Part shown: one piece after another, positions 1 to 58,323 of the stretch
Position numbering within the stretch: position 1 is the first letter of the stretch
Layout of the letters: each line of letters begins with the position of its first letter
The notes under the pieces: model-generated
Seen by the model: only the letters and a program-made list of their open reading frames with translations
Told to the model about the DNA's origin: nothing
The model's database searches: none
Made by a program: the position numbers and the translations under genes
From: Gammaproteobacteria bacterium
GTDB lineage: Bacteria > Pseudomonadota > Gammaproteobacteria > Arenicellales > Poriferihabitantaceae
DNA length: 58,323 nt
Assembly (NCBI GenBank): GCA_028817405.1
Contig: JAPPPS010000070.1
Location: 1 to 58,323 of the forward strand
Direction of reading: 5' to 3'

Positions 1-31
1 AACTCAACCGCTTGAAAGCGAGGAGACGACC

Positions 32-73
32 ATGGGCTTTTGGAGCAAAAAACCGAGCAAAACCGCAAGGTAA
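32..73 (+). CDS. possible 13-residue small ORF
   Basis: An ATG preceded by a purine-rich Shine-Dalgarno stretch (AGGAGA, 21-26) opens a 13-codon frame that ends in TAA at 71-73. The predicted peptide (MGFWSKKPSKTAR) is basic with two aromatic residues near the N terminus. The good spacing between AGGAGA and the ATG is the only positive evidence. The product is unknown, and the window edge hides what lies upstream. It may be noise. Confidence 0.2.
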   Translation: MGFWSKKPSKTAR

Positions 74-130
74 CGGCGGATGGGTTAAGTTAGCATCGAC
101 GCGTTGTCGCCACTTCTGCATTCCATTGCT

Positions 131-170
131 CGCCACGTCCGCAGTTTGTTAAGTGGGCATCCAGCGTCTT
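131..170. repeat. degenerate copy of the dispersed REP-like palindrome
   Basis: The sequence resembles the unit seen in better form at 10230-10265, 40474-40516 and 58160-58205: a CGCCACGCCCGC arm, a spacer with GTTAAG, and a GCGGGC arm. Here the arms have drifted. The remainder of 74-434 shows no convincing gene; a 114-codon frame at 104-448 runs through this repeat and into the next promoter and is not believed. Confidence 0.45.
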
Positions 171-434
171 CTCTTTCAGTCGCATTACCGAAAAAAGTGC
201 TGGACACCGCCCTAGATTTGGTATGGAATCGGTGTTGCAGGTGCGATGGGGCGGAGGTTAGGATGAGTGGTAGCGTGGGCGAGCGGATACCCCGGGTTTC
301 GGGGTACGGTCGAATTCGTTCGGCTACGTTCCAGCACCGCTACTGCCACTACCGTCCGTACGCCAGCAAAGGCGTATTACCAATCCCTCGCCGAGGCCGC
401 CTGAATCTCAAATGTATTGAACCCGTACAAGGGG

Positions 435-468
435 TTGACATTTGCTGACAGCAGGCTTATTTTATAAT
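435..468 (+). promoter_or_regulatory. probable sigma70-type promoter for the Panacea operon
   Basis: A perfect TTGACA lies at 435-440 and a perfect TATAAT at 463-468. The spacing between them (22 nt) is too long for a single promoter. TTGACA may pair with TATTTT at 458-463 (17 nt), or TATAAT may pair with TTGCTG at 442-447 (15 nt). Either places the start of transcription 20-30 nt before the ATG at 495. The AGAGGAGA ribosome-binding site is at 481-488. Confidence 0.55.
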
Positions 469-494
469 CATCCAACACCCAGAGGAGACCGACA

Positions 495-1049
495 ATGCCA
501 TACAGCGCAATAGCAGTGGCGAATCATTTTCTTGACCTTGCGAAATCTGCTGGTCAAGAAATCACCCCTATGAAAATGCAGAAACTCGTTTATTTTGCAC
601 ACGGGTGGCATTTGGCTATTTTTGATGCGCCTCTTATCAAAGAGAACGTGATGGCATGGAAATATGGTCCGGTCATCAGTTCTCTCTACCATGGGTTTAA
701 AAAATATGGCAAATCTGCAATAACTGATCCTGCCGTTGACATAGTCTTTAATAAAGACGAAAATGGCGACATAGACATTATGTCGGGGAGGTTTATTACT
801 CCCCGTCCGGACAACATGGATTCCGAAGTTGAAGACTTGCTTAAAGCGGTCTTGGAATCTTACGGAAGGTTGTCAGCCATTAGACTTTCAGAGCTTACCC
901 ATGCTCACGATTCTCCTTGGAGTCGTGTTTGGAAAGGCTTTTCTTCAAGAGATGTCCCCATTCCAAATGAAGAAATAAAAAAGTATTTTTCTCAGCTAAA
1001 ATCGTCTGCAAAGAGTAGCGAAAATAGTGTCGCTGAGGCATCGGCATGA
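495..1049 (+). CDS. Panacea (SocA-like, DUF4065) domain protein, probable antitoxin
   Basis: The 184-residue protein has the Panacea/DUF4065 signature: an N-terminal helix with AVANHFLDLA, then ITPMKMQKLVYFAHGWHL (about residues 24-41), and AWKYGPVISSLYHGFKKYG near residue 60. Panacea domains are antitoxin domains found beside many unrelated toxins. The gene has a strong ribosome-binding site (AGAGGAGA), its stop codon overlaps the next start by 4 nt (ATGA), and the pair is visibly AT-richer than the flanks, as expected for a mobile toxin-antitoxin locus. The toxin would be the next gene. Family assignment is firm; antitoxin function is inferred from family and arrangement. Confidence 0.82.
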   Translation: MPYSAIAVANHFLDLAKSAGQEITPMKMQKLVYFAHGWHLAIFDAPLIKENVMAWKYGPVISSLYHGFKKYGKSAITDPAVDIVFNKDENGDIDIMSGRFITPRPDNMDSEVEDLLKAVLESYGRLSAIRLSELTHAHDSPWSRVWKGFSSRDVPIPNEEIKKYFSQLKSSAKSSENSVAEASA

Positions 1050-1474
1050 GTAAGAATTCACCATATCTGGAAGCTCTGATGCGCGCCATCAACGCCGTTC
1101 CGCAGGATAGCGACCATCAAGCCGACAGCCAAAATCCGAATATGCAACGACATGCTGATGCCGAAAGATATGAAACAGAAAAGGAAAAAGATGAAGGAGA
1201 GTTTAAGCGCTTTCCTGATCTTCAGGAGTACTTGAATAGTATGACCGATAACCTTAATCAAGATAGGAAGGAGCGGAAGAAATACGCGAATCTGTTGTTT
1301 TGGGTGGTGGTTATCTGGCTAACTGTGGTGATTTCTATCACAATAGTAAGCGGATTCGATAGTATCAAATTCTCATTAGATGAGAGTGTTTTAATTGCAC
1401 TAATATCGGGAGCAAGTATTGGCTTTATCGGCGCCCTTGCTACGATAGTCAAGCATCTATTTAGAAGAGACTGA
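1046..1474 (+). CDS. two-helix membrane protein, candidate toxin partner of the Panacea protein
   Basis: The 142-residue protein has a hydrophilic, charged N-terminal half (about 1-80, with a Lys/Glu-rich stretch near 45-55 and RKERKK near 76-81), then two predicted membrane helices: NLLFWVVVIWLTVVISITIV (about 83-102) and a Gly/Ala-rich LIALISGASIGFIGALATIV (about 116-135), ending in basic KHLFRRD. It overlaps the upstream Panacea gene by 4 nt, so translation is probably coupled. Membrane proteins are among the known toxin classes paired with Panacea antitoxins, and this one may act by disturbing the inner membrane. No enzymatic motif is visible. The toxin role is an inference from position and topology. 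Confidence 0.6.
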   Translation: MSKNSPYLEALMRAINAVPQDSDHQADSQNPNMQRHADAERYETEKEKDEGEFKRFPDLQEYLNSMTDNLNQDRKERKKYANLLFWVVVIWLTVVISITIVSGFDSIKFSLDESVLIALISGASIGFIGALATIVKHLFRRD

Positions 1475-1550
1475 CGATAGTGAAATCAAATCCATAACTC
1501 TCGATAAGGGCAAATTGACGCATTTGAATTCAATTCGCCATTCACCCTCT

Positions 1551-1592
1551 CGCCACAACGCCCACAGTATTTTGAGTGGGCATCCGGCGCCT
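1551..1592. repeat. second degenerate REP-like palindrome copy
   Basis: The stretch CGCCACAACGCCCACAG, a spacer, and GAGTGGGCATCCGGCG matches the copy at 131-170. The two degenerate copies bracket the Panacea pair. Between 1593 and 1831 no gene is supported. A 7-bp hairpin (CGAAACA 1656-1662 with TGTTTCG 1670-1676) lies there without a following T-run. Confidence 0.4.
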
Positions 1593-1831
1593 TTATTCCT
1601 CCACCGAGGGCGGTGAAATGTCACCATCGTATTCCGTCCCCCGACCTTGTTTGCCCGAAACAATAGTAGTGTTTCGACAAAAAACAACTCTGCTTTTCCA
1701 CGGTCAAGGCTGGAATTCCGACCATAACATTGCCCTTTTGGCAATTCGCCCATTTTTCCGAGCCTTTGAGCCGCAGAATTATCGCATCCGGCGCAGACTC
1801 TTTCTCCCTCCCACGCGCCCGCCCCGCCCGC

Positions 1832-1860
1832 TTGACACTTCCGGCGATGGGTGGTCTAAT
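1832..1860 (+). promoter_or_regulatory. strong sigma70 promoter for the structured leader and lipoprotein
   Basis: TTGACA (1832-1837) is separated by exactly 17 nt from TCTAAT (1855-1860). Transcription would start near A1867, one base before the 5' arm of the terminal stem of the RNA element at 1868. This agreement supports both the promoter and the RNA. Confidence 0.75.
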
Positions 1861-1867
1861 TCCGTCA

Positions 1868-1994
1868 GCGACTATTGCATAAAACCCGCATTAGCCGGGT
1901 TGTCTGCCAAACGCGGATTCATGCCCGCCGCGCGAATAGGCGGGGCTTTCACCGTTATCCTGATAGTCGCAACGGCCCGGCGCCATTGCGCCGG
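1868..1994 (+). ncRNA. structured RNA leader element, copy 1 (candidate novel motif)
   Basis: Visible helices are: terminal stem P1, GCGACTAT (1868-1875) with ATAGTCGC (1963-1970); P2, AACCCG (1883-1888) with CGGGTT (1896-1901); P3, CTGCC (1904-1908) with GGCGG (1939-1943), enclosing an inner hairpin CGCGG/CCGCG (1912-1916/1928-1932) and the single-stranded GCGAATA; and P4, CCGGCGC (1977-1983) with GCGCCGG (1988-1994). A second copy at 8481-8636 keeps the plan, the GCGAATAGGC core, the TTTCAC segment and an exact AACGGCCCGGCGC, while P1 and P3 change in compensating ways. It lies directly in front of the lipoprotein gene at 2025, so a cis-regulatory role is likely. I do not recognise it as a known riboswitch. 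Confidence 0.6.
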
Positions 1995-2024
1995 ATAATT
2001 TCGACTATCAACCGGAGAATCACC

Positions 2025-2366
2025 ATGAAACCCCTAACCGTTATACTCCCTTTCGTCGCCGCCATCCTGTTGGCCGGCTGCGCTGGCACCGAAAACCGCG
2101 TTAACGAAATTTCGCTTGGCATGAGCAAAGCGCAAGTGATACAGGTTTTGGGACAGCCGAAATCCACCCGCGCCAGTGCTGGTGTGGAATATCTGGTGTA
2201 TGACCTTAAAAAAACGACCGATGCTGGTAAGTGCGTGACCACGTCGTTAATGCTTGTCTCTATCGGATGTATGCGTGAAAAAGTTGAGTACTTCGTCCAG
2301 TTCAAGCAGGGCGTGGCCACGGCTTACGGTGAGATAGGCGACTTTGATTCCACGCAGGCCCCATAG
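2025..2366 (+). CDS. small lipoprotein with BamE/SmpA-like domain
   Basis: The 113-residue protein starts with a lipoprotein signal peptide whose lipobox LLAGC sits near residues 15-19, so it should be lipidated and held at a membrane facing the periplasm. The body (NEISLGMSKAQVIQVLGQPKST) matches the BamE/SmpA-OmlA fold, in which 'GMs..qV...lG.P' is the hallmark. The start at 2025 has GGAGA upstream and gives a clean signal peptide; a longer frame from 1875 runs through the structured RNA and is rejected. True BamE usually sits with fur or hscA genes, so this is probably a paralogue of unknown role. Two Cys residues in the C-terminal half could form a disulfide. Confidence 0.75.
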   Translation: MKPLTVILPFVAAILLAGCAGTENRVNEISLGMSKAQVIQVLGQPKSTRASAGVEYLVYDLKKTTDAGKCVTTSLMLVSIGCMREKVEYFVQFKQGVATAYGEIGDFDSTQAP

Positions 2367-2478
2367 CAAACTATCAACGTCAACAAAACGATAAAAATCC
2401 AAGAGTGATTCTGCAACAGTCCGAGATTCGCCTCGCCATTTCACCATCACTGCTGTCAGCGTGGCAATACGCAAACAG

Positions 2479-2507
2479 TTGACACCCCGGCGTGGTTCTG
2501 TTATTCT
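2479..2507 (+). promoter_or_regulatory. probable sigma70 promoter for the DUF2188 gene
   Basis: TTGACA (2479-2484), a 17-nt spacer and TATTCT (2502-2507) precede the start at 2538, with AGGAG at 2527-2531 as ribosome-binding site. Confidence 0.6.
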
Positions 2508-2537
2508 CCGTTTTTTAGTACTCGACAGGAGCGAGCC

Positions 2538-2786
2538 ATGAGCAAAGACAGAGATAGAACGGTGTATCGTCGTCCCGATGGTAAATGGGCCAACAAGCGT
2601 AACGACAGTAGTCGTGCCAGCAACGTTCATGATACGCAAAAGGCGGCGGAAAATGCGGCGCGCAGAATGCTCCGGCATCAAGGTGGCGGCGAACTGACGA
2701 CCATGGGGCGCAATGGCCGCATTCGTAGCAAAGACACTATCCAGCCGGGCGCGGACCCCTATCCCCCTCGCGACACCGAACACTGA
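2538..2786 (+). CDS. DUF2188 family small protein
   Basis: An 82-residue hydrophilic protein. The order VYRRPDGKWANKR, SSRASNVHDTQKAAENAAR and GRNGRIRSKDTI matches DUF2188, a small cytosolic domain often found as a single-domain protein in bacteria and phages. Its biochemical role is unknown. It has its own promoter and a clear AGGAG ribosome-binding site. It converges with the guanine deaminase gene; the 32-nt gap has A- and T-runs on both sides of a GC-rich core but only weak pairing, so a shared terminator is possible but not clear. Confidence 0.75.
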   Translation: MSKDRDRTVYRRPDGKWANKRNDSSRASNVHDTQKAAENAARRMLRHQGGGELTTMGRNGRIRSKDTIQPGADPYPPRDTEH

Positions 2787-2818
2787 TTAAAAAACCGCCC
2801 AGCCCCGCCAAGCGTTTT

Positions 2819-4123
2819 TCATCCACCCCACCTCTCCCCCATAACCCAAACCCCGTCCACCGCGCGGTCGTCGCCTAACATGAGCAAGGCGAAAAGTTTT
2901 TCCTCCAAATCCCGGCAGCCGGCCAGGCGGCGCGTGATTAGCGGCGTGGCGCGGTAGTTCAGCGCGATAAAGTCGGCTTCTTTGCCGGGGGCGAAGTTGC
3001 CGATGACATCCTGCAAGTCCAGCGCGCGGGCGCCGCCTAAGGTGGCGAGGTAGAGCGCGCGCAGCGGCGGCAAGTTGCGGCCCTGCAATTGCTCGACTTT
3101 GTACGCTTCGTTGATGACGCGCAGCAGCGAAAAACTGTCGCCGCCGCCGACATCCGAGCCGAGTCCGACGCGCGCATGATGTTCATCGGCGCAGCGCAAA
3201 TCAAACAAGCCGCTGCCCATGAACAAGTTGGAAGTCGGGCAGAACGCGAGGTTGGCGTCGGCCTCCGCCAGCCGCGCCCATTCGCGCGCGTTGAGATGAA
3301 TGCCGTGCGCCAACACCGCGCGGCGGCCGAGCAAACCGTGGCGGTCGTAGACATCGAGGTAGTCGCGGCAGTGCGGGAACAACTCCGCGACCCACGCGCA
3401 TTCGCGAGCGTTTTCGGCGATGTGAGTTTGCAGGTGAACGCCGGGGTTTTCCGCCAACAACCGGCCCGCCAACTGCAACTGCCGCTCGCTCGATGTCGGC
3501 GCAAAGCGCGGCGTCACCGCATAACCCAGCCGCCCTTTGCGATGCCACTTGGCGAGCAGTTTGGCGCTGTCTTGGTACGACGATTCCGCGGTGTCGCGCA
3601 CCGCGTCCGGCGCGTTGCGGTCCATCATCGTCTTGCCGGCCAGTAGGCGCAGGTTGCGCGCATGCGCCGCGGCGAACAGCGCGTCCACCGACTGCGGATG
3701 CACGCTGCCGAACACCAGCGCGGTGGTGGTGCCGTTGCGCAGCAGTTCGTCGAGGAAAACTTCCGCCGCCGCGGCCGCATGCGCGGGCTCGGCGAATCGC
3801 GCTTCGGCCGGGTAGGTGTGGCGCTGCAGCCAGTCCAGCAACTGCGCGCCGTAGGCGGCGATGATGTCGACTTGCGGGAAGTGGATGTGCGCGTCGATGA
3901 GGCCCGGCACGAGCAGGCAGTCACGGTGTTCGGCGACGCGCGCGGCGGGGAATTTCGCCAGCGTCTCCGCGGCATCGCCGCAGGCGGCCACGATGCCGTC
4001 CTCGACCACCAGCGCGCCGTCCGGGAAATACCGCCACGCGTCCGCGGCGTCGCGGCCCGGCGCGCCGGGGTCGTCGAGAAAATGCAGGATTTCGCCGCGG
4101 TGCGCGGCCAAGGTCGCGGTCAT
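2819..4123 (-). CDS. guaD: guanine deaminase
   Basis: This 434-residue amidohydrolase converts guanine to xanthine and ammonia in the cytosol. Metal-binding and substrate motifs appear in order: GLIDAHIHFPQ (His79, His81), QTHIAE, AHGIHL, FCPTSNLFMGSG and the metal Asp in GLGSDVGGGDSF. The combination of the TSN and GSDVGGG motifs is typical of guanine deaminase rather than cytosine or chlorohydrolase relatives. The start at 4123 gives the usual family N terminus (HRGEILHFLDDP). A longer frame to 4279 adds 52 Arg-rich residues with no family match. With uraD, uraH and the racemase at 12176 it points to purine degradation. No xanthine dehydrogenase or urate oxidase is in the window. Confidence 0.93.
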   Translation of the reverse strand: MTATLAAHRGEILHFLDDPGAPGRDAADAWRYFPDGALVVEDGIVAACGDAAETLAKFPAARVAEHRDCLLVPGLIDAHIHFPQVDIIAAYGAQLLDWLQRHTYPAEARFAEPAHAAAAAEVFLDELLRNGTTTALVFGSVHPQSVDALFAAAHARNLRLLAGKTMMDRNAPDAVRDTAESSYQDSAKLLAKWHRKGRLGYAVTPRFAPTSSERQLQLAGRLLAENPGVHLQTHIAENARECAWVAELFPHCRDYLDVYDRHGLLGRRAVLAHGIHLNAREWARLAEADANLAFCPTSNLFMGSGLFDLRCADEHHARVGLGSDVGGGDSFSLLRVINEAYKVEQLQGRNLPPLRALYLATLGGARALDLQDVIGNFAPGKEADFIALNYRATPLITRRLAGCRDLEEKLFALLMLGDDRAVDGVWVMGERWGG

Positions 4124-4612
4124 ATGGCGATGATAACCATGATTCGGCGATGGCGTTCGCGCCCGGCCGCCCCCCCGCAGTTCATTGTTCAAGCCAAGGG
4201 CAAGTTTTTTAGCGAGCATCTCGTCCATTCCGGCGCGGCGCTTTGCATGCAACGGAGGGCCATCATTCCTGCGCGCCACCAGAATGGCGGCGTTCCATCA
4301 GCAGTTGAGAGTCGCGAAGCGGAGAGAAAAAATAATAATCCAAATCATCGTGAAATTGGAGAATAACTCATCCAATTTTCTGTCGTAAACAAAACAAAAA
4401 TACCGATTTTTATTTTGTGACATGTTTCGATTGATTATATACTTCAAAAATTCCACAAAAAGTGTTGATTTCCATGATGAGGCGGCGTTATACCTGTTCG
4501 CTGGAATCACCCAGCGAATGGCTTTCAAGCAAAGTCCAATGCAACTTCTGACCCAAAATCAAGGCACGCAAAAACAGCGGCGCCGGTTGCGCTTGCCTAA
4601 ACTGAATTAGCC
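4124..4612. other. AT-rich intergenic region without a supported gene
   Basis: Between the divergent guaD and azlC genes, the part from about 4320 to 4560 is much richer in A and T than the surroundings. It holds a perfect 7-bp hairpin (TCGCTGG 4498-4504, CCAGCGA 4511-4517). Two short open frames (4298-4528 minus, 4422-4610 plus) look like chance. It could contain promoters for both genes; no single -35/-10 pair is compelling. Confidence 0.4.
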
Positions 4613-5347
4613 ATGCCCGACAAAACCCCCTTCGCTCGAATCTTGCCGGTTGTTCTTGCGCTGACGCCGATTGGGTTTTTGTTCGGCGTGCTGGCGGGGC
4701 AAGCCGACTGGAGCGCGTGGGGCGTGTTGGCGATGGCGTTGCTGGGCTTCACCGGCAGCGGGCAGTTCACTTATCTCGGCTTCGCGCATCCGGACAACGC
4801 GCAGATGGAATACCTCGCGGTGTTCCTGATTATCCTCGGCATCAACTTGCGGTATATCCCGATGAGCATGTCGGCGTCGACGCGCATCAAAGGCGGGGCG
4901 TTCATCAAGGCCGCGCTGGCGCACTGGTTGGCTGATGAATCGTACGCCACCGAGCGCGCGCCGGACGACACCCGCCGACGCGCCGTCATTCGCTTGTCGG
5001 TGGTGGCGTTCTGGACGCTGTCGACGGTGTGCGGCGCGTTGTTGTCGGGCGCGTTGCCGCCGGCCGTGCAATCGCTCCTGTCCGGCATGACTTTCCCCAT
5101 CAGCGCGATTTTAATTCTGCTGAGCATCGACAACATTCTCGCGTATCTTAAACGCCGCGGCTTTGAGGGCGGTTTCAAGTACCGTCTGCACCGGCAAAAG
5201 TTATTCGCCACCGCCGCTTGCATCGCCGCATCACTGCTGTGCATCACCGTCATCGGCGCAAAATATTTCTGGTTGCCGGCGATTGCGTTGTGCTATTTCA
5301 TTTTGATTCGCCTCGGCGGCGACCGGGAGGAAACCGCGCATGGATGA
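4613..5347 (+). CDS. azlC: AzlC family membrane transporter, large subunit
   Basis: The 244-residue polytopic protein matches AzlC, the large subunit of AzlCD exporters first linked to branched-chain amino acid or azaleucine efflux. The family stretches FTGSGQFTYLGF, VFLIILGINLRYIPMSMS and IDNILAYLKRR are visible between hydrophobic helices. The gene overlaps azlD by 8 nt, so the two subunits are probably translated together. Its place between purine-degradation genes makes a role with purine-derived or amino acid solutes possible, but the substrate cannot be read from sequence. Confidence 0.85.
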   Translation: MPDKTPFARILPVVLALTPIGFLFGVLAGQADWSAWGVLAMALLGFTGSGQFTYLGFAHPDNAQMEYLAVFLIILGINLRYIPMSMSASTRIKGGAFIKAALAHWLADESYATERAPDDTRRRAVIRLSVVAFWTLSTVCGALLSGALPPAVQSLLSGMTFPISAILILLSIDNILAYLKRRGFEGGFKYRLHRQKLFATAACIAASLLCITVIGAKYFWLPAIALCYFILIRLGGDREETAHG

Positions 5348-5639
5348 GCGCGTCATCATCGGCGTCGCGCTGCTGTTCGGCGTCAGCGTCATCGTGCGCA
5401 TTCTGCCGGCGTTTGTGCCGTTCAACTTCTCCGCGCGCACGCAGAGCAATATCAAAAACATTCTGCCGGTCGCGATTTTCGTTAACCTGATGGTTTACTG
5501 CGCGACCCAGGAAATCGTTCAAGACGCGGTTCCGGCCGTCACCGCCCTCGCGGTTTTGCTCGCGTTGTTCAAACCGCTGGGCTTGTTGCTCAGCATCATC
5601 GCCGCGACCGCGCTGTATGTTTTGCTGGCGCAAGTTTGA
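5340..5639 (+). CDS. azlD: AzlD family transporter, small subunit
   Basis: A 99-residue protein with three or four hydrophobic helices, matching the AzlD family (RILPAFVPFNFSAR, FVNLMVYCATQEIV). It overlaps the end of azlC by 8 nt, the usual arrangement for this two-subunit transporter. It probably assembles with AzlC in the inner membrane. Confidence 0.82.
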   Translation: MDERVIIGVALLFGVSVIVRILPAFVPFNFSARTQSNIKNILPVAIFVNLMVYCATQEIVQDAVPAVTALAVLLALFKPLGLLLSIIAATALYVLLAQV

Positions 5640-5732
5640 CCGCGGGGATTTCCGGAATGCCGCCCATGCTTCTCCGCCGCGCCGCTGTTACCGCATCGAC
5701 CGCGCTTGACCGACCGCGCGGAATTTTCAACA

Positions 5733-6482
5733 ATGCCGGGCATGAATACTGTCGCCGACACTGACTCCACCGATTCCGCCACCGTCGCCTTGGCGCGATT
5801 CAACCGCCTACCGCCGGCCGCCGCGGCCGAACGCTTGCGACGGTGCTGCGCCAACGCCGAGTGGGCAACGCGCATGGCGGCCGGGCGGCCGTACGACTCG
5901 CTCGCGCAATTGCTCGACGCCGCCGACCGTCACTGGCGCGCGTTGCCGGCCGAAGCATGGCTGCAGGCGTTTGGCGCGCATCCGGAAATCGGCGACATGA
6001 AAACCGCGGGGAATTCCGCGGCCGCGGCCGCGGCCGGCGATGGCGACGGCGATTCAGTTGGCGATTCGCGCCAAGAACAGTCCGGCGTCGCAAACGCATC
6101 GGCGCAAACCCGCGCCGCGTTGGCACATCTCAACCGCGACTACCGGCAACGGTTCGGTTTCATTTTCATCATCTGCGCCAGCGGTTTGTCCGCCGACGCA
6201 ATGCTCGTGCAACTGCGCGTCCGCCTCAAAAACTCGCGCGCCCAAGAACTCGCCAACGCCGCGGAGGAACAGCGCAAAATCACCCGCCTACGCCTGCGGA
6301 AATTGTTTGACGGTGATGCAACGGTGGCGGCGGGAGCGGCGACGGTGGAAACCGTGACGGTGGATTCGTCGGCAAAACCGGCGGCGGCGACCGAAGCAGC
6401 AAAACCGGCGACCGCAAACTCGACAACCCCGGCCATGGCAAAACCGGCGGCAACAACCCCGACATCCCCACCCCCCGCATGA
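5733..6482 (+). CDS. uraD: OHCU decarboxylase (2-oxo-4-hydroxy-4-carboxy-5-ureidoimidazoline decarboxylase)
   Basis: This enzyme makes (S)-allantoin in the last step of urate oxidation. The diagnostic HPEIGD (His83-Asp88 from this start) and EQSG motifs are present, followed by NRDYRQRFGFIFIICASG, the substrate-binding core. Two features are unusual: a Gly/Asp-rich insertion between HPEIGD and EQSG, and an Ala/Thr/Pro-rich tail after about residue 190. Both are encoded by simple sequence of the GACGGT type seen elsewhere in the window. The start is uncertain (ATG at 5733 or 5742; an upstream TTG at 5706 is less likely). The stop overlaps the uraH start (ATGA), so the two steps are co-translated. 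Confidence 0.88.
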   Translation: MPGMNTVADTDSTDSATVALARFNRLPPAAAAERLRRCCANAEWATRMAAGRPYDSLAQLLDAADRHWRALPAEAWLQAFGAHPEIGDMKTAGNSAAAAAAGDGDGDSVGDSRQEQSGVANASAQTRAALAHLNRDYRQRFGFIFIICASGLSADAMLVQLRVRLKNSRAQELANAAEEQRKITRLRLRKLFDGDATVAAGAATVETVTVDSSAKPAAATEAAKPATANSTTPAMAKPAATTPTSPPPA

Positions 6483-6820
6483 GCCAAATCACCACCCACA
6501 TCTTGGACACCGCGCGCGGCGTTCCCGCGGCCGGCGTGCGCGTGGCGTTGGCGCAGTGGCGCGACGGCGCGTGGGCCGAACTCGGCGCGGGAGTGAGCGA
6601 TGCCGACGGCCGCGTCGCCACCCTGCTGCCGCCCGGCGAAACCTTGCCGGCCGGCGAGTGCAAACTCACTTTCGCCACCGCCGACTACCACCGCGCGGCC
6701 GGCGCGCCGGGCTTTTATCCGCGCGTGGAAATCGCGTTTTGCGTCGCCGCCGGCGGCGCGCACTACCACATCCCGCTGCTGCTCGGCCCGTTCGGCTACA
6801 CCACCTACCGCGGCAGTTAA
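6479..6820 (+). CDS. uraH: 5-hydroxyisourate hydrolase (transthyretin-like)
   Basis: The 113-residue protein hydrolyses 5-hydroxyisourate to OHCU, the substrate of the enzyme encoded just upstream. It has the family's N-terminal THILDTARGVPA, the central DADGR and the hallmark C-terminal YRGS. The N-terminal His, the central Arg and HYHIP near the C terminus supply the known catalytic residues. No signal peptide is present, so it is cytosolic. The 4-nt overlap with uraD supports an operon. Confidence 0.93.
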   Translation: MSQITTHILDTARGVPAAGVRVALAQWRDGAWAELGAGVSDADGRVATLLPPGETLPAGECKLTFATADYHRAAGAPGFYPRVEIAFCVAAGGAHYHIPLLLGPFGYTTYRGS

Positions 6821-6845
6821 TTCACCGCGCCCGCCGCCGCATTCC

Positions 6846-8000
6846 ATGAACGCCGACTGGAACTACCCCACCGCGATTCGCGTCGGCGACGGCCGCATCC
6901 GCGACTTGCCGGCGGTTTGCCGCGAGTTCGGCATCGGCGCGCCGTTGTTGGTCACCGACCCGGGCCTGGCGCGCCTGCCGTTGGTCACCGAGCGCGTGGC
7001 CGAGTGCGCGGCCGCGGGTTTGAGCATCACGGTGTTCAGCGACCTCAAACCCAACCCCACCGGCGACAATGTACAGGCCGGCATCGACGCCTACCGAAGC
7101 GGCGCGCACGACGGTGTCATCGCCTTCGGCGGCGGCAGCGGCTTGGATGTCGGCAAAAGCGTGGCGGTGTTGGCCGGGCAAACCTGCGCGTTGTGGGACT
7201 TGGAAGACGCCGGCGACAACTGGCGGCGCGCCGACGCCGCGCGCATCGCCCCGAGCATCGCGGTGCCGACCACCGCCGGCACCGGCTCCGAAGTCGGGCG
7301 GGCCGCGCTCATCGTCAATCCGGATGCGCAGCGCAAAGTCATCATTTTCCACCCGCGCATGCTGCCGGCGTGCGTGATTCTCGACCCGCAACTCACCGTC
7401 GGATTGCCGCCGCAATTGACCGCCGCCACCGGCATGGACGCGCTGTCGCACAACTTGGAGGCGTATTGCGCGCCGCAGTACCACCCGCTGGCCGAGGGCG
7501 TCGCGGTCGAGGGCATGCGCCTGATTGCCGCGCACTTGGCGGCCGCGGTGGCGACCCCCGATGACATCGACGCCCGCCGCGCCATGTTGGTCGCCTCGCT
7601 CATGGGCGCGACCGCGTTCCAGCGCGGCTTGGGCGCGATGCACGCCCTCGCCCACCCGCTCGGCGCGTTGTATGACGCGCACCACGGCGCCCTGAACGCG
7701 GTGTTAATGCCATATGTACTGGCTGCCAACCGCGCCGCCATCGAGCCGCGCATCGCCCGCCTGGCGCGGCATCTCGACCTCGCACCCACCTTCGACGCCT
7801 TCCTCGACTGGGTGCTGAAACTGCGCGCGCAAATCGGCATCCCCCACACCCTCGCCGCCCTCGGCATCGACGCCGCCCGCGCAGACGAAATCGGCGCGAT
7901 GGCAACCGCCGACCCCTCCGCCGCCACCAACCCCATCCCCCTAACCGCCGCCGACTACGCCGCCCTCGCCACCCGCGCAGTGCGTGGGGAATTGGGCTGA
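6846..8000 (+). CDS. iron-containing alcohol dehydrogenase
   Basis: The 384-residue protein belongs to the group III (Fe-type) alcohol dehydrogenases. It shows the NAD-binding FGGGSGLDVGKSVA (about residues 94-107), PTTAGTGSEVGRAALI, and metal-ligand regions GMDALSHNLEAY, GLGAMHALAHPLGALY and DAHHG. The start at 6846 gives the usual N-terminal 'P..I.vG.G' arrangement; longer frames run into uraH. It lies 25 nt after uraH in the same direction. The substrate is unknown; short-chain alcohols, lactaldehyde or a downstream ureide product are possible. Confidence 0.9.
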   Translation: MNADWNYPTAIRVGDGRIRDLPAVCREFGIGAPLLVTDPGLARLPLVTERVAECAAAGLSITVFSDLKPNPTGDNVQAGIDAYRSGAHDGVIAFGGGSGLDVGKSVAVLAGQTCALWDLEDAGDNWRRADAARIAPSIAVPTTAGTGSEVGRAALIVNPDAQRKVIIFHPRMLPACVILDPQLTVGLPPQLTAATGMDALSHNLEAYCAPQYHPLAEGVAVEGMRLIAAHLAAAVATPDDIDARRAMLVASLMGATAFQRGLGAMHALAHPLGALYDAHHGALNAVLMPYVLAANRAAIEPRIARLARHLDLAPTFDAFLDWVLKLRAQIGIPHTLAALGIDAARADEIGAMATADPSAATNPIPLTAADYAALATRAVRGELG

Positions 8001-8037
8001 CCGGCGCCGCACGAGACAAACCGCGACCGCCGGCGAT

Positions 8038-8211
8038 GGCCGGAAAATGCCGGGGGCCGTCATTCCCGCTGGGCCTGCCCCCGCCCCCGAGCGGGGGACG
8101 CGGGAATCCAGACGCCACGGATGGCAAATTAACCGACTCGACAATGCCACATTTGAATCGCCGACCGTGGCCCACCCGCCACTCCGGCAACAGCCGGAGT
8201 CCAGAGTCTTT
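8038..8211. repeat. long dispersed repeat, copy 1
   Basis: Starts with GGCCGGAAAATGCCGGGGG and ends with GGAGTCCAGAGTCTTT. A nearly identical direct copy follows at 8238-8387. This copy has an extra C-rich insert with its own palindrome near 8070-8095. The end contains the palindrome CTCCGG..CCGGAG found at 10300-10345 and 58211-58245. Confidence 0.75.
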
Positions 8212-8237
8212 AACTGCCGGCGCGTAGCGCTGGCGAG

Positions 8238-8387
8238 GGCCGGAAAATGCCGGGGGCCGTCATTCCCGCTTGGACGCGGGAATCCAGATGCCACGGATGG
8301 CAAATTAACCGACTCGACAATGCCACATTTGAATCGCCGACCGTGGCCCACCCGCCACTCCGGCGACAGCCGGAGTCCAGAGTCTTC
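8238..8387. repeat. long dispersed repeat, copy 2
   Basis: Direct repeat of 8038-8211 without the C-rich insert, with only a few single-base differences. The pair fills the gap between the alcohol dehydrogenase and the methyltransferase leader. The stretch 8388-8440 holds no visible feature. Confidence 0.75.
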
Positions 8388-8440
8388 ATCTTCCGTCCCC
8401 CCCACACCGGCCCAATTAAACAAAAACCCCCGCCGGCGAT

Positions 8441-8470
8441 TTGCCGCTTGCATCCCCCGATTTGTGCTAT
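8441..8470 (+). promoter_or_regulatory. possible promoter for the second structured leader
   Basis: TTGCCG (8441-8446), an 18-nt spacer and TGCTAT (8465-8470), overlapping a TATATT. Transcription would start near 8477, a few bases before the terminal stem at 8481, the same geometry as at 1832-1868. The -35 box is weak. Confidence 0.4.
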
Positions 8471-8480
8471 ATTTCCGCTC

Positions 8481-8636
8481 GCACAGATTCACGCATGTAG
8501 CCCGCTTCGCCGGGTTACCTGTCAAATACAACAGCGGTTTTTACCCGGCACGGGGTCATTCCCGACGGGGCGAATAGGCAGGAATTTCACTTGCTACATG
8601 CGTGTGATCTGTGCAACGGCCCGGCGCTTCGAGCGC
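8481..8636 (+). ncRNA. structured RNA leader element, copy 2 (candidate novel motif)
   Basis: P1 is long here: 20 nt at 8481-8500 pair with 8594-8614 with one small bulge. P2 is CCCG/CGGG (8501-8504/8511-8514). P3 is CCTGTC (8518-8523) with GGCAGG (8577-8582), enclosing a CGGG/CCCG hairpin (8551-8554/8561-8564) and the conserved GCGAATA. P4 is GCGCT/AGCGC (8624-8628/8632-8636). The 13-mer AACGGCCCGGCGC at 8615-8627 is identical to 1971-1983. It ends 27 nt before the methyltransferase start. An in-frame ATG inside P1 (8598) could in principle give a longer protein, but the family N terminus fits 8664. Confidence 0.6.
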
Positions 8637-8663
8637 GTGGACCGGCAACAGGTCACATGCCCG

Positions 8664-10109
8664 ATGAAAACCAACACCCTATACGCCGGCGACTGTCTCG
8701 ACCGCATGCGGGAGTGGCCCGACGCTTGCGTGGATTTGATTTACCTCGACCCGCCGTTCAACAGCAAGGCGAACTACAACATCCTGTTCGGCCGCGGCAA
8801 AGACAAAAACAAAAAGAACGACCTCGCGCAGATGACCGCGTTCACCGACACTTGGCAATGGGATGCCGACGCCGAACAGCGCGTGCATCACATGCGCAAA
8901 GCCATCGACCACCCCGCGCACTACGCGATGAAAGCCTTCGACATGTTGTTCCACGGCGGCAACGGCATGCTCGCTTACTTGTCGTATATGGCCGAGCGAC
9001 TCGCGGAGATGCACCGCGTACTGAAAGACACCGGCAGCATCTACCTGCACTGCGACCCGACCGCATCGCATTACTTGAAAGTGGTGATGGATGAAATTTT
9101 CGGAAAGAACAATTTCAGGAATGAAATTGTTTGGTGTTATCCGCCAAAAGGCAAAGGGCCAAACTTGGCGTTTCATCGCAAACACGACGTCATCTTTTAT
9201 TACGGAAAGTCGAATGAAGGCGTTTTTAACCGTCCTTATACGCCGCTTAACGACGCGCAAATCGCAAAGTTTTCTTCTACGGACAAACAAGGGCGACGCT
9301 ACAAAGAATTTAAGGGACGCAAAACTTATCTGGATAAAAGTTTAGGCCGACCGTTGCCGAGTTGGTGGACTGACATCGCGCAAACCGGACAGTCGCGAGT
9401 GGAAATGCTTAACTATCCCACCCAAAAACCGCTCGCGTTGTTGAAGCGAATTATCAAAACATCTTCCAACAAAAACGATGTCGTGCTGGACCCGTTCTGC
9501 GGCTGCGGCACCACCATCGAAGCCGCGCATTTGCTGAAGCGTCACTGGGTCGGCGTCGACATCTCCTACTACGCGATTCAAGTCATTCGTCGCGAGCGCA
9601 TGAAAGACATGCGCATCGTGGTGGACGGCGAGCCGACCTCGCATCAAGCCGCGGTTTATTTTTCCGACAAGCATCCGTTTGAGTTTGAAAAGTGGGCGGT
9701 CACGCGCGTTCACGGTTTCGCGCCCAACACCGTGCAGCGCGGCGACGGCGGCATCGATGGGCGCGCGTTGATTTGGAACGGCGAGCAAGACAACGACTTA
9801 TGCATCGCGCAAGTCAAACGCGGCAAACCGTCGGTCGATGCGTTGCGCGCGTTCTACGGAAAAATCGCCGCCGGCGAAGCCGCCATCGGGTTGTTCATCA
9901 CGCTGTACAAACAAAAACGGACACCCACCGCGCGGGAGTTAACCGCCAAAGCCGGCTACATCGACATCGGCGGCAAGCAATTCAACCGCTTGGTGATGTG
10001 GTCCATCGAGGAATTCTTCGAAGGCCAAGAGCCAAAAATCCCCCACCTCGCCCACCCCCGAACCGGCGCCCCCCTGCAAGAACAAGTCTTCGAATTGCAA
10101 GGCGGATAA
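8664..10109 (+). CDS. DNA methyltransferase fused to an Mrr-like restriction nuclease domain
   Basis: This 481-residue protein joins two activities. Residues 1 to about 310 form a beta-class N4-cytosine/N6-adenine methyltransferase: catalytic DPPF at 29-32 near the N terminus and the AdoMet motif DPFCGCGTT near residue 275, with the target-recognition region between. Residues from about 340 carry a PD-(D/E)xK fold of the Mrr type: GDGGIDGR followed by AQVKRGK, giving the D...QxK signature. A fusion like this could be a self-contained restriction-modification enzyme. DNA from about 9090 to 9480 (the target-recognition part) is clearly AT-richer than the rest, which suggests recombination of this segment. 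The gene sits behind the structured leader at 8481-8636. Confidence 0.85.
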   Translation: MKTNTLYAGDCLDRMREWPDACVDLIYLDPPFNSKANYNILFGRGKDKNKKNDLAQMTAFTDTWQWDADAEQRVHHMRKAIDHPAHYAMKAFDMLFHGGNGMLAYLSYMAERLAEMHRVLKDTGSIYLHCDPTASHYLKVVMDEIFGKNNFRNEIVWCYPPKGKGPNLAFHRKHDVIFYYGKSNEGVFNRPYTPLNDAQIAKFSSTDKQGRRYKEFKGRKTYLDKSLGRPLPSWWTDIAQTGQSRVEMLNYPTQKPLALLKRIIKTSSNKNDVVLDPFCGCGTTIEAAHLLKRHWVGVDISYYAIQVIRRERMKDMRIVVDGEPTSHQAAVYFSDKHPFEFEKWAVTRVHGFAPNTVQRGDGGIDGRALIWNGEQDNDLCIAQVKRGKPSVDALRAFYGKIAAGEAAIGLFITLYKQKRTPTARELTAKAGYIDIGGKQFNRLVMWSIEEFFEGQEPKIPHLAHPRTGAPLQEQVFELQGG

Positions 10110-10134
10110 CAGCCCACAAACAACAATCGACACC

Positions 10135-10345
10135 CACGCCCCCCGGCGACAATCGCCCCCACCGTCACTCCGGCAACAACCGTCCCCACCGTCACGCCCA
10201 AGGTCTCCCCTATCGCCACACCCGCGTCTCCTCTTATCGCCACGCCCGCAGTCTGTTAAGCGGGCGCGCCCCCACCGCCACTCCGGTGGCAACCGCCCCT
10301 ACTGCTACTCCGGTGGCAACCGGAGTCCAGCGTCTTCATCTTCCG
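10135..10345. repeat. cluster of REP-like palindromic repeats
   Basis: Several short units follow each other: CACTCCGGCAAC variants, CGCCACGCCCGCAG with GTTAAGCGGGCG (hairpin near 10235-10265), and two CTCCGGTGGCAACCG units ending in GGAGTCCAGCGTCTT. The rest of 10110-10495 holds no supported gene. The unit types match those at 8038-8387, 40474-40516, 46811-46843 and 58160-58245. Confidence 0.7.
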
Positions 10346-10495
10346 TCAATCCCCGGCTCCGGCTCAATAAAAGCCCGCCCCGCCCACGAGCGGGGAACTC
10401 CGGGCGTGGTTTTAATTTGGGGGGCTGCAATCGCATGGCGCGGTTAATTTCGGCTATGATTGTTCATTCGCGATGTTCGCGCTCGGAGTGATGTG

Positions 10496-10609
10496 ATGAC
10501 ACGCCGCTATTTTCAACGCCCGCGCAGGGCGGAATCGACGCCGCCGGCGCGGCCGGCCGCGCTGCCGCCGATGTCGCCGCTACCGCCGAGGCCGCCGCCG
10601 CCGTTATGA
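10496..10609 (+). CDS. possible 37-residue leader ORF coupled to livG
   Basis: An ATG with a GGAG ribosome-binding site (10485-10488) opens a 37-codon frame that ends in TGA overlapping the livG start (ATGA at 10606). The peptide is Arg- and Pro-rich. Good initiation signals and the overlap suggest real translation, perhaps to couple or attenuate livG. It could instead be the decayed remnant of an upstream permease gene. Confidence 0.35.
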   Translation: MTRRYFQRPRRAESTPPARPAALPPMSPLPPRPPPPL

Positions 10610-11385
10610 GCGACCTCCTGCAAGTCGACAACCTGACCCGGCGTTTCGGCGGTTTGGTGGCGGTCAACCGCGTGTCGTTCGCGGTTAGGCGGCACGAGAT
10701 TCTGTCGATTATCGGGCCGAACGGCGCGGGCAAGTCGACGCTGTTCAAGTTGATTTCCTCGTTCTTGCGGCCGAGCGGCGGCGAGGTCAGATTCAATGGC
10801 GAGCGCATCTCCGGCCTGGCGCCGCACATCGTCGCGCGCAAGGGCGTGGTGCGCACCTTTCAAGAGACCACGATTTTTAAGGAGATGAGCGTGCGCGACA
10901 ACATCATCATCGCCCACCACTTGCGCTCGCGCGCCGGGCTGACCGGCTACTTCTTCAACTCATCCACGGCGCGCCGCGACGAACAAAAGTTCGGCGAGTC
11001 GGCCGACCAAATCGCGGCCACGCTGGACTTGAGCGAAGTGCGTTTCGAGTTGGCCGGCAACTTGCCGCATGGCCACCTGCGCGCGCTCGGCATCGCCATC
11101 GGCTTGGCGACCAATCCGGAAGTGCTGCTGCTCGATGAACCGTTCGCCGGCATGAATCATGAAGAAACCATGCGCGCGGTCGACATGGTGCGCGGCGTGC
11201 GCGAGCGCGGGGTGACGGTGTTGTTGGTCGAACACGACATGGCGGCGGTGATGAAAATCTCGGACCGCATCGTGGTGTTGAACTTCGGCGAGAAAATCGC
11301 CGAGGGCGGGCCGGAGGCAATTCAAAATGATGAACGCGTCATCGAGGCCTATCTCGGCGTCGAAGATGAAGCGATTGGCATGTAA
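10606..11385 (+). CDS. livG: branched-chain amino acid type ABC transporter ATPase (LivG-like)
   Basis: A 259-residue ABC ATPase of the LivG subfamily, with Walker A GPNGAGKST (about residues 37-45), the Q-loop stretch VVRTFQETTIFKEMSVRDNI, Walker B LLLDEPFAGMN and the switch His in LLVEHDM. The ABC signature, normally LSYGQ in this subfamily, reads LPHGH here, which departs at the residues that contact ATP. LivF follows 9 nt downstream. The permeases LivH and LivM and a binding protein are not in the window, so the ATPases must serve permeases encoded elsewhere or have a changed role. Confidence 0.85.
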   Translation: MSDLLQVDNLTRRFGGLVAVNRVSFAVRRHEILSIIGPNGAGKSTLFKLISSFLRPSGGEVRFNGERISGLAPHIVARKGVVRTFQETTIFKEMSVRDNIIIAHHLRSRAGLTGYFFNSSTARRDEQKFGESADQIAATLDLSEVRFELAGNLPHGHLRALGIAIGLATNPEVLLLDEPFAGMNHEETMRAVDMVRGVRERGVTVLLVEHDMAAVMKISDRIVVLNFGEKIAEGGPEAIQNDERVIEAYLGVEDEAIGM

Positions 11386-11394
11386 GGTGCGACG

Positions 11395-12117
11395 ATGCAG
11401 CAACTGCTTAAATTCTCCGATGTGCAACTCTACTACGACCATGTGCATGCGCTGAAAGGCGTGTCGCTGGAAGTCAACGAAGGCGAGACGGTCGCATTAA
11501 TCGGCGCCAACGGGGCCGGCAAGTCGTCGATTCTGCGCGGCATCGCCGGGCTGGAGCGCATCGCGCACGGCGAAGTTTTCTTCGCCGGCGAAAAAATCGA
11601 CCGCCTGCGCGCCGACAGCATCGTCAAACGCGGCATCGCCATGGTGCCGGAAGGCCGGCGCGTGTTCCCGTATATGTCGGTCAAGGACAACTTGTTGATG
11701 GGCGCGTTCAGTCGCGACGACAACGCCGCGATTCGCGACACATTGGAACGCGTGCTGACGCGTTTTCCGCGGTTGAAAGAAAGATACGCGCAAGCGGCCG
11801 GCACCATGAGCGGCGGCGAACAGCAGATGTTGGTCATCGGCCGCGCGTTGATGGCCAGGCCGCGGTTGCTGCTGCTGGATGAACCGTCGCTCGGCTTGGC
11901 GCCGAAGTTGGTGCAGGACATCGCGCAGTCGATTGTCGCGGTCAACAAGGACGAGAAAGTCAGCGTGTTGTTGGTCGAGCAGAACTCGCGCATGGCGTTG
12001 CGCATCTCGCACCGCGCATACGCCATCGCCACCGGCCGCATCGCATTGTCCGGCGACTCGGCGCAGTTGCTCGATGACGAGCGGGTGAAGAAGTTGTATT
12101 TGGGCGGGGAGGTGTGA
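11395..12117 (+). CDS. livF: branched-chain amino acid type ABC transporter ATPase (LivF-like)
   Basis: A 240-residue ABC ATPase with Walker A GANGAGKSS, an intact signature MSGGEQQ, Walker B LLLDEPSLGLAP and the switch His position filled by Gln (LLVEQNS), as is usual in LivF. The sequence AMVPEGRRVFPYMSV is a LivF hallmark. It normally pairs with LivG on the cytosolic face of a LivHM permease. Unlike the neighbouring LivG, its signature motif is canonical. Confidence 0.9.
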   Translation: MQQLLKFSDVQLYYDHVHALKGVSLEVNEGETVALIGANGAGKSSILRGIAGLERIAHGEVFFAGEKIDRLRADSIVKRGIAMVPEGRRVFPYMSVKDNLLMGAFSRDDNAAIRDTLERVLTRFPRLKERYAQAAGTMSGGEQQMLVIGRALMARPRLLLLDEPSLGLAPKLVQDIAQSIVAVNKDEKVSVLLVEQNSRMALRISHRAYAIATGRIALSGDSAQLLDDERVKKLYLGGEV

Positions 12118-12175
12118 CGGTGGTGTTTTACGATGCGCGCGCGTTTGAATTGAAACGCTTGGCCGGAAAGATGCA

Positions 12176-12910
12176 ATGAACATCTTAATCGTCAACCCCA
12201 ACACCACCGCGTCGATGACCGCGGCCATCGAGGCCACCGCAGCATCGGCGGCCGCGCCCGGCACCGTCATCACCGCGGTGCAGCCGGACAGCGGCCCGGC
12301 AAGCATCGAAGGCTACTACGACGAAGCGTTCGCGGTGCCGGGACTCATCGACGAAATTCGCAACCACCCAAACGCCGACGCCGTCATCATCGCCTGCTTC
12401 GACGACACCGGCTTGGACGCGGCGCGTTGCATCACCGCCGCGCCGGTGCTCGGCATCGGCGAAGCCGCGTTCCACTTGGCGAGTTTGGTCTGCAACAAGT
12501 TCGGCGTGGTCACCACGCTGTCGCGCTCCATCGCCGCGCTGCAACACAACCTGCACAAATACGGCCTGGCCGCCCGGTGCGCCGGCGTGCGCGCCTCCGA
12601 AGTGCCGGTGCTGGAACTGGAAAATCCTGAGTCGAACGCGCGCGCCGACATCTCGGCCGAAATCGCCCGCGCCATCCATGATGACCGCGCCGACGCCATC
12701 GTGCTCGGCTGCGCCGGCATGACCGACTTGGCAAAATCCCTGCAGGATGAACACCGCGTCCCGGTGGTCGACGGCGTAGTCAGCGCGGTCAAGTTGGCGG
12801 AGAGTTTAATCGCGCTGGGTTTGAAAACATCCAAAACCACCGCCTACGCTTGGCCGCGGCAAAAAACCTACACCGGCGCGATGAAGGGGTATGCGCCGGG
12901 GGCTGAGTGA
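12176..12910 (+). CDS. hydantoin/allantoin racemase (Asp/Glu racemase superfamily)
   Basis: The 244-residue enzyme begins with MNILIVNPNTTASMT and carries the two catalytic Cys residues of this family, Cys74 in IIACFDD and Cys179 in LGCAGM. Hydantoin racemases and allantoin racemase (HpxA) share this architecture. Because UraD in the same block releases (S)-allantoin, allantoin racemase is the more attractive reading, but sequence alone cannot separate the two. The start follows a GGAAAG site. It lies 58 nt after livF in the same direction. A tail-to-tail gap of about 110 bp separates it from the leftward FHA operon. Confidence 0.85.
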   Translation: MNILIVNPNTTASMTAAIEATAASAAAPGTVITAVQPDSGPASIEGYYDEAFAVPGLIDEIRNHPNADAVIIACFDDTGLDAARCITAAPVLGIGEAAFHLASLVCNKFGVVTTLSRSIAALQHNLHKYGLAARCAGVRASEVPVLELENPESNARADISAEIARAIHDDRADAIVLGCAGMTDLAKSLQDEHRVPVVDGVVSAVKLAESLIALGLKTSKTTAYAWPRQKTYTGAMKGYAPGAE

Positions 12911-13023
12911 CCGAGCGCGTAGGGGTTGTCATTAGCGCGGCAAGCGGACGCTGCTGCCGCAACTCGCCTGTTATCCGATTGGAATGTTGCGCTTGCTGAT
13001 GGAATCCAAGAATCGCCGTCGCG

Positions 13024-13752
13024 CTATCTGAACCGAATTGTCGGGTTGCCTTCGGCGTCCATTTGGATGACGGCGACCAGGGGTTTTTGGTTTTGGCGCG
13101 ACAGTCGCCGGGTGGGGATTTCTTGGCGGCCGTTGGGGTATAAAATCAATCCGCGCACTGAAGCGGCGCGCGTTCGCCGGGCGTATAACTTGTAGTGGAT
13201 TTTGTATTCGCCTTGGGTCACTTCCGGGTGCAGCCAGATTTCGTTGCCGGGGCCGCGGATGTTGTCTTCTTCCAACTTCGCGGGGGTGCCGGGGAAGGCT
13301 TTTTGTTCGTAATAAAACTCGCGGCCGGCCGGGTCGACGACATGCAAGTCGACATCGTCACGGCTGTTCCAACTGATGACCACCAAAAGATATTTCTTGC
13401 GCTGCGCGGCGCGCAATGCGTCCTGCGTTTGTTGCAACCGAGATTGAGATTGCTGCAGTTCAGATTCAAGTTCGGCGGCGCGTTGCGCTTGGCGTTCGAG
13501 TTGCGCGGTTTGCGCGCGCGATTGCTGCAATTGTTCTTGAAGGCGTTCGAGTTGTTCCGCCAAGCGCATGTTTTCCGCCGCTTGTTCCTGCAGTTGCGCG
13601 CGCACTTCTTGCACCCGCTCCGGCGAGTCGCCGGTGTTGGGGAAATACGGCAGCAACAACACGCCCAACAGGATAAACGCGCCCAACGCCGAGGCGAACA
13701 AGTCCAGCGCCGACATGCTGAATATGTTGATGTCGCGGCTGCGTTTTTTCAT
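13024..13752 (-). CDS. membrane-anchored coiled-coil protein with C-terminal YfaP/DUF2135-like domain, TolR/ZorB-like anchor
   Basis: The 242-residue protein has one N-terminal helix with an Asp at its start (SALDLFASALGAFILLGVLL, Asp17), the arrangement found in ion-conducting B subunits such as MotB, TolR and ZorB. Residues about 42-120 form a Gln/Glu/Leu-rich coiled coil. From about 122 a compact domain follows (VVISWNSRDDVDLHVVDPAG), which matches the YfaP/DUF2135 fold. The tail should lie in the periplasm. Its start overlaps the FHA protease stop by 4 nt (ATGA), so it is the third gene of that operon. It may be the B-subunit partner of the ExbB/TolQ-like protein at 28955-29758; this is inference. 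Confidence 0.7.
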   Translation of the reverse strand: MKKRSRDINIFSMSALDLFASALGAFILLGVLLLPYFPNTGDSPERVQEVRAQLQEQAAENMRLAEQLERLQEQLQQSRAQTAQLERQAQRAAELESELQQSQSRLQQTQDALRAAQRKKYLLVVISWNSRDDVDLHVVDPAGREFYYEQKAFPGTPAKLEEDNIRGPGNEIWLHPEVTQGEYKIHYKLYARRTRAASVRGLILYPNGRQEIPTRRLSRQNQKPLVAVIQMDAEGNPTIRFR

Positions 13753-15161
13753 GGTTTATCGGACGCGGAGACGCTGAACTCGATGTCGCCCAAGCGCAAG
13801 GTGTCGCCGGGCCGCAGCGGCGTCGGTTGATACGGTTTGATTTGTTTTCCGTTCAATCTTGTACCGTTGGCGGAGTTTAAGTCTTCGACCAGCGCATGCT
13901 TGTCGCGCGCGGAAAAACGCGCATGGCGGCGGGAGATTTGCGCGCCCGGCAATTCAATATCGACCAACGCCGGTTCGCGTCCGACGCTGATTCCAACCGG
14001 CGCCGTATTCAACGCAGCCGTTTCCACGCGAACGCGCAGTGGATGGCCGCTACCGGAAAACCCGGCTAACAGTAACCCCGGTGCATGCGTTTTTCTTGCG
14101 CCGCCGGCAAGCCGCCCATGCCGGCCGGTTAACGCGCCGCTTCGGTCAATGATGCGGCTGTAACCATCCACCACCCGCACGATTCGCTCCCGCGGTTTGC
14201 GCAACGCCAATATGAAAATCAACGCAAGAACAGCAATCGCCGCGCCCCACCAAAGCATGCGCGCGCGGTTTTCCGCCGCGATTTGCGCGGCGCGTTGCGC
14301 TTGGCTCTGCGCATGTTCGGCGGCGTTCCTTGCATCCGCGTCGATGTTTGCCGCCGATGTCGCGGCCGAAATACAAACCGTGTCATCGATTAGATAACCA
14401 ACACCGTTCGCGTCGAGTGCGCGCGCCAGTTCGCCGATGTCGGAGGCAAAAAACACGCCTTGCCCAGCCACGATGTCGAGCACTCGGCCGCGTTCATCGC
14501 GCTCGATGCGCGCCGCGCCGCTGGCTTGCGTGTTGACGCCGACCACCCGCCCACAAGCATCGAACAACGGGCCGCCGCTGTTGCCGGGGTTGACCGCGGC
14601 CGAGTGTTGAATAATCGACAACGCCGTTTCACCGCCGCCCCATGCGCCGTCGAACAACCGTCCGACGATGCCGCCGGTGACGGTGGCGTCCGATGCCAGG
14701 CCGTCCGCATCCGCCAAGCCCGGAAACCCCATCGCATACACAGCCGCGCCTTTGGCGATGTCGCCGGCTGACGCGGCGATTTTGGCTGGAGTCGCTCCCA
14801 GTCCGGGCGCGCGCAGCACCGCCAAATCCAATTCCCACGACCGCCAAACCACCGTCGCCGGCAATGCATCGATAGAACCGCTGCGCAGCACCTCGATGCG
14901 CCGCGCGCCGGCGATGACATGATGATTGGTGGCGACATCGCCGTTCGCGTTCAGCGCAAACCCGGTGCCGGCGCTGTATTCGCCGCCGCGGTCGGCAACG
15001 ATTCGCACCACGCTTGGCTCGACTTGCGCGGCATTAAAATCCGCGCGCGCAGCACCGCCGGCCGCGACCAACAACGCGCATAACACAACCGCGCCAAATA
15101 TCAACCGCGGCAATCGATGCAATCGCCGCCGCAACCCGGCGCGCTCGCTTTCACGCCACAT
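13749..15161 (-). CDS. trypsin-like serine protease with transmembrane helix and cytoplasmic FHA domain
   Basis: From the start at 15161 the protein has 470 residues: an N-terminal signal or anchor (about 15-38), an HtrA-like protease domain with the complete triad His81 (TNHHVI), Asp112 (ELDLAVL) and Ser195 (GNSGGP), an Ala/Gln-rich linker, a second membrane helix (WWGAAIAVLALIFILAL), and a C-terminal FHA domain (ISVGREPALVDIELPGAQIS, then HARF and NSANGT). The predicted topology puts the protease in the periplasm and the phosphothreonine reader in the cytosol, so kinase activity could be relayed to periplasmic proteolysis. The gene overlaps the upstream pseudoprotease by 11 nt and the downstream gene by 4 nt. 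Confidence 0.85.
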   Translation of the reverse strand: MWRESERAGLRRRLHRLPRLIFGAVVLCALLVAAGGAARADFNAAQVEPSVVRIVADRGGEYSAGTGFALNANGDVATNHHVIAGARRIEVLRSGSIDALPATVVWRSWELDLAVLRAPGLGATPAKIAASAGDIAKGAAVYAMGFPGLADADGLASDATVTGGIVGRLFDGAWGGGETALSIIQHSAAVNPGNSGGPLFDACGRVVGVNTQASGAARIERDERGRVLDIVAGQGVFFASDIGELARALDANGVGYLIDDTVCISAATSAANIDADARNAAEHAQSQAQRAAQIAAENRARMLWWGAAIAVLALIFILALRKPRERIVRVVDGYSRIIDRSGALTGRHGRLAGGARKTHAPGLLLAGFSGSGHPLRVRVETAALNTAPVGISVGREPALVDIELPGAQISRRHARFSARDKHALVEDLNSANGTRLNGKQIKPYQPTPLRPGDTLRLGDIEFSVSASDKP

Positions 15162-16755
15162 ACGCGACTTGGAAAACGATGTTGCCGAGGACCATCCGGT
15201 CGCCGTCTTGGATTTGTTGCGGCGCATGCGCTTCCAACTTCCGCGCGCCGATGCAACTGCCGTTGGCGGACTTCAAGTCTTCCAACATGAGTCGCCCGTC
15301 GGCGAGGAAAACTCGGCAGTGTTCGCGGGAAACCGCCGCGGCGGCGACGACATAATCGCAGGAATCCGGGTTGCGGCCGATGCGTACGCCCTGCTCGGCG
15401 GCCTGCAACACCGCCGTGGAAACATAGAAATCCGCGGCGGATTGTGCGGTGGATTCAGTGGCGGATTCGGCGGCGGAATTATCGGTGGATTCGCCGGCGG
15501 ATTCGTCACCGAATTCGTTAGCGGATTCGTCGGCGACAGCGGTGAACGACCAACCCGGTCGACTGTTCGGGTCCGGCCCCTCGGCTCGGCGCTCAGCATC
15601 GAGCGCCTTGGCTTCAGCCGTTGCCACTTGCCGGCGCGCGGCGCGGCCGCGGCGAATGAAAACCAGCAACGCCAGCAACCCAACCGCCGCGCCGCCGATG
15701 ACGATGAGGATTAAGGTGCGGCGATTTTTTTGCGCGGTCTGCCTGGCGACTTGCCGGGCGCGCGCCGCTTGCTCGGCCGCCGTTTGCGCAACTTGCGCCG
15801 CCTCATCGGCCGCGCGCTGCGCCGCGGCCGCCGCCTGCTCCTTTTCCTCCACCGCGCGTTGCAGTTCAACCTGCAACTCATCTCTCTCGGCCGCGGACAA
15901 ATCGGCGCGTTGTTGCGCTTGCTCGGCTTGCCGGCGCGCTTGCGCAGCGGCATCTTCCGCGGCCTCGGCTTGGGCTGTCGCCGCGGCCGCTTGCTCAGTG
16001 GCCGCTTCGGCTTGCGCGCGGGCCGCTTCGGCCGCATCCAACGCCGCTTGTTCGCCCGGCGCGCACGGCCCGGCATGCGCTTGATACGACACCTCTTTCG
16101 CCGCCAACAACGCGAGGATGCGCGGCGCAGCGGTGGCGAACACCACGCCTTCCGGGTCGCCGGCACGAACCGACGCGAACCCTCGCCAGACGCCCGGCTT
16201 GCGGCGGTTGATGCCCACCGCTCGCCCGCACTCGTCCAGCAACGGCGCGCCGTAACCGTCGGCGGTGACCATCGCGTTGTGCTGGTAGGGCGCATCCGGG
16301 TCGTCGCCGGCGGCCACGCCAAGCGCACCGCTTGCGGTCAGCAACCGGCCATCGGCGGCGCGCCATGCGGTGCTCACCCGCCGCCCGGCATCCAGCCCGC
16401 CGGCCGCAAACACCAGCGGCGCGGCGCCGACGCCGGTGGCGTTCAACAGCGCAATGTCCGCGCCTTCATCGCGCCACGCCAACGCCGCCACCACCTCGGC
16501 GCGGCCCTCGCCTAAGGTAACGGTAAACCGCTCGGCCCGCCGCAACGCATGCGCCGAAGTCAACACCGCGCCTCGCCCATTAACCGCAAAACCGCTGACC
16601 ACGGCTTGCAATTCCTGCTGGCGATAAGCGCGCACTTGCAACACTTCAACCGCGGCCGGGTCGACGGCCTGTGCATGGGGTGACGCGACGGCGAGAATCG
16701 GCAACGCGAATAGCACGGCGAAGATGCGCCGGCGGGTTGGGGATTTGCGGGGCAT
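15151..16755 (-). CDS. trypsin-like pseudoprotease with coiled coil, transmembrane helix and FHA domain
   Basis: The 534-residue protein has a signal peptide cleaved near PHAQA (about residue 30), then a trypsin-like fold that keeps His69 (TSAHAL) and Asp100 (GADIALL) but has Tyr168 where the nucleophile Ser should be (DGYGAPL in place of GNSGGPL). It is therefore predicted to be inactive. An Ala/Glu/Gln-rich coiled coil (about 245-350), a membrane helix (LILIVIGGAAVGLLALLVFI) and an acidic Ser-rich linker lead to a C-terminal FHA domain (GVRIGRNPDSCDYVV, SREHCRVF, SANGS). It is the first gene of the operon with the active protease at 13749 and may regulate or scaffold it. Confidence 0.82.
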   Translation of the reverse strand: MPRKSPTRRRIFAVLFALPILAVASPHAQAVDPAAVEVLQVRAYRQQELQAVVSGFAVNGRGAVLTSAHALRRAERFTVTLGEGRAEVVAALAWRDEGADIALLNATGVGAAPLVFAAGGLDAGRRVSTAWRAADGRLLTASGALGVAAGDDPDAPYQHNAMVTADGYGAPLLDECGRAVGINRRKPGVWRGFASVRAGDPEGVVFATAAPRILALLAAKEVSYQAHAGPCAPGEQAALDAAEAARAQAEAATEQAAAATAQAEAAEDAAAQARRQAEQAQQRADLSAAERDELQVELQRAVEEKEQAAAAAQRAADEAAQVAQTAAEQAARARQVARQTAQKNRRTLILIVIGGAAVGLLALLVFIRRGRAARRQVATAEAKALDAERRAEGPDPNSRPGWSFTAVADESANEFGDESAGESTDNSAAESATESTAQSAADFYVSTAVLQAAEQGVRIGRNPDSCDYVVAAAAVSREHCRVFLADGRLMLEDLKSANGSCIGARKLEAHAPQQIQDGDRMVLGNIVFQVAYVA

Positions 16756-16849
16756 TGGCTGGGGCGCGGTGTGGGGTTGGAGTTGGAGAATCAATATAAC
16801 CGAAACGCAACATGATGCGACAGGAACGGGGGCGGATTCAGCCGGGAAT

Positions 16850-18532
16850 TCATGCCTCCGTTACCCCGAAATGCTTTGCTATTGCATCGAGCATTTTTTT
16901 AACTTCGTCATGAATTTCTTCGGGGCGCATAATTTCGGCAATTTGGTAATATTCCGACTTGCCAATTTCCATGCCTGCCGCGAAGAAAACTTGCGGAAGA
17001 ATGGATTTACTCGCGGCAGTTGCTTGCATGTAATCGTGATTGTCCAATGGATTTTCCATCACAGCGGGAGGCAGCATGCGCTGCAACTTTTTTACCACTG
17101 TTGACACAAAAACGGGGCTCGTTTTTTGCTCTGCAAAACGGTCGAGAACTGCCGGATGGATGAGATAGTTTTCTATCTCATAACGATTCCAACGAAGCAG
17201 TTTCAACCCCTGCGCACGCAAGTCGTGCTCCGGGATATTTTTATTGTCCCCATCGAGCAATAACACGCCGGACATCTGGCGCTTCAAAGCGCGCAAAGCG
17301 AAGAAGTGATTCTTCGCGTCTCTGATATTGCTGCCCTTGATGGGGTGGTAATACGGATTGGCGAGCCAAACTTTTAACGGATGGTCCAGTCTTTCCGCCC
17401 AGGCGCGGAGGATGCTGAAATCGCTGTCGTCCTCCACATACAAAACCTTGCCCTGCTCCGCAAGCGCGATGTCTTTTGATTTGAGAAATTTCAGCGCCTC
17501 TCGCACCTCGCCCCGCTCCGTCTCTTCAATCAAGAGATGCGGCGTGTCGTAAAAGGAAATTATTTTGGTCGGGTCGGTGTTGTCTATAATGACCTCCGAA
17601 TGCGTGGCGACAATGAGTTGGCAATTCCTTTTCGAGGCAACCGCGCGCAAATGGTCATACATTTGCTTTTGCAAAATCATGTGCATGTGCGCATCCGGCT
17701 CGTCAACCAGCAAAACGGTTGACGGCCGGGCATAAAAGAACGCCAGCAAAAGCAGCGTTTGCAGAAACCCGCTGCCGGCGCCGGCGATTTCCAGCCGGGG
17801 ATAGCCGCCATAACCCTGCCCCTTGGGTATGCCGGGAAGATACTCACATAAAATGAAAGGACGGCCGAAAGATTGCGGCTTGAGGAGGCGATAGCCAAAC
17901 AGTACCTCCACATCGGCAGACAACGCCTTCCACGCATCCTTTTTGGCCGAAGTCTCCGCCAGAAGATTTCTGATAATGTCCCCGGGTTTTCCCTGCCCAA
18001 TCAGCCACTCCTGATACTCGGGCGTATGAACTTTTTCCTCTATCTCAATGCCTGAGAAAGATGGGATATAAACCACTTTGGCTATCTCCTCGGGAAATTT
18101 TGTCGGGTCGATTGGTTTTGCATAGATTAATTCGGAATTCGCATAACGAAACTCCATAGTATGCTCCCAAGGATTCCCCTTTTTATCCTTCCCCGCCAAT
18201 GAGATTTCCATAATGCGGGGAGATGCTGCGCCTCTCCCCCCGCCTTCTTCTTTTTTCAAGGCGGTAAAAGTGTCGGTCCACAGCAATTTAAATGCCTGAA
18301 CCGGCACCGAAAGAAATTCCTTGCGCGTTAGTGCAACGCTTGTCCTTCGCTTAGCCGAAGAAGCACCCCTTTTCTTTTGCCATTCTGTGAGAGCAAAATG
18401 CCATGTCGCTATCGCCTGAAGCAAAGTGGTTTTACCGGCATTGTTCGGGCCGGCCAAAACCACCGCATCTTTCAGATGGAAAGATTGCTTTTCAAAACCC
18501 TTGAAATATTTAATGGTTACTTTGTCAATCAT
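16850..18532 (-). CDS. OLD-family ATPase with C-terminal TOPRIM nuclease domain
   Basis: This 560-residue protein has an N-terminal ABC-type ATPase with Walker A GPNNAGKTT (28-36), a signature-like GAGSGFLQTLLLLAFF, and Walker B VLLVDEPDAHMH (about 270-281), followed by a TOPRIM domain with VLYVEDDSD (near 364) and the metal-binding LLLDGDN (near 425). This is the architecture of OLD endonucleases, including GajA of the Gabija defence system, but no UvrD-like GajB helicase is adjacent. The region is AT-richer than its neighbours. A small GIY-YIG-like gene ends 18 nt upstream in the same direction and may be its partner. Family assignment is firm; a phage-defence role is likely but inferred. 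Confidence 0.85.
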   Translation of the reverse strand: MIDKVTIKYFKGFEKQSFHLKDAVVLAGPNNAGKTTLLQAIATWHFALTEWQKKRGASSAKRRTSVALTRKEFLSVPVQAFKLLWTDTFTALKKEEGGGRGAASPRIMEISLAGKDKKGNPWEHTMEFRYANSELIYAKPIDPTKFPEEIAKVVYIPSFSGIEIEEKVHTPEYQEWLIGQGKPGDIIRNLLAETSAKKDAWKALSADVEVLFGYRLLKPQSFGRPFILCEYLPGIPKGQGYGGYPRLEIAGAGSGFLQTLLLLAFFYARPSTVLLVDEPDAHMHMILQKQMYDHLRAVASKRNCQLIVATHSEVIIDNTDPTKIISFYDTPHLLIEETERGEVREALKFLKSKDIALAEQGKVLYVEDDSDFSILRAWAERLDHPLKVWLANPYYHPIKGSNIRDAKNHFFALRALKRQMSGVLLLDGDNKNIPEHDLRAQGLKLLRWNRYEIENYLIHPAVLDRFAEQKTSPVFVSTVVKKLQRMLPPAVMENPLDNHDYMQATAASKSILPQVFFAAGMEIGKSEYYQIAEIMRPEEIHDEVKKMLDAIAKHFGVTEA

Positions 18533-18550
18533 GCGAAATTCCCAACCGCA

Positions 18551-18787
18551 TTAGCGGTCATTGTGCTGAAAATAATACACATGCCAAATGGCGGACTCCG
18601 GCCCACCGCCACCGGGATGGCTTTCACAACCCCAAGCATGCGCGAGTTCGGTTTCCCTGGCTTGCGCTTGAGATTTGGAAGAGTAGACGCCGACAATTTG
18701 CCAATTCCTGAAAGTATTGGGGAATTGGCTTGCCCAGTGTGCCCTCCTCTCTTCCGGGTCGGTAGTGATGCCCACCCTGCACGCCAT
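18551..18787 (-). CDS. small GIY-YIG-like protein
   Basis: A 78-residue protein starting MACRVGITTDPEERRAHW, which resembles the 'YIG.T.d...R...h' half of GIY-YIG nucleases. It continues with SKSQAQARETELAHAWGC and a Gly-rich HPGGGGPESAIWHVYYF. The first GIY strand is not obvious, so whether it is catalytic is uncertain. The stop lies 18 nt before the OLD-family ATPase, suggesting one transcription unit. An overlapping frame at 18529-18828 is a shadow. The stretch upstream, 18788-19045, has no supported gene. Confidence 0.6.
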   Translation of the reverse strand: MACRVGITTDPEERRAHWASQFPNTFRNWQIVGVYSSKSQAQARETELAHAWGCESHPGGGGPESAIWHVYYFQHNDR

Positions 18788-19045
18788 TTGTGCGATATCT
18801 CATGTTGAAAAATCATTGCCAACGCCAATAACCCGCAGGGATTTTACCCCCGGATTACTCGCGACTTTAACCGCCGCCCGCCGATTCTCACCGACATCAA
18901 ACAACGGCAATTTTGCGCCATTATACGCCTCGATTAATTTTCGTCAACCGCTTGTACGGGTTTATTCCCCGCCGTCATTTGAGTCACCGCGCGCACCATA
19001 GCCGCAAGTGGGGCGATGGTGAGGATTGGCGCGCGAGGGTGGGCT

Positions 19046-19064
19046 CCCGGCGGGGCCGGGCGGT
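19046..19064 (-). terminator. GC-rich hairpin downstream of the Sel1 gene
   Basis: CCCGG (19046-19050), loop CGGGG, CCGGG (19056-19060), continuing as CGGTT. It is a truncated version of the perfect terminator hairpin at 20495-20519 and lies just past the Sel1 gene stop. A T-run on the minus strand is missing, so efficiency is doubtful. Confidence 0.4.
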
Positions 19065-19084
19065 TTGGGGGTTACTTCATGCGG

Positions 19085-19531
19085 TCAGTCTTTACCACGC
19101 CCCCACTTGTCGAGGAATTCCCCGGCACGGCGACTCCCCTCAGCTTGCTGTTTATCGGACATGCGAGAGGACAATTTAAAGAAATAATCCCTAATTCTCG
19201 AATAACCCGACTGATGCAACTCGTTGTAGAAGTCGGCAATTTCCGCCCATTTACGCGCCTCTACCATGGGGTTGTAATCCACCTCGTCATCGGAGTAAGT
19301 GGGCAGTTCATCATCATAGACGTTACCTGAGAAACATTGAGCCAGATTCAAAGTCGCCGCTGGGTTCTGCTGTTTGGCGGAACGCAGAAACCAACGAAAT
19401 GCCTCGGTTGTGTCGATGGTCGAACCCTTGCCTTGGTAATTCTTACCATGCTGGTAGCACTTCCCGAGTTCGTTTTGCGCTTCCGCATCGCCGTCTTCGG
19501 CTTTGCGTTTCAGGTCATCGATGTCAAACAT
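19085..19531 (-). CDS. Sel1-like repeat protein
   Basis: From the ATG at 19531, which has GAGG upstream, the protein has 148 residues. The first 80 carry Sel1-type (TPR-like) repeats: LKRKAEDGDAEAQNELGKCY, then EAFRWFLRSAKQQNPAATLN. No signal peptide is present, so it is probably a cytosolic adaptor for protein interactions. A longer frame to 19606 adds 25 residues that cross an intercistronic hairpin and is not preferred. It follows a beta-barrel gene and a startless gene remnant in the same direction. Confidence 0.72.
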   Translation of the reverse strand: MFDIDDLKRKAEDGDAEAQNELGKCYQHGKNYQGKGSTIDTTEAFRWFLRSAKQQNPAATLNLAQCFSGNVYDDELPTYSDDEVDYNPMVEARKWAEIADFYNELHQSGYSRIRDYFFKLSSRMSDKQQAEGSRRAGEFLDKWGRGKD

Positions 19532-19551
19532 GTCATTTTCCTCGTTAGGTT

Positions 19552-19571
19552 GGCGGGGCCGAAGCCCCGCC
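19552..19571. other. perfect intercistronic hairpin
   Basis: GGCGGGGC (19552-19559), loop CGAA, GCCCCGCC (19564-19571). It lies between the remnant ORF and the Sel1 start and has no T-run, so it may be an attenuating or RNA-stabilising hairpin. It belongs to the same hairpin family as 19046-19064 and 20495-20519. Confidence 0.5.
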
Positions 19572-19581
19572 GGGTTGAAAA

Positions 19582-19794
19582 TTACCAATACCCCGCATCG
19601 TGGCAATCCGCGTGCGTGATACCGGCTTGGCGGAGTTTTTGCGAGGCTTGGATTTTTATCTCGTCCGCCTCGTCAAACAGCACGGCGATTTCGTCGTACT
19701 TTTCTTTCGCGTGGCGCAACTCGACCAGCCAAACTTGGTTGCGCGCTTGTTCCTCGATGTCGGCGTTGATGGCGTCGGCGAGGTAGAAAACACC
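19582..19794 (-). pseudogene. startless coding frame, remnant of an acidic helical protein gene
   Basis: The minus-strand frame ending in TAA at 19582-19584 reads as a plausible soluble helical protein for about 70 codons (FYLADAINADIEEQARNQVW, then LVELRHAKEKYDEIAVLFDE, ending in HDAGYW). No ATG, GTG or TTG precedes it before the preceding gene's stop at 19806. At its 5' end lies half of the GC-rich hairpin sequence used as terminator elsewhere in this cluster. It is best read as the 3' part of a gene that lost its start, or one that starts at an internal CTG or TTG. Confidence 0.4.
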
Positions 19795-19805
19795 GCCCGG
19801 CGGGG

Positions 19806-20465
19806 TTAGAAAGCGTAAATGACGCCAACGCTGATAAATTCGAAGTCAATATCGCTCCCGCTGTTGTTAAAATCATCCGCCGTGAACATTTCATACTCCA
19901 CTCGCAGTTTGACTTTTTCGTTGGAAAACGGCGCAACTTCGCCACCGATGCCGTAGAACAAATCTACGCCATCATCGTCGACATCGGGTTGGGGCGGCCA
20001 GCGGCCGGGTTCTTCCCACTCTATTCCTGTTTCTATATCCCATCGATGCAAGCCAATTTTGCCGAACAGGTTTGCTTTGGGATGAACATGGACTTTTCCC
20101 ATGCCGGCGATGAATAAGGATTTTCCGCTGATTTTTATCAGCCCACGATCGATTCGGCGACCGCCGGAGACAGCGAGTCTTGGTTTGAATTCGCCAAAGT
20201 CGATAAAGCCGGCTTCCACGGCGAAATTCTTGTGGAGATTGTGGCCGGCGTAAAGTTTGATGCCGATGTCTTTGTCGGGGCAATTCGTCCAAGTCAAGGT
20301 TGGGCCTTCGTCGCAGGAGGCATATCCGGCTTTGGCTTGACCGATATTGACGCCAAAATACCGTTGGCCGACATATTCCTGCGCATTTGCTGGATGCGGG
20401 GCGAGGGAAAAGGCGACGATGGCAAAAAGCACGGCAACGAAGGCGATGGCGATTCGGGTTTTCAT
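19806..20465 (-). CDS. outer-membrane beta-barrel protein
   Basis: The 219-residue protein has a clear signal peptide (basic MKTRIA, hydrophobic core, cleavage near ANAQ at about 28). The mature part has alternating strands such as YFGVNIGQAKAGYAS, IGIKLYAGHNLHKNFAVEAG and VKLRVEYEMFTADDF, and it ends in aromatic VGVIYAF, the typical C-terminal signal for outer-membrane insertion. The size and strand number fit an eight-stranded OmpA/OmpW-like porin. Two Cys residues (near 50 and 61) could form a disulfide in a loop. No specific substrate is suggested. Confidence 0.78.
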   Translation of the reverse strand: MKTRIAIAFVAVLFAIVAFSLAPHPANAQEYVGQRYFGVNIGQAKAGYASCDEGPTLTWTNCPDKDIGIKLYAGHNLHKNFAVEAGFIDFGEFKPRLAVSGGRRIDRGLIKISGKSLFIAGMGKVHVHPKANLFGKIGLHRWDIETGIEWEEPGRWPPQPDVDDDGVDLFYGIGGEVAPFSNEKVKLRVEYEMFTADDFNNSGSDIDFEFISVGVIYAF

Positions 20466-20494
20466 AGCGGTTCTGTGGTCGGTGGGTGATAAAA

Positions 20495-20519
20495 AACCGC
20501 CCGGCGGGGCCGGGCGGTT
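20495..20519 (-). terminator. rho-independent terminator of the zinc-ribbon gene
   Basis: A perfect 10-bp stem (20495-20504 with 20510-20519) with loop CGGGG. On the minus strand it is followed directly by a run of six T, so it is a textbook terminator 3 nt past the stop of the gene at 20523-20810. Confidence 0.85.
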
Positions 20520-20522
20520 GGG

Positions 20523-20810
20523 TTATTGGTTGATGGAAACCGGGTTTGCATTCTCTGGATTGGCCGAGAGATGAAAACTGGCTTTGCAACCGTGGCACTT
20601 TAATGAGTGTGGATTCGTCGAATCTTGAAACGTTTCATACTCCAAGTGATACCGCTTGCAGTCCTCAACACAATTCGCGCACACCAGCACATATTTGCGC
20701 GTTTTGTGCTGGAAAAAGCATTTGCCTTCCAGTTCGACCAGATGGTAGTTCGCCATCTTTTCATCGAATGTCCGTACCAGCCATAATTGGATTGGTTCAG
20801 GGGTAGTCAT
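20523..20810 (-). CDS. small zinc-ribbon-like protein
   Basis: From the ATG at 20810, preceded by AGAGG, the protein has 95 residues. Its centre and C terminus hold Cys pairs CANCVEDC and CHGCKASFH, able to bind zinc. The N-terminal half (LWLVRTFDEKMANYHLVELE) is hydrophilic. It resembles no named family that I can identify. Its own terminator at 20495-20519 separates it from the beta-barrel gene downstream. A longer frame to 20912 has no support. Confidence 0.6.
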   Translation of the reverse strand: MTTPEPIQLWLVRTFDEKMANYHLVELEGKCFFQHKTRKYVLVCANCVEDCKRYHLEYETFQDSTNPHSLKCHGCKASFHLSANPENANPVSINQ

Positions 20811-20965
20811 CGTAAAACCTCTTTGGATTGGGGTTAAATAATCCACGATAGTAAAGCCATCGGGAGTTATGTCAGTTGTCGACATCGATTTTACTGCTTG
20901 CCAACGTCGCACTTTGCTACTAAGGTCACCCTACCACAAAAAGCGGAGAAAGCAAGCAGGATTTG

Positions 20966-21003
20966 CCGGACGCTCGCTCAACAAACTGCGGGCGTGACGA
21001 GTG
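20966..21003. repeat. degenerate REP-like palindrome, inverted copy
   Basis: GCTCGCTCAACAAACTGCGG followed by GCGTGACGAG is the reverse-complement form of the CGCCACGCCCGCAG..GTTAAG unit. It lies about 100 bp before the first kinase gene. Confidence 0.45.
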
Positions 21004-21097
21004 GGGCGAGCGGCAATTAGCCGCCGCACCGATGCTCATTCCCTATACAATCCAACCAACAACCGCAACGCATCGCCCGCCACATGAGTTAAAACCC

Positions 21098-22897
21098 ATG
21101 AACGAACAAACTCACCGTCAAGCCCTGCCGAAGGGCTACATGCTGCAGGAATACCAAGTCGACCGGGTGTTGGGCGCGGGCGGATTTGGGCTGACTTATC
21201 TCGGCTGGGACACCGCGCTGGAAAAGCCGGTCGCGGTCAAGGAATACCTGCCGAACGATTTGGCGGTGCGCGAGACGAATCATTCCGTGGCCGCGAAGTC
21301 GCGCGATGACGAGGATAACTTTCGGTGGGGGTTGACGCGGTTTTTGGATGAGGCGCGCACCTTGGCACGGTTCAAGCATCCGAACATCGTGTCGGTTTAC
21401 CGTTACTTCGAAGCGCACGGCACCGCGTATATCGTGATGGAGTTTGTCGAGGGCGAAACTTTCGGCGCGTATCTAAAACGCGCGGGCAAACCGAAAGAAT
21501 CATTCTTGCGCGCCGTTCTCCTCGCGCTGTTGGACGGCTTGGCGGAAGTGCATCGCGCCGGTTTTATGCACCGCGACATCAAGCCCGGCAACATTTTGCT
21601 GAACGCCAAAGGCGTGCCGGTGTTGGTCGACTTCGGTTCAGCGCGCCAGGAAATCGGCGGCCGCAGTCGCAGCATCACCAGCGTGGTCACGCCCGGCTAT
21701 GCGCCCATCGAGCAATACTCCAGCCGCGGCAATCAAGGCCCGTGGACCGACATCTACGCCTTGGGGGCGGTGGCATACCGCGCAATCACCGGCGCGCCTC
21801 CGCCGGATGCGACGGAGCGGGTGCGCAAGGACCCGATGACCCCGGCGACCGATGCGGCCCGCGGAAAGTATTCGGCAAAGTTCCTGGCCGCAGTGGATTG
21901 GGCGCTGGCGGTGGATGAGGACAAACGACCGCAAGATGTGGATGCTTGGCGGCGGATGTTGATGAACGAAACGCAGACCGAAAAACCGGAGGCGGTTGAG
22001 TCGCTGGCGGCAGATCGGCGCGTTCGTGGTTTCCTTTCCGGCCCGATGGACGAAGCGCGAGTTGAGAAGCTTGGCAGTGGTCGAGACAAGGCGGTGAAAA
22101 ATCTTCCCCCGACGTGGGGGCAGATGCTGCGCGATGCGAGACTGCCATCCAAGCCAGAGGTCAAGCCCGAAGTTAAGCGGAAAGTCGAAACCAAGTCCTC
22201 TGGTGGAGGATGGGCTGTGGCTATTCTCTGCATACTAGTTATCGGCGGGCTGTTGTTGGCGGAGTGGCAAGATCATCGACAGCGGGAAGCAGAAATGGCT
22301 AGGCAAGATGCCGCGCGTGTAGAAGCGCACGAACAGCGCAAACAAGCGGCGGAGGAAAAACGCCGGGCTGAAGCAGCGGCAAAGCGAGAGGCTGAGCGTC
22401 TCGCTCGTGAGGATGCGGCGGCGAAAAGGGAGTCCGAGCGTCTCGCCCATGAGGAAGCAGTGCGGCGGGAGGCGGAAAGGCGCCGGGCCGAGGAGGCCGA
22501 GCGCCAAGCGGAAGCGGCGCGACAAAAGCAAATCGAAGATGAACGCCAACGCGCGACTGCGGAGGCCGAACAACGTCGGGTCGAGGAAACCGCGCGCAAA
22601 CGACTCGATGCGGCGATTGCGCGGTTGATGCCTAAGTGTAAGGAACCGACCAAGCCTGGCGATGCAAATTGCTGGCTCAAAGTAGCGAATCAATCGAATT
22701 GTTATGTATGGATTTGGTTTCCGCGAAGCAACGCAAGCGTCTTATGGTCGGGGCGATGCTACAACGGTACGGCCGAAGGCCGCGGCGAGGAAATTTTGCG
22801 TTGGAAACGTTTCTGGGGTTTAGGGCGTTTCAAATCTTCCCGCAGTACCGGCTTATACTCAAAGGGCGTTAAACAAGGCCATTGGGTTTATCAGTGA
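21098..22897 (+). CDS. membrane-bound Ser/Thr protein kinase with coiled-coil tail (kinase A)
   Basis: The 599-residue protein has an N-terminal Hanks-type kinase (about 20-285): Gly loop GAGGFGLTY, Lys48, catalytic HRDIKPGN (Asp160), and DFGSA (Asp178). A membrane helix lies near 370-388 (WAVAILCILVIGGLLLAEW). A long charged coiled coil rich in Ala, Glu and Arg follows (about 390-520), then a Cys-containing end with a MORN-like GLYSKGVKQGHWVY. The kinase faces the cytosol and the tail the periplasm. The first 285 residues differ at only five positions from kinase B (25913-27490), with about 645 bp of apparently identical DNA, whereas the tails are unrelated. The start at 21098 matches kinase B. 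Confidence 0.9.
   Translation: MNEQTHRQALPKGYMLQEYQVDRVLGAGGFGLTYLGWDTALEKPVAVKEYLPNDLAVRETNHSVAAKSRDDEDNFRWGLTRFLDEARTLARFKHPNIVSVYRYFEAHGTAYIVMEFVEGETFGAYLKRAGKPKESFLRAVLLALLDGLAEVHRAGFMHRDIKPGNILLNAKGVPVLVDFGSARQEIGGRSRSITSVVTPGYAPIEQYSSRGNQGPWTDIYALGAVAYRAITGAPPPDATERVRKDPMTPATDAARGKYSAKFLAAVDWALAVDEDKRPQDVDAWRRMLMNETQTEKPEAVESLAADRRVRGFLSGPMDEARVEKLGSGRDKAVKNLPPTWGQMLRDARLPSKPEVKPEVKRKVETKSSGGGWAVAILCILVIGGLLLAEWQDHRQREAEMARQDAARVEAHEQRKQAAEEKRRAEAAAKREAERLAREDAAAKRESERLAHEEAVRREAERRRAEEAERQAEAARQKQIEDERQRATAEAEQRRVEETARKRLDAAIARLMPKCKEPTKPGDANCWLKVANQSNCYVWIWFPRSNASVLWSGRCYNGTAEGRGEEILRWKRFWGLGRFKSSRSTGLYSKGVKQGHWVYQ
21113..21759. repeat. long inverted repeat, left arm (kinase domain)
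   Basis: This stretch of the first kinase gene appears identical to the reverse complement of 26829-27475. Translations of both the sense and the antisense frames agree, so third codon positions are also the same. Beyond 21759 synonymous differences begin, and similarity fades by about 21960. Confidence 0.85.
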
Positions 22898-23122
22898 GAC
22901 AATGGCGAGGCGCATAAATGCTCCGTGGTGGACGTACAGGTGTATGTCGCCGTCCAATTCCAGGTTTTGCGAGCGTTTCAGTGTTTGAGAGCCGACTTCT
23001 ACCTCTTTCTCACATATTTTGGCTGGGCGCGTGGGCCGGTTGTTGCGGGGCGGATTCGGGCGGCGCTGGCCGCCCATCAGTGGCGGGGGATGGCGGGGTG
23101 GAAATTGAGGTGTATTTTTCGG

Positions 23123-23150
23123 TTGACATTCTGGTATGGCGTACTGTAGT
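23123..23150 (+). promoter_or_regulatory. possible promoter for the repeat protein
   Basis: TTGACA (23123-23128), a 16-nt spacer and TGTAGT (23145-23150). If this is real, transcription starts close to the ATG at 23160 and the mRNA would have almost no leader. The intergenic region 22898-23122 shows no gene. Confidence 0.35.
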
Positions 23151-23159
23151 TTTGACACC

Positions 23160-25640
23160 ATGATTCCTAAAGAACCGACAGATGTAGAGGAGCAAGTGCT
23201 GACCGCTTTTCAGGCGGACGGCATCAGTGTTGTTGATGCTGACGGCGCAGAAATCAGTGGCGATTTTCTGCGCGGGTTGTTTCTTGGTAAATATGACAAA
23301 AATGCGGATTACCGCGGGACTTGCATTGCCAACGCCATTATCAGCGATGTGCTAGATATGGCGTTTTGCGAGACGAAATTTCCGATGCGATTTCATAATT
23401 GTTCCTTTGTTAGGGAAATCAAACTCCAGCAATTGATATGCCCGGAGTTGGATTTTAGGGGTTGCACTCTAATCGGGGAGTTCGATGCTCGAATGGCAAG
23501 GGTGTCTGGTAGCGTGAATCTGGCCGGAGTTGTCTCTGTTGCTGTGGTCAGTTTGGCTAATGCCGAAATTGGTGGGCAACTCGTCTGTACGGGCGGAAAC
23601 TTCTTGAGTAAGAAAGGCCGCGCCTTTCACGCCCCGGACATTAAAGTGGTTGCTGATGTGCTCTTGCGCAACGGGTTCATGGCTGTGGGCGAGGTGAATT
23701 TGGCCGGCGCTGATATTGGAAGACAACTCGTCTGCACGGGCGGAAATTTTTGGAATGGGGGAGGGAACGCCATTAACGCTCATGGCATCAAAGCAGGCGG
23801 TATGCTTCTGAACACCGACAGTTCAGGTAGCCAGAGTATCAACGAATTTAGAGCCATCGGTACGGTATGGTTGGCTGGCGCCGATATCAGAGGGCAACTC
23901 GATTGTAGGGGCGGAAATTTTCACAATAAGGGAAGAATCGCCCTGAACGCCGAGCGCATTAAGGTGGCTGGTGGCGTGACTCTGTCCAATGGGTTTAATG
24001 CTGATGGTGTAGTAAGTTTGGCTGGCGCCGAAATTGGAGGGCAGTTTGCTTGCGTCGGCGGGAGTTTTCGGGATGAGGAGAGTGGGAACGCCCTCATCGC
24101 CCAGAATATTAAGGTGGTTGGTAATGTTTTGCTTCACGATGGCTTTAAGTCCGATGGCACTGTAAATTTGCTTGGTGCCGATATCGATGGGCAACTCATC
24201 TGCACCGGTGGAAGTTTCCAACATGCCAAAGGAAACGCTCTCATTGCTCATGGCATTAAAGTGACCGGCAATGTGTTTTTTAACGCTGACGATTCAAACG
24301 GCGAGAACATCAAGAAATTCGAGGCCGTAGGCGCGGTGTCGTTGGCTTACGCTGATATCAAGGGGCAACTCGCCTGCAACGGCGGGAGTTTTTGCAATAA
24401 GGGGAAGGGCGCACTCAACGCCCAGGGCATCAAAGTGACTCGTGAGGTGTTGCTTCGGGATGGATTTAAGGCCGAGGGCGAGGTGAATTTTCTTGGCGCT
24501 GATGTTGGCGGGCAATTTGTTTGCGCCGACGGGACTTTCTCGAATGAGGGAGGAAACGCTTTCGTCGCTCAAGGCGTCAAAATGGGTGCTGGCGTACTCC
24601 TGGGCGATGGGTTTAATGCCAAGGGGGCGGTAACTCTGGCTGGCGCTGAAATCCGAGGGCAACTTAACTGCTCTGGCGGAAATTTCCAGAACCAGGATGG
24701 GCCGGCCCTTAACGCGCAAGGTGTTAAGGTGGCTTCCGAAGTGTTTTTGATTCCGCACGATGGCGCACAAAAGGAAGAGAAGTTTTCGGCTAACGGCTTG
24801 GTGTCATTTACCAATGCGACTATCGGGGGGAGTTTCCTCTTGAAGGGTTGCAAACTTGCACACTTGTTATTGTCGGGAACCAATGTTATGGGCGAGTTTC
24901 AGGATGATGCCGATGCCTACAAACTCGACAAAGACGATCATATCGACTTGAACATAGATGGATTTCGCTATCATCGATTGGGCGATGTAAAAGAACGGGT
25001 AAAAGACCGTCTGGAATGGGTTGGTCTGATGAGCGAAGGCGATGATTTTTATCCGCAGCCTTACGAGCAACTGATGAAAGTTTACCGTGAGATGGGCCAC
25101 ATGAATTGGGCCCGCAGGGTCGGCTTTGAATTGGAGAGAAAACGCCATAAGTGGTTGCGCTTAAATCGCGACCACAAGCGTTTTGTTGTGCTTGGATGGG
25201 CGTGGTGGATATGGTACTGGGTTTTGCGTGGCACTATCGGCTACGGTTATAAACCGTTCAGAGCCATAACGCGCTGGTTTGCTCCTCTCATCGTGGCGGG
25301 ACTTGTGCTTTTCAGCGGGACGCTCCCATGCCCGGACCCTTACCGGGCAGAAAGCGCGCCATGCCATTGCATGGCCCCATCCGATGCCGAAGTTCTTCTT
25401 TCGGCGGATTGGAAGGTTCATGGGAAACTTCCCAAGGATTACCCCGGTTTTAATCCCGTCTATTACGCGGTGGAGGCCGCGTTGCCGATGTTGCCTCTGG
25501 AACAGACCGAAAACTGGCATCCGAAAACGCCGTGGATCAGGTGCGCGCAGGGATTGATTACCATCATCGGCGCACTGGTACTGACTATTCTGGCTTCTTA
25601 CGGCGTTGGCGTGTTGGGTCCCCGTTGGAAAAATGAGTAG
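23160..25640 (+). CDS. large membrane protein with nine tandem 49-residue GG(Q/R)L-type repeats
   Basis: The 826-residue protein has an N-terminal region (1-125), then nine repeats of about 49 residues (some with an 8-residue insert), each like VSLAGAEIGGQLVCTGGNF followed by ALNAQGIKV and VLLRDGF. This pattern suggests a right-handed beta-helix akin to pentapeptide-like proteins, with a conserved Cys in most repeats. The C-terminal part holds a helical domain (about 600-680) and at least two membrane helices, including WFAPLIVAGLVLF and GALVLTILASYGVGVL. Database entries of this type are often called membrane-associated oxidoreductase without proof. The start may be 23136. It lies between the two inverted kinase genes and has a lower GC content than its flanks. 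Confidence 0.75.
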   Translation: MIPKEPTDVEEQVLTAFQADGISVVDADGAEISGDFLRGLFLGKYDKNADYRGTCIANAIISDVLDMAFCETKFPMRFHNCSFVREIKLQQLICPELDFRGCTLIGEFDARMARVSGSVNLAGVVSVAVVSLANAEIGGQLVCTGGNFLSKKGRAFHAPDIKVVADVLLRNGFMAVGEVNLAGADIGRQLVCTGGNFWNGGGNAINAHGIKAGGMLLNTDSSGSQSINEFRAIGTVWLAGADIRGQLDCRGGNFHNKGRIALNAERIKVAGGVTLSNGFNADGVVSLAGAEIGGQFACVGGSFRDEESGNALIAQNIKVVGNVLLHDGFKSDGTVNLLGADIDGQLICTGGSFQHAKGNALIAHGIKVTGNVFFNADDSNGENIKKFEAVGAVSLAYADIKGQLACNGGSFCNKGKGALNAQGIKVTREVLLRDGFKAEGEVNFLGADVGGQFVCADGTFSNEGGNAFVAQGVKMGAGVLLGDGFNAKGAVTLAGAEIRGQLNCSGGNFQNQDGPALNAQGVKVASEVFLIPHDGAQKEEKFSANGLVSFTNATIGGSFLLKGCKLAHLLLSGTNVMGEFQDDADAYKLDKDDHIDLNIDGFRYHRLGDVKERVKDRLEWVGLMSEGDDFYPQPYEQLMKVYREMGHMNWARRVGFELERKRHKWLRLNRDHKRFVVLGWAWWIWYWVLRGTIGYGYKPFRAITRWFAPLIVAGLVLFSGTLPCPDPYRAESAPCHCMAPSDAEVLLSADWKVHGKLPKDYPGFNPVYYAVEAALPMLPLEQTENWHPKTPWIRCAQGLITIIGALVLTILASYGVGVLGPRWKNE
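23545..24850. repeat. tandem coding repeats (nine units of about 147 bp)
   Basis: Codons for GCNGAYATY or GCNGAAATY followed by GGGCAACTC recur about every 150-175 bp. Units have diverged at the DNA level, so these are old internal duplications and not recent microsatellite growth. Confidence 0.7.
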
Positions 25641-25658
25641 CGAGTTGGAGGTGATGCC

Positions 25659-25718
25659 ATGGGAAAGCGTTTTGGATTCGACTGCAAGCGCAACTCTACT
25701 TATCGGAAAAGGCGCTGA
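25659..25718 (+). CDS. possible 19-residue basic small protein
   Basis: A near-perfect Shine-Dalgarno sequence, GGAGGTGAT (25647-25655), sits 3 nt before an ATG that opens a 20-codon frame ending in TGA. The peptide (MGKRFGFDCKRNSTYRKRR) is strongly basic. It lies 18 nt after the repeat-protein stop and could be co-transcribed. The ribosome-binding site is one of the best in the window, but the length gives little statistical support. Confidence 0.35.
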   Translation: MGKRFGFDCKRNSTYRKRR

Positions 25719-25820
25719 ATTCCCACTCAAAATACTGCGGGAATGACGGGTGATGGGACTAAGTGCGTAGCGGTGCGGATTTCGGCGCGGATTGCCGCCA
25801 CCGACCACGCCCGGCTATGT

Positions 25821-25905
25821 CAATTCCCGCGGCGAGACGGGACCGGACAGCGCACCGCTGTTGTTTTGGTTAACTGAAAACGGCAACCGGACGCCACGGA
25901 TAGCG
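25821..25905. repeat. eroded copy of the long dispersed repeat
   Basis: Segments such as CAATTCCCGC, GGCAACCGGACGCCACGGAT and flanking GC-rich pieces match parts of the repeat at 8038-8387. The rest of 25719-25912 holds no gene. Confidence 0.3.
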
Positions 25906-25912
25906 TTCGAGG

Positions 25913-27490
25913 TTAGCAATCTATTTCGTCGCCGTTTTCATAGCATATTCTTTCCACCACAGTGCCGTTGGCATCCCGCACAATCCACTGGCCGTGCCAC
26001 TTGCCGTCTTTGTATGGGCCTTCATCCATACGGCCATCGGCATACTGCCAAACCCAATGGCCGTGCTTTTTGCCATTTACATATTGGCCGGTTCCCACTT
26101 GCCCGCTCGCATACCGCTCAACCCACTGGCCATGCCGCCTGCCGTTCACCAATGGGCCTTCTTGTACACTGCCATCGGTATACCGCCAAACCCAATGGCC
26201 TTGTTGCTCGCCGTTTACATATTGACCGGTTCCCACTGCCCCATTCGCCTCCCGCCAAACCGAATTGCCGTGTGCTTTGCCGTCTACATATAGGCCGGTC
26301 CACACACTTCCATCCGGCCACCTAAATTTCCATTGGCCATGCCGCTTGCCGTTTACATACCGACCGGTTCCTACCGACCCGTCCTCATACCGCTCTTCGC
26401 GCTGGCCGTTTTGTTTAGCGGCCGCGCTTGTGGTCTCTTGCTTCGCCATTTCTGCATTCTGATGGTCAACGCCTAACGCCACTACCAACAACACCAATAT
26501 ACCGACAACAACCCACCCCCAACCAGAATATCTTTTCCTTTCAACCTTCCACTTAACTTCGAGTTTGACATCCGACTTGGCAGACGATTCGACCGCCGCC
26601 GGTTTCTTAGTCTGCGTTTCGTCTGTCAAAGCCCCTCGCCAAGCATCCACATCCTGCGGGCGCTTGTCCTCATCCACCGCCAACGCCCAATCCACTGCGG
26701 CCAGGAGTTTCGCTGAATATTTTCCGCGGGCCGCATCAGTCGCCGAGGTCATCGGGTCCTTGCGCACCCGCTCCGTCGCATCCGGCGGGGCTTCACCGGT
26801 GATTGCGCGATACGCCACCGCGCCCAGCGCGTAGATGTCGGTCCACGGGCCTTGATTGCCGCGGCTGGAGTATTGCTCGATGGGCGCATAGCCGGGCGTG
26901 ACCACGCTGGTGATGCTGCGACTGCGGCCGCCGATTTCCTGGCGCGCTGAACCGAAGTCGACCAACACCGGCACGCCTTTGGCGTTCAGCAAAATGTTGC
27001 CGGGCTTGATGTCGCGGTGCATAAAACCGGCGCGATGCACTTCCGCCAAGCCGTCCAACAGCGCGAGGAGAACGGCGCGCAAGAATGATTCTTTCGGTTT
27101 GCCCGCGCGTTTTAGATACGCGCCGAAAGTTTCGCCCTCGACAAACTCCATCACGATATACGCGGTGCCGTGCGCTTCGAAGTAACGGTAAACCGACACG
27201 ATGTTCGGATGCTTGAACCGTGCCAAGGTGCGCGCCTCATCCAAAAACCGCGTCAACCCCCACCGAAAGTTATCCTCGTCATCGCGCGACTTCGCGGCCA
27301 CGGAATGATTCGTCTCGCGCACCGCCAAATCGTTCGGCAGGTATTCCTTGACCGCGACCGGCTTTTCCAGCGCGGTGTCCCAGCCGAGATAAGTCAGCCC
27401 AAATCCGCCCGCGCCCAACACCCGGTCGACTTGGTATTCCTGCAGCATGTAGCCCTTCGGCAGGGCTTGACGGTGGGTTTGTTGGTTCAT
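25913..27490 (-). CDS. membrane-bound Ser/Thr protein kinase with C-terminal MORN repeats (kinase B)
   Basis: The 525-residue protein has a Hanks-type kinase domain almost identical to that of kinase A (GAGGFGLTY, Lys48, HRDIKPGN, DFGSA), a membrane helix near 318-338 (WVVVGILVLLVVALGV), and then about six MORN-type repeats of some 23 residues (for example GTGQYVNGKKHGHWVWQYAD). MORN repeats bind lipids or act as scaffolds; here they should be extracytoplasmic. It begins 4 nt after the PP2C phosphatase stop and closes the operon FHA - ExbB/TolQ - FHA - PP2C - kinase. The phosphatase next door is the natural opponent. Confidence 0.9.
   Translation of the reverse strand: MNQQTHRQALPKGYMLQEYQVDRVLGAGGFGLTYLGWDTALEKPVAVKEYLPNDLAVRETNHSVAAKSRDDEDNFRWGLTRFLDEARTLARFKHPNIVSVYRYFEAHGTAYIVMEFVEGETFGAYLKRAGKPKESFLRAVLLALLDGLAEVHRAGFMHRDIKPGNILLNAKGVPVLVDFGSARQEIGGRSRSITSVVTPGYAPIEQYSSRGNQGPWTDIYALGAVAYRAITGEAPPDATERVRKDPMTSATDAARGKYSAKLLAAVDWALAVDEDKRPQDVDAWRGALTDETQTKKPAAVESSAKSDVKLEVKWKVERKRYSGWGWVVVGILVLLVVALGVDHQNAEMAKQETTSAAAKQNGQREERYEDGSVGTGRYVNGKRHGQWKFRWPDGSVWTGLYVDGKAHGNSVWREANGAVGTGQYVNGEQQGHWVWRYTDGSVQEGPLVNGRRHGQWVERYASGQVGTGQYVNGKKHGHWVWQYADGRMDEGPYKDGKWHGQWIVRDANGTVVERICYENGDEIDC
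26829..27475. repeat. long inverted repeat, right arm (kinase domain)
   Basis: Reverse complement of 21113-21759 with no difference that I could find. The arms are separated by about 5.1 kb holding both kinase tails and the repeat protein. Confidence 0.85.
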
Positions 27491-27494
27491 CGAT

Positions 27495-28289
27495 TCAACC
27501 GCGCGGCGAGTCATATATCATGACGGTGGTGTTGTCTTGGCGCGGATGTTGTTTTGCCTCCACCGCTTGCAGCAGGCGGTCGGCGCAGGCGTCGCTGTCG
27601 AGGGCCGCGCATTGGCGCATGAGGTTTTCGATTTCGTCATCGGGCAAAGTTTGCACACCGTCGCTGGCTAACAAAATGCGCGCGGGCTCCGGCCGGGCCG
27701 GCAATGGCAGCGGCGCATCGGAGCGGTCGACCAAAGTTAACTCATCGCCCATCACCGCCGAGCGCAACGCGTTGCGGCGCGAGTCGGCGGCCGCTTCTTC
27801 GGCGGTCATGCGCCCGGCGTCCACAAGGTTTTGCAGCAGCGGCGCCATGGAGTGGTCTTGGTTGATGCGCTGCAATTCGCCGCCGCGCATGAGCCACAGC
27901 GGCGAGTCGCCGACGCTGACCCAGTGCAGGTTGCCGGCCGCGACCACGGCGCCGACTAAAGTGCAGCCCATGCCGTCCAGCGACGGGTCAGCGGCGACTT
28001 TCTCGCGCAGCGAATCGTTGGCGGCGGCGAGCGCGTTATCCAAACGCGCGGGGATGTCGACGTTGTTGTCTTGCGCTTGCCAAGCGGCGATGAAACTGGC
28101 GACCGCGGTTTTGCTTGCCAACGCGCCGGCGACATGGCCGCCCATGCCGTCGGCCAACACGAGGAGAATTCCCGGCGCGTTACCGTCACGGTCACCGTCA
28201 CCGTCGAGCGGAAGAAAATCGTAGTCGTCTTCCTGATAATCGCGCGCGCCTTGGATGATGCGGGTGGCGAGGCCGGGCGGGTTGCGCAT
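27495..28289 (-). CDS. PP2C-type protein phosphatase
   Basis: The 264-residue cytosolic phosphatase shows the PP2C metal-site motifs in order: RDYQEDDY near the N terminus, VLADGMGGHVAG, GMGCTLVGAVV, VGDSPLWL, LLASDGV and the terminal QDNTTVMIY. It would remove phosphate from Ser/Thr residues phosphorylated by the adjacent kinase. An inserted Asp/Gly stretch (LDGDGDRDG) near residue 30 is encoded by a GACGGT-type hexanucleotide tract. The gene lies 3 nt after the FHA gene and 4 nt before kinase B, so the three are surely co-transcribed. Confidence 0.92.
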   Translation of the reverse strand: MRNPPGLATRIIQGARDYQEDDYDFLPLDGDGDRDGNAPGILLVLADGMGGHVAGALASKTAVASFIAAWQAQDNNVDIPARLDNALAAANDSLREKVAADPSLDGMGCTLVGAVVAAGNLHWVSVGDSPLWLMRGGELQRINQDHSMAPLLQNLVDAGRMTAEEAAADSRRNALRSAVMGDELTLVDRSDAPLPLPARPEPARILLASDGVQTLPDDEIENLMRQCAALDSDACADRLLQAVEAKQHPRQDNTTVMIYDSPRG

Positions 28290-28292
28290 CGT

Positions 28293-28958
28293 TTAGTCGC
28301 TGCTGTTGTTGTTGTCGCCGCTACTGTCGCCATCGTCACCGTCCTGCCAGTCGAATTCTTCGCCGCACAAGGGGACGAAGCGCAGCACGGTCTCCCCGAT
28401 GCCGATATGCGCATGCGGCGGCAATTCTTCCGCGCTCATCACCGGGCGGTCGCCGATGTATGTGAGGTTGTCGCTGTCGCCGTGGCTGATGTAGAACTTG
28501 CGCCCGCGCGGGTCGTAGGTGACCGCCGCGTGATGCGCGCGGGAGATGTTGTTGTCGCCGAAGTTGAGCGACACGCGCTCGCTGGGCGCGCGGCCGATGC
28601 TGTTGCGGCCGTAGCCTAACGGCGCGAAGTTGCCGCGGCCGGGGCCCTGGATAACCGCCAGCCAGCCGACCACGGGGCCGCCTAACGGCGCGGGCGCGGC
28701 CTCGGCTTGGTCGATGGTTGGGATGCCGATGGCGCGGGTCATTTCGTCGTCGGCCGACGGTGTTGATTTGCCGATGACGACGGTGGTGTCCGCGGATGCG
28801 GCCGGCGATGTCGATGTCGCGGTTGACTTTTCATCCGCGGAGTCGGAGTCGGAAACTAAACGCGTCGACTCGTCATCCGCGGATGCGGGGTCGAATCGAG
28901 TCGTCTCTTCGATGATGTTGCCATCTTTGTCGCGGCGCACGGGCATGTCGGTTCTCAC
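28293..28958 (-). CDS. FHA domain protein with Ser/Thr/Asp-rich N terminus
   Basis: The 221-residue protein has a disordered N-terminal half rich in Thr, Ser and acidic residues, with possible kinase target sites such as ETTRFDP, DESTRL and DEMTRA. The C-terminal FHA domain has GYGRNSIGRAPSERV, SRAHHAAV and a variant GDSDNLTY where NG usually sits. The repeated TR(L/F/A) segments look like a phosphorylation-dependent docking tail for FHA domains. A GTG start at 28958 overlaps the previous stop (GTGA); an ATG at 28946 is an alternative. Confidence 0.83.
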   Translation of the reverse strand: MRTDMPVRRDKDGNIIEETTRFDPASADDESTRLVSDSDSADEKSTATSTSPAASADTTVVIGKSTPSADDEMTRAIGIPTIDQAEAAPAPLGGPVVGWLAVIQGPGRGNFAPLGYGRNSIGRAPSERVSLNFGDNNISRAHHAAVTYDPRGRKFYISHGDSDNLTYIGDRPVMSAEELPPHAHIGIGETVLRFVPLCGEEFDWQDGDDGDSSGDNNNSSD

Positions 28959-29758
28959 TTCTCGTAGAGTCGGTTAATCAAGTTGTCCAGGCAGTATTGC
29001 CCGGCGTCGTTGAGCGCGCCTTCTTCGCGCCCTTGCACGAGGTGCATGACAAACACCAGCGCCATGGACTGCAGCAACGCCAACAAGGTGGTGTAAAACG
29101 CCACGCCGAGTTTGGCGATGACCGCTTTGACCGCCTCGGGGTTGCCGAGGTCGTCGGCCGCGGCCGCGCTTTCCAACGCCAACGCGATGCCGACCACGGT
29201 GCCGATGAATCCAAGCGTGGGAATCACCCACACCAAGTAGCGCAGCATATTGTAGCGCAGTTCGATTTCGTGCTGGTAGAGTTCCAGCGTGGAGTTCATC
29301 AAGGCGTTGGCTTGGTCGATGGAGCGACTGCTTTGGAACTGAGCGCTGGCGCGCAAGATTAAACGCTGCAAGAAACACGGTTGCAAAAAATACGGCCGCG
29401 CCGCCGCTTCCGCCGATGCTTGAACACGGTGGTAAATCGCGCCCAAGTCTTTGGCGCGCAGCATGGTGGAGGCGTCTTCCGGCAACAACTGTTTGCTTAA
29501 CTGCCGGCGCTCGTTCATGCCTTGCAGATGCCGCACCAACAACTCGCCGCAGCCGAAGAAAAACATGACCCACATGATGTTTTGTATGGTCACCGGATAG
29601 GGCAGTAGACCGTTGCCGGGCGGAAAGTCCAGCAGCGCCTTGGCGAGGCCGCCGCTGAGCGCATGACCGGCGGCGAAAACAAAAACGCAGGCGCACAGCA
29701 GCGCGCCGAATGCGACGAGCATCCGGGTGGATGCGGCGTGACTGGAGGGGTTGCGCAT
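28955..29758 (-). CDS. MotA/TolQ/ExbB-type proton channel protein
   Basis: The 267-residue inner-membrane protein has an N-terminal helix (about 12-32), a second helix (IMWVMFFFGCGELLV), a long cytoplasmic helical segment, and two C-terminal helices with the family signature VIPTLGFIGTVVGIALAL and LGVAFYTTLLALLQSMALVF. Such proteins form pentameric channels that drive force-generating or scaffold complexes together with a B subunit. No ExbD/TolR gene is adjacent; the Asp-bearing protein at 13024-13752 is the only candidate here. Its place inside an FHA/PP2C/kinase operon suggests that its activity is controlled by threonine phosphorylation. Confidence 0.87.
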   Translation of the reverse strand: MRNPSSHAASTRMLVAFGALLCACVFVFAAGHALSGGLAKALLDFPPGNGLLPYPVTIQNIMWVMFFFGCGELLVRHLQGMNERRQLSKQLLPEDASTMLRAKDLGAIYHRVQASAEAAARPYFLQPCFLQRLILRASAQFQSSRSIDQANALMNSTLELYQHEIELRYNMLRYLVWVIPTLGFIGTVVGIALALESAAAADDLGNPEAVKAVIAKLGVAFYTTLLALLQSMALVFVMHLVQGREEGALNDAGQYCLDNLINRLYEK

Positions 29759-29769
29759 GGGGTTTTCGG

Positions 29770-29848
29770 GTGGCGGATGATGCGGCGACGGTGGTGGCGA
29801 CGGTGACGGTGGTGGTGACGGTGACGGCGACGGTGGCGGCGACGGTTA
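29770..29848. repeat. GACGGT-type hexanucleotide tract
   Basis: About a dozen imperfect GGTGGC/GACGGT/GGTGAC units lie between the channel gene and the first FHA gene, running up to the latter's stop codon. Similar tracts occur at 28182-28212, 51325-51352, 55268-55345 and 57023-57120. Confidence 0.8.
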
Positions 29849-30250
29849 AGAAGGAATAATTTCGCCGGTTTCGGGGTGGCGTTTGACCGGGCCTTGCGGT
29901 AATGAATTTGGTAATGAATTTGGCGATGAATTGGGCGGCGAGTTTTGCGAGATGGCGGGCCGGCGAGCGTCGACTGGCGCTGATTCTCGAGGCGGAATTT
30001 TCCGCAACAACTCCGCCACCGTCAACTGCACCGTACCGAAACGTACGCGCTCGTTGCGTTGCACAAAAGTTTGGCGAACCGCACGCCATTCCCCGCGACG
30101 CCAAACTTTCGTACCGTTGCGACTGGCGCAATCGCTCAAATACAAACGGCCGTCATCCAGCGCCAGCAATTCCGCATGCTTGTTGGAAACCGCGCGGTCG
30201 CCTAACACGATGTCGCAACGAGCGCTTCGACCGATTTGGTATAAAGGCAT
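29846..30250 (-). CDS. FHA domain protein, first gene of the kinase operon
   Basis: The 134-residue protein begins at once with an FHA domain: MPLYQIGRSARCDIVLGDRA, SNKHAELL and CASRNGTKVW supply the Arg, Ser, His and Asn-Gly positions that bind phosphothreonine. A Pro/Asn-rich linker made of repeated NS(L/S)PNS units leads to a conserved-looking end, RHPETGEIIPS. No membrane segment is present. It probably recruits phosphorylated partners to the channel encoded 87 nt downstream. Confidence 0.87.
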   Translation of the reverse strand: MPLYQIGRSARCDIVLGDRAVSNKHAELLALDDGRLYLSDCASRNGTKVWRRGEWRAVRQTFVQRNERVRFGTVQLTVAELLRKIPPRESAPVDARRPAISQNSPPNSSPNSLPNSLPQGPVKRHPETGEIIPS

Positions 30251-30464
30251 GGCGGGGAGGCAAGAAACGCGATGGCGGCGCGACGGTGTCGGCGTGTCAT
30301 AATGGACACAATATAGGGAGTTTATCCCAATATATGACCATATACAACACCCTTCCTATACGCCGATAACTTTCCTATATTTGCGAAAAAATGCGTGAAT
30401 TCAAGCGCTTATAACGCCACGGGCGGGCGCGCAAATTCCCCGCGCATTCGCTATACTTCCGCGC
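30251..30464. promoter_or_regulatory. AT-rich divergent promoter region
   Basis: This gap lies between the leftward FHA operon and the rightward radical SAM gene and is rich in TATA-like segments from 30300 to 30380. It holds a short dyad (GGGA 30316-30319, TCCC 30325-30328) and two CTTTCCTATA/CCTTCCTATA direct repeats near 30351-30380 that could be operator half-sites. A TATACT at 30452-30457 ends 7 nt before the ATG at 30465, so the radical SAM transcript may be leaderless. Confidence 0.5.
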
Positions 30465-31577
30465 ATGAAAAAGTTCGCGCAAAATGCCGCCCACGCCGCC
30501 CACGCCGTTCCTGCGGCCACTCACCAACCGGCCAAGGGCCGCGCCGCGTTGTCGAATCGCGAGGGGCGTTTTGAGTCGCTGTCGCGCGAGGCCGAGGATG
30601 ACGGCTGGGGCGATTTTGATTTGCCGGTGGCGGCGCGGCGGACGACCGTGCATGTCGACGCGTCGCGCACCGTGATTAGCCGCAACGAGTCGCCGGATAT
30701 TCCGTTCAACCAGTCGATTAATCCGTACCGCGGTTGCGAGCACGGCTGCATTTATTGTTATGCGCGGCCGACGCATGCGTATCTCGGTTTGTCGCCGGGT
30801 TTGGATTTTGAAACCAAGTTGTTCGCCAAGCCGGATGCGGCGCAGTTGTTAAGCGATGAAATTAATCATGCCGACTACCGTTGCGAAACCATTGCGATGG
30901 GCACCAACACCGACCCGTACCAACCGGTCGAGCGCCAAATGAAAGTCACGCGCGGCATCATCGAAGTGCTGGCGCGCCACCGTCATCCGCTGACCATCAC
31001 CACCAAGTCAGGCATCATCGAGCGCGACATTGATTTGCTCGCCGACATGGCCGCGGACAACTTGGTCAGCGTTTATATTTCCATCACCACCTTGAACAAC
31101 GAACTGGCGCGTTGCATGGAACCGCGCGCCGCGGCGCCGCAGCGGCGTTTGAAAACCGTCGAGCGCCTGCGCGCGGCCGGCATCCCCACCGGCGTGTTGG
31201 TCGCGCCGGTGATTCCGGCTTTGAACGACAGTGAGTTGGAAACGATTCTGCAACGCGCCGCCGCGGCCGGCGCGCAGAGCGCCGGTTACATTCTGCTGCG
31301 CCTGCCCGGCGAAGTGAGCGCGTTGTTTCAGGAATGGCTGGGTGAACAGTATCCACTGAAGGCCGCGCATGTGATGTCGATGGTGCGCGCCACGCGCGGC
31401 GGCCGCGACAACGACCCGAACTTCGGCGCGCGCATGCGCGGGCAAGGCGAAGTCGCGCATCTGATTCGCCAGCGCTTCAACATCGCGGTCAAGCGGCTCG
31501 GCCTCAACCGCGGCCTGCCGAAAGTGGATGCGACGCGGTTTCGCCCGGCCCGCGGCGCGCAAACTTCGTTGTTATAA
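30465..31577 (+). CDS. PA0069-type radical SAM protein
   Basis: The 370-residue protein has the radical SAM cluster motif CEHGCIYC (Cys91, Cys95, Cys98), preceded by SPDIPFNQSINPYRG, and belongs to the SplB-related PA0069 family. ETIAMGTNTDPYQPVE and TTKSGIIERDIDLLADMA fit the family's barrel. The reaction is unknown; the relation to spore photoproduct lyase has led to proposals of nucleic acid repair. The start at 30465 follows a TATACT by only 7 nt and lacks a clear ribosome-binding site, consistent with a leaderless mRNA. The first 30 residues are Ala/His-rich and poorly conserved. Confidence 0.88.
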   Translation: MKKFAQNAAHAAHAVPAATHQPAKGRAALSNREGRFESLSREAEDDGWGDFDLPVAARRTTVHVDASRTVISRNESPDIPFNQSINPYRGCEHGCIYCYARPTHAYLGLSPGLDFETKLFAKPDAAQLLSDEINHADYRCETIAMGTNTDPYQPVERQMKVTRGIIEVLARHRHPLTITTKSGIIERDIDLLADMAADNLVSVYISITTLNNELARCMEPRAAAPQRRLKTVERLRAAGIPTGVLVAPVIPALNDSELETILQRAAAAGAQSAGYILLRLPGEVSALFQEWLGEQYPLKAAHVMSMVRATRGGRDNDPNFGARMRGQGEVAHLIRQRFNIAVKRLGLNRGLPKVDATRFRPARGAQTSLL

Positions 31578-31641
31578 TCGCGCGCCGCCGTTACAGTACA
31601 CAGTGTACAGTGACGCAAACGCTTTCCCGCCGGAGAAACCC

Positions 31642-32376
31642 ATGACCGCACAATCCGAGACCATTGACTATCGCTGCGGCGACGCCGTATTGCGCGGCTG
31701 CTTGAGCGCCGACCCGAACGCTTCGGCGCCGCGGCCCGGCGTGTTGGTGGTGCACGAGTGGTGGGGTTGCAACGACTACATTCGCGGGCGCGCCGAGCAA
31801 CTCGCAAACTGCGGCTACACCGCGCTGGCGGTGGATATGTACGGCGACGGCCAGACCGCGCAGACGCCGGAGGCCGCGGGCAAGTTGATGAACGCGGTGC
31901 TCGGCGACATGGAAACCGGGCAAGCGCGGTTGCGCGCCGCGTTTGATGTTCTCGCCGCGCGCGACGACACCGACGCCGCGCGCATCGCCGCCATCGGTTA
32001 CTGCTTCGGCGGCGCGGTGGCGTTGCATGCCGCGCGCGTGGGTTTGGAGTTGGCGGCGGCGGTGAGTTTCCACGGCGCGCTGGCAAGTTTCCACACGCCG
32101 GCGCCGGGCGGCGTCAAGGCGCGGGTTTTGGTCTGCCACGGGGGCGCGGATTCGTTGGTGCCGGGCGCGGATGTGGACGCATTCAAAGCCGAGATGGACG
32201 CGGCCGGCGCCGACTACCGCTTCGTTGATTATGCCGGCGCGCAGCACGGTTTCACCAACCCCGCGGCCACCGAAAACGGCCGCAAGTTCAACCTGCCGCT
32301 TGCCTACGATGCCGACGCCGACCGTCAATCGTGGCGCGACATGGCGGCGTTGTTGGAGGAGGTGTTCGACAAATGA
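31642..32376 (+). CDS. dienelactone hydrolase family protein
   Basis: The 244-residue alpha/beta hydrolase has the family triad Cys121 (IGYCFGG), Asp170 (GGADSLVP) and His202 (AQHGFT), with the oxyanion region VVHEWWGCNDYIRGRA near the N terminus. The Cys nucleophile marks dienelactone hydrolases rather than Ser esterases. The start at 31642 follows GGAGAAA. It is probably cytosolic; the natural substrate is unknown. The stop overlaps the DM13 gene by 4 nt (ATGA), so the two are co-translated. Confidence 0.9.
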   Translation: MTAQSETIDYRCGDAVLRGCLSADPNASAPRPGVLVVHEWWGCNDYIRGRAEQLANCGYTALAVDMYGDGQTAQTPEAAGKLMNAVLGDMETGQARLRAAFDVLAARDDTDAARIAAIGYCFGGAVALHAARVGLELAAAVSFHGALASFHTPAPGGVKARVLVCHGGADSLVPGADVDAFKAEMDAAGADYRFVDYAGAQHGFTNPAATENGRKFNLPLAYDADADRQSWRDMAALLEEVFDK

Positions 32377-32939
32377 ATCAGCGAAAACACCGGCGCATGA
32401 ACGGGCGACAACAACCGCGCGGTTTTTTTATGCGCGCAATCCACGCTGCATTGTTTGGCGGCATGTTGTTTGCCGGCATGTGCGGCGCGTTGTTAAATGC
32501 ATCGCCGGCACACGCGCAAACTTCGACGGTCGAGCCGGCGGTCGAGACCATTACGCCGGCGCTCACGCGCAGCGTCGCGCAGACCACGGCCGATGCGGTG
32601 CAGCGCATCGCCGACGGTGTGTGGGTCAAGACAAGTTACCCCATCGCCGGGCGGTGGGCGATTGTCATGCGCGGCGGCACACGTTATATCGAGTTCGATG
32701 ACGACTTTAAGACGCGACGCGGGCCGGACTTGAAAGTGTATTTGTCGACGCGCGCGGTCGAGCAGTTGAGCGACCGCACGGTGGCCGCCAACGCGGTGGA
32801 AATCGCCGCATTAAAACGCCCGCGCGGCGCGCAACAGTACGAAATCCCGGCGCGCCTCGACTTGAACGACTACCGTTCAGTTTTGATTCACTGCAAACGG
32901 TTTTCCCATCTGTGGGGCGGCGGAAACTTCGCGCCCTGA
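32373..32939 (+). CDS. DM13 domain protein with signal peptide
   Basis: A protein of up to 188 residues with an N-terminal hydrophobic signal (MRAIHAALFGGMLFAGM, start possibly 32430) cleaved near PAHAQ. The C-terminal half is a DM13 domain: ADGVWVKTSYPIAGRWAIV, RRGPDLKVYLSTRAV, YEIPARLDLNDYRSVLIHCK, ending in the hallmark FSHLWGGG. DM13 domains are extracytoplasmic and have been proposed to bind redox cofactors, with a conserved Cys (here IHCK) near the C terminus. The start at 32373 overlaps the hydrolase stop. Confidence 0.8.
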   Translation: MNQRKHRRMNGRQQPRGFFMRAIHAALFGGMLFAGMCGALLNASPAHAQTSTVEPAVETITPALTRSVAQTTADAVQRIADGVWVKTSYPIAGRWAIVMRGGTRYIEFDDDFKTRRGPDLKVYLSTRAVEQLSDRTVAANAVEIAALKRPRGAQQYEIPARLDLNDYRSVLIHCKRFSHLWGGGNFAP

Positions 32940-32955
32940 TTCCCCGGTTTCCCGC

Positions 32956-35664
32956 ATGACTCAGCCCAACAACCACGGCGCGGGCCGCGACAACGCCGGC
33001 AACGACACCGTCGACCACACCGACACCGTCGACACCGTCGACCACGCCGCGCTCGATGAGATGGTTGCCGCGACCGACTCCGGGCCGCGGCATCCGGGCG
33101 GAGCGGTCGGCGCATTGTTGGCGTGGACCGCGCTGGCATGGTCGGCGTTTCAGTTGTGGATAGCGTCGCCGCTGCCGTATATGTTCAGCGACTTCGTGCC
33201 GGTGTTGAACAACACCGACACGCGCTCGATTCACTTGGCGTTCGGTTTGGCGCTGGCGTATCTCGCGTATCCGTCGTTCAAGTCGTCGCCGCGCGCGCGC
33301 ATTCCGGCGCAGGATTGGGCGCTTGCCGCGCTTGGCGTGTGCGCCACCATGTACTTGTCGGTGTTCGCCGCGCAGTTGAGCGAGCGGCCGGGCCTGCCGA
33401 CCACCGTGGATTTAATCATCGCGCCCATCGGCTTGGCGCTGGCGCTGGAAGGCGCGCGCCGCTCGTTAGGCGCGCCGCTGATGGTCATCGCCGGCATCTT
33501 CCTGTTGTATGTTTTCTTCGGCCACTTGGCGCCGGAAGTCATCGCCTGGAAAGGCGCGAGTTACGGCAAAGCGATGTCGCACATGTGGCTCACCCAAGAG
33601 GGCGTGTTCGGCGTGGCCTTGGGCGTGTCGACATCGATGGTGTTTTTGTTCGTGCTGTTCGGCTCGCTGCTGGAGCGCGCCGGCGCCGGCAACTATTTCA
33701 TCTGGGTGGCGTTCTCGTTGCTCGGTCACATGCGCGGCGGGCCGGCCAAGGCCGCGGTGGTGTCGTCCGGCCTCACCGGCTTGGTGTCCGGCTCGTCCAT
33801 CGCCAATGTGGTCACCACCGGCACCTTCACTATTCCGCTGATGAAACGCGTCGGCTTCCCCGCGGAGAAGGCCGGCGCGGTTGAAGTCGCATCATCGACC
33901 AACGGTCAGTTGACGCCGCCGGTGATGGGCGCGGCCGCGTTCTTGATGATTGAGTTCGTCGGCATCTCATACATCGAAGTCATCAAGCACGCGTTTCTGC
34001 CGGCGATTATCGCCTACATCGCGCTGGTTTACATCGTCCACTTGGAAGCATGCAAGGCCGGCTTGCGCGGCCTGCCGCGGCCGCATGCGCGCGCTTGGCA
34101 TCAGTCGCTGTTGGTGTTGGCGGTGAATGTATGCGGCATCGTGATTTTATCCGGGGTTTGTTATTACTTGTTCAGCGGCTTGAAAGGCTTCGCCGGCGCA
34201 TACACTTTTTGGATTTCCGCCGCGATTATTTTAGGCGTGTATGTCGGCTTGGTCGCGTATTCCACACGGTTCCCGGCGCTCGGCCACAGCGGGCGCATCG
34301 ACCAGTTGCCGCTGCCGGGCCCGGTGATTAAATCCGGTTTGTATTTTCTGCTGCCGGTGGTGGTTTTGATTTGGTGTTTGACCGTGGAGCGGTTGTCGCC
34401 GGGCTTGTCGGCGTTTTACGCGTCGATTCTGATGATTGTGATTTTGGTGACGCATAAACCGCTCAAGGCGTGGGTGCATCAACGCGCAACTGCATCGCCG
34501 GCCGCGCATAACACTGTCGCATCGCCGGCGCAACACAACAACGACGACTCCACCGACATCGGCGCGCAAACTGTCGCCGGCATCGTCGACTTGAAGGAAG
34601 GCATGATTGCCGGCGCGCGCAACATGATTGGCATCAGCGTCGCCACCGCCTGCGCCGGCATTATCCTCGGCACCGTCACCCTGACCGGCATCGGTTTGGT
34701 GATGGCCGAGTTCGTGGAGTTCATCTCGGCCGGCAACTTGATGCTGATGCTCATCTTCACCGCCGTCATCAGTTTGATTCTCGGCATGGGCTTGCCGACC
34801 ACCGCCAACTACATCGTGGTGTCGTCGCTGATGGCGCCGGTCATCGTCTCGGTCGGCGCCGCCAACGGTCTCATCGTGCCGCTGATTGCGGTGCATCTGT
34901 TCGTGTTTTATTTCGGCATCTTGGCCGACGACACGCCGCCGGTGGGGCTGGCGGCGTACGCGGCCGCGGCGATTTCCGGCGGCGACCCGATTCGTACCGG
35001 CATCCAAGGCTTCACCTACGACATCCGCACCGCGATTCTGCCGTTCCTGTTTATATTCAACACCGAACTGCTGCTGGTCGGCATCGAGAGTTGGTTGCAT
35101 TTGTTGTTGGTGGTGGTCTCGGCGCTGGCCGCGATGCTGTTGTTCGCCGCGGCCACGCAACAGTTTTTTATCACCCGCAACCGCGCGTGGGAAACCGTGG
35201 CGTTGCTTCTGATTTCTTTTACGCTGTTCCGGCCCGGGTTTTGGATGGACCAAATTCATCCGCCGCTGGAAACCGTCGACGCCGGGCAAATCTACGAAGT
35301 GGTCGAAGCCATGCCGGTCAACGCGCAGGTGCGGGTGCAAGTCATCGGCGAAACATTGGAAGGCGATGCGGTCGACAAAGTGGTGATGCTGCCGCTCGGC
35401 GCGGCCGCCCCCGGCGCGCAGCGTTTGGCTGATGCCGCGGGCTTGGAACTGCGCGAGGAAGACGGCAAATGGTTGGTCGACAGTTTGACTTTCGGCGGAG
35501 CGGCCGAACGCCAGCACATCGACTTTGACTGGGAAGTCGCCGGCATCCAGCGCAAGGCTGAACGCCCAGCCAAGCAGTGGTTCTTCCTGCCGGCCGTCGC
35601 CTTGTTGGCGTTGGTGGTGTATCTGCAGCGGCGGCGACGCAACGCGTTGCCGGCGACCGCGTGA
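32956..35664 (+). CDS. TRAP transporter fused permease (DctQ-DctM type, TAXI family)
   Basis: The 902-residue polytopic protein fuses the small and large TRAP permease parts. Family features include LFGSLLERAGAGNYFIWVAF, KAAVVSSGLTGLVSGSS, TTGTFTIPLMKRVGF and LGMGLPTTANYIVV. Two charged loops (about residues 505-540 and the C-terminal domain after about 770) are hydrophilic. Fused permeases work with TAXI binding proteins; one is encoded at 37771-38763 on the other strand. The N terminus carries repeated Thr-Val-Asp units coded by a CACCGTCGAC-type simple tract. Import would be Na+ driven. The substrate is unknown. Confidence 0.92.
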   Translation: MTQPNNHGAGRDNAGNDTVDHTDTVDTVDHAALDEMVAATDSGPRHPGGAVGALLAWTALAWSAFQLWIASPLPYMFSDFVPVLNNTDTRSIHLAFGLALAYLAYPSFKSSPRARIPAQDWALAALGVCATMYLSVFAAQLSERPGLPTTVDLIIAPIGLALALEGARRSLGAPLMVIAGIFLLYVFFGHLAPEVIAWKGASYGKAMSHMWLTQEGVFGVALGVSTSMVFLFVLFGSLLERAGAGNYFIWVAFSLLGHMRGGPAKAAVVSSGLTGLVSGSSIANVVTTGTFTIPLMKRVGFPAEKAGAVEVASSTNGQLTPPVMGAAAFLMIEFVGISYIEVIKHAFLPAIIAYIALVYIVHLEACKAGLRGLPRPHARAWHQSLLVLAVNVCGIVILSGVCYYLFSGLKGFAGAYTFWISAAIILGVYVGLVAYSTRFPALGHSGRIDQLPLPGPVIKSGLYFLLPVVVLIWCLTVERLSPGLSAFYASILMIVILVTHKPLKAWVHQRATASPAAHNTVASPAQHNNDDSTDIGAQTVAGIVDLKEGMIAGARNMIGISVATACAGIILGTVTLTGIGLVMAEFVEFISAGNLMLMLIFTAVISLILGMGLPTTANYIVVSSLMAPVIVSVGAANGLIVPLIAVHLFVFYFGILADDTPPVGLAAYAAAAISGGDPIRTGIQGFTYDIRTAILPFLFIFNTELLLVGIESWLHLLLVVVSALAAMLLFAAATQQFFITRNRAWETVALLLISFTLFRPGFWMDQIHPPLETVDAGQIYEVVEAMPVNAQVRVQVIGETLEGDAVDKVVMLPLGAAAPGAQRLADAAGLELREEDGKWLVDSLTFGGAAERQHIDFDWEVAGIQRKAERPAKQWFFLPAVALLALVVYLQRRRRNALPATA

Positions 35665-35767
35665 GCGACGGTGACGGTTGCGGTATGATTCGGCGGTTGT
35701 TTTGACCGTCACTTCGAGCGTTGTTTAAAATTCTATTTTATTTTCCATCGACACCGAGGAGGAAACC

Positions 35768-37114
35768 ATGAAACGAGTTGCGATTATCGGCGCGGGGCCA
35801 TGCGGCTTGTCGCAGTTGTGCGCGTTCGCCGCGGCCGCCGAGGCCGGCGGCAAAGAGGCGGACCTCCCGGAAGTCGTCTGCTATGAGAAACAATCCGACT
35901 TGGGCGGGCTGTGGAACTACACCTGGCGGACCGGGCTGGACGAATACGGCGAACCGGTGCATTGCAGTATGTACCGTTACTTGTGGTCGAACGGCCCCAA
36001 GGAATGTTTGGAGTTCGCCGACTACACCTTCGAGGAACACTTCGGCCGGCCGATTGCATCCTATCCGCCGCGCGCGGTGCTGGCGGATTACATTCGCGGA
36101 CGCGCCGACAAGGCCGGCGTACGCCAACACATCCGATTCAACACCGCGGTGCGTCGGGTGGTTTATTTTGACAAGGAACAACAGTTCAGCGTCATCGCGC
36201 ATGACTTAACAACCGACACGGCGTCCATTGAAAAGTATGACTATGTCGTGGTCGCGAACGGTCACTTCTCCACGCCGAATGTGCCGCACTTCGACGGCTT
36301 CGACACTTTCAACGGCCGCGTTCTGCACGCGCATGACTTCCGCGACGCGCTGGAGTTCAAGGGCAAGACGGTGCTCGTCATCGGCACCAGTTACTCGGCC
36401 GAGGACATCGCCTCGCAGTGCCACAAATACGGCGCGAAGCGCATTATCTGCAGTTACCGCACCGCGCCGATGGGCTTTCATTGGCCGGACAACTGGCGCA
36501 CGGTACCGCTGCTGACCAAAGTGGAAGGCAACACCGCGACATTTAAGGACGGCGCGACCGAAGAAGTGGATGCGATTATCCTGTGCACCGGCTACCTGCA
36601 TCACTTCCCGTTCCTCCCCAATGAGTTGCGCCTGCAGACCGCCAACCGGTTGTGGCCGTTGAACTTATACCAAGGAATTTTTTGGGAGGACAATCCGCGC
36701 CTGATGTATCTCGGCATGCAGGACCAATTTTACACCTTCAACATGTTCGACGCGCAAGCGTGGCTGGCGCGCGATGTCATGTTGGGGCGGATTCAACTGC
36801 CGGCGTTGGACGCGATGCGCAAACACAGCCAAGCGTGGCGCGCGCGCGAAGAGAAGTTGGAAACCGACGAAGACATGATTGTGTTTCAGGGCGATTATGT
36901 GAAGGAGTTGCTGGCGCAGAGCGACTATCCCCGCTTCGATGTCGACGGCGTGAACAAAACTTTCATGGAATGGGAGCATCACAAGCACGACGACATCATG
37001 GGATTCCGCAACAACGCCTACCGCTCGCTGATGACCGGCAACATGCAGCCGGTACACCACACGCCGTGGCTGCAGGCGATGGACGATTCCATGGAGAGTT
37101 ATTTGGGCGGTTGA
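35768..37114 (+). CDS. tmm: trimethylamine monooxygenase (flavin-containing monooxygenase)
   Basis: The 448-residue enzyme oxidises trimethylamine to its N-oxide using FAD, NADPH and oxygen. It has the FAD motif GAGPCG (8-13), long stretches that match known bacterial Tmm ([52 protein letters not shown]), the NADPH motif [12 protein letters not shown] (206-217), and [18 protein letters not shown]. The C terminus ([13 protein letters not shown]) also fits. Bacterial Tmm is common in marine heterotrophs and methylotrophs. A strong GAGGAGG ribosome-binding site precedes the ATG, after an AT-rich promoter-like stretch (35720-35745). Other FMO substrates cannot be excluded, but the similarity is high along the whole length. 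Confidence 0.93.
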
Positions 37115-37159
37115 TGCCGCGCGGCAAAAAACCCGGGCCACAAAACCCGGACCACAAAA

Positions 37160-37179
37160 AACCCCGCCGAAGCGGGGTT
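37160..37179 (-). terminator. rho-independent terminator of the cold-shock gene
   Basis: AACCCCGC (37160-37167), loop CGAA, GCGGGGTT (37172-37179), followed on the minus strand by a run of T (A at 37156-37161). It also closes the gap after tmm, whose own strand lacks a T-run here. A second GC stem with a T-rich tail lies just beyond (37127-37150). Confidence 0.85.
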
Positions 37180-37208
37180 CCGGTGTCGGCGATGCCGAAC
37201 CTGTTTTG

Positions 37209-37415
37209 TCACGGCGCGGTGGTCACGCGGGTCGCTTGGAGGCCTTTCGGTCCTTCCTCCATCTCGAAGTTGACCGGCTGGCCTTCGCGCAGGGTTTTGA
37301 AGCCTGAGCCTTCGATGGAGCGGTAATGGACGAATACATCCGGACCGCCGTCGGCTTGGGCGATGAACCCGTAGCCTTTGGCTTCGTTGAACCACTTCAC
37401 AGTACCTGTAGGCAT
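37209..37415 (-). CDS. cold-shock domain protein
   Basis: A 68-residue single cold-shock domain with both RNA-binding motifs, KGYGFI (RNP1) and VFVHY (RNP2), after [10 protein letters not shown]. It binds single-stranded RNA or DNA in the cytosol. The ribosome-binding site AGGAACA lies 7 nt before the ATG. A long gene-free stretch upstream (37416-37700) could hold a structured leader, as in known csp genes. A good terminator follows at 37160-37179. Confidence 0.95.
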
Positions 37416-37715
37416 AACTTGTTCCTAAAAGGCGGTTAAAACGATGAGCCGCGGAGCGATCCACGGCCGGTGATGCATACAGTTAATGAAACGGAATTCA
37501 GCGGTAACCGAAAAGCGACCAAAAGGAAATCGTGGGATAACCGAGGGACAGCCGGGGAACAACCGAAAGAGCCAAAAACAAAAATCTGCAGCGCGGGTGA
37601 ATTTAAGGGTTTTTTTGCGCGTTGGCAAGTCGATTTTCGATTTTATTTTTCACCGAGAAACCGCCCCCGCCGCCGCCGATTCCGCCGGCCCAAGCCCGCA
37701 TCCAAGCAAAAAACA
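37416..37715. other. upstream region of the cold-shock gene, no gene supported
   Basis: This 300-bp gap between the cold-shock gene and the terminator of the TAXI gene is rich in short purine runs and has open frames (37425-37628 minus, 37470-37889 plus) that match nothing. It may carry the cold-shock 5' leader. No clear promoter pair was found. Confidence 0.4.
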
Positions 37716-37741
37716 GCCCCGCCCGTGCGCGCGGGCGGGGC
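37716..37741 (-). terminator. rho-independent terminator of the TAXI binding protein gene
   Basis: A perfect 10-bp GC stem (37716-37725 with 37732-37741), followed on the minus strand by a T-run (A at 37707-37713). It lies 29 nt past the stop at 37771. Confidence 0.85.
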
Positions 37742-37770
37742 CGTCGGTCGGCTCCGAAGCGGCGCCGCCG

Positions 37771-38763
37771 TTACATCCAGCCGCGCTCCTTGTAATAGCG
37801 CACCGCACCGGCGTGCAGCGGCGCCGACAGCGCGTCGCGAATCATCTCGCTTTCCTTCAGGTTGGCGAACGCCGGGTGGAGTTTTTTGAAGTCGCCGAAG
37901 TTGTCGAAAACCGCCTTGACCACTTCGTAGATGACGCTCGAAGGCACCGCGGTGGAGGAGACGAAAGTCGCGCCCACGCCGAAGGTGGCGATGTCGTTCG
38001 GGTTGCCGCGGTACATGCCGCCGGGGATGGTGGCGTGGCGGTAGAACGGGTTGTCGCCGATGAGTTTGTCAATCGCCGGCCCGCTGACTTCGATGAACCG
38101 CACATCGCAGGTGGTCGCGCTCTCTTTGGCCAGCGCGTTGGGGTGGCCGACCAGCCAGGTGTAGGCGTCGATTTTGTTGTCGCACAGCGCCGCGCCGGTC
38201 TCGGCCGACTTCAAAGTCGCGGCGAGTTTGAGGTCGGATTTGTCGTAGCCGAGCGCGTTCCACACCACATTCCAGGTCGCCTCCGAGCCGGAGCCGGGGT
38301 TGCCGATGTTGACCCGCTTGCCGACCAAGTCGCTGATGTGCGAGGCGCCGGAATCGGCGCGCGCGACCACCGTCATCGGCTCCGGATGCACCGAGAAAAT
38401 CGCGCGCAGTTCCTTGAACGGGCCGGCCGAGATGAACGAGTCCTTGCCGCTGCCGTGGTACGCGTGGTACTGCCAGTCGGACTGCGCCACACCCATGTCC
38501 AACTCGCCACCGCGGATGGTGTTGATGTTGTAGACCGAGCCGCCGGTGGACTCCGCCGAGCAGCGGATGCCGTGTTGCTTGCGGTTTTTGTTCACCAAGC
38601 GGCAAATCGCGCCGCCGGTCGGATAGTAGACGCCGGTGACGCCGCCGGTGCCGATGGTGACGAATGTTTGCTGGGCCGTGGCCGGCGCGGCGAACAAGCC
38701 GACACCGAGGCCGCCGAGCGCCAGCGCGCCCGCGAGCGTTGCGGTGGTGAGAATTTTCTTCAT
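37771..38763 (-). CDS. TAXI family TRAP transporter solute-binding protein
   Basis: The 330-residue protein starts with a signal peptide (MKKILTTATLAGALALGG, cleavage near TATAQ) and continues with TFVTIGTGGVTGVYYPTGGA, the N-terminal hallmark of TAXI-type TRAP binding proteins. ELDMGVAQSDWQYHAY and VNIGNPGSGSEATWNVV are further family segments. It should bind its substrate in the periplasm and deliver it to the fused permease encoded at 32956-35664. The start at 38763 sits behind a GGAGG site. Substrates of this class include glutamate and other dicarboxylates or organic acids, but none can be read here. Confidence 0.92.
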   Translation of the reverse strand: MKKILTTATLAGALALGGLGVGLFAAPATAQQTFVTIGTGGVTGVYYPTGGAICRLVNKNRKQHGIRCSAESTGGSVYNINTIRGGELDMGVAQSDWQYHAYHGSGKDSFISAGPFKELRAIFSVHPEPMTVVARADSGASHISDLVGKRVNIGNPGSGSEATWNVVWNALGYDKSDLKLAATLKSAETGAALCDNKIDAYTWLVGHPNALAKESATTCDVRFIEVSGPAIDKLIGDNPFYRHATIPGGMYRGNPNDIATFGVGATFVSSTAVPSSVIYEVVKAVFDNFGDFKKLHPAFANLKESEMIRDALSAPLHAGAVRYYKERGWM

Positions 38764-38953
38764 GGGATGCCTCCGGTGGTTTGGGTTAACAGTAGCGGCG
38801 GTTATACCACAAATTCGCGCAGTCAACCTTGGCGCGGGGATTCCGTGCCGGCGCGCGGGGATTCCGCCGCGCAGGCGAATAGTCGCGAACGGTCGCGAAC
38901 GGTTGATGCGGGCGCGCCGGCCGTACGGTCACACGGCGGCATCCCGCCGCGCT

Positions 38954-39079
38954 TCACTTGTCGCGCTCGCGCTTCTGTTTCTCTTCGTCGCGGCCGGCCC
39001 GGTACAGCGTGAATAGCATAATCGCGCCGAAAGTCGCCAGCATGCATAACATGAGAAACTGGCCGAATGTCAGGTCCAT
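38954..39079 (-). CDS. 41-residue single-helix membrane protein
   Basis: A short frame with a clear AGGA ribosome-binding site 7 nt before its ATG. One membrane helix (FLMLCMLATFGAIMLFTLY) is followed by a highly charged tail (RAGRDEEKQKRERDK). It begins 10 nt after the stop of the small two-helix gene at 39090-39320, so the two probably form an operon. The function is unknown; the shape resembles small regulatory subunits of membrane complexes. Confidence 0.6.
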   Translation of the reverse strand: MDLTFGQFLMLCMLATFGAIMLFTLYRAGRDEEKQKRERDK

Positions 39080-39089
39080 GATGATTTCC

Positions 39090-39320
39090 TCAAAGTTGAA
39101 TGGCAACCAACCATATCACGATTCCGATGGCGGCGGCAACTATGGAGTAAGTGGTGGCCGGCTCGATAAAAAAACCGATGGTGCCGGCGGCCGCCAGCAG
39201 CACGCCAAGTTGCCGCGCGTCCGAGCGAGCCATATCCCGTTTGGTTTCGTTTTCTTTGTGCATGTCGGTGTGCCGGTCGTATTGGGTCGCGTTTATTGGG
39301 CCGCGTTGGCGGCGGTTCAT
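39090..39320 (-). CDS. small two-helix membrane protein
   Basis: The 76-residue protein has a charged N-terminal 40 residues (HKENETKRDMARSDARQ) and two closely spaced membrane helices (LGVLLAAAGTIGFFI and YSIVAAAIGIVIWLVAI) joined by a short turn. The start may be the internal Met at about residue 20. No family was recognised. It is followed after 10 nt by another small membrane protein gene. Confidence 0.55.
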   Translation of the reverse strand: MNRRQRGPINATQYDRHTDMHKENETKRDMARSDARQLGVLLAAAGTIGFFIEPATTYSIVAAAIGIVIWLVAIQL

Positions 39321-39381
39321 GTTTCAATCATAGCACGATTTTCAAACTGAGCAACCGTCGTGAAAATCCGGCGCGAATGAC

Positions 39382-40335
39382 TCAAGCCGCCGCGGTGCTT
39401 TGATATTCCACCCCCTGCTCGTCCAGCAGTTTCAGTATCGCCTCCGCGTGGACGCCCAAGCCGACATTGAGAAACTGGTGCTCCTTGTGCGCCGCGCTTT
39501 TCCCCTCGGCGCCGGCCTTGCCCGGCGCCGGCGGACTAAAGCCCAGCGCGTAGTGGCGCGTGTGCGACTGCAGCGCCCACACCGCGCCGTCGGTGTCGAC
39601 CACCGGCCCGCCGCTCTGGCCGACCAAGCCCGGCGATGAAGTTTCGATGAACTTGCCCGGCCCGGACTGCGCATCTTTGCCGTCGCCGGCCTGCGGCATG
39701 CTCGCAATCACCACGCGGGTGAAAATCCCTTCGATGGGGAACAGCGGCATCGGCAGCGTGCCGGGTGGCAGCACAAACGCATGGCGCGCCTCGTCGTACT
39801 CCGGTTTGACCTGGTGAAACGGAAAACCCAACTTGCACAAACTGCGGCCCGGCGCGTAGTCGTCGCCCGGCGTTTTGAACACCGGATAATGCGCCACCGA
39901 GTCGGGGTCGAACGGCTGCAAGCGGCCGAGCGCCAAATCGGCGGCCGGCTGCACCACCGCATCATGCACTTGCACGCCGTCGCGCCCCCACCACACCGAA
40001 TGATTCCGCACCGAGTCCGCGGCCGGGCGCGCGAAAGTCCGCACCTTGGACTTGCGGAATCGTTTGTCCGCGGTCGTGTCCTGCTCCAGTTGGCGGACAT
40101 CGCTTTTGTGCGCGCGATGCCGGCCCACGCCGGCTTGCTGGCGCATGATTTCCGCCATCAAATGCGCCGCGGTCAGCATCCAGCCGTCGCGGTTGACCAC
40201 CACGCACGCCCCCACCGCGCCGGCGCACGCGCCGCTCTGCAAGCGGCTGGAAATCACCACCGGCAAAGTAAACGCGCCGGCGATTCGATAAGCGTTGGCG
40301 AACATCGGTTGGCGGTGGGTACTTAATAGGCGCAT
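39382..40335 (-). CDS. trypsin-like serine protease, divergent
   Basis: From the ATG at 40335 the protein has 317 residues. Trypsin-like motifs are visible: LTAAHLM (His), a likely Asp in AADLALGRL, and the nucleophile in LVGQSGGPVVD. A charged insert of some 60 residues (rich in Arg, Lys and Asp) separates the His and Asp motifs, and a Pro/Gly/Lys-rich loop follows the Ser motif. The N terminus is weakly hydrophobic, so secretion is unclear. It is unlike the FHA-linked protease at 13749, with no membrane helix or FHA domain. Confidence 0.78.
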   Translation of the reverse strand: MRLLSTHRQPMFANAYRIAGAFTLPVVISSRLQSGACAGAVGACVVVNRDGWMLTAAHLMAEIMRQQAGVGRHRAHKSDVRQLEQDTTADKRFRKSKVRTFARPAADSVRNHSVWWGRDGVQVHDAVVQPAADLALGRLQPFDPDSVAHYPVFKTPGDDYAPGRSLCKLGFPFHQVKPEYDEARHAFVLPPGTLPMPLFPIEGIFTRVVIASMPQAGDGKDAQSGPGKFIETSSPGLVGQSGGPVVDTDGAVWALQSHTRHYALGFSPPAPGKAGAEGKSAAHKEHQFLNVGLGVHAEAILKLLDEQGVEYQSTAAA

Positions 40336-40473
40336 CGGTTCGGGGCCGCGATTATACCGCCCCGCGCGGTTTCCCACCCGCCACGCTCGCCGCCGGACAC
40401 CCAATTCGCACCGCCATCCCCACCCCAATTCGCGCCGCCGCAATCCACTCACCGCCACGCTCGCGACCACCCC

Positions 40474-40516
40474 CGCCACGCCCGCAGTCTTTTAAGCGGG
40501 CGGCAAGCGTCTTTTA
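40474..40516. repeat. REP-like palindrome
   Basis: CGCCACGCCCGCAGTC, TTTTAA and GCGGGCGGCAAGCGTCTT form a hairpin (CGCCCGC with GCGGGCG) plus the GCGTCTT tail of the dispersed unit. It occupies the gap between the protease and the restriction-modification genes, with C-rich degenerate units to its left (40360-40470). Confidence 0.7.
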
Positions 40517-40578
40517 TTTCCCCGCCACCCCCATCAAACCATGCGATAATGTTGCCTTGGACCGCGCCGCCCGCACCC

Positions 40579-43500
40579 ATGAACACCCATGAACCGATGA
40601 ACGCCACCGCCCCCACCATCCGCGACAAATTTTGCGACCTGCTGCGCGAACTGTTTCAGTTTGAGCACAGCGCCGGGCTGGATTTCGGCATTTACCGGAT
40701 TATGAATCACAAGCGGGAGGTGATTGAGAAGTTCATCAGCAAAGACTTGGCGGACGCCATCGACCAAAGCGCCCAGGCCGCGGTGCGGGGCGCGCGCGCC
40801 GAGCGGCTGGCGGCGCTGAATGGCCTCGCCGAAAAAGTGAACGACGCATTCGGCAAGGACGCGCTGGATGCTGACGGCAATCTGGTTAAAGGCGCGGACC
40901 TGGAATTGGGGAAAAGATACCAGCAGGCGCAACAAGCGGCGCACAACATCTTGGGCGAAAGCGAAATGGAAGCCGGCGCCTTCAGCCATCTCCACGCTTT
41001 CTTCAGTCGCTATTTTGATGCCGGCGATTTTATTTCCAAGCGGCGTTATTCCCGGCGCGCGCGTTATGCGATTCCCTACAACGGCGAGGAAGTGCATTTG
41101 CACTGGGCGAACCGCGACTCGTATTACATCAAAACCGGCGAATATTTTTCGCATTACGCGTTTCAGTGCGGCGATTACCGTGTGAGATTTGAGTTGCACG
41201 ACGCCGATGTGGAGCAGGACAACCGCAAGGGCGCGCAGCGGTTTTTCATTCCGCTGCACGAGAAGGTGCGCTGCGACGGCGGGGAAGTGGTGGTGCCGTT
41301 TGTTTTTCGCCCGCTAAATGGCGGTGAAAGCAACGGTAACGGTAACGGCAGGCAGGATGCGCTCATCAAAGACGCGCTGCCGGGCATCGCAAAAAACCTG
41401 GACGCGCCGGCCAAGGCCGCCCTGCTCTCCGCCGCCGATGGTGACGGTGACGACTCTGATACCACCGTGCTGGAAAAGCACATGCGCAGATACGCCCGGC
41501 GCAACACGGCGGATTATTTCATCCACAAGGACTTGCGCGGTTTTCTCATCCAAGAGTTGGATTTCTACATCAAAAACGAAGTGCTGAATCTGGACGACCT
41601 GGCGCAGGCCGGCGAGTTGGCTGGCGAGGGGCGTTTCCATTTGATGCGCATCGTGCGCGCCATCGGCGTCAACATCATCGAATTTTTGGCGCAGATTGAA
41701 AACTTCCAAAAGCAACTGTTCGAGAAGAAAAAATTCGTCATCGACACGCACTACTGCGTCGCGGCCGGACGCATCGCCGACGCGACGTTGCGCAAGGAAA
41801 TCCTCGCCAACAAAGCGCAATGGGCGGAATGGGCGGCGTTCGCCGGCAAAAAAGTCACCGGCGCGAAAGCCCGGGGGGAATTCATGGACGCCAACCCGAC
41901 GCTGATGGTGGACACGGCGCATTTCGGCGCCGAATTCAAAGACAACCTCTTGGCGCAGTTCGACGACATCGACGGCGATTGCGACGGCGTTTTGTTGAGC
42001 GGCGAAAACTTCCAGGGGCTCAACCTGCTCGCGGAAAAATACCGCGGGCAAGTGAAATGCATTTACATCGACCCGCCGTATAACACCGACGCATCGGCCA
42101 TTCTGTACAAGAACGACTACAAACATTCTTCGTGGTTGTCGCTGATGGAAAACCGTCTGACGAAAGCGAAACAACTGCTGCCCGACAACGGCATTTTGTG
42201 CTGCGCCATCGACGACGAGGAGGCGTGGCGTTTGCAGCATTTGATGCCGATGATTTTTGAGCGGGAAGTGGGCACCGTTTCGGTGCGCTCCAATCCGGCC
42301 GGCCGCAAATCAAGTGGACAGTTTTCTCCCTCGCATGAGTATGCGTTGTTTTATGGAAAATCGAATGCGGTACCGGGCGTCTTAATCAAAACGCAAAAAG
42401 AATTGGACCAGTATCCGTTATCCGATGAAACCGGGAGGTTTTCTTGGAGCAGTTTTGTTCGTACCGGCACCGGCGACCGGCGGGAAGACCGGCCAAAAAT
42501 GTTCTATCCGATTTATGTCGGAGCGAACGACTCGTTGCGCGTTCCCAAAATGGAATGGGATGAAACCAACGAGGAATACCAAATTTTGGAACAGCCGAAA
42601 GCGGACGAAGTCGCGGTCTGGCCTGTCGGCGAATTGGGAGGAAAGAAAATAGAGAAACGGTGGCATCGCGGCTGGGAACGGGTAACCCAGGAAGTTTCGG
42701 AATACCGCGTTCGCCGCAATGGGAACGGCGAAATCAGCATCAGTTTTAAGACGTACATGGATGAAGAATCCATGCCGAAAACATGGTGGGAGAAAGGCGC
42801 ATACGCCTCGGCAAACGGAACAAGGGCGCTTGGCAACGTGTTGCCGGACAATCCTTTCGACTTTCCAAAATCGGTGGAGTTGGTGAAGGACTGCCTGCGA
42901 GCATCCGGCGCAGTTCAGCCCGATGTAAACATCGTCGACTTCTTCGCCGGCTCCGGCACCACCGGCCACGCCGTCATCAACCTGAACCGCGAAGACGGCG
43001 GCCGGCGCAAATTTATCCTGATGGAAATGGGCGAATACTTCGACAGCGTGCTGCTGCCGCGCCTGAAAAAAGTCGCCTGGACGCCGGAATGGAAAGACGG
43101 CAAACCGCGCCGCGCCGCCACCGAGGTCGAGGTCGCCCGCGCGCCGCGCATGTTCAAAGTCCAGCGGCTGGAATCCTACGAGGACGCGCTGGATAACATC
43201 GCCTTCACCGGTGAAGACCGCGCGCAACGCATGATGAAGTTTCCCGACTACCTGCTCGGCTACATGCTGAAATGGGAAACCCGCGGCTCACAAACGCTGC
43301 TGAATGTGGCGAATCTGGAAGCGCCGTTCGCCTACGAACTGCGTGTGCGCCGCAACGGCGACCACAGCAACACGCGGGTGGATGTGGCGGAAACTTTCAA
43401 CTATCTGCTCGGCCTGCATGTGCAAACCCGGAAGATTTACACCGACAAAAAGCGGCGGTATTTGGTTTATACCGGCCAAGTCGGCGGCCGCGCGGCGACG

Positions 43501-43680
43501 GTGATTTGGCGGGATACCCAAGGGTGGGATGTCGCCGATTTTGAGCGGGAGCGGGAATTTGTCGACCGGGAGAAATTGACGGCGGGGGCGGATGTTGTGT
43601 ATGTTAACAACACTTCCATTATCCCCGGTTCGGAGTCGCTGGATGGGCTGTTCAAGCGGCAACTGTTGGGAAGCGACTAA
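40579..43680 (+). CDS. DNA methyltransferase of a type III-like restriction-modification system, with long N-terminal domain
   Basis: From the ATG at 40579 the protein has 1033 residues. The methyltransferase is beta-class: catalytic DPPYNT near residue 497 and the AdoMet motif DFFAGSGTTGHA near 788, with FYGKSN-containing target recognition sequence between. The first 450 residues (DKFCDLLRELFQFEHSAGLD, then KRRYSRRARYAIPYNGEEVH) are not part of a standard Mod protein and may bind the partner or DNA. A Gly/Asn tract (SNGNGNGR) comes from a simple repeat. DNA from about 42300 to 42870 is AT-richer than the rest, suggesting exchange of the recognition segment. A GATAAT at 40545-40550 overlaps the first ATG (40549), so a start at 40579 or 40597 is preferred. 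Confidence 0.88.
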   Translation: MNTHEPMNATAPTIRDKFCDLLRELFQFEHSAGLDFGIYRIMNHKREVIEKFISKDLADAIDQSAQAAVRGARAERLAALNGLAEKVNDAFGKDALDADGNLVKGADLELGKRYQQAQQAAHNILGESEMEAGAFSHLHAFFSRYFDAGDFISKRRYSRRARYAIPYNGEEVHLHWANRDSYYIKTGEYFSHYAFQCGDYRVRFELHDADVEQDNRKGAQRFFIPLHEKVRCDGGEVVVPFVFRPLNGGESNGNGNGRQDALIKDALPGIAKNLDAPAKAALLSAADGDGDDSDTTVLEKHMRRYARRNTADYFIHKDLRGFLIQELDFYIKNEVLNLDDLAQAGELAGEGRFHLMRIVRAIGVNIIEFLAQIENFQKQLFEKKKFVIDTHYCVAAGRIADATLRKEILANKAQWAEWAAFAGKKVTGAKARGEFMDANPTLMVDTAHFGAEFKDNLLAQFDDIDGDCDGVLLSGENFQGLNLLAEKYRGQVKCIYIDPPYNTDASAILYKNDYKHSSWLSLMENRLTKAKQLLPDNGILCCAIDDEEAWRLQHLMPMIFEREVGTVSVRSNPAGRKSSGQFSPSHEYALFYGKSNAVPGVLIKTQKELDQYPLSDETGRFSWSSFVRTGTGDRREDRPKMFYPIYVGANDSLRVPKMEWDETNEEYQILEQPKADEVAVWPVGELGGKKIEKRWHRGWERVTQEVSEYRVRRNGNGEISISFKTYMDEESMPKTWWEKGAYASANGTRALGNVLPDNPFDFPKSVELVKDCLRASGAVQPDVNIVDFFAGSGTTGHAVINLNREDGGRRKFILMEMGEYFDSVLLPRLKKVAWTPEWKDGKPRRAATEVEVARAPRMFKVQRLESYEDALDNIAFTGEDRAQRMMKFPDYLLGYMLKWETRGSQTLLNVANLEAPFAYELRVRRNGDHSNTRVDVAETFNYLLGLHVQTRKIYTDKKRRYLVYTGQVGGRAATVIWRDTQGWDVADFEREREFVDREKLTAGADVVYVNNTSIIPGSESLDGLFKRQLLGSD

Positions 43681-43704
43681 CCGCACAAGACAAAACCGTC
43701 ACCC

Positions 43705-46700
43705 ATGCCCCGCAAACGCCAGCCCAAACTCACCGACACTCAACGCCGCTTGCGGCTTGAGCGGCAGTTGTCGCTGGTGCACTGGCTGAGCAATGAATTC
43801 GGCTTTAAGGACAACGCCGACATGCTCAATCATTGCAAGGAAAGCGAGGGCATGCGCGGCGGCAAAAGTTTGGTTTACCACGCCCTGCAAAGCCGGGAAC
43901 ATCGGATTCCCGCCGCCAAACTGGACGCCTACGAGAACAACATACAACGCCACCTGGACAGCATCAACCGCCGGCGGCAAGCGCCCATTGCGTTGAAATA
44001 TTTTCAGCAGTTGGCCGCGCTCGGGGTGGAGCATTACCTGGACCGCCTGGCCGCATCGCCCAATCAATTGCTGGCGCAACTGAACGGTTTTGTGCGCCGG
44101 GAAAACGCCGGGCGTCTGGATAAGTTTGCCGAATATGCGGCGGACGATTTAAAGAAAATCGCATTTTGGATGGCCACCGGCAGCGGCAAGACGCTGCTGC
44201 TGCACTTGAACTACTTGCAGTTTTTGCATTACTTCCCCGGCCAGGCCGACAACATTCTGCTGGTGACGCCGAATGAAAGTTTAAGCGAGCAGCATTTGCA
44301 GGAGTTTGTCTTGTCCGGCATCGCCGCGCGGCGGGTGGAAGAATCGGCGGATGTGTTGTCGTCGGCCAACCCGGTTCAGGTGGTGGAAATCACCAAGTTG
44401 GTGGAAAAGAAGCGCGGCAAAAAAGGCGCCGGCATTCCGCTGGAACGTTTCGAGGGGAAAAACCTGCTGTTCGTGGACGAGGGCCACAAAGGCGCGGGCG
44501 GCGAAGCGTGGTTTAAGGCGCGCGACCAACTCGGTGCGCATGGTTTTACTTTTGAATACAGCGCCACTTTCGGGCAGGCGTTGTTCGCCCGCGGCGGCGA
44601 CAAACTCACCGAACAATACGGCAAGAATATCCTGTTCGACTATTCCTACCGGTATTTTCACGACGACGGTTTCGGCAAGGATTTCAATGTGCTGAATCTC
44701 GCCCAGGACCCGGCCGGAAACCGAATGGATTTGCTGATGACCGGCAACCTGCTGAGTTTTTACCAGCAGATTATCTACTTCGAAGAACAGCGCGACCGGT
44801 TGCGTCCTTATCGTTTGGAAAAACCGTTGCTGTTGATGCTCGGCTCCACGGTGACCAAGGGAACCGAAACAACCGCGTCCGATGTGGCCGAACTGGTGGG
44901 CTTCGTTCACCGCTTTGCGCAGAACAAACAAGGGCAATCGGTTAAGCAAGTGCGGGCGGTCCTCGGCGGCCAGTCGGGGCTGGTGAATGACGCGGGAGAG
45001 GATGTGTTCGGCGGCAAGTTTTCCTACATCGCCGGGCGCGATGCGGAAACGGTTTACCGCGATATGCTAAAACGGGTTTTTCATGCTGAAGTCGGCGGCG
45101 CGCTGTTCTTGTGCCCGCTGAAACGGGCGGCCGGCGAAATCGGCATGAAAATCGGCGCCGACAACCCGCGCTATTTTGCGCTGGCTTTTGTCGGCAATGT
45201 GAAAAAACTCTGCGATTTGATTGTGAAAAAATGCGGCGTCGCGGAAACCATGGACGCCATCAGCGACTCGCTGTTCGCCAGCGTGAACACCCCGGGGTCC
45301 CCGGTGAACATGCTCATCGGCGCGAAGAAATTCATGGAAGGCTGGAACTCATGGCGCGTGGCCGGCATGGGCTTGCTTAATGTCGGCAAAAGCGAGGGCG
45401 CGGAAATCATTCAACTGTTCGGGCGCGGCGTGCGGTTGCGCGGGCGCGGAATGTCGCTGAAACGCAGCGCCGCGCTTGACGGCATGGCGCATCCCGACCA
45501 CCTGCACCTGCTGGAGACGCTCAACATCTTCGCGGTGCGCGCCGACTTCATCGCCAGTTTCCGCCTGTATCTGGAGCGCGAGGGCGTGGACAACTATGAA
45601 ATCTCGCTCGGCATCGACATCAAACGGGAATTCCTGAAGCGGAAACTTTTCATCCCGAAAATAAACGGTGAGTTCACCGATGCGGTCGCCTTGGCGCCGG
45701 ACAAGGTTCGGGTGACGGTGGATTTTTCCGAGCGCGTGCAGAGCATGCAGTCCGGCGGCGGCCAGGTTGTGGTCGCGCAGCAGTCGCAGAATGAGGAAAG
45801 AAAATGGAGCGAACATGAACTGGAATATCTTGACTGGGAAGATTTATATCTGCGCCTGCTGGAGCACAAACGCGCGCGCGGGTGGGATAACCTGCTGGTG
45901 CGCCAGGGTGATTTGCGCGGGATTTTGGAACAGGGCGTTAAAATCAAAGCGCCGGCCGAGCGTGGCGCGGCAAATTTTTCCGGCAACATGAAACAACTCG
46001 GCGACATCGCCCTCGCCGGCCTGCAAAAATACGCCGACCGTCTGCACCACACCCGGCAAATCAGATGGCAGACGCAACACATGACCGCCGAAGAACTGGA
46101 CCAGGCGCACGGCAATTTCAAGGATTACACCGTGCAAATTCCGCGCGACCAGAAAGAATTGATTGAGAGAATAAAACAGGCCGTGCAGCAAGCGAACTGG
46201 GAACATGAACAACAGGCCGGCGACTTGCCTAATGTTCATTTTGACCGGCATCTGTTTCAGCCGCTTTTGTGCAGCGGCGGCGAAAATGTCACGCTCATCC
46301 CGGCCGGTTTGGTGGAAAGCGAAAAGAAATTCGTCGCCAGTTTGCGCGACTACTGCGAGTCGCACCGCGAACAAATCAAGGAGTTGGAGATATTCCTCCT
46401 CCGCAACCTGCCGCACCGCGGCGTCGGATTCCCCGACGAAAGCGGCGACAACTTTTATCCGGATTTTATTTTGTGGGTGAAGCGCGGGAAAGACCAGCGC
46501 GTGGTTTTTGTCGAGCCGCATGGCTTGCTGCAGGACCCGGTGCCGGCCGAGAACAGCAAAGTCAAACTGCACAAATGGCTGGAGGAAATTTCGAAGCGGT
46601 GGGGCGGGCGTTATGCGCAGCAGATGGAAATTGATTCGTTCATCGTATCCGACACCAATTCGGATGAACTGCGCCGGCGGTGGGGAGAGGAAAACGACCC

Positions 46701-46791
46701 GGACAACCATCAGATTCTCTTTCTTGATGAAGACCAGGACTTGGTGCCGGCGCTGCTTAAATGGAAAAGCCGGGGCAAACCGCGACGGTAA
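43705..46791 (+). CDS. type III-like restriction subunit, DEAD/DEAH helicase with C-terminal nuclease
   Basis: The 1028-residue protein has a superfamily 2 helicase core: Walker A MATGSGKT (about 155-162), DEGH (near 257), FEYSATFG, and the arginine-finger stretch LFGRGVRLRGRG. Near the C terminus, FYPDFILWV and VFVEPHG (about 915-938) form a PD-(D/E)xK-like site, with His where Lys is usual. It follows the methyltransferase gene by 24 nt. Together they should modify and cleave the same DNA site, as Mod and Res do, with translocation powered by ATP. The N-terminal 150 residues are an unassigned helical region. Confidence 0.88.
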   Translation: MPRKRQPKLTDTQRRLRLERQLSLVHWLSNEFGFKDNADMLNHCKESEGMRGGKSLVYHALQSREHRIPAAKLDAYENNIQRHLDSINRRRQAPIALKYFQQLAALGVEHYLDRLAASPNQLLAQLNGFVRRENAGRLDKFAEYAADDLKKIAFWMATGSGKTLLLHLNYLQFLHYFPGQADNILLVTPNESLSEQHLQEFVLSGIAARRVEESADVLSSANPVQVVEITKLVEKKRGKKGAGIPLERFEGKNLLFVDEGHKGAGGEAWFKARDQLGAHGFTFEYSATFGQALFARGGDKLTEQYGKNILFDYSYRYFHDDGFGKDFNVLNLAQDPAGNRMDLLMTGNLLSFYQQIIYFEEQRDRLRPYRLEKPLLLMLGSTVTKGTETTASDVAELVGFVHRFAQNKQGQSVKQVRAVLGGQSGLVNDAGEDVFGGKFSYIAGRDAETVYRDMLKRVFHAEVGGALFLCPLKRAAGEIGMKIGADNPRYFALAFVGNVKKLCDLIVKKCGVAETMDAISDSLFASVNTPGSPVNMLIGAKKFMEGWNSWRVAGMGLLNVGKSEGAEIIQLFGRGVRLRGRGMSLKRSAALDGMAHPDHLHLLETLNIFAVRADFIASFRLYLEREGVDNYEISLGIDIKREFLKRKLFIPKINGEFTDAVALAPDKVRVTVDFSERVQSMQSGGGQVVVAQQSQNEERKWSEHELEYLDWEDLYLRLLEHKRARGWDNLLVRQGDLRGILEQGVKIKAPAERGAANFSGNMKQLGDIALAGLQKYADRLHHTRQIRWQTQHMTAEELDQAHGNFKDYTVQIPRDQKELIERIKQAVQQANWEHEQQAGDLPNVHFDRHLFQPLLCSGGENVTLIPAGLVESEKKFVASLRDYCESHREQIKELEIFLLRNLPHRGVGFPDESGDNFYPDFILWVKRGKDQRVVFVEPHGLLQDPVPAENSKVKLHKWLEEISKRWGGRYAQQMEIDSFIVSDTNSDELRRRWGEENDPDNHQILFLDEDQDLVPALLKWKSRGKPRR

Positions 46792-46810
46792 ATGCCCGGG
46801 ACCCGAGTGG

Positions 46811-46988
46811 GCGCGCCCGCTTAACAGACTGCGGGCGTGGCGAGTGGGTGGGTTGCGGGCGTGGCGGGCCGGTGGGCCGCGGATGTGACGGACGGGTGGA
46901 CTGCCGGCGTGACCGGGCGAATCGGCTACGGGCGTGGCGGGGCGGGTGGCCGCGGGCGTGGCGGGCCGGTGGGCCGCGGATGTGACGG
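46811..46988. repeat. cluster of REP-like repeats with an exact 37-bp direct duplication
   Basis: 46811-46843 is an inverted copy of the GTTAAGCGGGCG unit. A 37-bp sequence at 46855-46891 is repeated exactly at 46952-46988 (starting GCGGGCGTGGCGGGCCGG and ending GATGTGACGG), with related G-rich units between. The cluster fills the space between the restriction subunit and the ugpC stop. Confidence 0.75.
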
Positions 46989-47001
46989 TAATGGGAACGC
47001 C

Positions 47002-48054
47002 CTACTCCGCTTCAATCCGTTTTCCGTTTTGGTCGAACAGGTGCGCGTCGGCGGGGGAAAAGTCCAGGCCGATGGCGGCGCCGGGGGCGGGGGCGGCGGC
47101 GGTTTGCAGGGCGGTGACGGTGTCGCCGGATTCCAAACGGACATGCACGATGGTGTGCGCGCCGAGTGGTTCGTTGAACACCACCGTCCCCTGCAGCCGC
47201 GCCGAAGCGGCGTCGGTGAGCGTGATTTTTTCCGGGCGAATGCCGAGCGCGGCGACGGTGTTTTGCGCCTGGGTTAAATGGCGCGGCAAGTCGAGAGCGG
47301 CGATGGCGTTGGGCAACTTGCGGGGAGCGATGAAGTTCATCGGCGGCGCGCCGGTGAAGCCGCCGACGAATCTGGTTTGCGGGCGGTTGTAGATTTCATC
47401 CGGGCGGCCGATTTGCTCGATGACGCCTTCGTTCATGACCACGATGCGGTCGGCAAGCGTCATCGCTTCCACTTGGTCATGGGTTACATAAACCGAAGTT
47501 ACGCCGAGTTTCTTTTGCAGCGATTTGATTTCCAAGCGCATCTGGCTGCGCAGGCGCGCGTCCAAGTTGGACAACGGTTCGTCGAACAAAAACACCGCGG
47601 GTTCGCGCACGATGGCGCGGCCCATGGCCACGCGCTGGCGCTGGCCGCCGGACAAGTCTTTCGGTTTGCGCTCGAGCAACGCGGTCAGTTGCAACAGTTG
47701 CGCGGCCTGCGCGACGCGTTGCTGGATTTCCGCGCCCGGCGTTTTGGCGATTTTCAATCCGTAAGCCAAGTTTTGGAACACGCTCATGTGCGGATACAGC
47801 GCGTAGTTCTGGAACACCATGGCGATGTTGCGGTCCATCGGCTCCAAGTCGTTGACGCGCCGGCCGCCGATGGCGACTTCGCCGTCGGTGACCTTTTCCA
47901 AGCCCGCGATGATGCGCAGCAGCGTCGACTTGCCGCAGCCGGAGGGGCCGACGATGACGATGAACTCGCCGTCGGCGATGTTGATGTCCAGACCGTGCAA
48001 CACTTCGGCGCGGCCGTAGGATTTTTTCACGGCGGTGATGGTGATGTCGGCCAT
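47002..48054 (-). CDS. ugpC: sn-glycerol-3-phosphate type ABC importer ATPase
   Basis: The 350-residue ATPase has Walker A GPSGCGKST (36-44), the signature LSGGQRQRVAMGRAIV, Walker B FLFDEPLSNLD and the switch His in VTHDQ, followed by a C-terminal TOBE regulatory domain (LGIRPEKITL). This is the MalK/UgpC subfamily, which energises carbohydrate-type importers. It is the last gene of the ugpBAEC operon and starts 23 nt after ugpE. Assignment to glycerol-3-phosphate rests on the permease and binding protein. Confidence 0.9.
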   Translation of the reverse strand: MADITITAVKKSYGRAEVLHGLDINIADGEFIVIVGPSGCGKSTLLRIIAGLEKVTDGEVAIGGRRVNDLEPMDRNIAMVFQNYALYPHMSVFQNLAYGLKIAKTPGAEIQQRVAQAAQLLQLTALLERKPKDLSGGQRQRVAMGRAIVREPAVFLFDEPLSNLDARLRSQMRLEIKSLQKKLGVTSVYVTHDQVEAMTLADRIVVMNEGVIEQIGRPDEIYNRPQTRFVGGFTGAPPMNFIAPRKLPNAIAALDLPRHLTQAQNTVAALGIRPEKITLTDAASARLQGTVVFNEPLGAHTIVHVRLESGDTVTALQTAAAPAPGAAIGLDFSPADAHLFDQNGKRIEAE

Positions 48055-48077
48055 GGGTTTATTCCCCGTTGTCGCTG

Positions 48078-48929
48078 TTACTTTTCACTGTCGATGAGAC
48101 CGCGCACAAACAACCGCTGCATGAAAACAACCACGCACACCGGCGGCAGCATGGCAAGCACCGTGGTCGCCATGATGACCGGCCAGTCGGGGGTGTCATC
48201 GCCGGTGGGGAACATCTGTTTGATGCCCATGACGATGGTGTTCATGTCCGGTTCGGTGGTGATGAGCAGCGGCCACAAGTATTGGTTCCAGCCGTAGATG
48301 AACAGAATGACGAACAGCGCGACGATGTTGGTGCGCGACATCGGCAGCAGAATGTCGATGAAAAAACGCATCGGCGACGCGCCGTCTACGCGCGCCGCTT
48401 CGACCAGTTCGTTGGGCACGGTCAAAAAGAATTGGCGGAAGAAGAAAGTCGCGGTGGCCGAGGCGATGAGCGGGAAAATCAAACCGGCGTAACTGTTCAG
48501 CAAACCGAAACCGGCCGCCACTTCGAAAGTCGGGATGATGCGCACTTCCACCGGCAGCATCAAGGTGACGAAAATCGCCCAGAAGCAAAAATTGCGCAGC
48601 GGAAACCGGAAGTAAACGATGGCGAACGCCGACAAGATGGAAATCGACAGTTTGCCGACGGTGATGCCCAACGCCATCACGGTCGAGTTCAGCAGCATGC
48701 GCCACACCGGCGCGTTGATGCCGGCGGTCAGGGCCGCGCCGTAGTTGACCATGAGTTGGTCGCCGGGCAGCAGCGGCATCGGCGGGCGCGCGATGTCGCT
48801 CAAGTTAACCGTCGAAGCGACGAACACGACATACAACGGAAAGCATGTCACCAGCGCGCCGAGGATTAAACCCGTATGCGTCAGCCACTGGCCGGGGCCG
48901 GCGGTGTGTTGTGAGGCGGCGCGCGGCAT
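48078..48929 (-). CDS. ugpE: sn-glycerol-3-phosphate type ABC importer permease
   Basis: The 283-residue inner-membrane permease has six predicted helices and the EAA loop [20 protein letters not shown], which contacts the ATPase. [22 protein letters not shown] is characteristic of UgpE. Its ATG overlaps the ugpA stop by one base (TGATG), so translation is coupled. The partner is the UgpA permease encoded just upstream. Confidence 0.9.
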
Positions 48930-49810
48930 CAGTAGTGCACCTTTTTCTCGATGTAGCGAAACTGCACGATGGTCAGAACGCCGACCAACAGCAGCAGCAC
49001 CACCGACTGCGCCGCCGACGAGCCGATGTCCTGGCCGACGAATCCGTCCGCGTAGACTTTATACACCAGCGTCGTCGTGGCTTGCTGCGGGCCGCCGGAG
49101 GTGATGGTGTGAATCACGCCGAAGGTGTCGAAGAACGCGTAGATGACATTCACCACCAGCAAAAAGAAAGTGGTCGGCGACAACAGCGGAAACACGATGG
49201 TAAAAAACCGCCGCCAAAAACGCGCGCCGTCAATCGCCGCGGCTTCGATGAGACTCTTCGGAATCGCCTGCAGGCCGGCGAGGAAGAACAGGAAGTTGTA
49301 ACTGACTTGCTTCCACGCCGACGCGGCCACCACCAGCGCCATCGCTTCGCCGGCGTTCAACACATAATTCCATCGGTAGCCGGCTTGTTCGAAATACCAA
49401 CTCACCACGCCCACGCCGGGCCGGAACATGAACATCCACACCACGCCGGCCACGGCCGGGGCGATGGCGTACGGCCAAATCAGCAGCGAGCGGTACGCGC
49501 TGTCACCGTGAATCAAACGGTCGGCGAGCACCGCCAGCCACAGCGCAAAACCCATCGAGAAAAAAGTGACCAGCGCGGAAAAAACCAGCGTGGTGCGAAA
49601 CGATTCCAAGTAATACGGGTCGGAAAACAAAAACCGAAAATTCTCCAACCCGACAAACAACGACTTCAAACCGAACGGGTCGGCGACAAACGCGGATTGA
49701 TACAAGGCCTGCGCGGCCGGGTAAAAGAAGAACACCGCAGTGACCAGCAACTGCGGCGCGAGCAGCGCGTACGGCAACAACTTGCCGGAGAATATGACTC
49801 GTTGTTTCAT
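48929..49810 (-). CDS. ugpA: sn-glycerol-3-phosphate type ABC importer permease
   Basis: The 293-residue permease has six helices, the N-terminal [20 protein letters not shown], and the EAA loop [38 protein letters not shown] near the C terminus is typical of UgpA. It forms the heterodimeric channel with UgpE. The gene begins 119 nt after ugpB, separated by a strong hairpin (49861-49894) that probably lets the binding protein be made in excess. Confidence 0.9.
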
Positions 49811-49860
49811 CGCGCGCGCCGCGGCCGGGTCGCAACCATCATGAACATCACAAACACGAA

Positions 49861-49894
49861 CGCCCGCCGCTTCGTTGAACGATGGCGGCGGGCG
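49861..49894 (-). other. intra-operon hairpin between ugpB and ugpA
   Basis: CGCCCGCCGC (49861-49870) pairs perfectly with GCGGCGGGCG (49885-49894). Only a loose T-containing tail follows on the minus strand. The position after the binding-protein gene and before the permeases fits a partial terminator or a 3'-end stabiliser, as found in other ABC importer operons. Confidence 0.65.
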
Positions 49895-49929
49895 TCGCGG
49901 GGCCGTTGAACAGTGTTAACGGTGCGCGG

Positions 49930-51261
49930 TTAACGGTTCGCGGACTCAAAGCGGCGCAGCAAGTTGTTGCCGCGTTTGACCGCGTTGTCGAGCGCCGCTT
50001 GCGCGGTTTTGTCGCCGGACCAAACCGCCTCCAGTTCCTCGTCAATCAGCGCGCGAATCTGGTCGAAGTTGCCGAGTCGCAGGCCTTTGGAGTTGCCGGA
50101 CGGCGCTTTGCCGGTCATCTGAATGATGGCGATGTCGGTGCCGGGGTTTTTGTCGTAAAACCCTTCGCGCTTGGTCTGGTCGTAGGCGGCCAAGGTGATG
50201 GGCAGGTAGCCGGTGTCTTGATGCCACTTCGCCTGCACCGGCGCGGTCGAGAGGAAACTCATGAACTCGCCGACGCCGCGGTATTCATCCGCCGAGTGGC
50301 CGCTCATCACCCACAACGACGAGCCGCCGATGATGGTGTTGCGCGGCGCGCCGGCGACCGAGGCCCAATACGGCAACGGCCGAATCGCAAAATCAAACTG
50401 CGCTTCCTTTTTCACGCCCGCATAACCGGCCGACGACTCGGTGAAGAACGCGCATTCGCCGGCGCGGAAGTTGGCGCCGCCTTCGTTGCGCCGCCCGGCG
50501 TAGATGAACTTGCCTTCGCGCGCCCACCGGCCCATGGCGTCGATGTGCGCGACTTGCGCCGGCCCGTTGAACGCCAAGCGCGTGTTCAGCCCGGTGAAAC
50601 CGTTTTGCTCGGTGGCGAACGGCACATTATGCCAAGCCGAGAAGTTTTCCAGGTGCACCCAACTCTGCCACGCGGTGGTCAGCGGGCATTGATGGCCGGC
50701 CGCTTTCAAGCGGTCCAGCACCGCGCCGAATTTTTCCCAAGTCGACAAGTCAATCGCCGGGTCGATGCCGGCGTCGCGCAACGCGTCTTCGTTCACATAC
50801 AGCACCGGCGTCGACGAGTTATACGGCAGCGACAGCATCTCGCCGGCCGGCGTGGTGTAGTAGCCCTTGACCGGCGCGAGATACGCGTCCGGGTCGAAGC
50901 GTGCGCCGCTGTTTGCCATGATTTGATGCACCGGCTCAACCGCGCCTTTGGCCGCCATCATGGTCGCGGTGCCGACTTCAAACACCATCAAGATATGCGG
51001 CTGCTCGCCGGCGCGAAACGCGGCGATGCCGGCGTTCAGGGTCTCCGAGTAGTTGCCCTTGTTGGAGCCGACCACGACATAGTCGGATTGCGAGCGGTTG
51101 AAGTTCTCGACTTGCTCCGCCAACAGGTCGCCGAGGCGGCCGGTGAAAGCATGCCACCAGTGAATCTCGGTGGCGGCCATGGCGGCGTTGGCGGCGGTCA
51201 AAGCGGCGAACAGCGATGCGCCGACGATGAAAGATTTCAGTGCGGTTTTCAGCGGTTTCAT
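49930..51261 (-). CDS. ugpB: sn-glycerol-3-phosphate type periplasmic binding protein
   Basis: The 443-residue protein starts with a signal peptide (MKPLKTALKSFIVGASLF, cleavage near AMAAT) and the mature N terminus ATEIHWWHAFTGRLGDLL typical of UgpB. SLPYNSSTPVLYVNEDALRD and GFTGLNTRLAFNG also match. It binds the phosphodiester or glycerol phosphate ligand and presents it to UgpAE. The longer frame to 51417 is Arg/His-rich and runs through the promoter, so the ATG at 51261 behind GAGGT is preferred. Confidence 0.92.
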   Translation of the reverse strand: MKPLKTALKSFIVGASLFAALTAANAAMAATEIHWWHAFTGRLGDLLAEQVENFNRSQSDYVVVGSNKGNYSETLNAGIAAFRAGEQPHILMVFEVGTATMMAAKGAVEPVHQIMANSGARFDPDAYLAPVKGYYTTPAGEMLSLPYNSSTPVLYVNEDALRDAGIDPAIDLSTWEKFGAVLDRLKAAGHQCPLTTAWQSWVHLENFSAWHNVPFATEQNGFTGLNTRLAFNGPAQVAHIDAMGRWAREGKFIYAGRRNEGGANFRAGECAFFTESSAGYAGVKKEAQFDFAIRPLPYWASVAGAPRNTIIGGSSLWVMSGHSADEYRGVGEFMSFLSTAPVQAKWHQDTGYLPITLAAYDQTKREGFYDKNPGTDIAIIQMTGKAPSGNSKGLRLGNFDQIRALIDEELEAVWSGDKTAQAALDNAVKRGNNLLRRFESANR

Positions 51262-51297
51262 TGGGTGACCTCGCGTTGGATGGTTGGTGATTTCGGC

Positions 51298-51325
51298 ATG
51301 ATAACAGATTCGATTGAACTGTCGA
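51298..51325 (-). promoter_or_regulatory. probable promoter for the ugpBAEC operon
   Basis: Read on the minus strand: TCGACA (51325-51320), a 16-nt spacer and TATCAT (51303-51298), about 37 nt before the ugpB ATG. No Pho box was recognised in the immediate upstream sequence, which includes a GACGGT tract (51325-51352). Confidence 0.5.
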
Positions 51326-51391
51326 CGGTGCTGGCGACGGTGTTGGCGACGGTGATTCGGCGCGCGGGAATTGTGCGATGGACGCCGCGCA

Positions 51392-51420
51392 TTGACCGCG
51401 ACCGCGGAGTGAGGCATAAT
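51392..51420 (+). promoter_or_regulatory. promoter for tRNA-Lys
   Basis: TTGACC (51392-51397), a 17-nt spacer and CATAAT (51415-51420), so transcription begins near 51427, about 14 nt before the tRNA. Confidence 0.7.
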
Positions 51421-51440
51421 CGCCGCCCGATTGCGGCCGC

Positions 51441-51516
51441 GGGGCGTTAGCTCAGTTGGTAGAGCATCTGACTTTTAATCAGGTGGTCGCAGGTTCGAAT
51501 CCTGCACGCCCCACCA
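51441..51516 (+). tRNA. tRNA-Lys (anticodon UUU)
   Basis: A 76-nt tRNA with an encoded CCA end. The acceptor stem GGGGCGT (51441-51447) pairs with ACGCCCC (51506-51512). The anticodon loop CTTTTAA carries TTT, and the T loop contains GTTCGAATC. All stems pair well. Confidence 0.97.
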
Positions 51517-51519
51517 CGC

Positions 51520-51620
51520 ACCGCCGCCCTTCCCCGACATTCCCCGGCATTTCCCGGTATTTCCCGGCATGGCGCGCGGAAATTTCCCCGCGCCGCCGCC
51601 CTTCCCCGATATTCCCCGGC
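51520..51620. repeat. short C-rich direct repeats after the tRNA
   Basis: CCGCCGCCCTTCCCCGA occurs at about 51523 and again at about 51590, each followed by ATTCCCCGG. Between them lie several TTCCCGGYAT units. No terminator-like stem with a T-run follows the tRNA directly. Confidence 0.55.
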
Positions 51621-51633
51621 CACCGCGCCACCG

Positions 51634-52620
51634 TCACGCCAACTCCATCTCCGCGGTCATTGCCAATCGGCCGCGGGCGTCGGCGGCTTGGAGTTGCAGG
51701 CCGCCGCCTTGTTGGCGCGCCGAGAGGGTGACCGGCGCGCCGGCGTAGAGCGGGCGCAGCGCGCGGTAGGCGAAGCGCCGCGGCAACGCGCCGCTGTGCT
51801 GCGCCGCCAGGCCCGCGAGGAAAGTGGCGGTCAGCGCGCCGTGCACCACCGGGCCGGGAAAGCCCTCGACCTGGCGGCAGTAGTCGGCGTCGTAGTGGAT
51901 GCGGTGGCTGTTGAAGGTGAGCGCGGAGTAGCGAAACAGCATGACCGGCGTGGGCGTGATGCGCGCGACGGTGTCGGCGGAGTCGATGATGCCGGTGGTG
52001 GTGTCGACGGTCGGCGACGGTGATGCGGGCGCGACCGGCGGCGAATCCTCCCCGCCCGGCGCGCCCGGGGCGGGGTCCTCGCGGTAAACGATGTCGTGTT
52101 GCTCGGTCATTTTCAGCCTCGAGCCGCTGAAGAATTGGTGGCGGACGGTGACGAAGCAGAGTTCGCCGCTGCGCCCGGTTTTGCGCGCGATGTCGGCCAC
52201 GGTGGAGACGCGGCGCAACTCCTCGCCGATGCAAATTGGCGCGGCGAATTCCAGCCGGCCGCCGGCCCACATCCGCCGCGGCAGCGCCACCGGCGGCAAA
52301 AAATCGCCGCGCAGCGGATGCCCGTCGCGGCCGAGTGCGCGGCCCGGCGCGGCCTCGAGGAAGAAAATCCAGTGCCACGCGCACGGCAGCGGCGCGCCGA
52401 TGCGCAGGTCGTCAAACCACGGCTGGTCGAGGGTGGCGCGCAAAAATTCCACCGGCTGCGCGCCGATGGTGTCATCTCTTTCGCGCCGGCGGCCGCGCCA
52501 GCGGTTCAGAATGTCGAGGTCGAGAGTCGGCGCGACCGCGGCCGCGTCACCGTCACTGTTACCGTCACCGTCACTCATCGCCGCCCCCGCCCGCGCCTCG
52601 CTCATCCACCCGCGCCTCAT
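51634..52620 (-). CDS. MaoC-like acyl-CoA hydratase/dehydratase (mesaconyl-C4-CoA hydratase or HTD2 type)
   Basis: The 328-residue protein has two hot-dog halves. The C-terminal one shows RYSALTFNSHRIHYDADYCR (catalytic Asp/His positions of MaoC) and GPVVHGALTATFL; the N-terminal half is FAS1-type (WHWIFFLEAAPGRALGRDGH). This layout matches HTD2-like dehydratases and mesaconyl-C4-CoA hydratases. A Gly/Asp stretch near residue 18 and a Pro/Ser insert near 190 derive from simple sequence. The ATG at 52620 overlaps the SDR stop by 4 nt. The substrate, a hydroxyacyl-CoA, is not identified. Confidence 0.82.
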   Translation of the reverse strand: MRRGWMSEARAGAAMSDGDGNSDGDAAAVAPTLDLDILNRWRGRRRERDDTIGAQPVEFLRATLDQPWFDDLRIGAPLPCAWHWIFFLEAAPGRALGRDGHPLRGDFLPPVALPRRMWAGGRLEFAAPICIGEELRRVSTVADIARKTGRSGELCFVTVRHQFFSGSRLKMTEQHDIVYREDPAPGAPGGEDSPPVAPASPSPTVDTTTGIIDSADTVARITPTPVMLFRYSALTFNSHRIHYDADYCRQVEGFPGPVVHGALTATFLAGLAAQHSGALPRRFAYRALRPLYAGAPVTLSARQQGGGLQLQAADARGRLAMTAEMELA

Positions 52621-53405
52621 TCTTTCACCGGCACCACATAGTTCAATCCCAGCCGTCCGCCGTCCGGGTAGACGGTCTGGCCGGTCATATAACTCGCGTA
52701 GTCGCCGGCCAGAAACACCGCGACTTTCGCCACTTCGTCCGGTTCGCCGGGCCGCTGCATCGGCGTGCGCGACAGCACCTCGCGCAACTTTTGCGGGTTG
52801 TCGGCGATGGCGTGGAACATCTCGGTGTTGATGGAGCCGGGCCCGATGGCGTTGACGCGCACGCCCTCGGCCGCGAGGCGCAGCGCCAGGCATTTCGTCC
52901 ATTGATTCACGCCGCCCTTGGCGACCACGTACGGCGCGATGCCGGGAATCGCCACCACCGCGTTGATGGATGACATGTTGATGATGACGCCCTTGCCGCC
53001 GTCGGCGTCCGGTTGTTGCGTGACCATCCGTTTGGCGGCGCGCTGGCCGGTGAGAAACACGCCGCGCAAGTTGACCGCGAGGACACGGTCAAAATCTTCC
53101 ACCGCGAGGTCGAGAATGTCAGCCGAATGCACGATGCCGGCGTTGGCGATGACGGTGTCGATGCGGCCGAAATGGCTTGCCGCAAAATCGATTAACGCTT
53201 GCACCGCATCCGCATCGGTCACATCGCAGTCGCGGTAGACGGCGTCGCCGCCGGCGGCGCGGAGTTGCTCTGCGGCCGATTCGCCGGCCGCGGAGTCGAT
53301 GTCGGACAGCAACACCGCCGCGCCCTCTTGGATGAATCGCTGCGCGCATGCCAGGCCGATGCCGCGCGCGGCCCCGGTGATGACCGCGGTTTTACCTTTC
53401 AGCAT
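52617..53405 (-). CDS. short-chain dehydrogenase/reductase
   Basis: The 262-residue enzyme has the SDR cofactor motif TGAARGIG (about 10-17), the NAG segment IANAGIV, the catalytic Ser in NMSSIN, and YVVAKGG with the Tyr and Lys at normal spacing. NAIGPGSINTEMF and the C-terminal SYMTGQTVYPDGG also fit classical SDRs. Asp after the second beta strand (LLSDID) suggests NAD preference. It lies in an operon with a TPP enzyme 10 nt upstream and a MaoC hydratase overlapping downstream. The physiological substrate is unknown. Confidence 0.92.
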   Translation of the reverse strand: MLKGKTAVITGAARGIGLACAQRFIQEGAAVLLSDIDSAAGESAAEQLRAAGGDAVYRDCDVTDADAVQALIDFAASHFGRIDTVIANAGIVHSADILDLAVEDFDRVLAVNLRGVFLTGQRAAKRMVTQQPDADGGKGVIINMSSINAVVAIPGIAPYVVAKGGVNQWTKCLALRLAAEGVRVNAIGPGSINTEMFHAIADNPQKLREVLSRTPMQRPGEPDEVAKVAVFLAGDYASYMTGQTVYPDGGRLGLNYVVPVKE

Positions 53406-53415
53406 GGTGGTTTCC

Positions 53416-55101
53416 TCATGATGAGTCGGATGAATAGTCGGCGCCGGAATCTTGCACCGGCAGTTCGATGAGCGCGGGCCGGCCGGCGGCCAACGCTTGC
53501 TCGAAGGCCGGCGCAAAATCTTCGGTGCGAGTGACGCGCGCGCCGAATGCGCCGTACGATTTTGCCAACTTAACGAAGTCGGGGTTGATTAAATCGGTCG
53601 CGAACGGCCGGCCGGGGTAACGGCGTTCTTGATGCATGCGGATGGTGCCGTATGAATGGTTGTTGATGACGATAAACACGATGCTCAAGTTGTAGCGCAC
53701 CGCGGTCGCGAGTTCTTGGCCGTTCATTAAAAAACAACCGTCGCCGGAGAACGACACCACGATGCACTCGGGCCGCGCCAACTTGCCGGCGACGGCCGCG
53801 GGAACGCCGTAGCCCATCGAGCCGTTGGTGCATGCCAACTGCGTGCGCGGCCGCCGAAATTGATAGTTGCGCTGCGCCCAGATGGTGTAGTTGCCGGCGC
53901 CGGTGGCGATGATGCTGTCCGGCGGCAGGCGTGTGCGCAAAAATTCCATCACGCGGTCGAGACGCACCGCTTCGCCGGTGTGGCGCGGTTGATTCATAAA
54001 CGCCAAATATGATTCGTGCGCGCGTTGGATTCGTTTGATGCGCGCAGCGCGGACCGCGGCCGCCGGCGCGTCGATGGGTTGCGCCGCGCGCAAGAAAGTT
54101 TCCGCATCGCGTTGGATAAACAACGCGGCGCGGAACACCGAATTCAATTCTTTCTTATCGCCCGGAAACACATGCACGAGTTGGCGCGCGCCGCTCGCGT
54201 CGAAGTCCGGCACATCAAACAAGGTATAACCGCAAGTGGTGATTTCGCCAAGCCGCGCCGCCAACGCAATCACCAAGTCCGCGTCTTGCGCCAACTCGAA
54301 CAGCGCGGGATTGGGGCGGATGCCGAGTTCGCCGACGAAGTGCGCGCGACTGTTGTCAACCATGTCTTGGCGGCGAAACGCGCATGCCACCGGCATCGCA
54401 TGCTTGTCGGCGAATTCGCTTAACAAACGGTTTGTTTCCGGCGTCCATGCCGCGCCGCCGGCGATGACCAGCGGGCGTTTGGCATCGCGCAGCATACCGG
54501 CGAAGCGGTTAATGAGGTCGGCTTTCGGCGACCGCGGCGCACCGGCCGGCGACAACGCCCCGGGCGGAAAATCTTCGACCATCGATTCTTCGCTCAGCAC
54601 ATCTTCCGGCAACTCCACCACCACCGGGCCCGGCCGGCCGGCGGTTGCGATGGCCCAAGCCGCGCACACCGCTCCCGGCATGTCGGCTGCGCTATCGACG
54701 CGAATCACATGCTTGGCGACGCCGGCATAAACGCGCGTGTAGTCGAGTTCTTGAAACGCTTCACGGCCGCGCTCGGCGCGCGGGATTTGCCCGATGAACA
54801 GCAGCAGCGGCGTGGAGTCCTGATACGCGGTATGCACGCCAAGCATGGCGTTGGCCGCGCCCGGGCCGCGCGAGACGAAGCACACGCCGGGCCGGCCGCT
54901 CAACTTGGCGTCGGCGTCGGCCATATACGCGGCGCCGCCCTCCTGCCGGCAGACGATGGTGTCGATGCGCGCGCGCTCGTCGCGCAACGCGTCCAGCACC
55001 GGCAAATAACTCTCGCCTGGCACGCAGAACACGCGCTCGACGCCGCCCGCGAGCAGGGAGTCGACCAAGATTCTGCCGCCGCTGCGTTTGGGTTTGTACA
55101 T
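53416..55101 (-). CDS. thiamine pyrophosphate-dependent enzyme, acetolactate synthase-like
   Basis: The 561-residue protein has the three domains of the acetolactate synthase superfamily: the N-terminal catalytic Glu in VCRQEGGAAYMADA, a central Rossmann-like domain (VIAGGAAWTPETNRLLSE), and the TPP motif GDGCFLMNGQELATAVRYN, closed by NN. No regulatory ilvN-like gene is adjacent, and the FAD-contact region is not clearly conserved, so it may be a catabolic decarboxylase, ligase or lyase rather than true acetolactate synthase. The ATG at 55101 follows no strong ribosome-binding site; a longer frame to 55341 overlaps the sufS promoter region. The operon continues with SDR and MaoC genes. Confidence 0.85.
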   Translation of the reverse strand: MYKPKRSGGRILVDSLLAGGVERVFCVPGESYLPVLDALRDERARIDTIVCRQEGGAAYMADADAKLSGRPGVCFVSRGPGAANAMLGVHTAYQDSTPLLLFIGQIPRAERGREAFQELDYTRVYAGVAKHVIRVDSAADMPGAVCAAWAIATAGRPGPVVVELPEDVLSEESMVEDFPPGALSPAGAPRSPKADLINRFAGMLRDAKRPLVIAGGAAWTPETNRLLSEFADKHAMPVACAFRRQDMVDNSRAHFVGELGIRPNPALFELAQDADLVIALAARLGEITTCGYTLFDVPDFDASGARQLVHVFPGDKKELNSVFRAALFIQRDAETFLRAAQPIDAPAAAVRAARIKRIQRAHESYLAFMNQPRHTGEAVRLDRVMEFLRTRLPPDSIIATGAGNYTIWAQRNYQFRRPRTQLACTNGSMGYGVPAAVAGKLARPECIVVSFSGDGCFLMNGQELATAVRYNLSIVFIVINNHSYGTIRMHQERRYPGRPFATDLINPDFVKLAKSYGAFGARVTRTEDFAPAFEQALAAGRPALIELPVQDSGADYSSDSS

Positions 55102-55247
55102 GGGTTGGCGCGGGGTTGGCGGTGGTTGCGGGAGTTGGGAATGGTGGCGCTGGCCGGCGGGTTCGCGGCCTCGGACTGCGGGAAATGATAGCGCAAAAGG
55201 CGGCGTTTGCGTTACACTTCGATAGGCGCGCCGCCCTTCCCCACCCG

Positions 55248-56561
55248 ATGAGTCAACCGATGCCACCAGTCGCCCAACCGTCACCGTCGTCACCGCCGCC
55301 GTCACCGTCGTCACCGTCGCCGTCGCCACCGTCTCCATCATCGCCGTTTGATGTCGACACCGTGCGCGCGCAGTTTCCGCTGTTGTCGCGGCGCGTTCAT
55401 GCGCAGCCGCTGGTTTATCTCGACAACGGCGCGACCGCGCAGAAACCGCAACGCGTCATCGACGCGATTGAGAGTTACTACCGCGAACGCAACGCCAACA
55501 TTCACCGCGGCGCGCATCATTTAAGTCAGGAAGCCACCACCGCGTACGAAGCGGCGCGCGAGACCGTGCGCGCGCATTTGAACGCCGCGCATGCGCATGA
55601 AATGTTGTTCACCAGCGGCACCACCGCGGCCATCAACACCGTGGCGTCGGCCTGGGGCGGCGCAAACCTGAACGCCGGCGATGAAGTCATCGTCTCGACC
55701 ATGGAACATCATTCCAACATCGTGCCGTGGCAGTTGGTCGCCGAGCAGCGCGGCGCAAGCGTGAAAGAGTTGCGCATCAGCCGCGGCGGCGAACTGCGCA
55801 TGGAGGAATTGGATGCGATGTTATCCGAGCGCGTGAAGATGGTCGCGCTCACGCATGTGTCGAATGTATTGGGCACGGTCAACCCGGCGCGCGACATCAT
55901 TGAACGCGCGCATGCGCATGGCGCGTTGGTGTTGCTGGACGGCGCGCAAGCGGCGCCGCACTTGCGCATCGATGTGCGCGCGTTGGATGTCGATTTCTAC
56001 GCTTTCTCCGGGCATAAAGTGTTCGGGCCCACCGGTGTCGGCGTTCTCTACGGCAAGGAAAAGTTGTTGGACGCGATGCCGCCCTACCAAGGCGGCGGCG
56101 AGATGATTGAACGCGTGACTTTCGCGCGCACCACTTTCGCCGCGTTGCCGCATAAGTTTGAGGCCGGCACGCCGAACATCGTCGGCGGCATCGGCTTGGG
56201 GGTCGCGCTTGACTGGCTGGCGCAACTCGACGCCGAAGCGTTGGCTGCGCACGAGAAAGATTTGCTCGACTACGCCACCGCAAAGTTGAACGCCATCGAC
56301 GGCGTGACCATCTTCGGCGAGGCCGCGCATAAAGCCTGCGTGCTGTCGTTTTTGTTGGCGGGGACGCATCCGTTTGATGTCGGCGCGATTCTCGACCAGT
56401 TGGGCATCGCGGTGCGCACCGGCCACCACTGCGCGCAACCGTTGATGGAGTTTTACGACACGCCGGGCATGGTGCGCGCTTCGTTTGCGTTGTATAACAA
56501 CCGCGCCGATGTCGATGCGTTAGTCGCGGGCGTTGAGCGCGCGGCGTCGATGTTGGTTTGA
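55248..56561 (+). CDS. sufS: cysteine desulfurase, SufS type
   Basis: The 437-residue PLP enzyme removes sulfur from cysteine for iron-sulfur cluster assembly. It shows VYLDNGATAQKP, RGAHHLS, the PLP Lys257 in SGHKVFGP and the catalytic Cys395 in RTGHHCAQP, all typical of group II (SufS/CsdA) enzymes. An N-terminal extension of about 33 Ser and Pro residues, coded by CACCGTCG-type simple sequence, is unlike other SufS proteins and is probably disordered. sufE follows 31 nt downstream. The other suf genes are not in the window. Confidence 0.93.
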   Translation: MSQPMPPVAQPSPSSPPPSPSSPSPSPPSPSSPFDVDTVRAQFPLLSRRVHAQPLVYLDNGATAQKPQRVIDAIESYYRERNANIHRGAHHLSQEATTAYEAARETVRAHLNAAHAHEMLFTSGTTAAINTVASAWGGANLNAGDEVIVSTMEHHSNIVPWQLVAEQRGASVKELRISRGGELRMEELDAMLSERVKMVALTHVSNVLGTVNPARDIIERAHAHGALVLLDGAQAAPHLRIDVRALDVDFYAFSGHKVFGPTGVGVLYGKEKLLDAMPPYQGGGEMIERVTFARTTFAALPHKFEAGTPNIVGGIGLGVALDWLAQLDAEALAAHEKDLLDYATAKLNAIDGVTIFGEAAHKACVLSFLLAGTHPFDVGAILDQLGIAVRTGHHCAQPLMEFYDTPGMVRASFALYNNRADVDALVAGVERAASMLV

Positions 56562-56592
56562 TGTTTTTCTTGATTGCAATTGCATCGCGCGC

Positions 56593-57012
56593 ATGAACAT
56601 CGACCAAATTCAAGATTCCATCATAGAGGAGTTCGAACTCTTCGAGCAGTGGTTCGACAAATACGAGTATCTTATCGACCTCGGCAAAAACCTGCCGGTC
56701 ATCGACGACGCGTATAAGACCGACGACAATTTAATCCGCGGCTGTCAGAGTCGTGTGTGGTTGCATGCCGAGATGAACAACGGCACGGTGCAATTCACCG
56801 CCGACAGCGACGCGGTCATCACGCGCGGCATCATCGCGTTGTTGATTCGCGTGCTGGCGGGGCAGAAGCCCGGCGACATCGCCAACGCGCAACTGTATTT
56901 CATCGACGCCATCGGTTTGCGCGAGCATTTGTCATCGACGCGCGCCAACGGATTGGTGAGTATGGTCAACACATTGCAATCCATCGGCCGGGATTTCAGC
57001 CGCGCGCATTAG
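56593..57012 (+). CDS. sufE: SufE-type sulfur acceptor
   Basis: The 139-residue protein accepts persulfide sulfur from SufS through Cys51, found here in NLIRGCQSRVWL, the exact family motif. YEYLIDLGKNLP near the N terminus and the C-terminal LREHLSSTRANGL also match. The ATG at 56593 gives the usual length. Its last 17 nt overlap the convergent transporter gene. Confidence 0.93.
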   Translation: MNIDQIQDSIIEEFELFEQWFDKYEYLIDLGKNLPVIDDAYKTDDNLIRGCQSRVWLHAEMNNGTVQFTADSDAVITRGIIALLIRVLAGQKPGDIANAQLYFIDAIGLREHLSSTRANGLVSMVNTLQSIGRDFSRAH

Positions 57013-58039
57013 TTGCGGCGCGCGACGGTGGCCGCGACTGTGGCGACTGTGGCGACCGTGACGACCGTGGCGACGGCGAATCCGACGATGACGGCGACGG
57101 GGAATTCGGCGACGGTAAATCCGACCGCGGCGTCGGCCGAGACGACATCCGCACAAATTCGGTCAACCCGGCCGAGATAATCAGCGCCGCGCCGGCGAAC
57201 TCGCGCAAGGTGAACGGTTCATCGGTGAAGACGGCCGCGGTGACGATGCCGATGGCGACTTCTAACATCAGCAAAATCGCCACCCGGCCCGGCTCGATGC
57301 GCGCGCCGCCGTAGAAAGTCAGCCACACCACCGGCAAGTTCCACACCAGCGCGAAGCCGGCCAGCCACAGCCATAATTGCGGCGAGAAGGCGGCATCGAG
57401 GCCGGTCGCGGACCACTGCCGGCCGCCGGGAATCGCGGTCAGCGCGATGAACAGGAGGAACAAAAACACGAACTGCAGCGCGACTTTGTCGGCCACCGGA
57501 TGCGCCCGCGCGCGCCGCGTATAGACCATCGCCAAACCCCACGCGAAGCCGGACGCCAAGCCCAGCCACTCGCCGACATCGCGCGGCAATGGGCTGGCGT
57601 TGTCGACTTCTAAAATCACCAGCAACCCCGACAATCCGAACACCAGCGTCAGCACCCGGCGCGGCGTAATCGGTTCGCCCAACATCAGCCGCGCCAGCAG
57701 CGTGCTCCACACCGGCGTGAGATAGAACAGGAGAATCACCCGCGCCACATGCCCGCGCAGCATGCCTTCGGCGTACAACGCCAGCGCGCAGGCGAAGAAA
57801 AACGCGCTCAATAACAGCGGCAACCCGGCGCGCGCGATACGCCGGCGGCGAATGATGAGTACCGGCAGCATCACCAGCAGCGGAATGAGAAGTCCGCCGC
57901 CGGTCGACCAAATCGTGCCGAACCCCAACGCGTCGAGTTTGCGCAATGGAATCCACCAAGTGCCCCACAACACCGTCGACGCCAGAATGGCGAGCGTGGG
58001 CAAGGCGGTGGATGGCGTTTGCGGATTGGGCGTTTTCAT
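56996..58039 (-). CDS. EamA/DMT family transporter
   Basis: The 347-residue protein has ten predicted membrane helices in two EamA halves, starting with ASTVLWGTWWIPLRKLDALG. LLFYLTPVWSTLLARLMLGE and LLMLEVAIGIVTAAVFTDEP are the typical ends of each half. Such proteins export small metabolites. After about residue 300 the protein has a non-membrane tail rich in Ser, Pro and Arg, encoded by a GACGGT-type tract (57023-57120), which is probably an accidental extension. It converges on sufE with a 17-nt overlap. Confidence 0.88.
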   Translation of the reverse strand: MKTPNPQTPSTALPTLAILASTVLWGTWWIPLRKLDALGFGTIWSTGGGLLIPLLVMLPVLIIRRRRIARAGLPLLLSAFFFACALALYAEGMLRGHVARVILLFYLTPVWSTLLARLMLGEPITPRRVLTLVFGLSGLLVILEVDNASPLPRDVGEWLGLASGFAWGLAMVYTRRARAHPVADKVALQFVFLFLLFIALTAIPGGRQWSATGLDAAFSPQLWLWLAGFALVWNLPVVWLTFYGGARIEPGRVAILLMLEVAIGIVTAAVFTDEPFTLREFAGAALIISAGLTEFVRMSSRPTPRSDLPSPNSPSPSSSDSPSPRSSRSPQSPQSRPPSRAATNARG

Positions 58040-58124
58040 CGTCGGGGTTTTTGTTGTTAGGTTGCCGGCAATTGTTTGTCCGTTGTTTGATTATATCTTA
58101 GCCGTCATGTCTATGGTCCCCCCG

Positions 58125-58323
58125 CCGCCACGCCCGCGGTCTTCCCTGCCGTCACGCTTGCAGGCTCCCCTACCGCTACGCCCGCAGTCTGTTAAGCGGG
58201 CGCGCCCACTGCCACTCCGGTGGCAACCGGAGTCCAGAGTCTTTAATTGAGTCGCGAGGAAGTGACGAAAGATAAAGACTCTGGACTCCGGGTCAAAGCC
58301 CGGAGTGGCGATTGAGCGTTTCC
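58125..58323. repeat. cluster of REP-like palindromes ending in a long inverted pair
   Basis: Units CGCCACGCCCGCGGTCTTCC, CTACGCCCGCAGTCTGTTAA with GCGGGCGCG, and CTCCGGTGGCAACCGG are followed by GAGTCCAGAGTCTTTA (58229-58245). After 27 nt the reverse complement of this end appears (58273-58289), giving a 17-bp perfect inverted repeat, then CCGGGTCAAAGCCCGG. The region 58040-58124 has an AT-rich piece (TTGATTATATCTTA) but no supported gene. Confidence 0.75.

What the first reader, a model, noticed from the sequence alone, without database searches (positions are those of the whole stretch)
1868..8636. A covarying structured RNA element occurs twice, each time directly upstream of a different gene
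Seen directly: 1868-1994 and 8481-8636 share four helices in the same order, the loop core GCGAATAGGC, a TTTCAC segment and an exact 13-mer AACGGCCCGGCGC. The terminal stem differs completely in sequence and length (8 bp against about 19 bp) yet pairs in both, and P3 changes from CTGCC/GGCGG to CCTGTC/GGCAGG with pairing kept. At copy 1 a TTGACA-17-TCTAAT promoter would start transcription one base before the stem. The copies end 30 and 27 nt before the start codons of a BamE-like lipoprotein and a methyltransferase-nuclease fusion. Inference: a regulatory leader or small RNA family. I could not match it to a known riboswitch from memory.
Basis: partly seen in the sequence, partly recalled or inferred. 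Interest (0 to 1): 0.75.

Follow-up and report, generated by a model that had tools for sequence, protein, structure and literature searches.

The report
New multi-copy switch-like leader RNA family
The two matching stretches belong to a previously unlisted family of folded RNAs that sit at the very start of messenger RNAs, mostly for secreted proteins. They can apparently fold in two exclusive ways, one of which would hide the ribosome-binding site. Copies occur in several bacterial phyla, up to 42 in one genome.

Summary
A covariance model finds 14 copies in the window's own genome and copies in 33 of 33 genomes checked from several phyla (mostly genomes already known to hold a copy), 42 in one Limisphaerales bin. 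No Rfam family fits. Over 77 sequences 94.7% of pair cells are paired, and 31 of 35 pairs show two-sided changes. A sigma70-like -10 box lies 5-9 nt before the first base of P1 in 71 of 72 elements with a strong promoter. First, the 3' arm of P1 is also complementary to its own gene's Shine-Dalgarno region (0/20000 permutations in three data sets). Second, the 3' strand of P2 covaries over 8 bp with GGCCCGGC just after P1. These pairings exclude P1, so two folds compete: P1/P2/P5 with the ribosome site free, or a pseudoknot that hides it. 73% of downstream genes look secreted, against 33% of controls. Best reading: a new riboswitch-like translational switch class, spread as a module. Trigger unknown. 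No expression data.

The parts
1832..1860 (+). copy 1 promoter: -35 TTGACA 1832-1837, 17-nt spacer, -10 TCTAAT 1855-1860
   Evidence: family-wide, 71 of 72 strong promoter-like matches end 5-9 nt before P1
1868..1882 (+). copy 1 P1, 5' arm (expected 5' end of the RNA)
1884..1901 (+). copy 1 P2 hairpin: strand I ACCCG 1884-1888, strand II GCCGGGTT 1894-1901
   Evidence: II also pairs with V
1902..1945 (+). copy 1 P3/P4 domain with core GCGAATAGGC (P3 TCTGCC 1903-1908 with GGCGGG 1939-1944); about 20 nt of the usual internal loop are deleted here
1954..1970 (+). copy 1 P1', 3' arm; GATAGTCG 1962-1969 also pairs with CGACTATC 2002-2009
1974..1981 (+). copy 1 strand V GGCCCGGC, complementary to strand II (part of the shared 13-mer 1971-1983)
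1977..1994 (+). copy 1 P5 hairpin CCGGCGC-CATT-GCGCCGG
   Evidence: P5 hairpin in 108 of 120 elements
2002..2017 (+). copy 1 ribosome-site region CGACTATCAACCGGAG: third copy of the P1 5' arm plus Shine-Dalgarno GGAG
2025..2366 (+). regulated gene 1: BamE-domain lipoprotein, 113 aa
8465..8473 (+). copy 2 extended -10 box TGCTATATT
   Evidence: read directly; spacing statistic
8481..8500 (+). copy 2 P1, 5' arm
8501..8516 (+). copy 2 P2: strand I CCCG 8501-8504, strand II GCCGGGTT 8509-8516
8518..8582 (+). copy 2 P3/P4 domain: P3 CCTGTC 8518-8523 with GGCAGG 8577-8582, conserved AAATACAACAGC and GCGAATAGGC
8593..8614 (+). copy 2 P1', 3' arm
8618..8625 (+). copy 2 strand V GGCCCGGC (part of the shared 13-mer 8615-8627)
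8644..8661 (+). copy 2 ribosome-site region GGCAACAGGTCACATGCC, complementary to P1' (-24.1 kcal/mol, best of 82 tested partners)
8664..10109 (+). regulated gene 2: DNA N6/N4-methylase fused to Mrr-type nuclease, 481 aa

Best explanation
It is a family of cis-acting leader RNAs that work as a two-state switch on translation. Transcription starts at the first base of P1. In state A the long outer stem P1, the hairpin P2 (strand I with II) and the hairpin P5 (strand V with V') form, and the Shine-Dalgarno region is free. In state B, strand II pairs with strand V and the 3' arm of P1 pairs with the Shine-Dalgarno region instead. These two helices are joined by 2-3 nt and form an H-type pseudoknot that would block ribosome binding. 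The P3/P4 domain with the highly conserved internal loop (GAATACAACAGCC / CGAATA) is common to both states and is the likely binding site of the signal, a small molecule or a protein. The module (promoter, RNA, ribosome site, sometimes the signal-peptide start) has spread horizontally and within genomes, mainly to genes for secreted and outer-membrane proteins. Shown: the structure, its covariation, the promoter position, and both alternative complementarities. Inferred: transcription, that states A and B interconvert, which state is ON, and the existence and nature of the signal.
For: P1, P2, P3 and P4 over 77 sequences: 94.7% paired cells against 65% shuffled and 33-45% slid; 729 two-sided changes against 191. 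P1' against its own ribosome-site region: -15.3 against -11.9 kcal/mol with other elements' regions, 0/20000 permutations; the P1 5' arm and windows further downstream show no such effect. Replicated in L136-L175 (0/20000), within G000 alone (4/20000), located at -25 to -10 from the start codon, and again in L176-L235 (-17.0 against -12.3, 0/20000). Perfect or near-perfect cases: L211, L208, L207, L033. II against V over 157 elements: 98.1% paired, 42 two-sided changes against 3.2 (maximum 24) in 2000 shuffles; II2/V7 C:G 74, T:G 47, T:A 21, C:A 1, p 5e-7. Promoter locked to P1. Secreted-gene enrichment 73% against 33%, p 4e-11, and 27/36 in a further set.
Against: By nearest-neighbour sums state A is the more stable in all 96 elements tested, by a median of 19 kcal/mol. 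P1 is also made first, so state B needs help: a bound factor, RNase III, or loss of the 5' arm. The match of P1' to the ribosome site is weak in roughly half of the copies. Permutations do not remove shared ancestry, and II-V two-sided changes partly come from a few clades. No transcript, ligand or reporter data exist here. The cross-phylum copies come from metagenome-assembled genomes, so some phylum labels may be binning errors.
Confidence: 0.6

Rival explanations
1. A constitutive structured 5' leader without switching: the blunt 19-bp P1 at the transcript's 5' end protects the mRNA from decay (as the ompA leader does) and the core binds a protein. The resemblance of the ribosome site to the P1 5' arm is then a by-product.
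For: P1 averages 18.9 bp and begins at the transcription start; state A is always the more stable.
Against: It explains neither the own-gene complementarity of P1' to the ribosome site (0/20000 in three sets) nor II-V covariation, since II:V cannot coexist with a full P1.
Confidence: 0.2
2. A trans-acting small RNA family whose P1 5' arm or free 3' arm targets other mRNAs; genes downstream are incidental.
For: A few copies (L160, L162) lack an obvious gene, and L160 is followed by a terminator-like hairpin with a T run.
Against: Most copies end 40-60 nt before a start codon and P1' matches its own downstream region better than others'.
Confidence: 0.08
3. A DNA-level mobile repeat (MITE, attC-like or REP-like element) whose inverted repeats only look like RNA stems.
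For: Patchy multi-phylum distribution; 42 copies in one Limisphaerales bin and none in 39 relatives; element plus signal-peptide DNA shared between genes with unrelated mature parts.
Against: The copies share no terminal repeat: the outer arms differ in every copy. The promoter is phased to the first base of P1, the element is oriented toward a start codon, and G-U-tolerant pairing is kept. Mobility of the module is compatible with, not an alternative to, RNA function.
Confidence: 0.05
4. An RNase III-driven control: P1 is a two-turn double strand that RNase III cuts; removal of the 5' arm frees P1' to cover the ribosome site, so processing turns translation off, and a factor on the core protects P1. 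(A version of the two-state model with a named trigger, so its probability overlaps with the best explanation.)
For: P1 of about 19 bp; a partly conserved U-G/G-U pair in the middle of P1; supplies the energy that state B lacks.
Against: No cleavage data; the U-G/G-U pair is clear only in part of the family.
Confidence: 0.2

Closest known systems
Translational pseudoknot riboswitches (SAM-II, SAM/SAH, preQ1-II/III)
   Same: The predicted OFF state would cover the Shine-Dalgarno site in an H-type pseudoknot that competes with another fold (compare PMC10516623, seen as abstract only).
   Different: No sequence or Rfam match; a 19-bp outer P1 whose 3' arm is shared; much larger; ligand unknown; up to 42 copies per genome.
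c-di-GMP-I (GEMM) riboswitches
   Same: Known from general knowledge to occur many times per genome upstream of diverse surface and secreted-protein genes, as here.
   Different: Different conserved core; the Rfam scans would have reported GEMM and did not.
Phage lambda cIII mRNA (general knowledge)
   Same: A leader in two alternative folds, one hiding the ribosome site, set by RNase III.
   Different: Single gene, no conserved aptamer-like core, no family of copies.
ompA 5' leader (general knowledge)
   Same: Stem-loop at the very 5' end of an mRNA for an envelope protein.
   Different: No alternative pairing to the ribosome site, no large family.
DUF3800-VI RNA (RF02915)
   Same: A structured RNA found within about 1 kb of two copies (L051, L176).
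   Different: Separate sequence and structure; the element itself is not matched by it.

Membership tests
Any Rfam 15 family | covariance-model score at or above the gathering threshold over the element | tested here: not met
   No family reaches threshold over the elements in the window or in loci from many genomes; best sub-threshold hits are chance (Leu_leader 17.3 of 50 bits)
Structured cis-regulatory leader RNA (general kind) | conserved secondary structure supported by covariation | tested here: met
   31 of 35 pairs with two-sided changes, score 0.73 against 0.21 shuffled; for II:V
Structured cis-regulatory leader RNA (general kind) | own promoter and position directly upstream of a start codon | tested here: met
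   (by sequence; no transcript data)
Translational riboswitch | alternative pairing that could occlude the ribosome-binding site | tested here: met
   complementarity and its own-gene specificity in three sets; actual occlusion not shown
Translational riboswitch | direct binding of a specific small molecule | not testable with these tools
   needs in-line probing or calorimetry
c-di-GMP-I riboswitch (GEMM) | match to the GEMM covariance models | tested here: not met
   no hit
Trans-acting sRNA | independent transcript with its own terminator and no linked reading frame | tested here: inconclusive
   true of at most a few copies, e.g. L160
Insertion sequence / MITE | shared terminal inverted repeats between copies | tested here: not met
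   outer arms differ in every copy
Phage-borne element | presence in viral contigs | tested here: not met
   0 matches of the core pattern in the viral collection

The most novel reading that the evidence does not exclude
A new riboswitch class, known so far only from uncultured bacteria, that flips between a 19-bp 5' stem and a ribosome-hiding pseudoknot, senses an unknown signal, and has spread across phyla in sponge- and marine-associated bacteria as a portable 'promoter + switch + signal-peptide start' cassette that brings many unrelated secreted proteins under one control.
Probability: 0.4. Interest if true: 0.9.

Novelty: new variant of a known kind. Interest (0 to 1): 0.8.

Why it matters
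If right, one unlisted RNA would control a surface and secretome regulon in uncultured bacteria of several phyla, with tens of copies per genome in some. This would point to a shared signal, perhaps tied to host association or phage pressure (surface proteins and DNA methylase genes recur downstream). The three-way match between two stem arms and the ribosome site gives a ready-made mutational test, and the conserved internal loop gives a defined target for ligand search. A regulatory leader that travels with the signal-peptide start would also be an unusual way to place new genes under old control.

Tried and rejected
Rfam identification: none (six calls). Literature search for core words and for similar systems: nothing relevant. 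Pairing of strand II with the AACCCGGC tract inside the core (suggested by the minimum-energy folds): rejected, because it is absent in many divergent copies (e.g. L029, L034, L050) whereas P2 and P4 hold. P1 as unusually fast-evolving compared with its flanks: not supported within the genus (arm identity 55-67% against 53% for the promoter stretch and 61% downstream). II:V and full P1 coexisting as one pseudoknot: rejected on geometry (2-3 nt linker against an 18-22 bp stem). The 15th genome hit (C74, E 0.69) is treated as chance. Large surveys (over 40 genomes) lose sensitivity, so the 3 of 368 Gammaproteobacteria figure is a lower bound.
Full report
What was checked. Both copies are in the window as described. 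The core pattern and the 13-mer are exact in both. Copy 1 (1868-1994) is a shortened member; copy 2 (8481 onward) is complete. Neither matches Rfam, nor do relatives in other genomes.

Copy number. A simple core pattern found nine copies in the window's genome. A covariance model from six of them found 14 at E <= 3e-9, and copies in 11 of 60 relatives including the same genus and another family of the order. A single scan of 84,980 species genomes for a 25-base core pattern gave 49 loci, all in metagenome-assembled genomes. They are labelled Gammaproteobacteria, Pseudomonadales, Nitrospirales, Gemmatimonadota, Limisphaerales, Poribacteria, Alphaproteobacteria, Deltaproteobacteria, Chloroflexi and Rhodothermaceae. 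Some are chromosome-level assemblies (Nitrospirales OY282373, several Pseudomonadales), so binning error cannot explain all of it. For L093 (Deltaproteobacteria label, nearly identical to the genus copies) binning error is likely. Many isolate names carry prefixes (STY, RHO, COS, IRC) that fit the host species of a sponge study (PMC8163846); this link is inferred from names only. A second model gave 1-9 copies in most of 33 genomes (mostly genomes already known to hold one), 14 in the own genome and 42 in a Limisphaerales bin. None of 39 relatives of that bin had any, 8 of 37 relatives of a Pseudomonadales genome did, and only 3 of 368 other Gammaproteobacteria did (reduced sensitivity). No viral contig holds the pattern. 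The pattern is patchy and suggests horizontal spread.

Structure. Outer stem P1 (mean 18.9 bp, range 10-24 over 120 elements) differs in sequence in every copy yet pairs. Inside it lie a small hairpin P2, then P3, whose internal loop carries the most conserved sequence (GAATACAACAGCC on the 5' side, CGAATA on the 3' side), and P4. On 77 sequences 94.7% of cells pair, with 729 two-sided changes; shuffles give 65% and 191, slid structures 33-45% and about 100. The alignment was fitted to the model, which favours it, but the slid control and the independent P1 extraction point the same way.

Promoter. In 72 of 120 elements a strong -35/-10 match is found upstream (4 of 120 in shuffles). In 71 of these the -10 box ends 5-9 nt before the first P1 base. 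The RNA therefore should begin with P1 itself.

First alternative pairing. Reading the loci showed that the stretch before the start codon often repeats the P1 5' arm, with the Shine-Dalgarno site inside it (L096, L043, L211). The 3' arm P1' pairs better with its own gene's region than with those of other elements: -15.3 against -11.9 kcal/mol, 0 of 20000 permutations. The P1 5' arm and windows further downstream show no such effect. This was replicated on L136-L175 and within the own genome, and again on L176-L235. The paired positions concentrate at -25 to -10 from the start codon. Window copy 2 is among the best cases (-24.1, first of 82). Window copy 1 has the 8-mer match GATAGTCG 1962-1969 to CGACTATC 2002-2009, next to the GGAG Shine-Dalgarno.

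Second alternative pairing. Strand II (G[CT]CGGGTT, the 3' strand of P2) is complementary to strand V (GGCCCG[GA]C, just after P1') over eight positions. In 157 elements 98.1% of positions pair, with 42 two-sided changes against a mean of 3.2 and maximum of 24 in 2000 shuffles. The II2/V7 table is C:G 74, T:G 47, T:A 21, T:T 2, C:A 1 (p 5e-7). Changes are also seen at II1/V8 (A:U in the Limisphaerales bin) and II8/V1. V lies 2-3 nt after P1', so II:V cannot form while an 18-22 bp P1 is closed. It can form together with P1':SD, as an H-type pseudoknot with a short inter-helix linker.

Mechanism proposed. Two states: A (P1, P2, P5; ribosome site open) and B (II:V plus P1':SD; ribosome site hidden). 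Shown: sequence, covariation, complementarity. Inferred: interconversion, direction and trigger. The main difficulty is energetic: A is the more stable in all 96 elements, by a median of 19 kcal/mol, and P1 forms first during transcription. A bound factor, RNase III cutting or loss of the 5' arm would be needed to reach B. This is why confidence in the full model is 0.6, while confidence that this is a real structured cis-regulatory RNA family is above 0.9.

Genes. 69 of 94 downstream proteins have a signal-peptide-like start by a crude rule, against 84 of 251 control reading frames (p 4e-11), and 27 of 36 in a later set. Pfam hits among 73 are CsgG, outer-membrane beta-barrels, OmpA, subtilase, BamE, TbpB, inverse autotransporter, and DNA methylases. 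In several pairs the first 45 coding bases are 76-89% alike while the mature proteins show no similarity (L136/L143/L147/L151, L049/L055/L057, L011/L012), so the module can include the signal-peptide start.

Conclusion. The family is new to Rfam 15, found so far only in uncultured genomes, and has a concrete, testable two-state design. What it senses is unknown.

Noticed in passing
L067, L073, L081, L189 (just downstream of the element): A second conserved tract CCGCGCA...GGTTGG... with its own variable closing stem (e.g. GCGCAATGAGG / CCTCATTGCGC) lies between the element and the gene; possibly a tandem second leader RNA. A tRNA gene lies close upstream on the opposite strand in L067, L073 and L189.
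   Followed up: partly
L061, L066, L068, L071, L086, L091: Near-identical copies of the element in several genomes are followed not by a gene but by a conserved stretch (GACGTTCGCTGCCCCGGCAGCCTAGCGTCAGCGACACCTGCC...), no Rfam match in the loci scanned; nature unknown.
   Followed up: partly
L051:2215-2271 and L176:2457-2513: DUF3800-VI RNA (RF02915) lies within about 1 kb of two copies of the element in different genomes.
   Followed up: no
window 8664-10109; L017, L033, L158: DNA methylase genes, in the window fused to an Mrr nuclease, recur directly downstream of the element in several genomes, an exception to the secreted-protein rule.
   Followed up: partly
L136, L143, L147, L151 (one Limisphaerales genome): Element plus the first ~20 codons (MQKIHATLSALADL...) are shared while the rest of the proteins is unrelated, suggesting exchange of cargo behind a common leader.
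   Followed up: partly
L022 and L053: Degenerate copies of the element, lacking P3' and the TTTCAC tract, lie before a DnaJ-like reading frame in two species; possibly a decaying ancestral insertion.
   Followed up: no
window 7984-8440: Several copies of a short repeat (TCCAGAGTCTT..., CATTCCCGCTTGGACGCGGGAATCCAGATGCCACGGATGGCAAATTAACC) lie upstream of copy 2.
   Followed up: no
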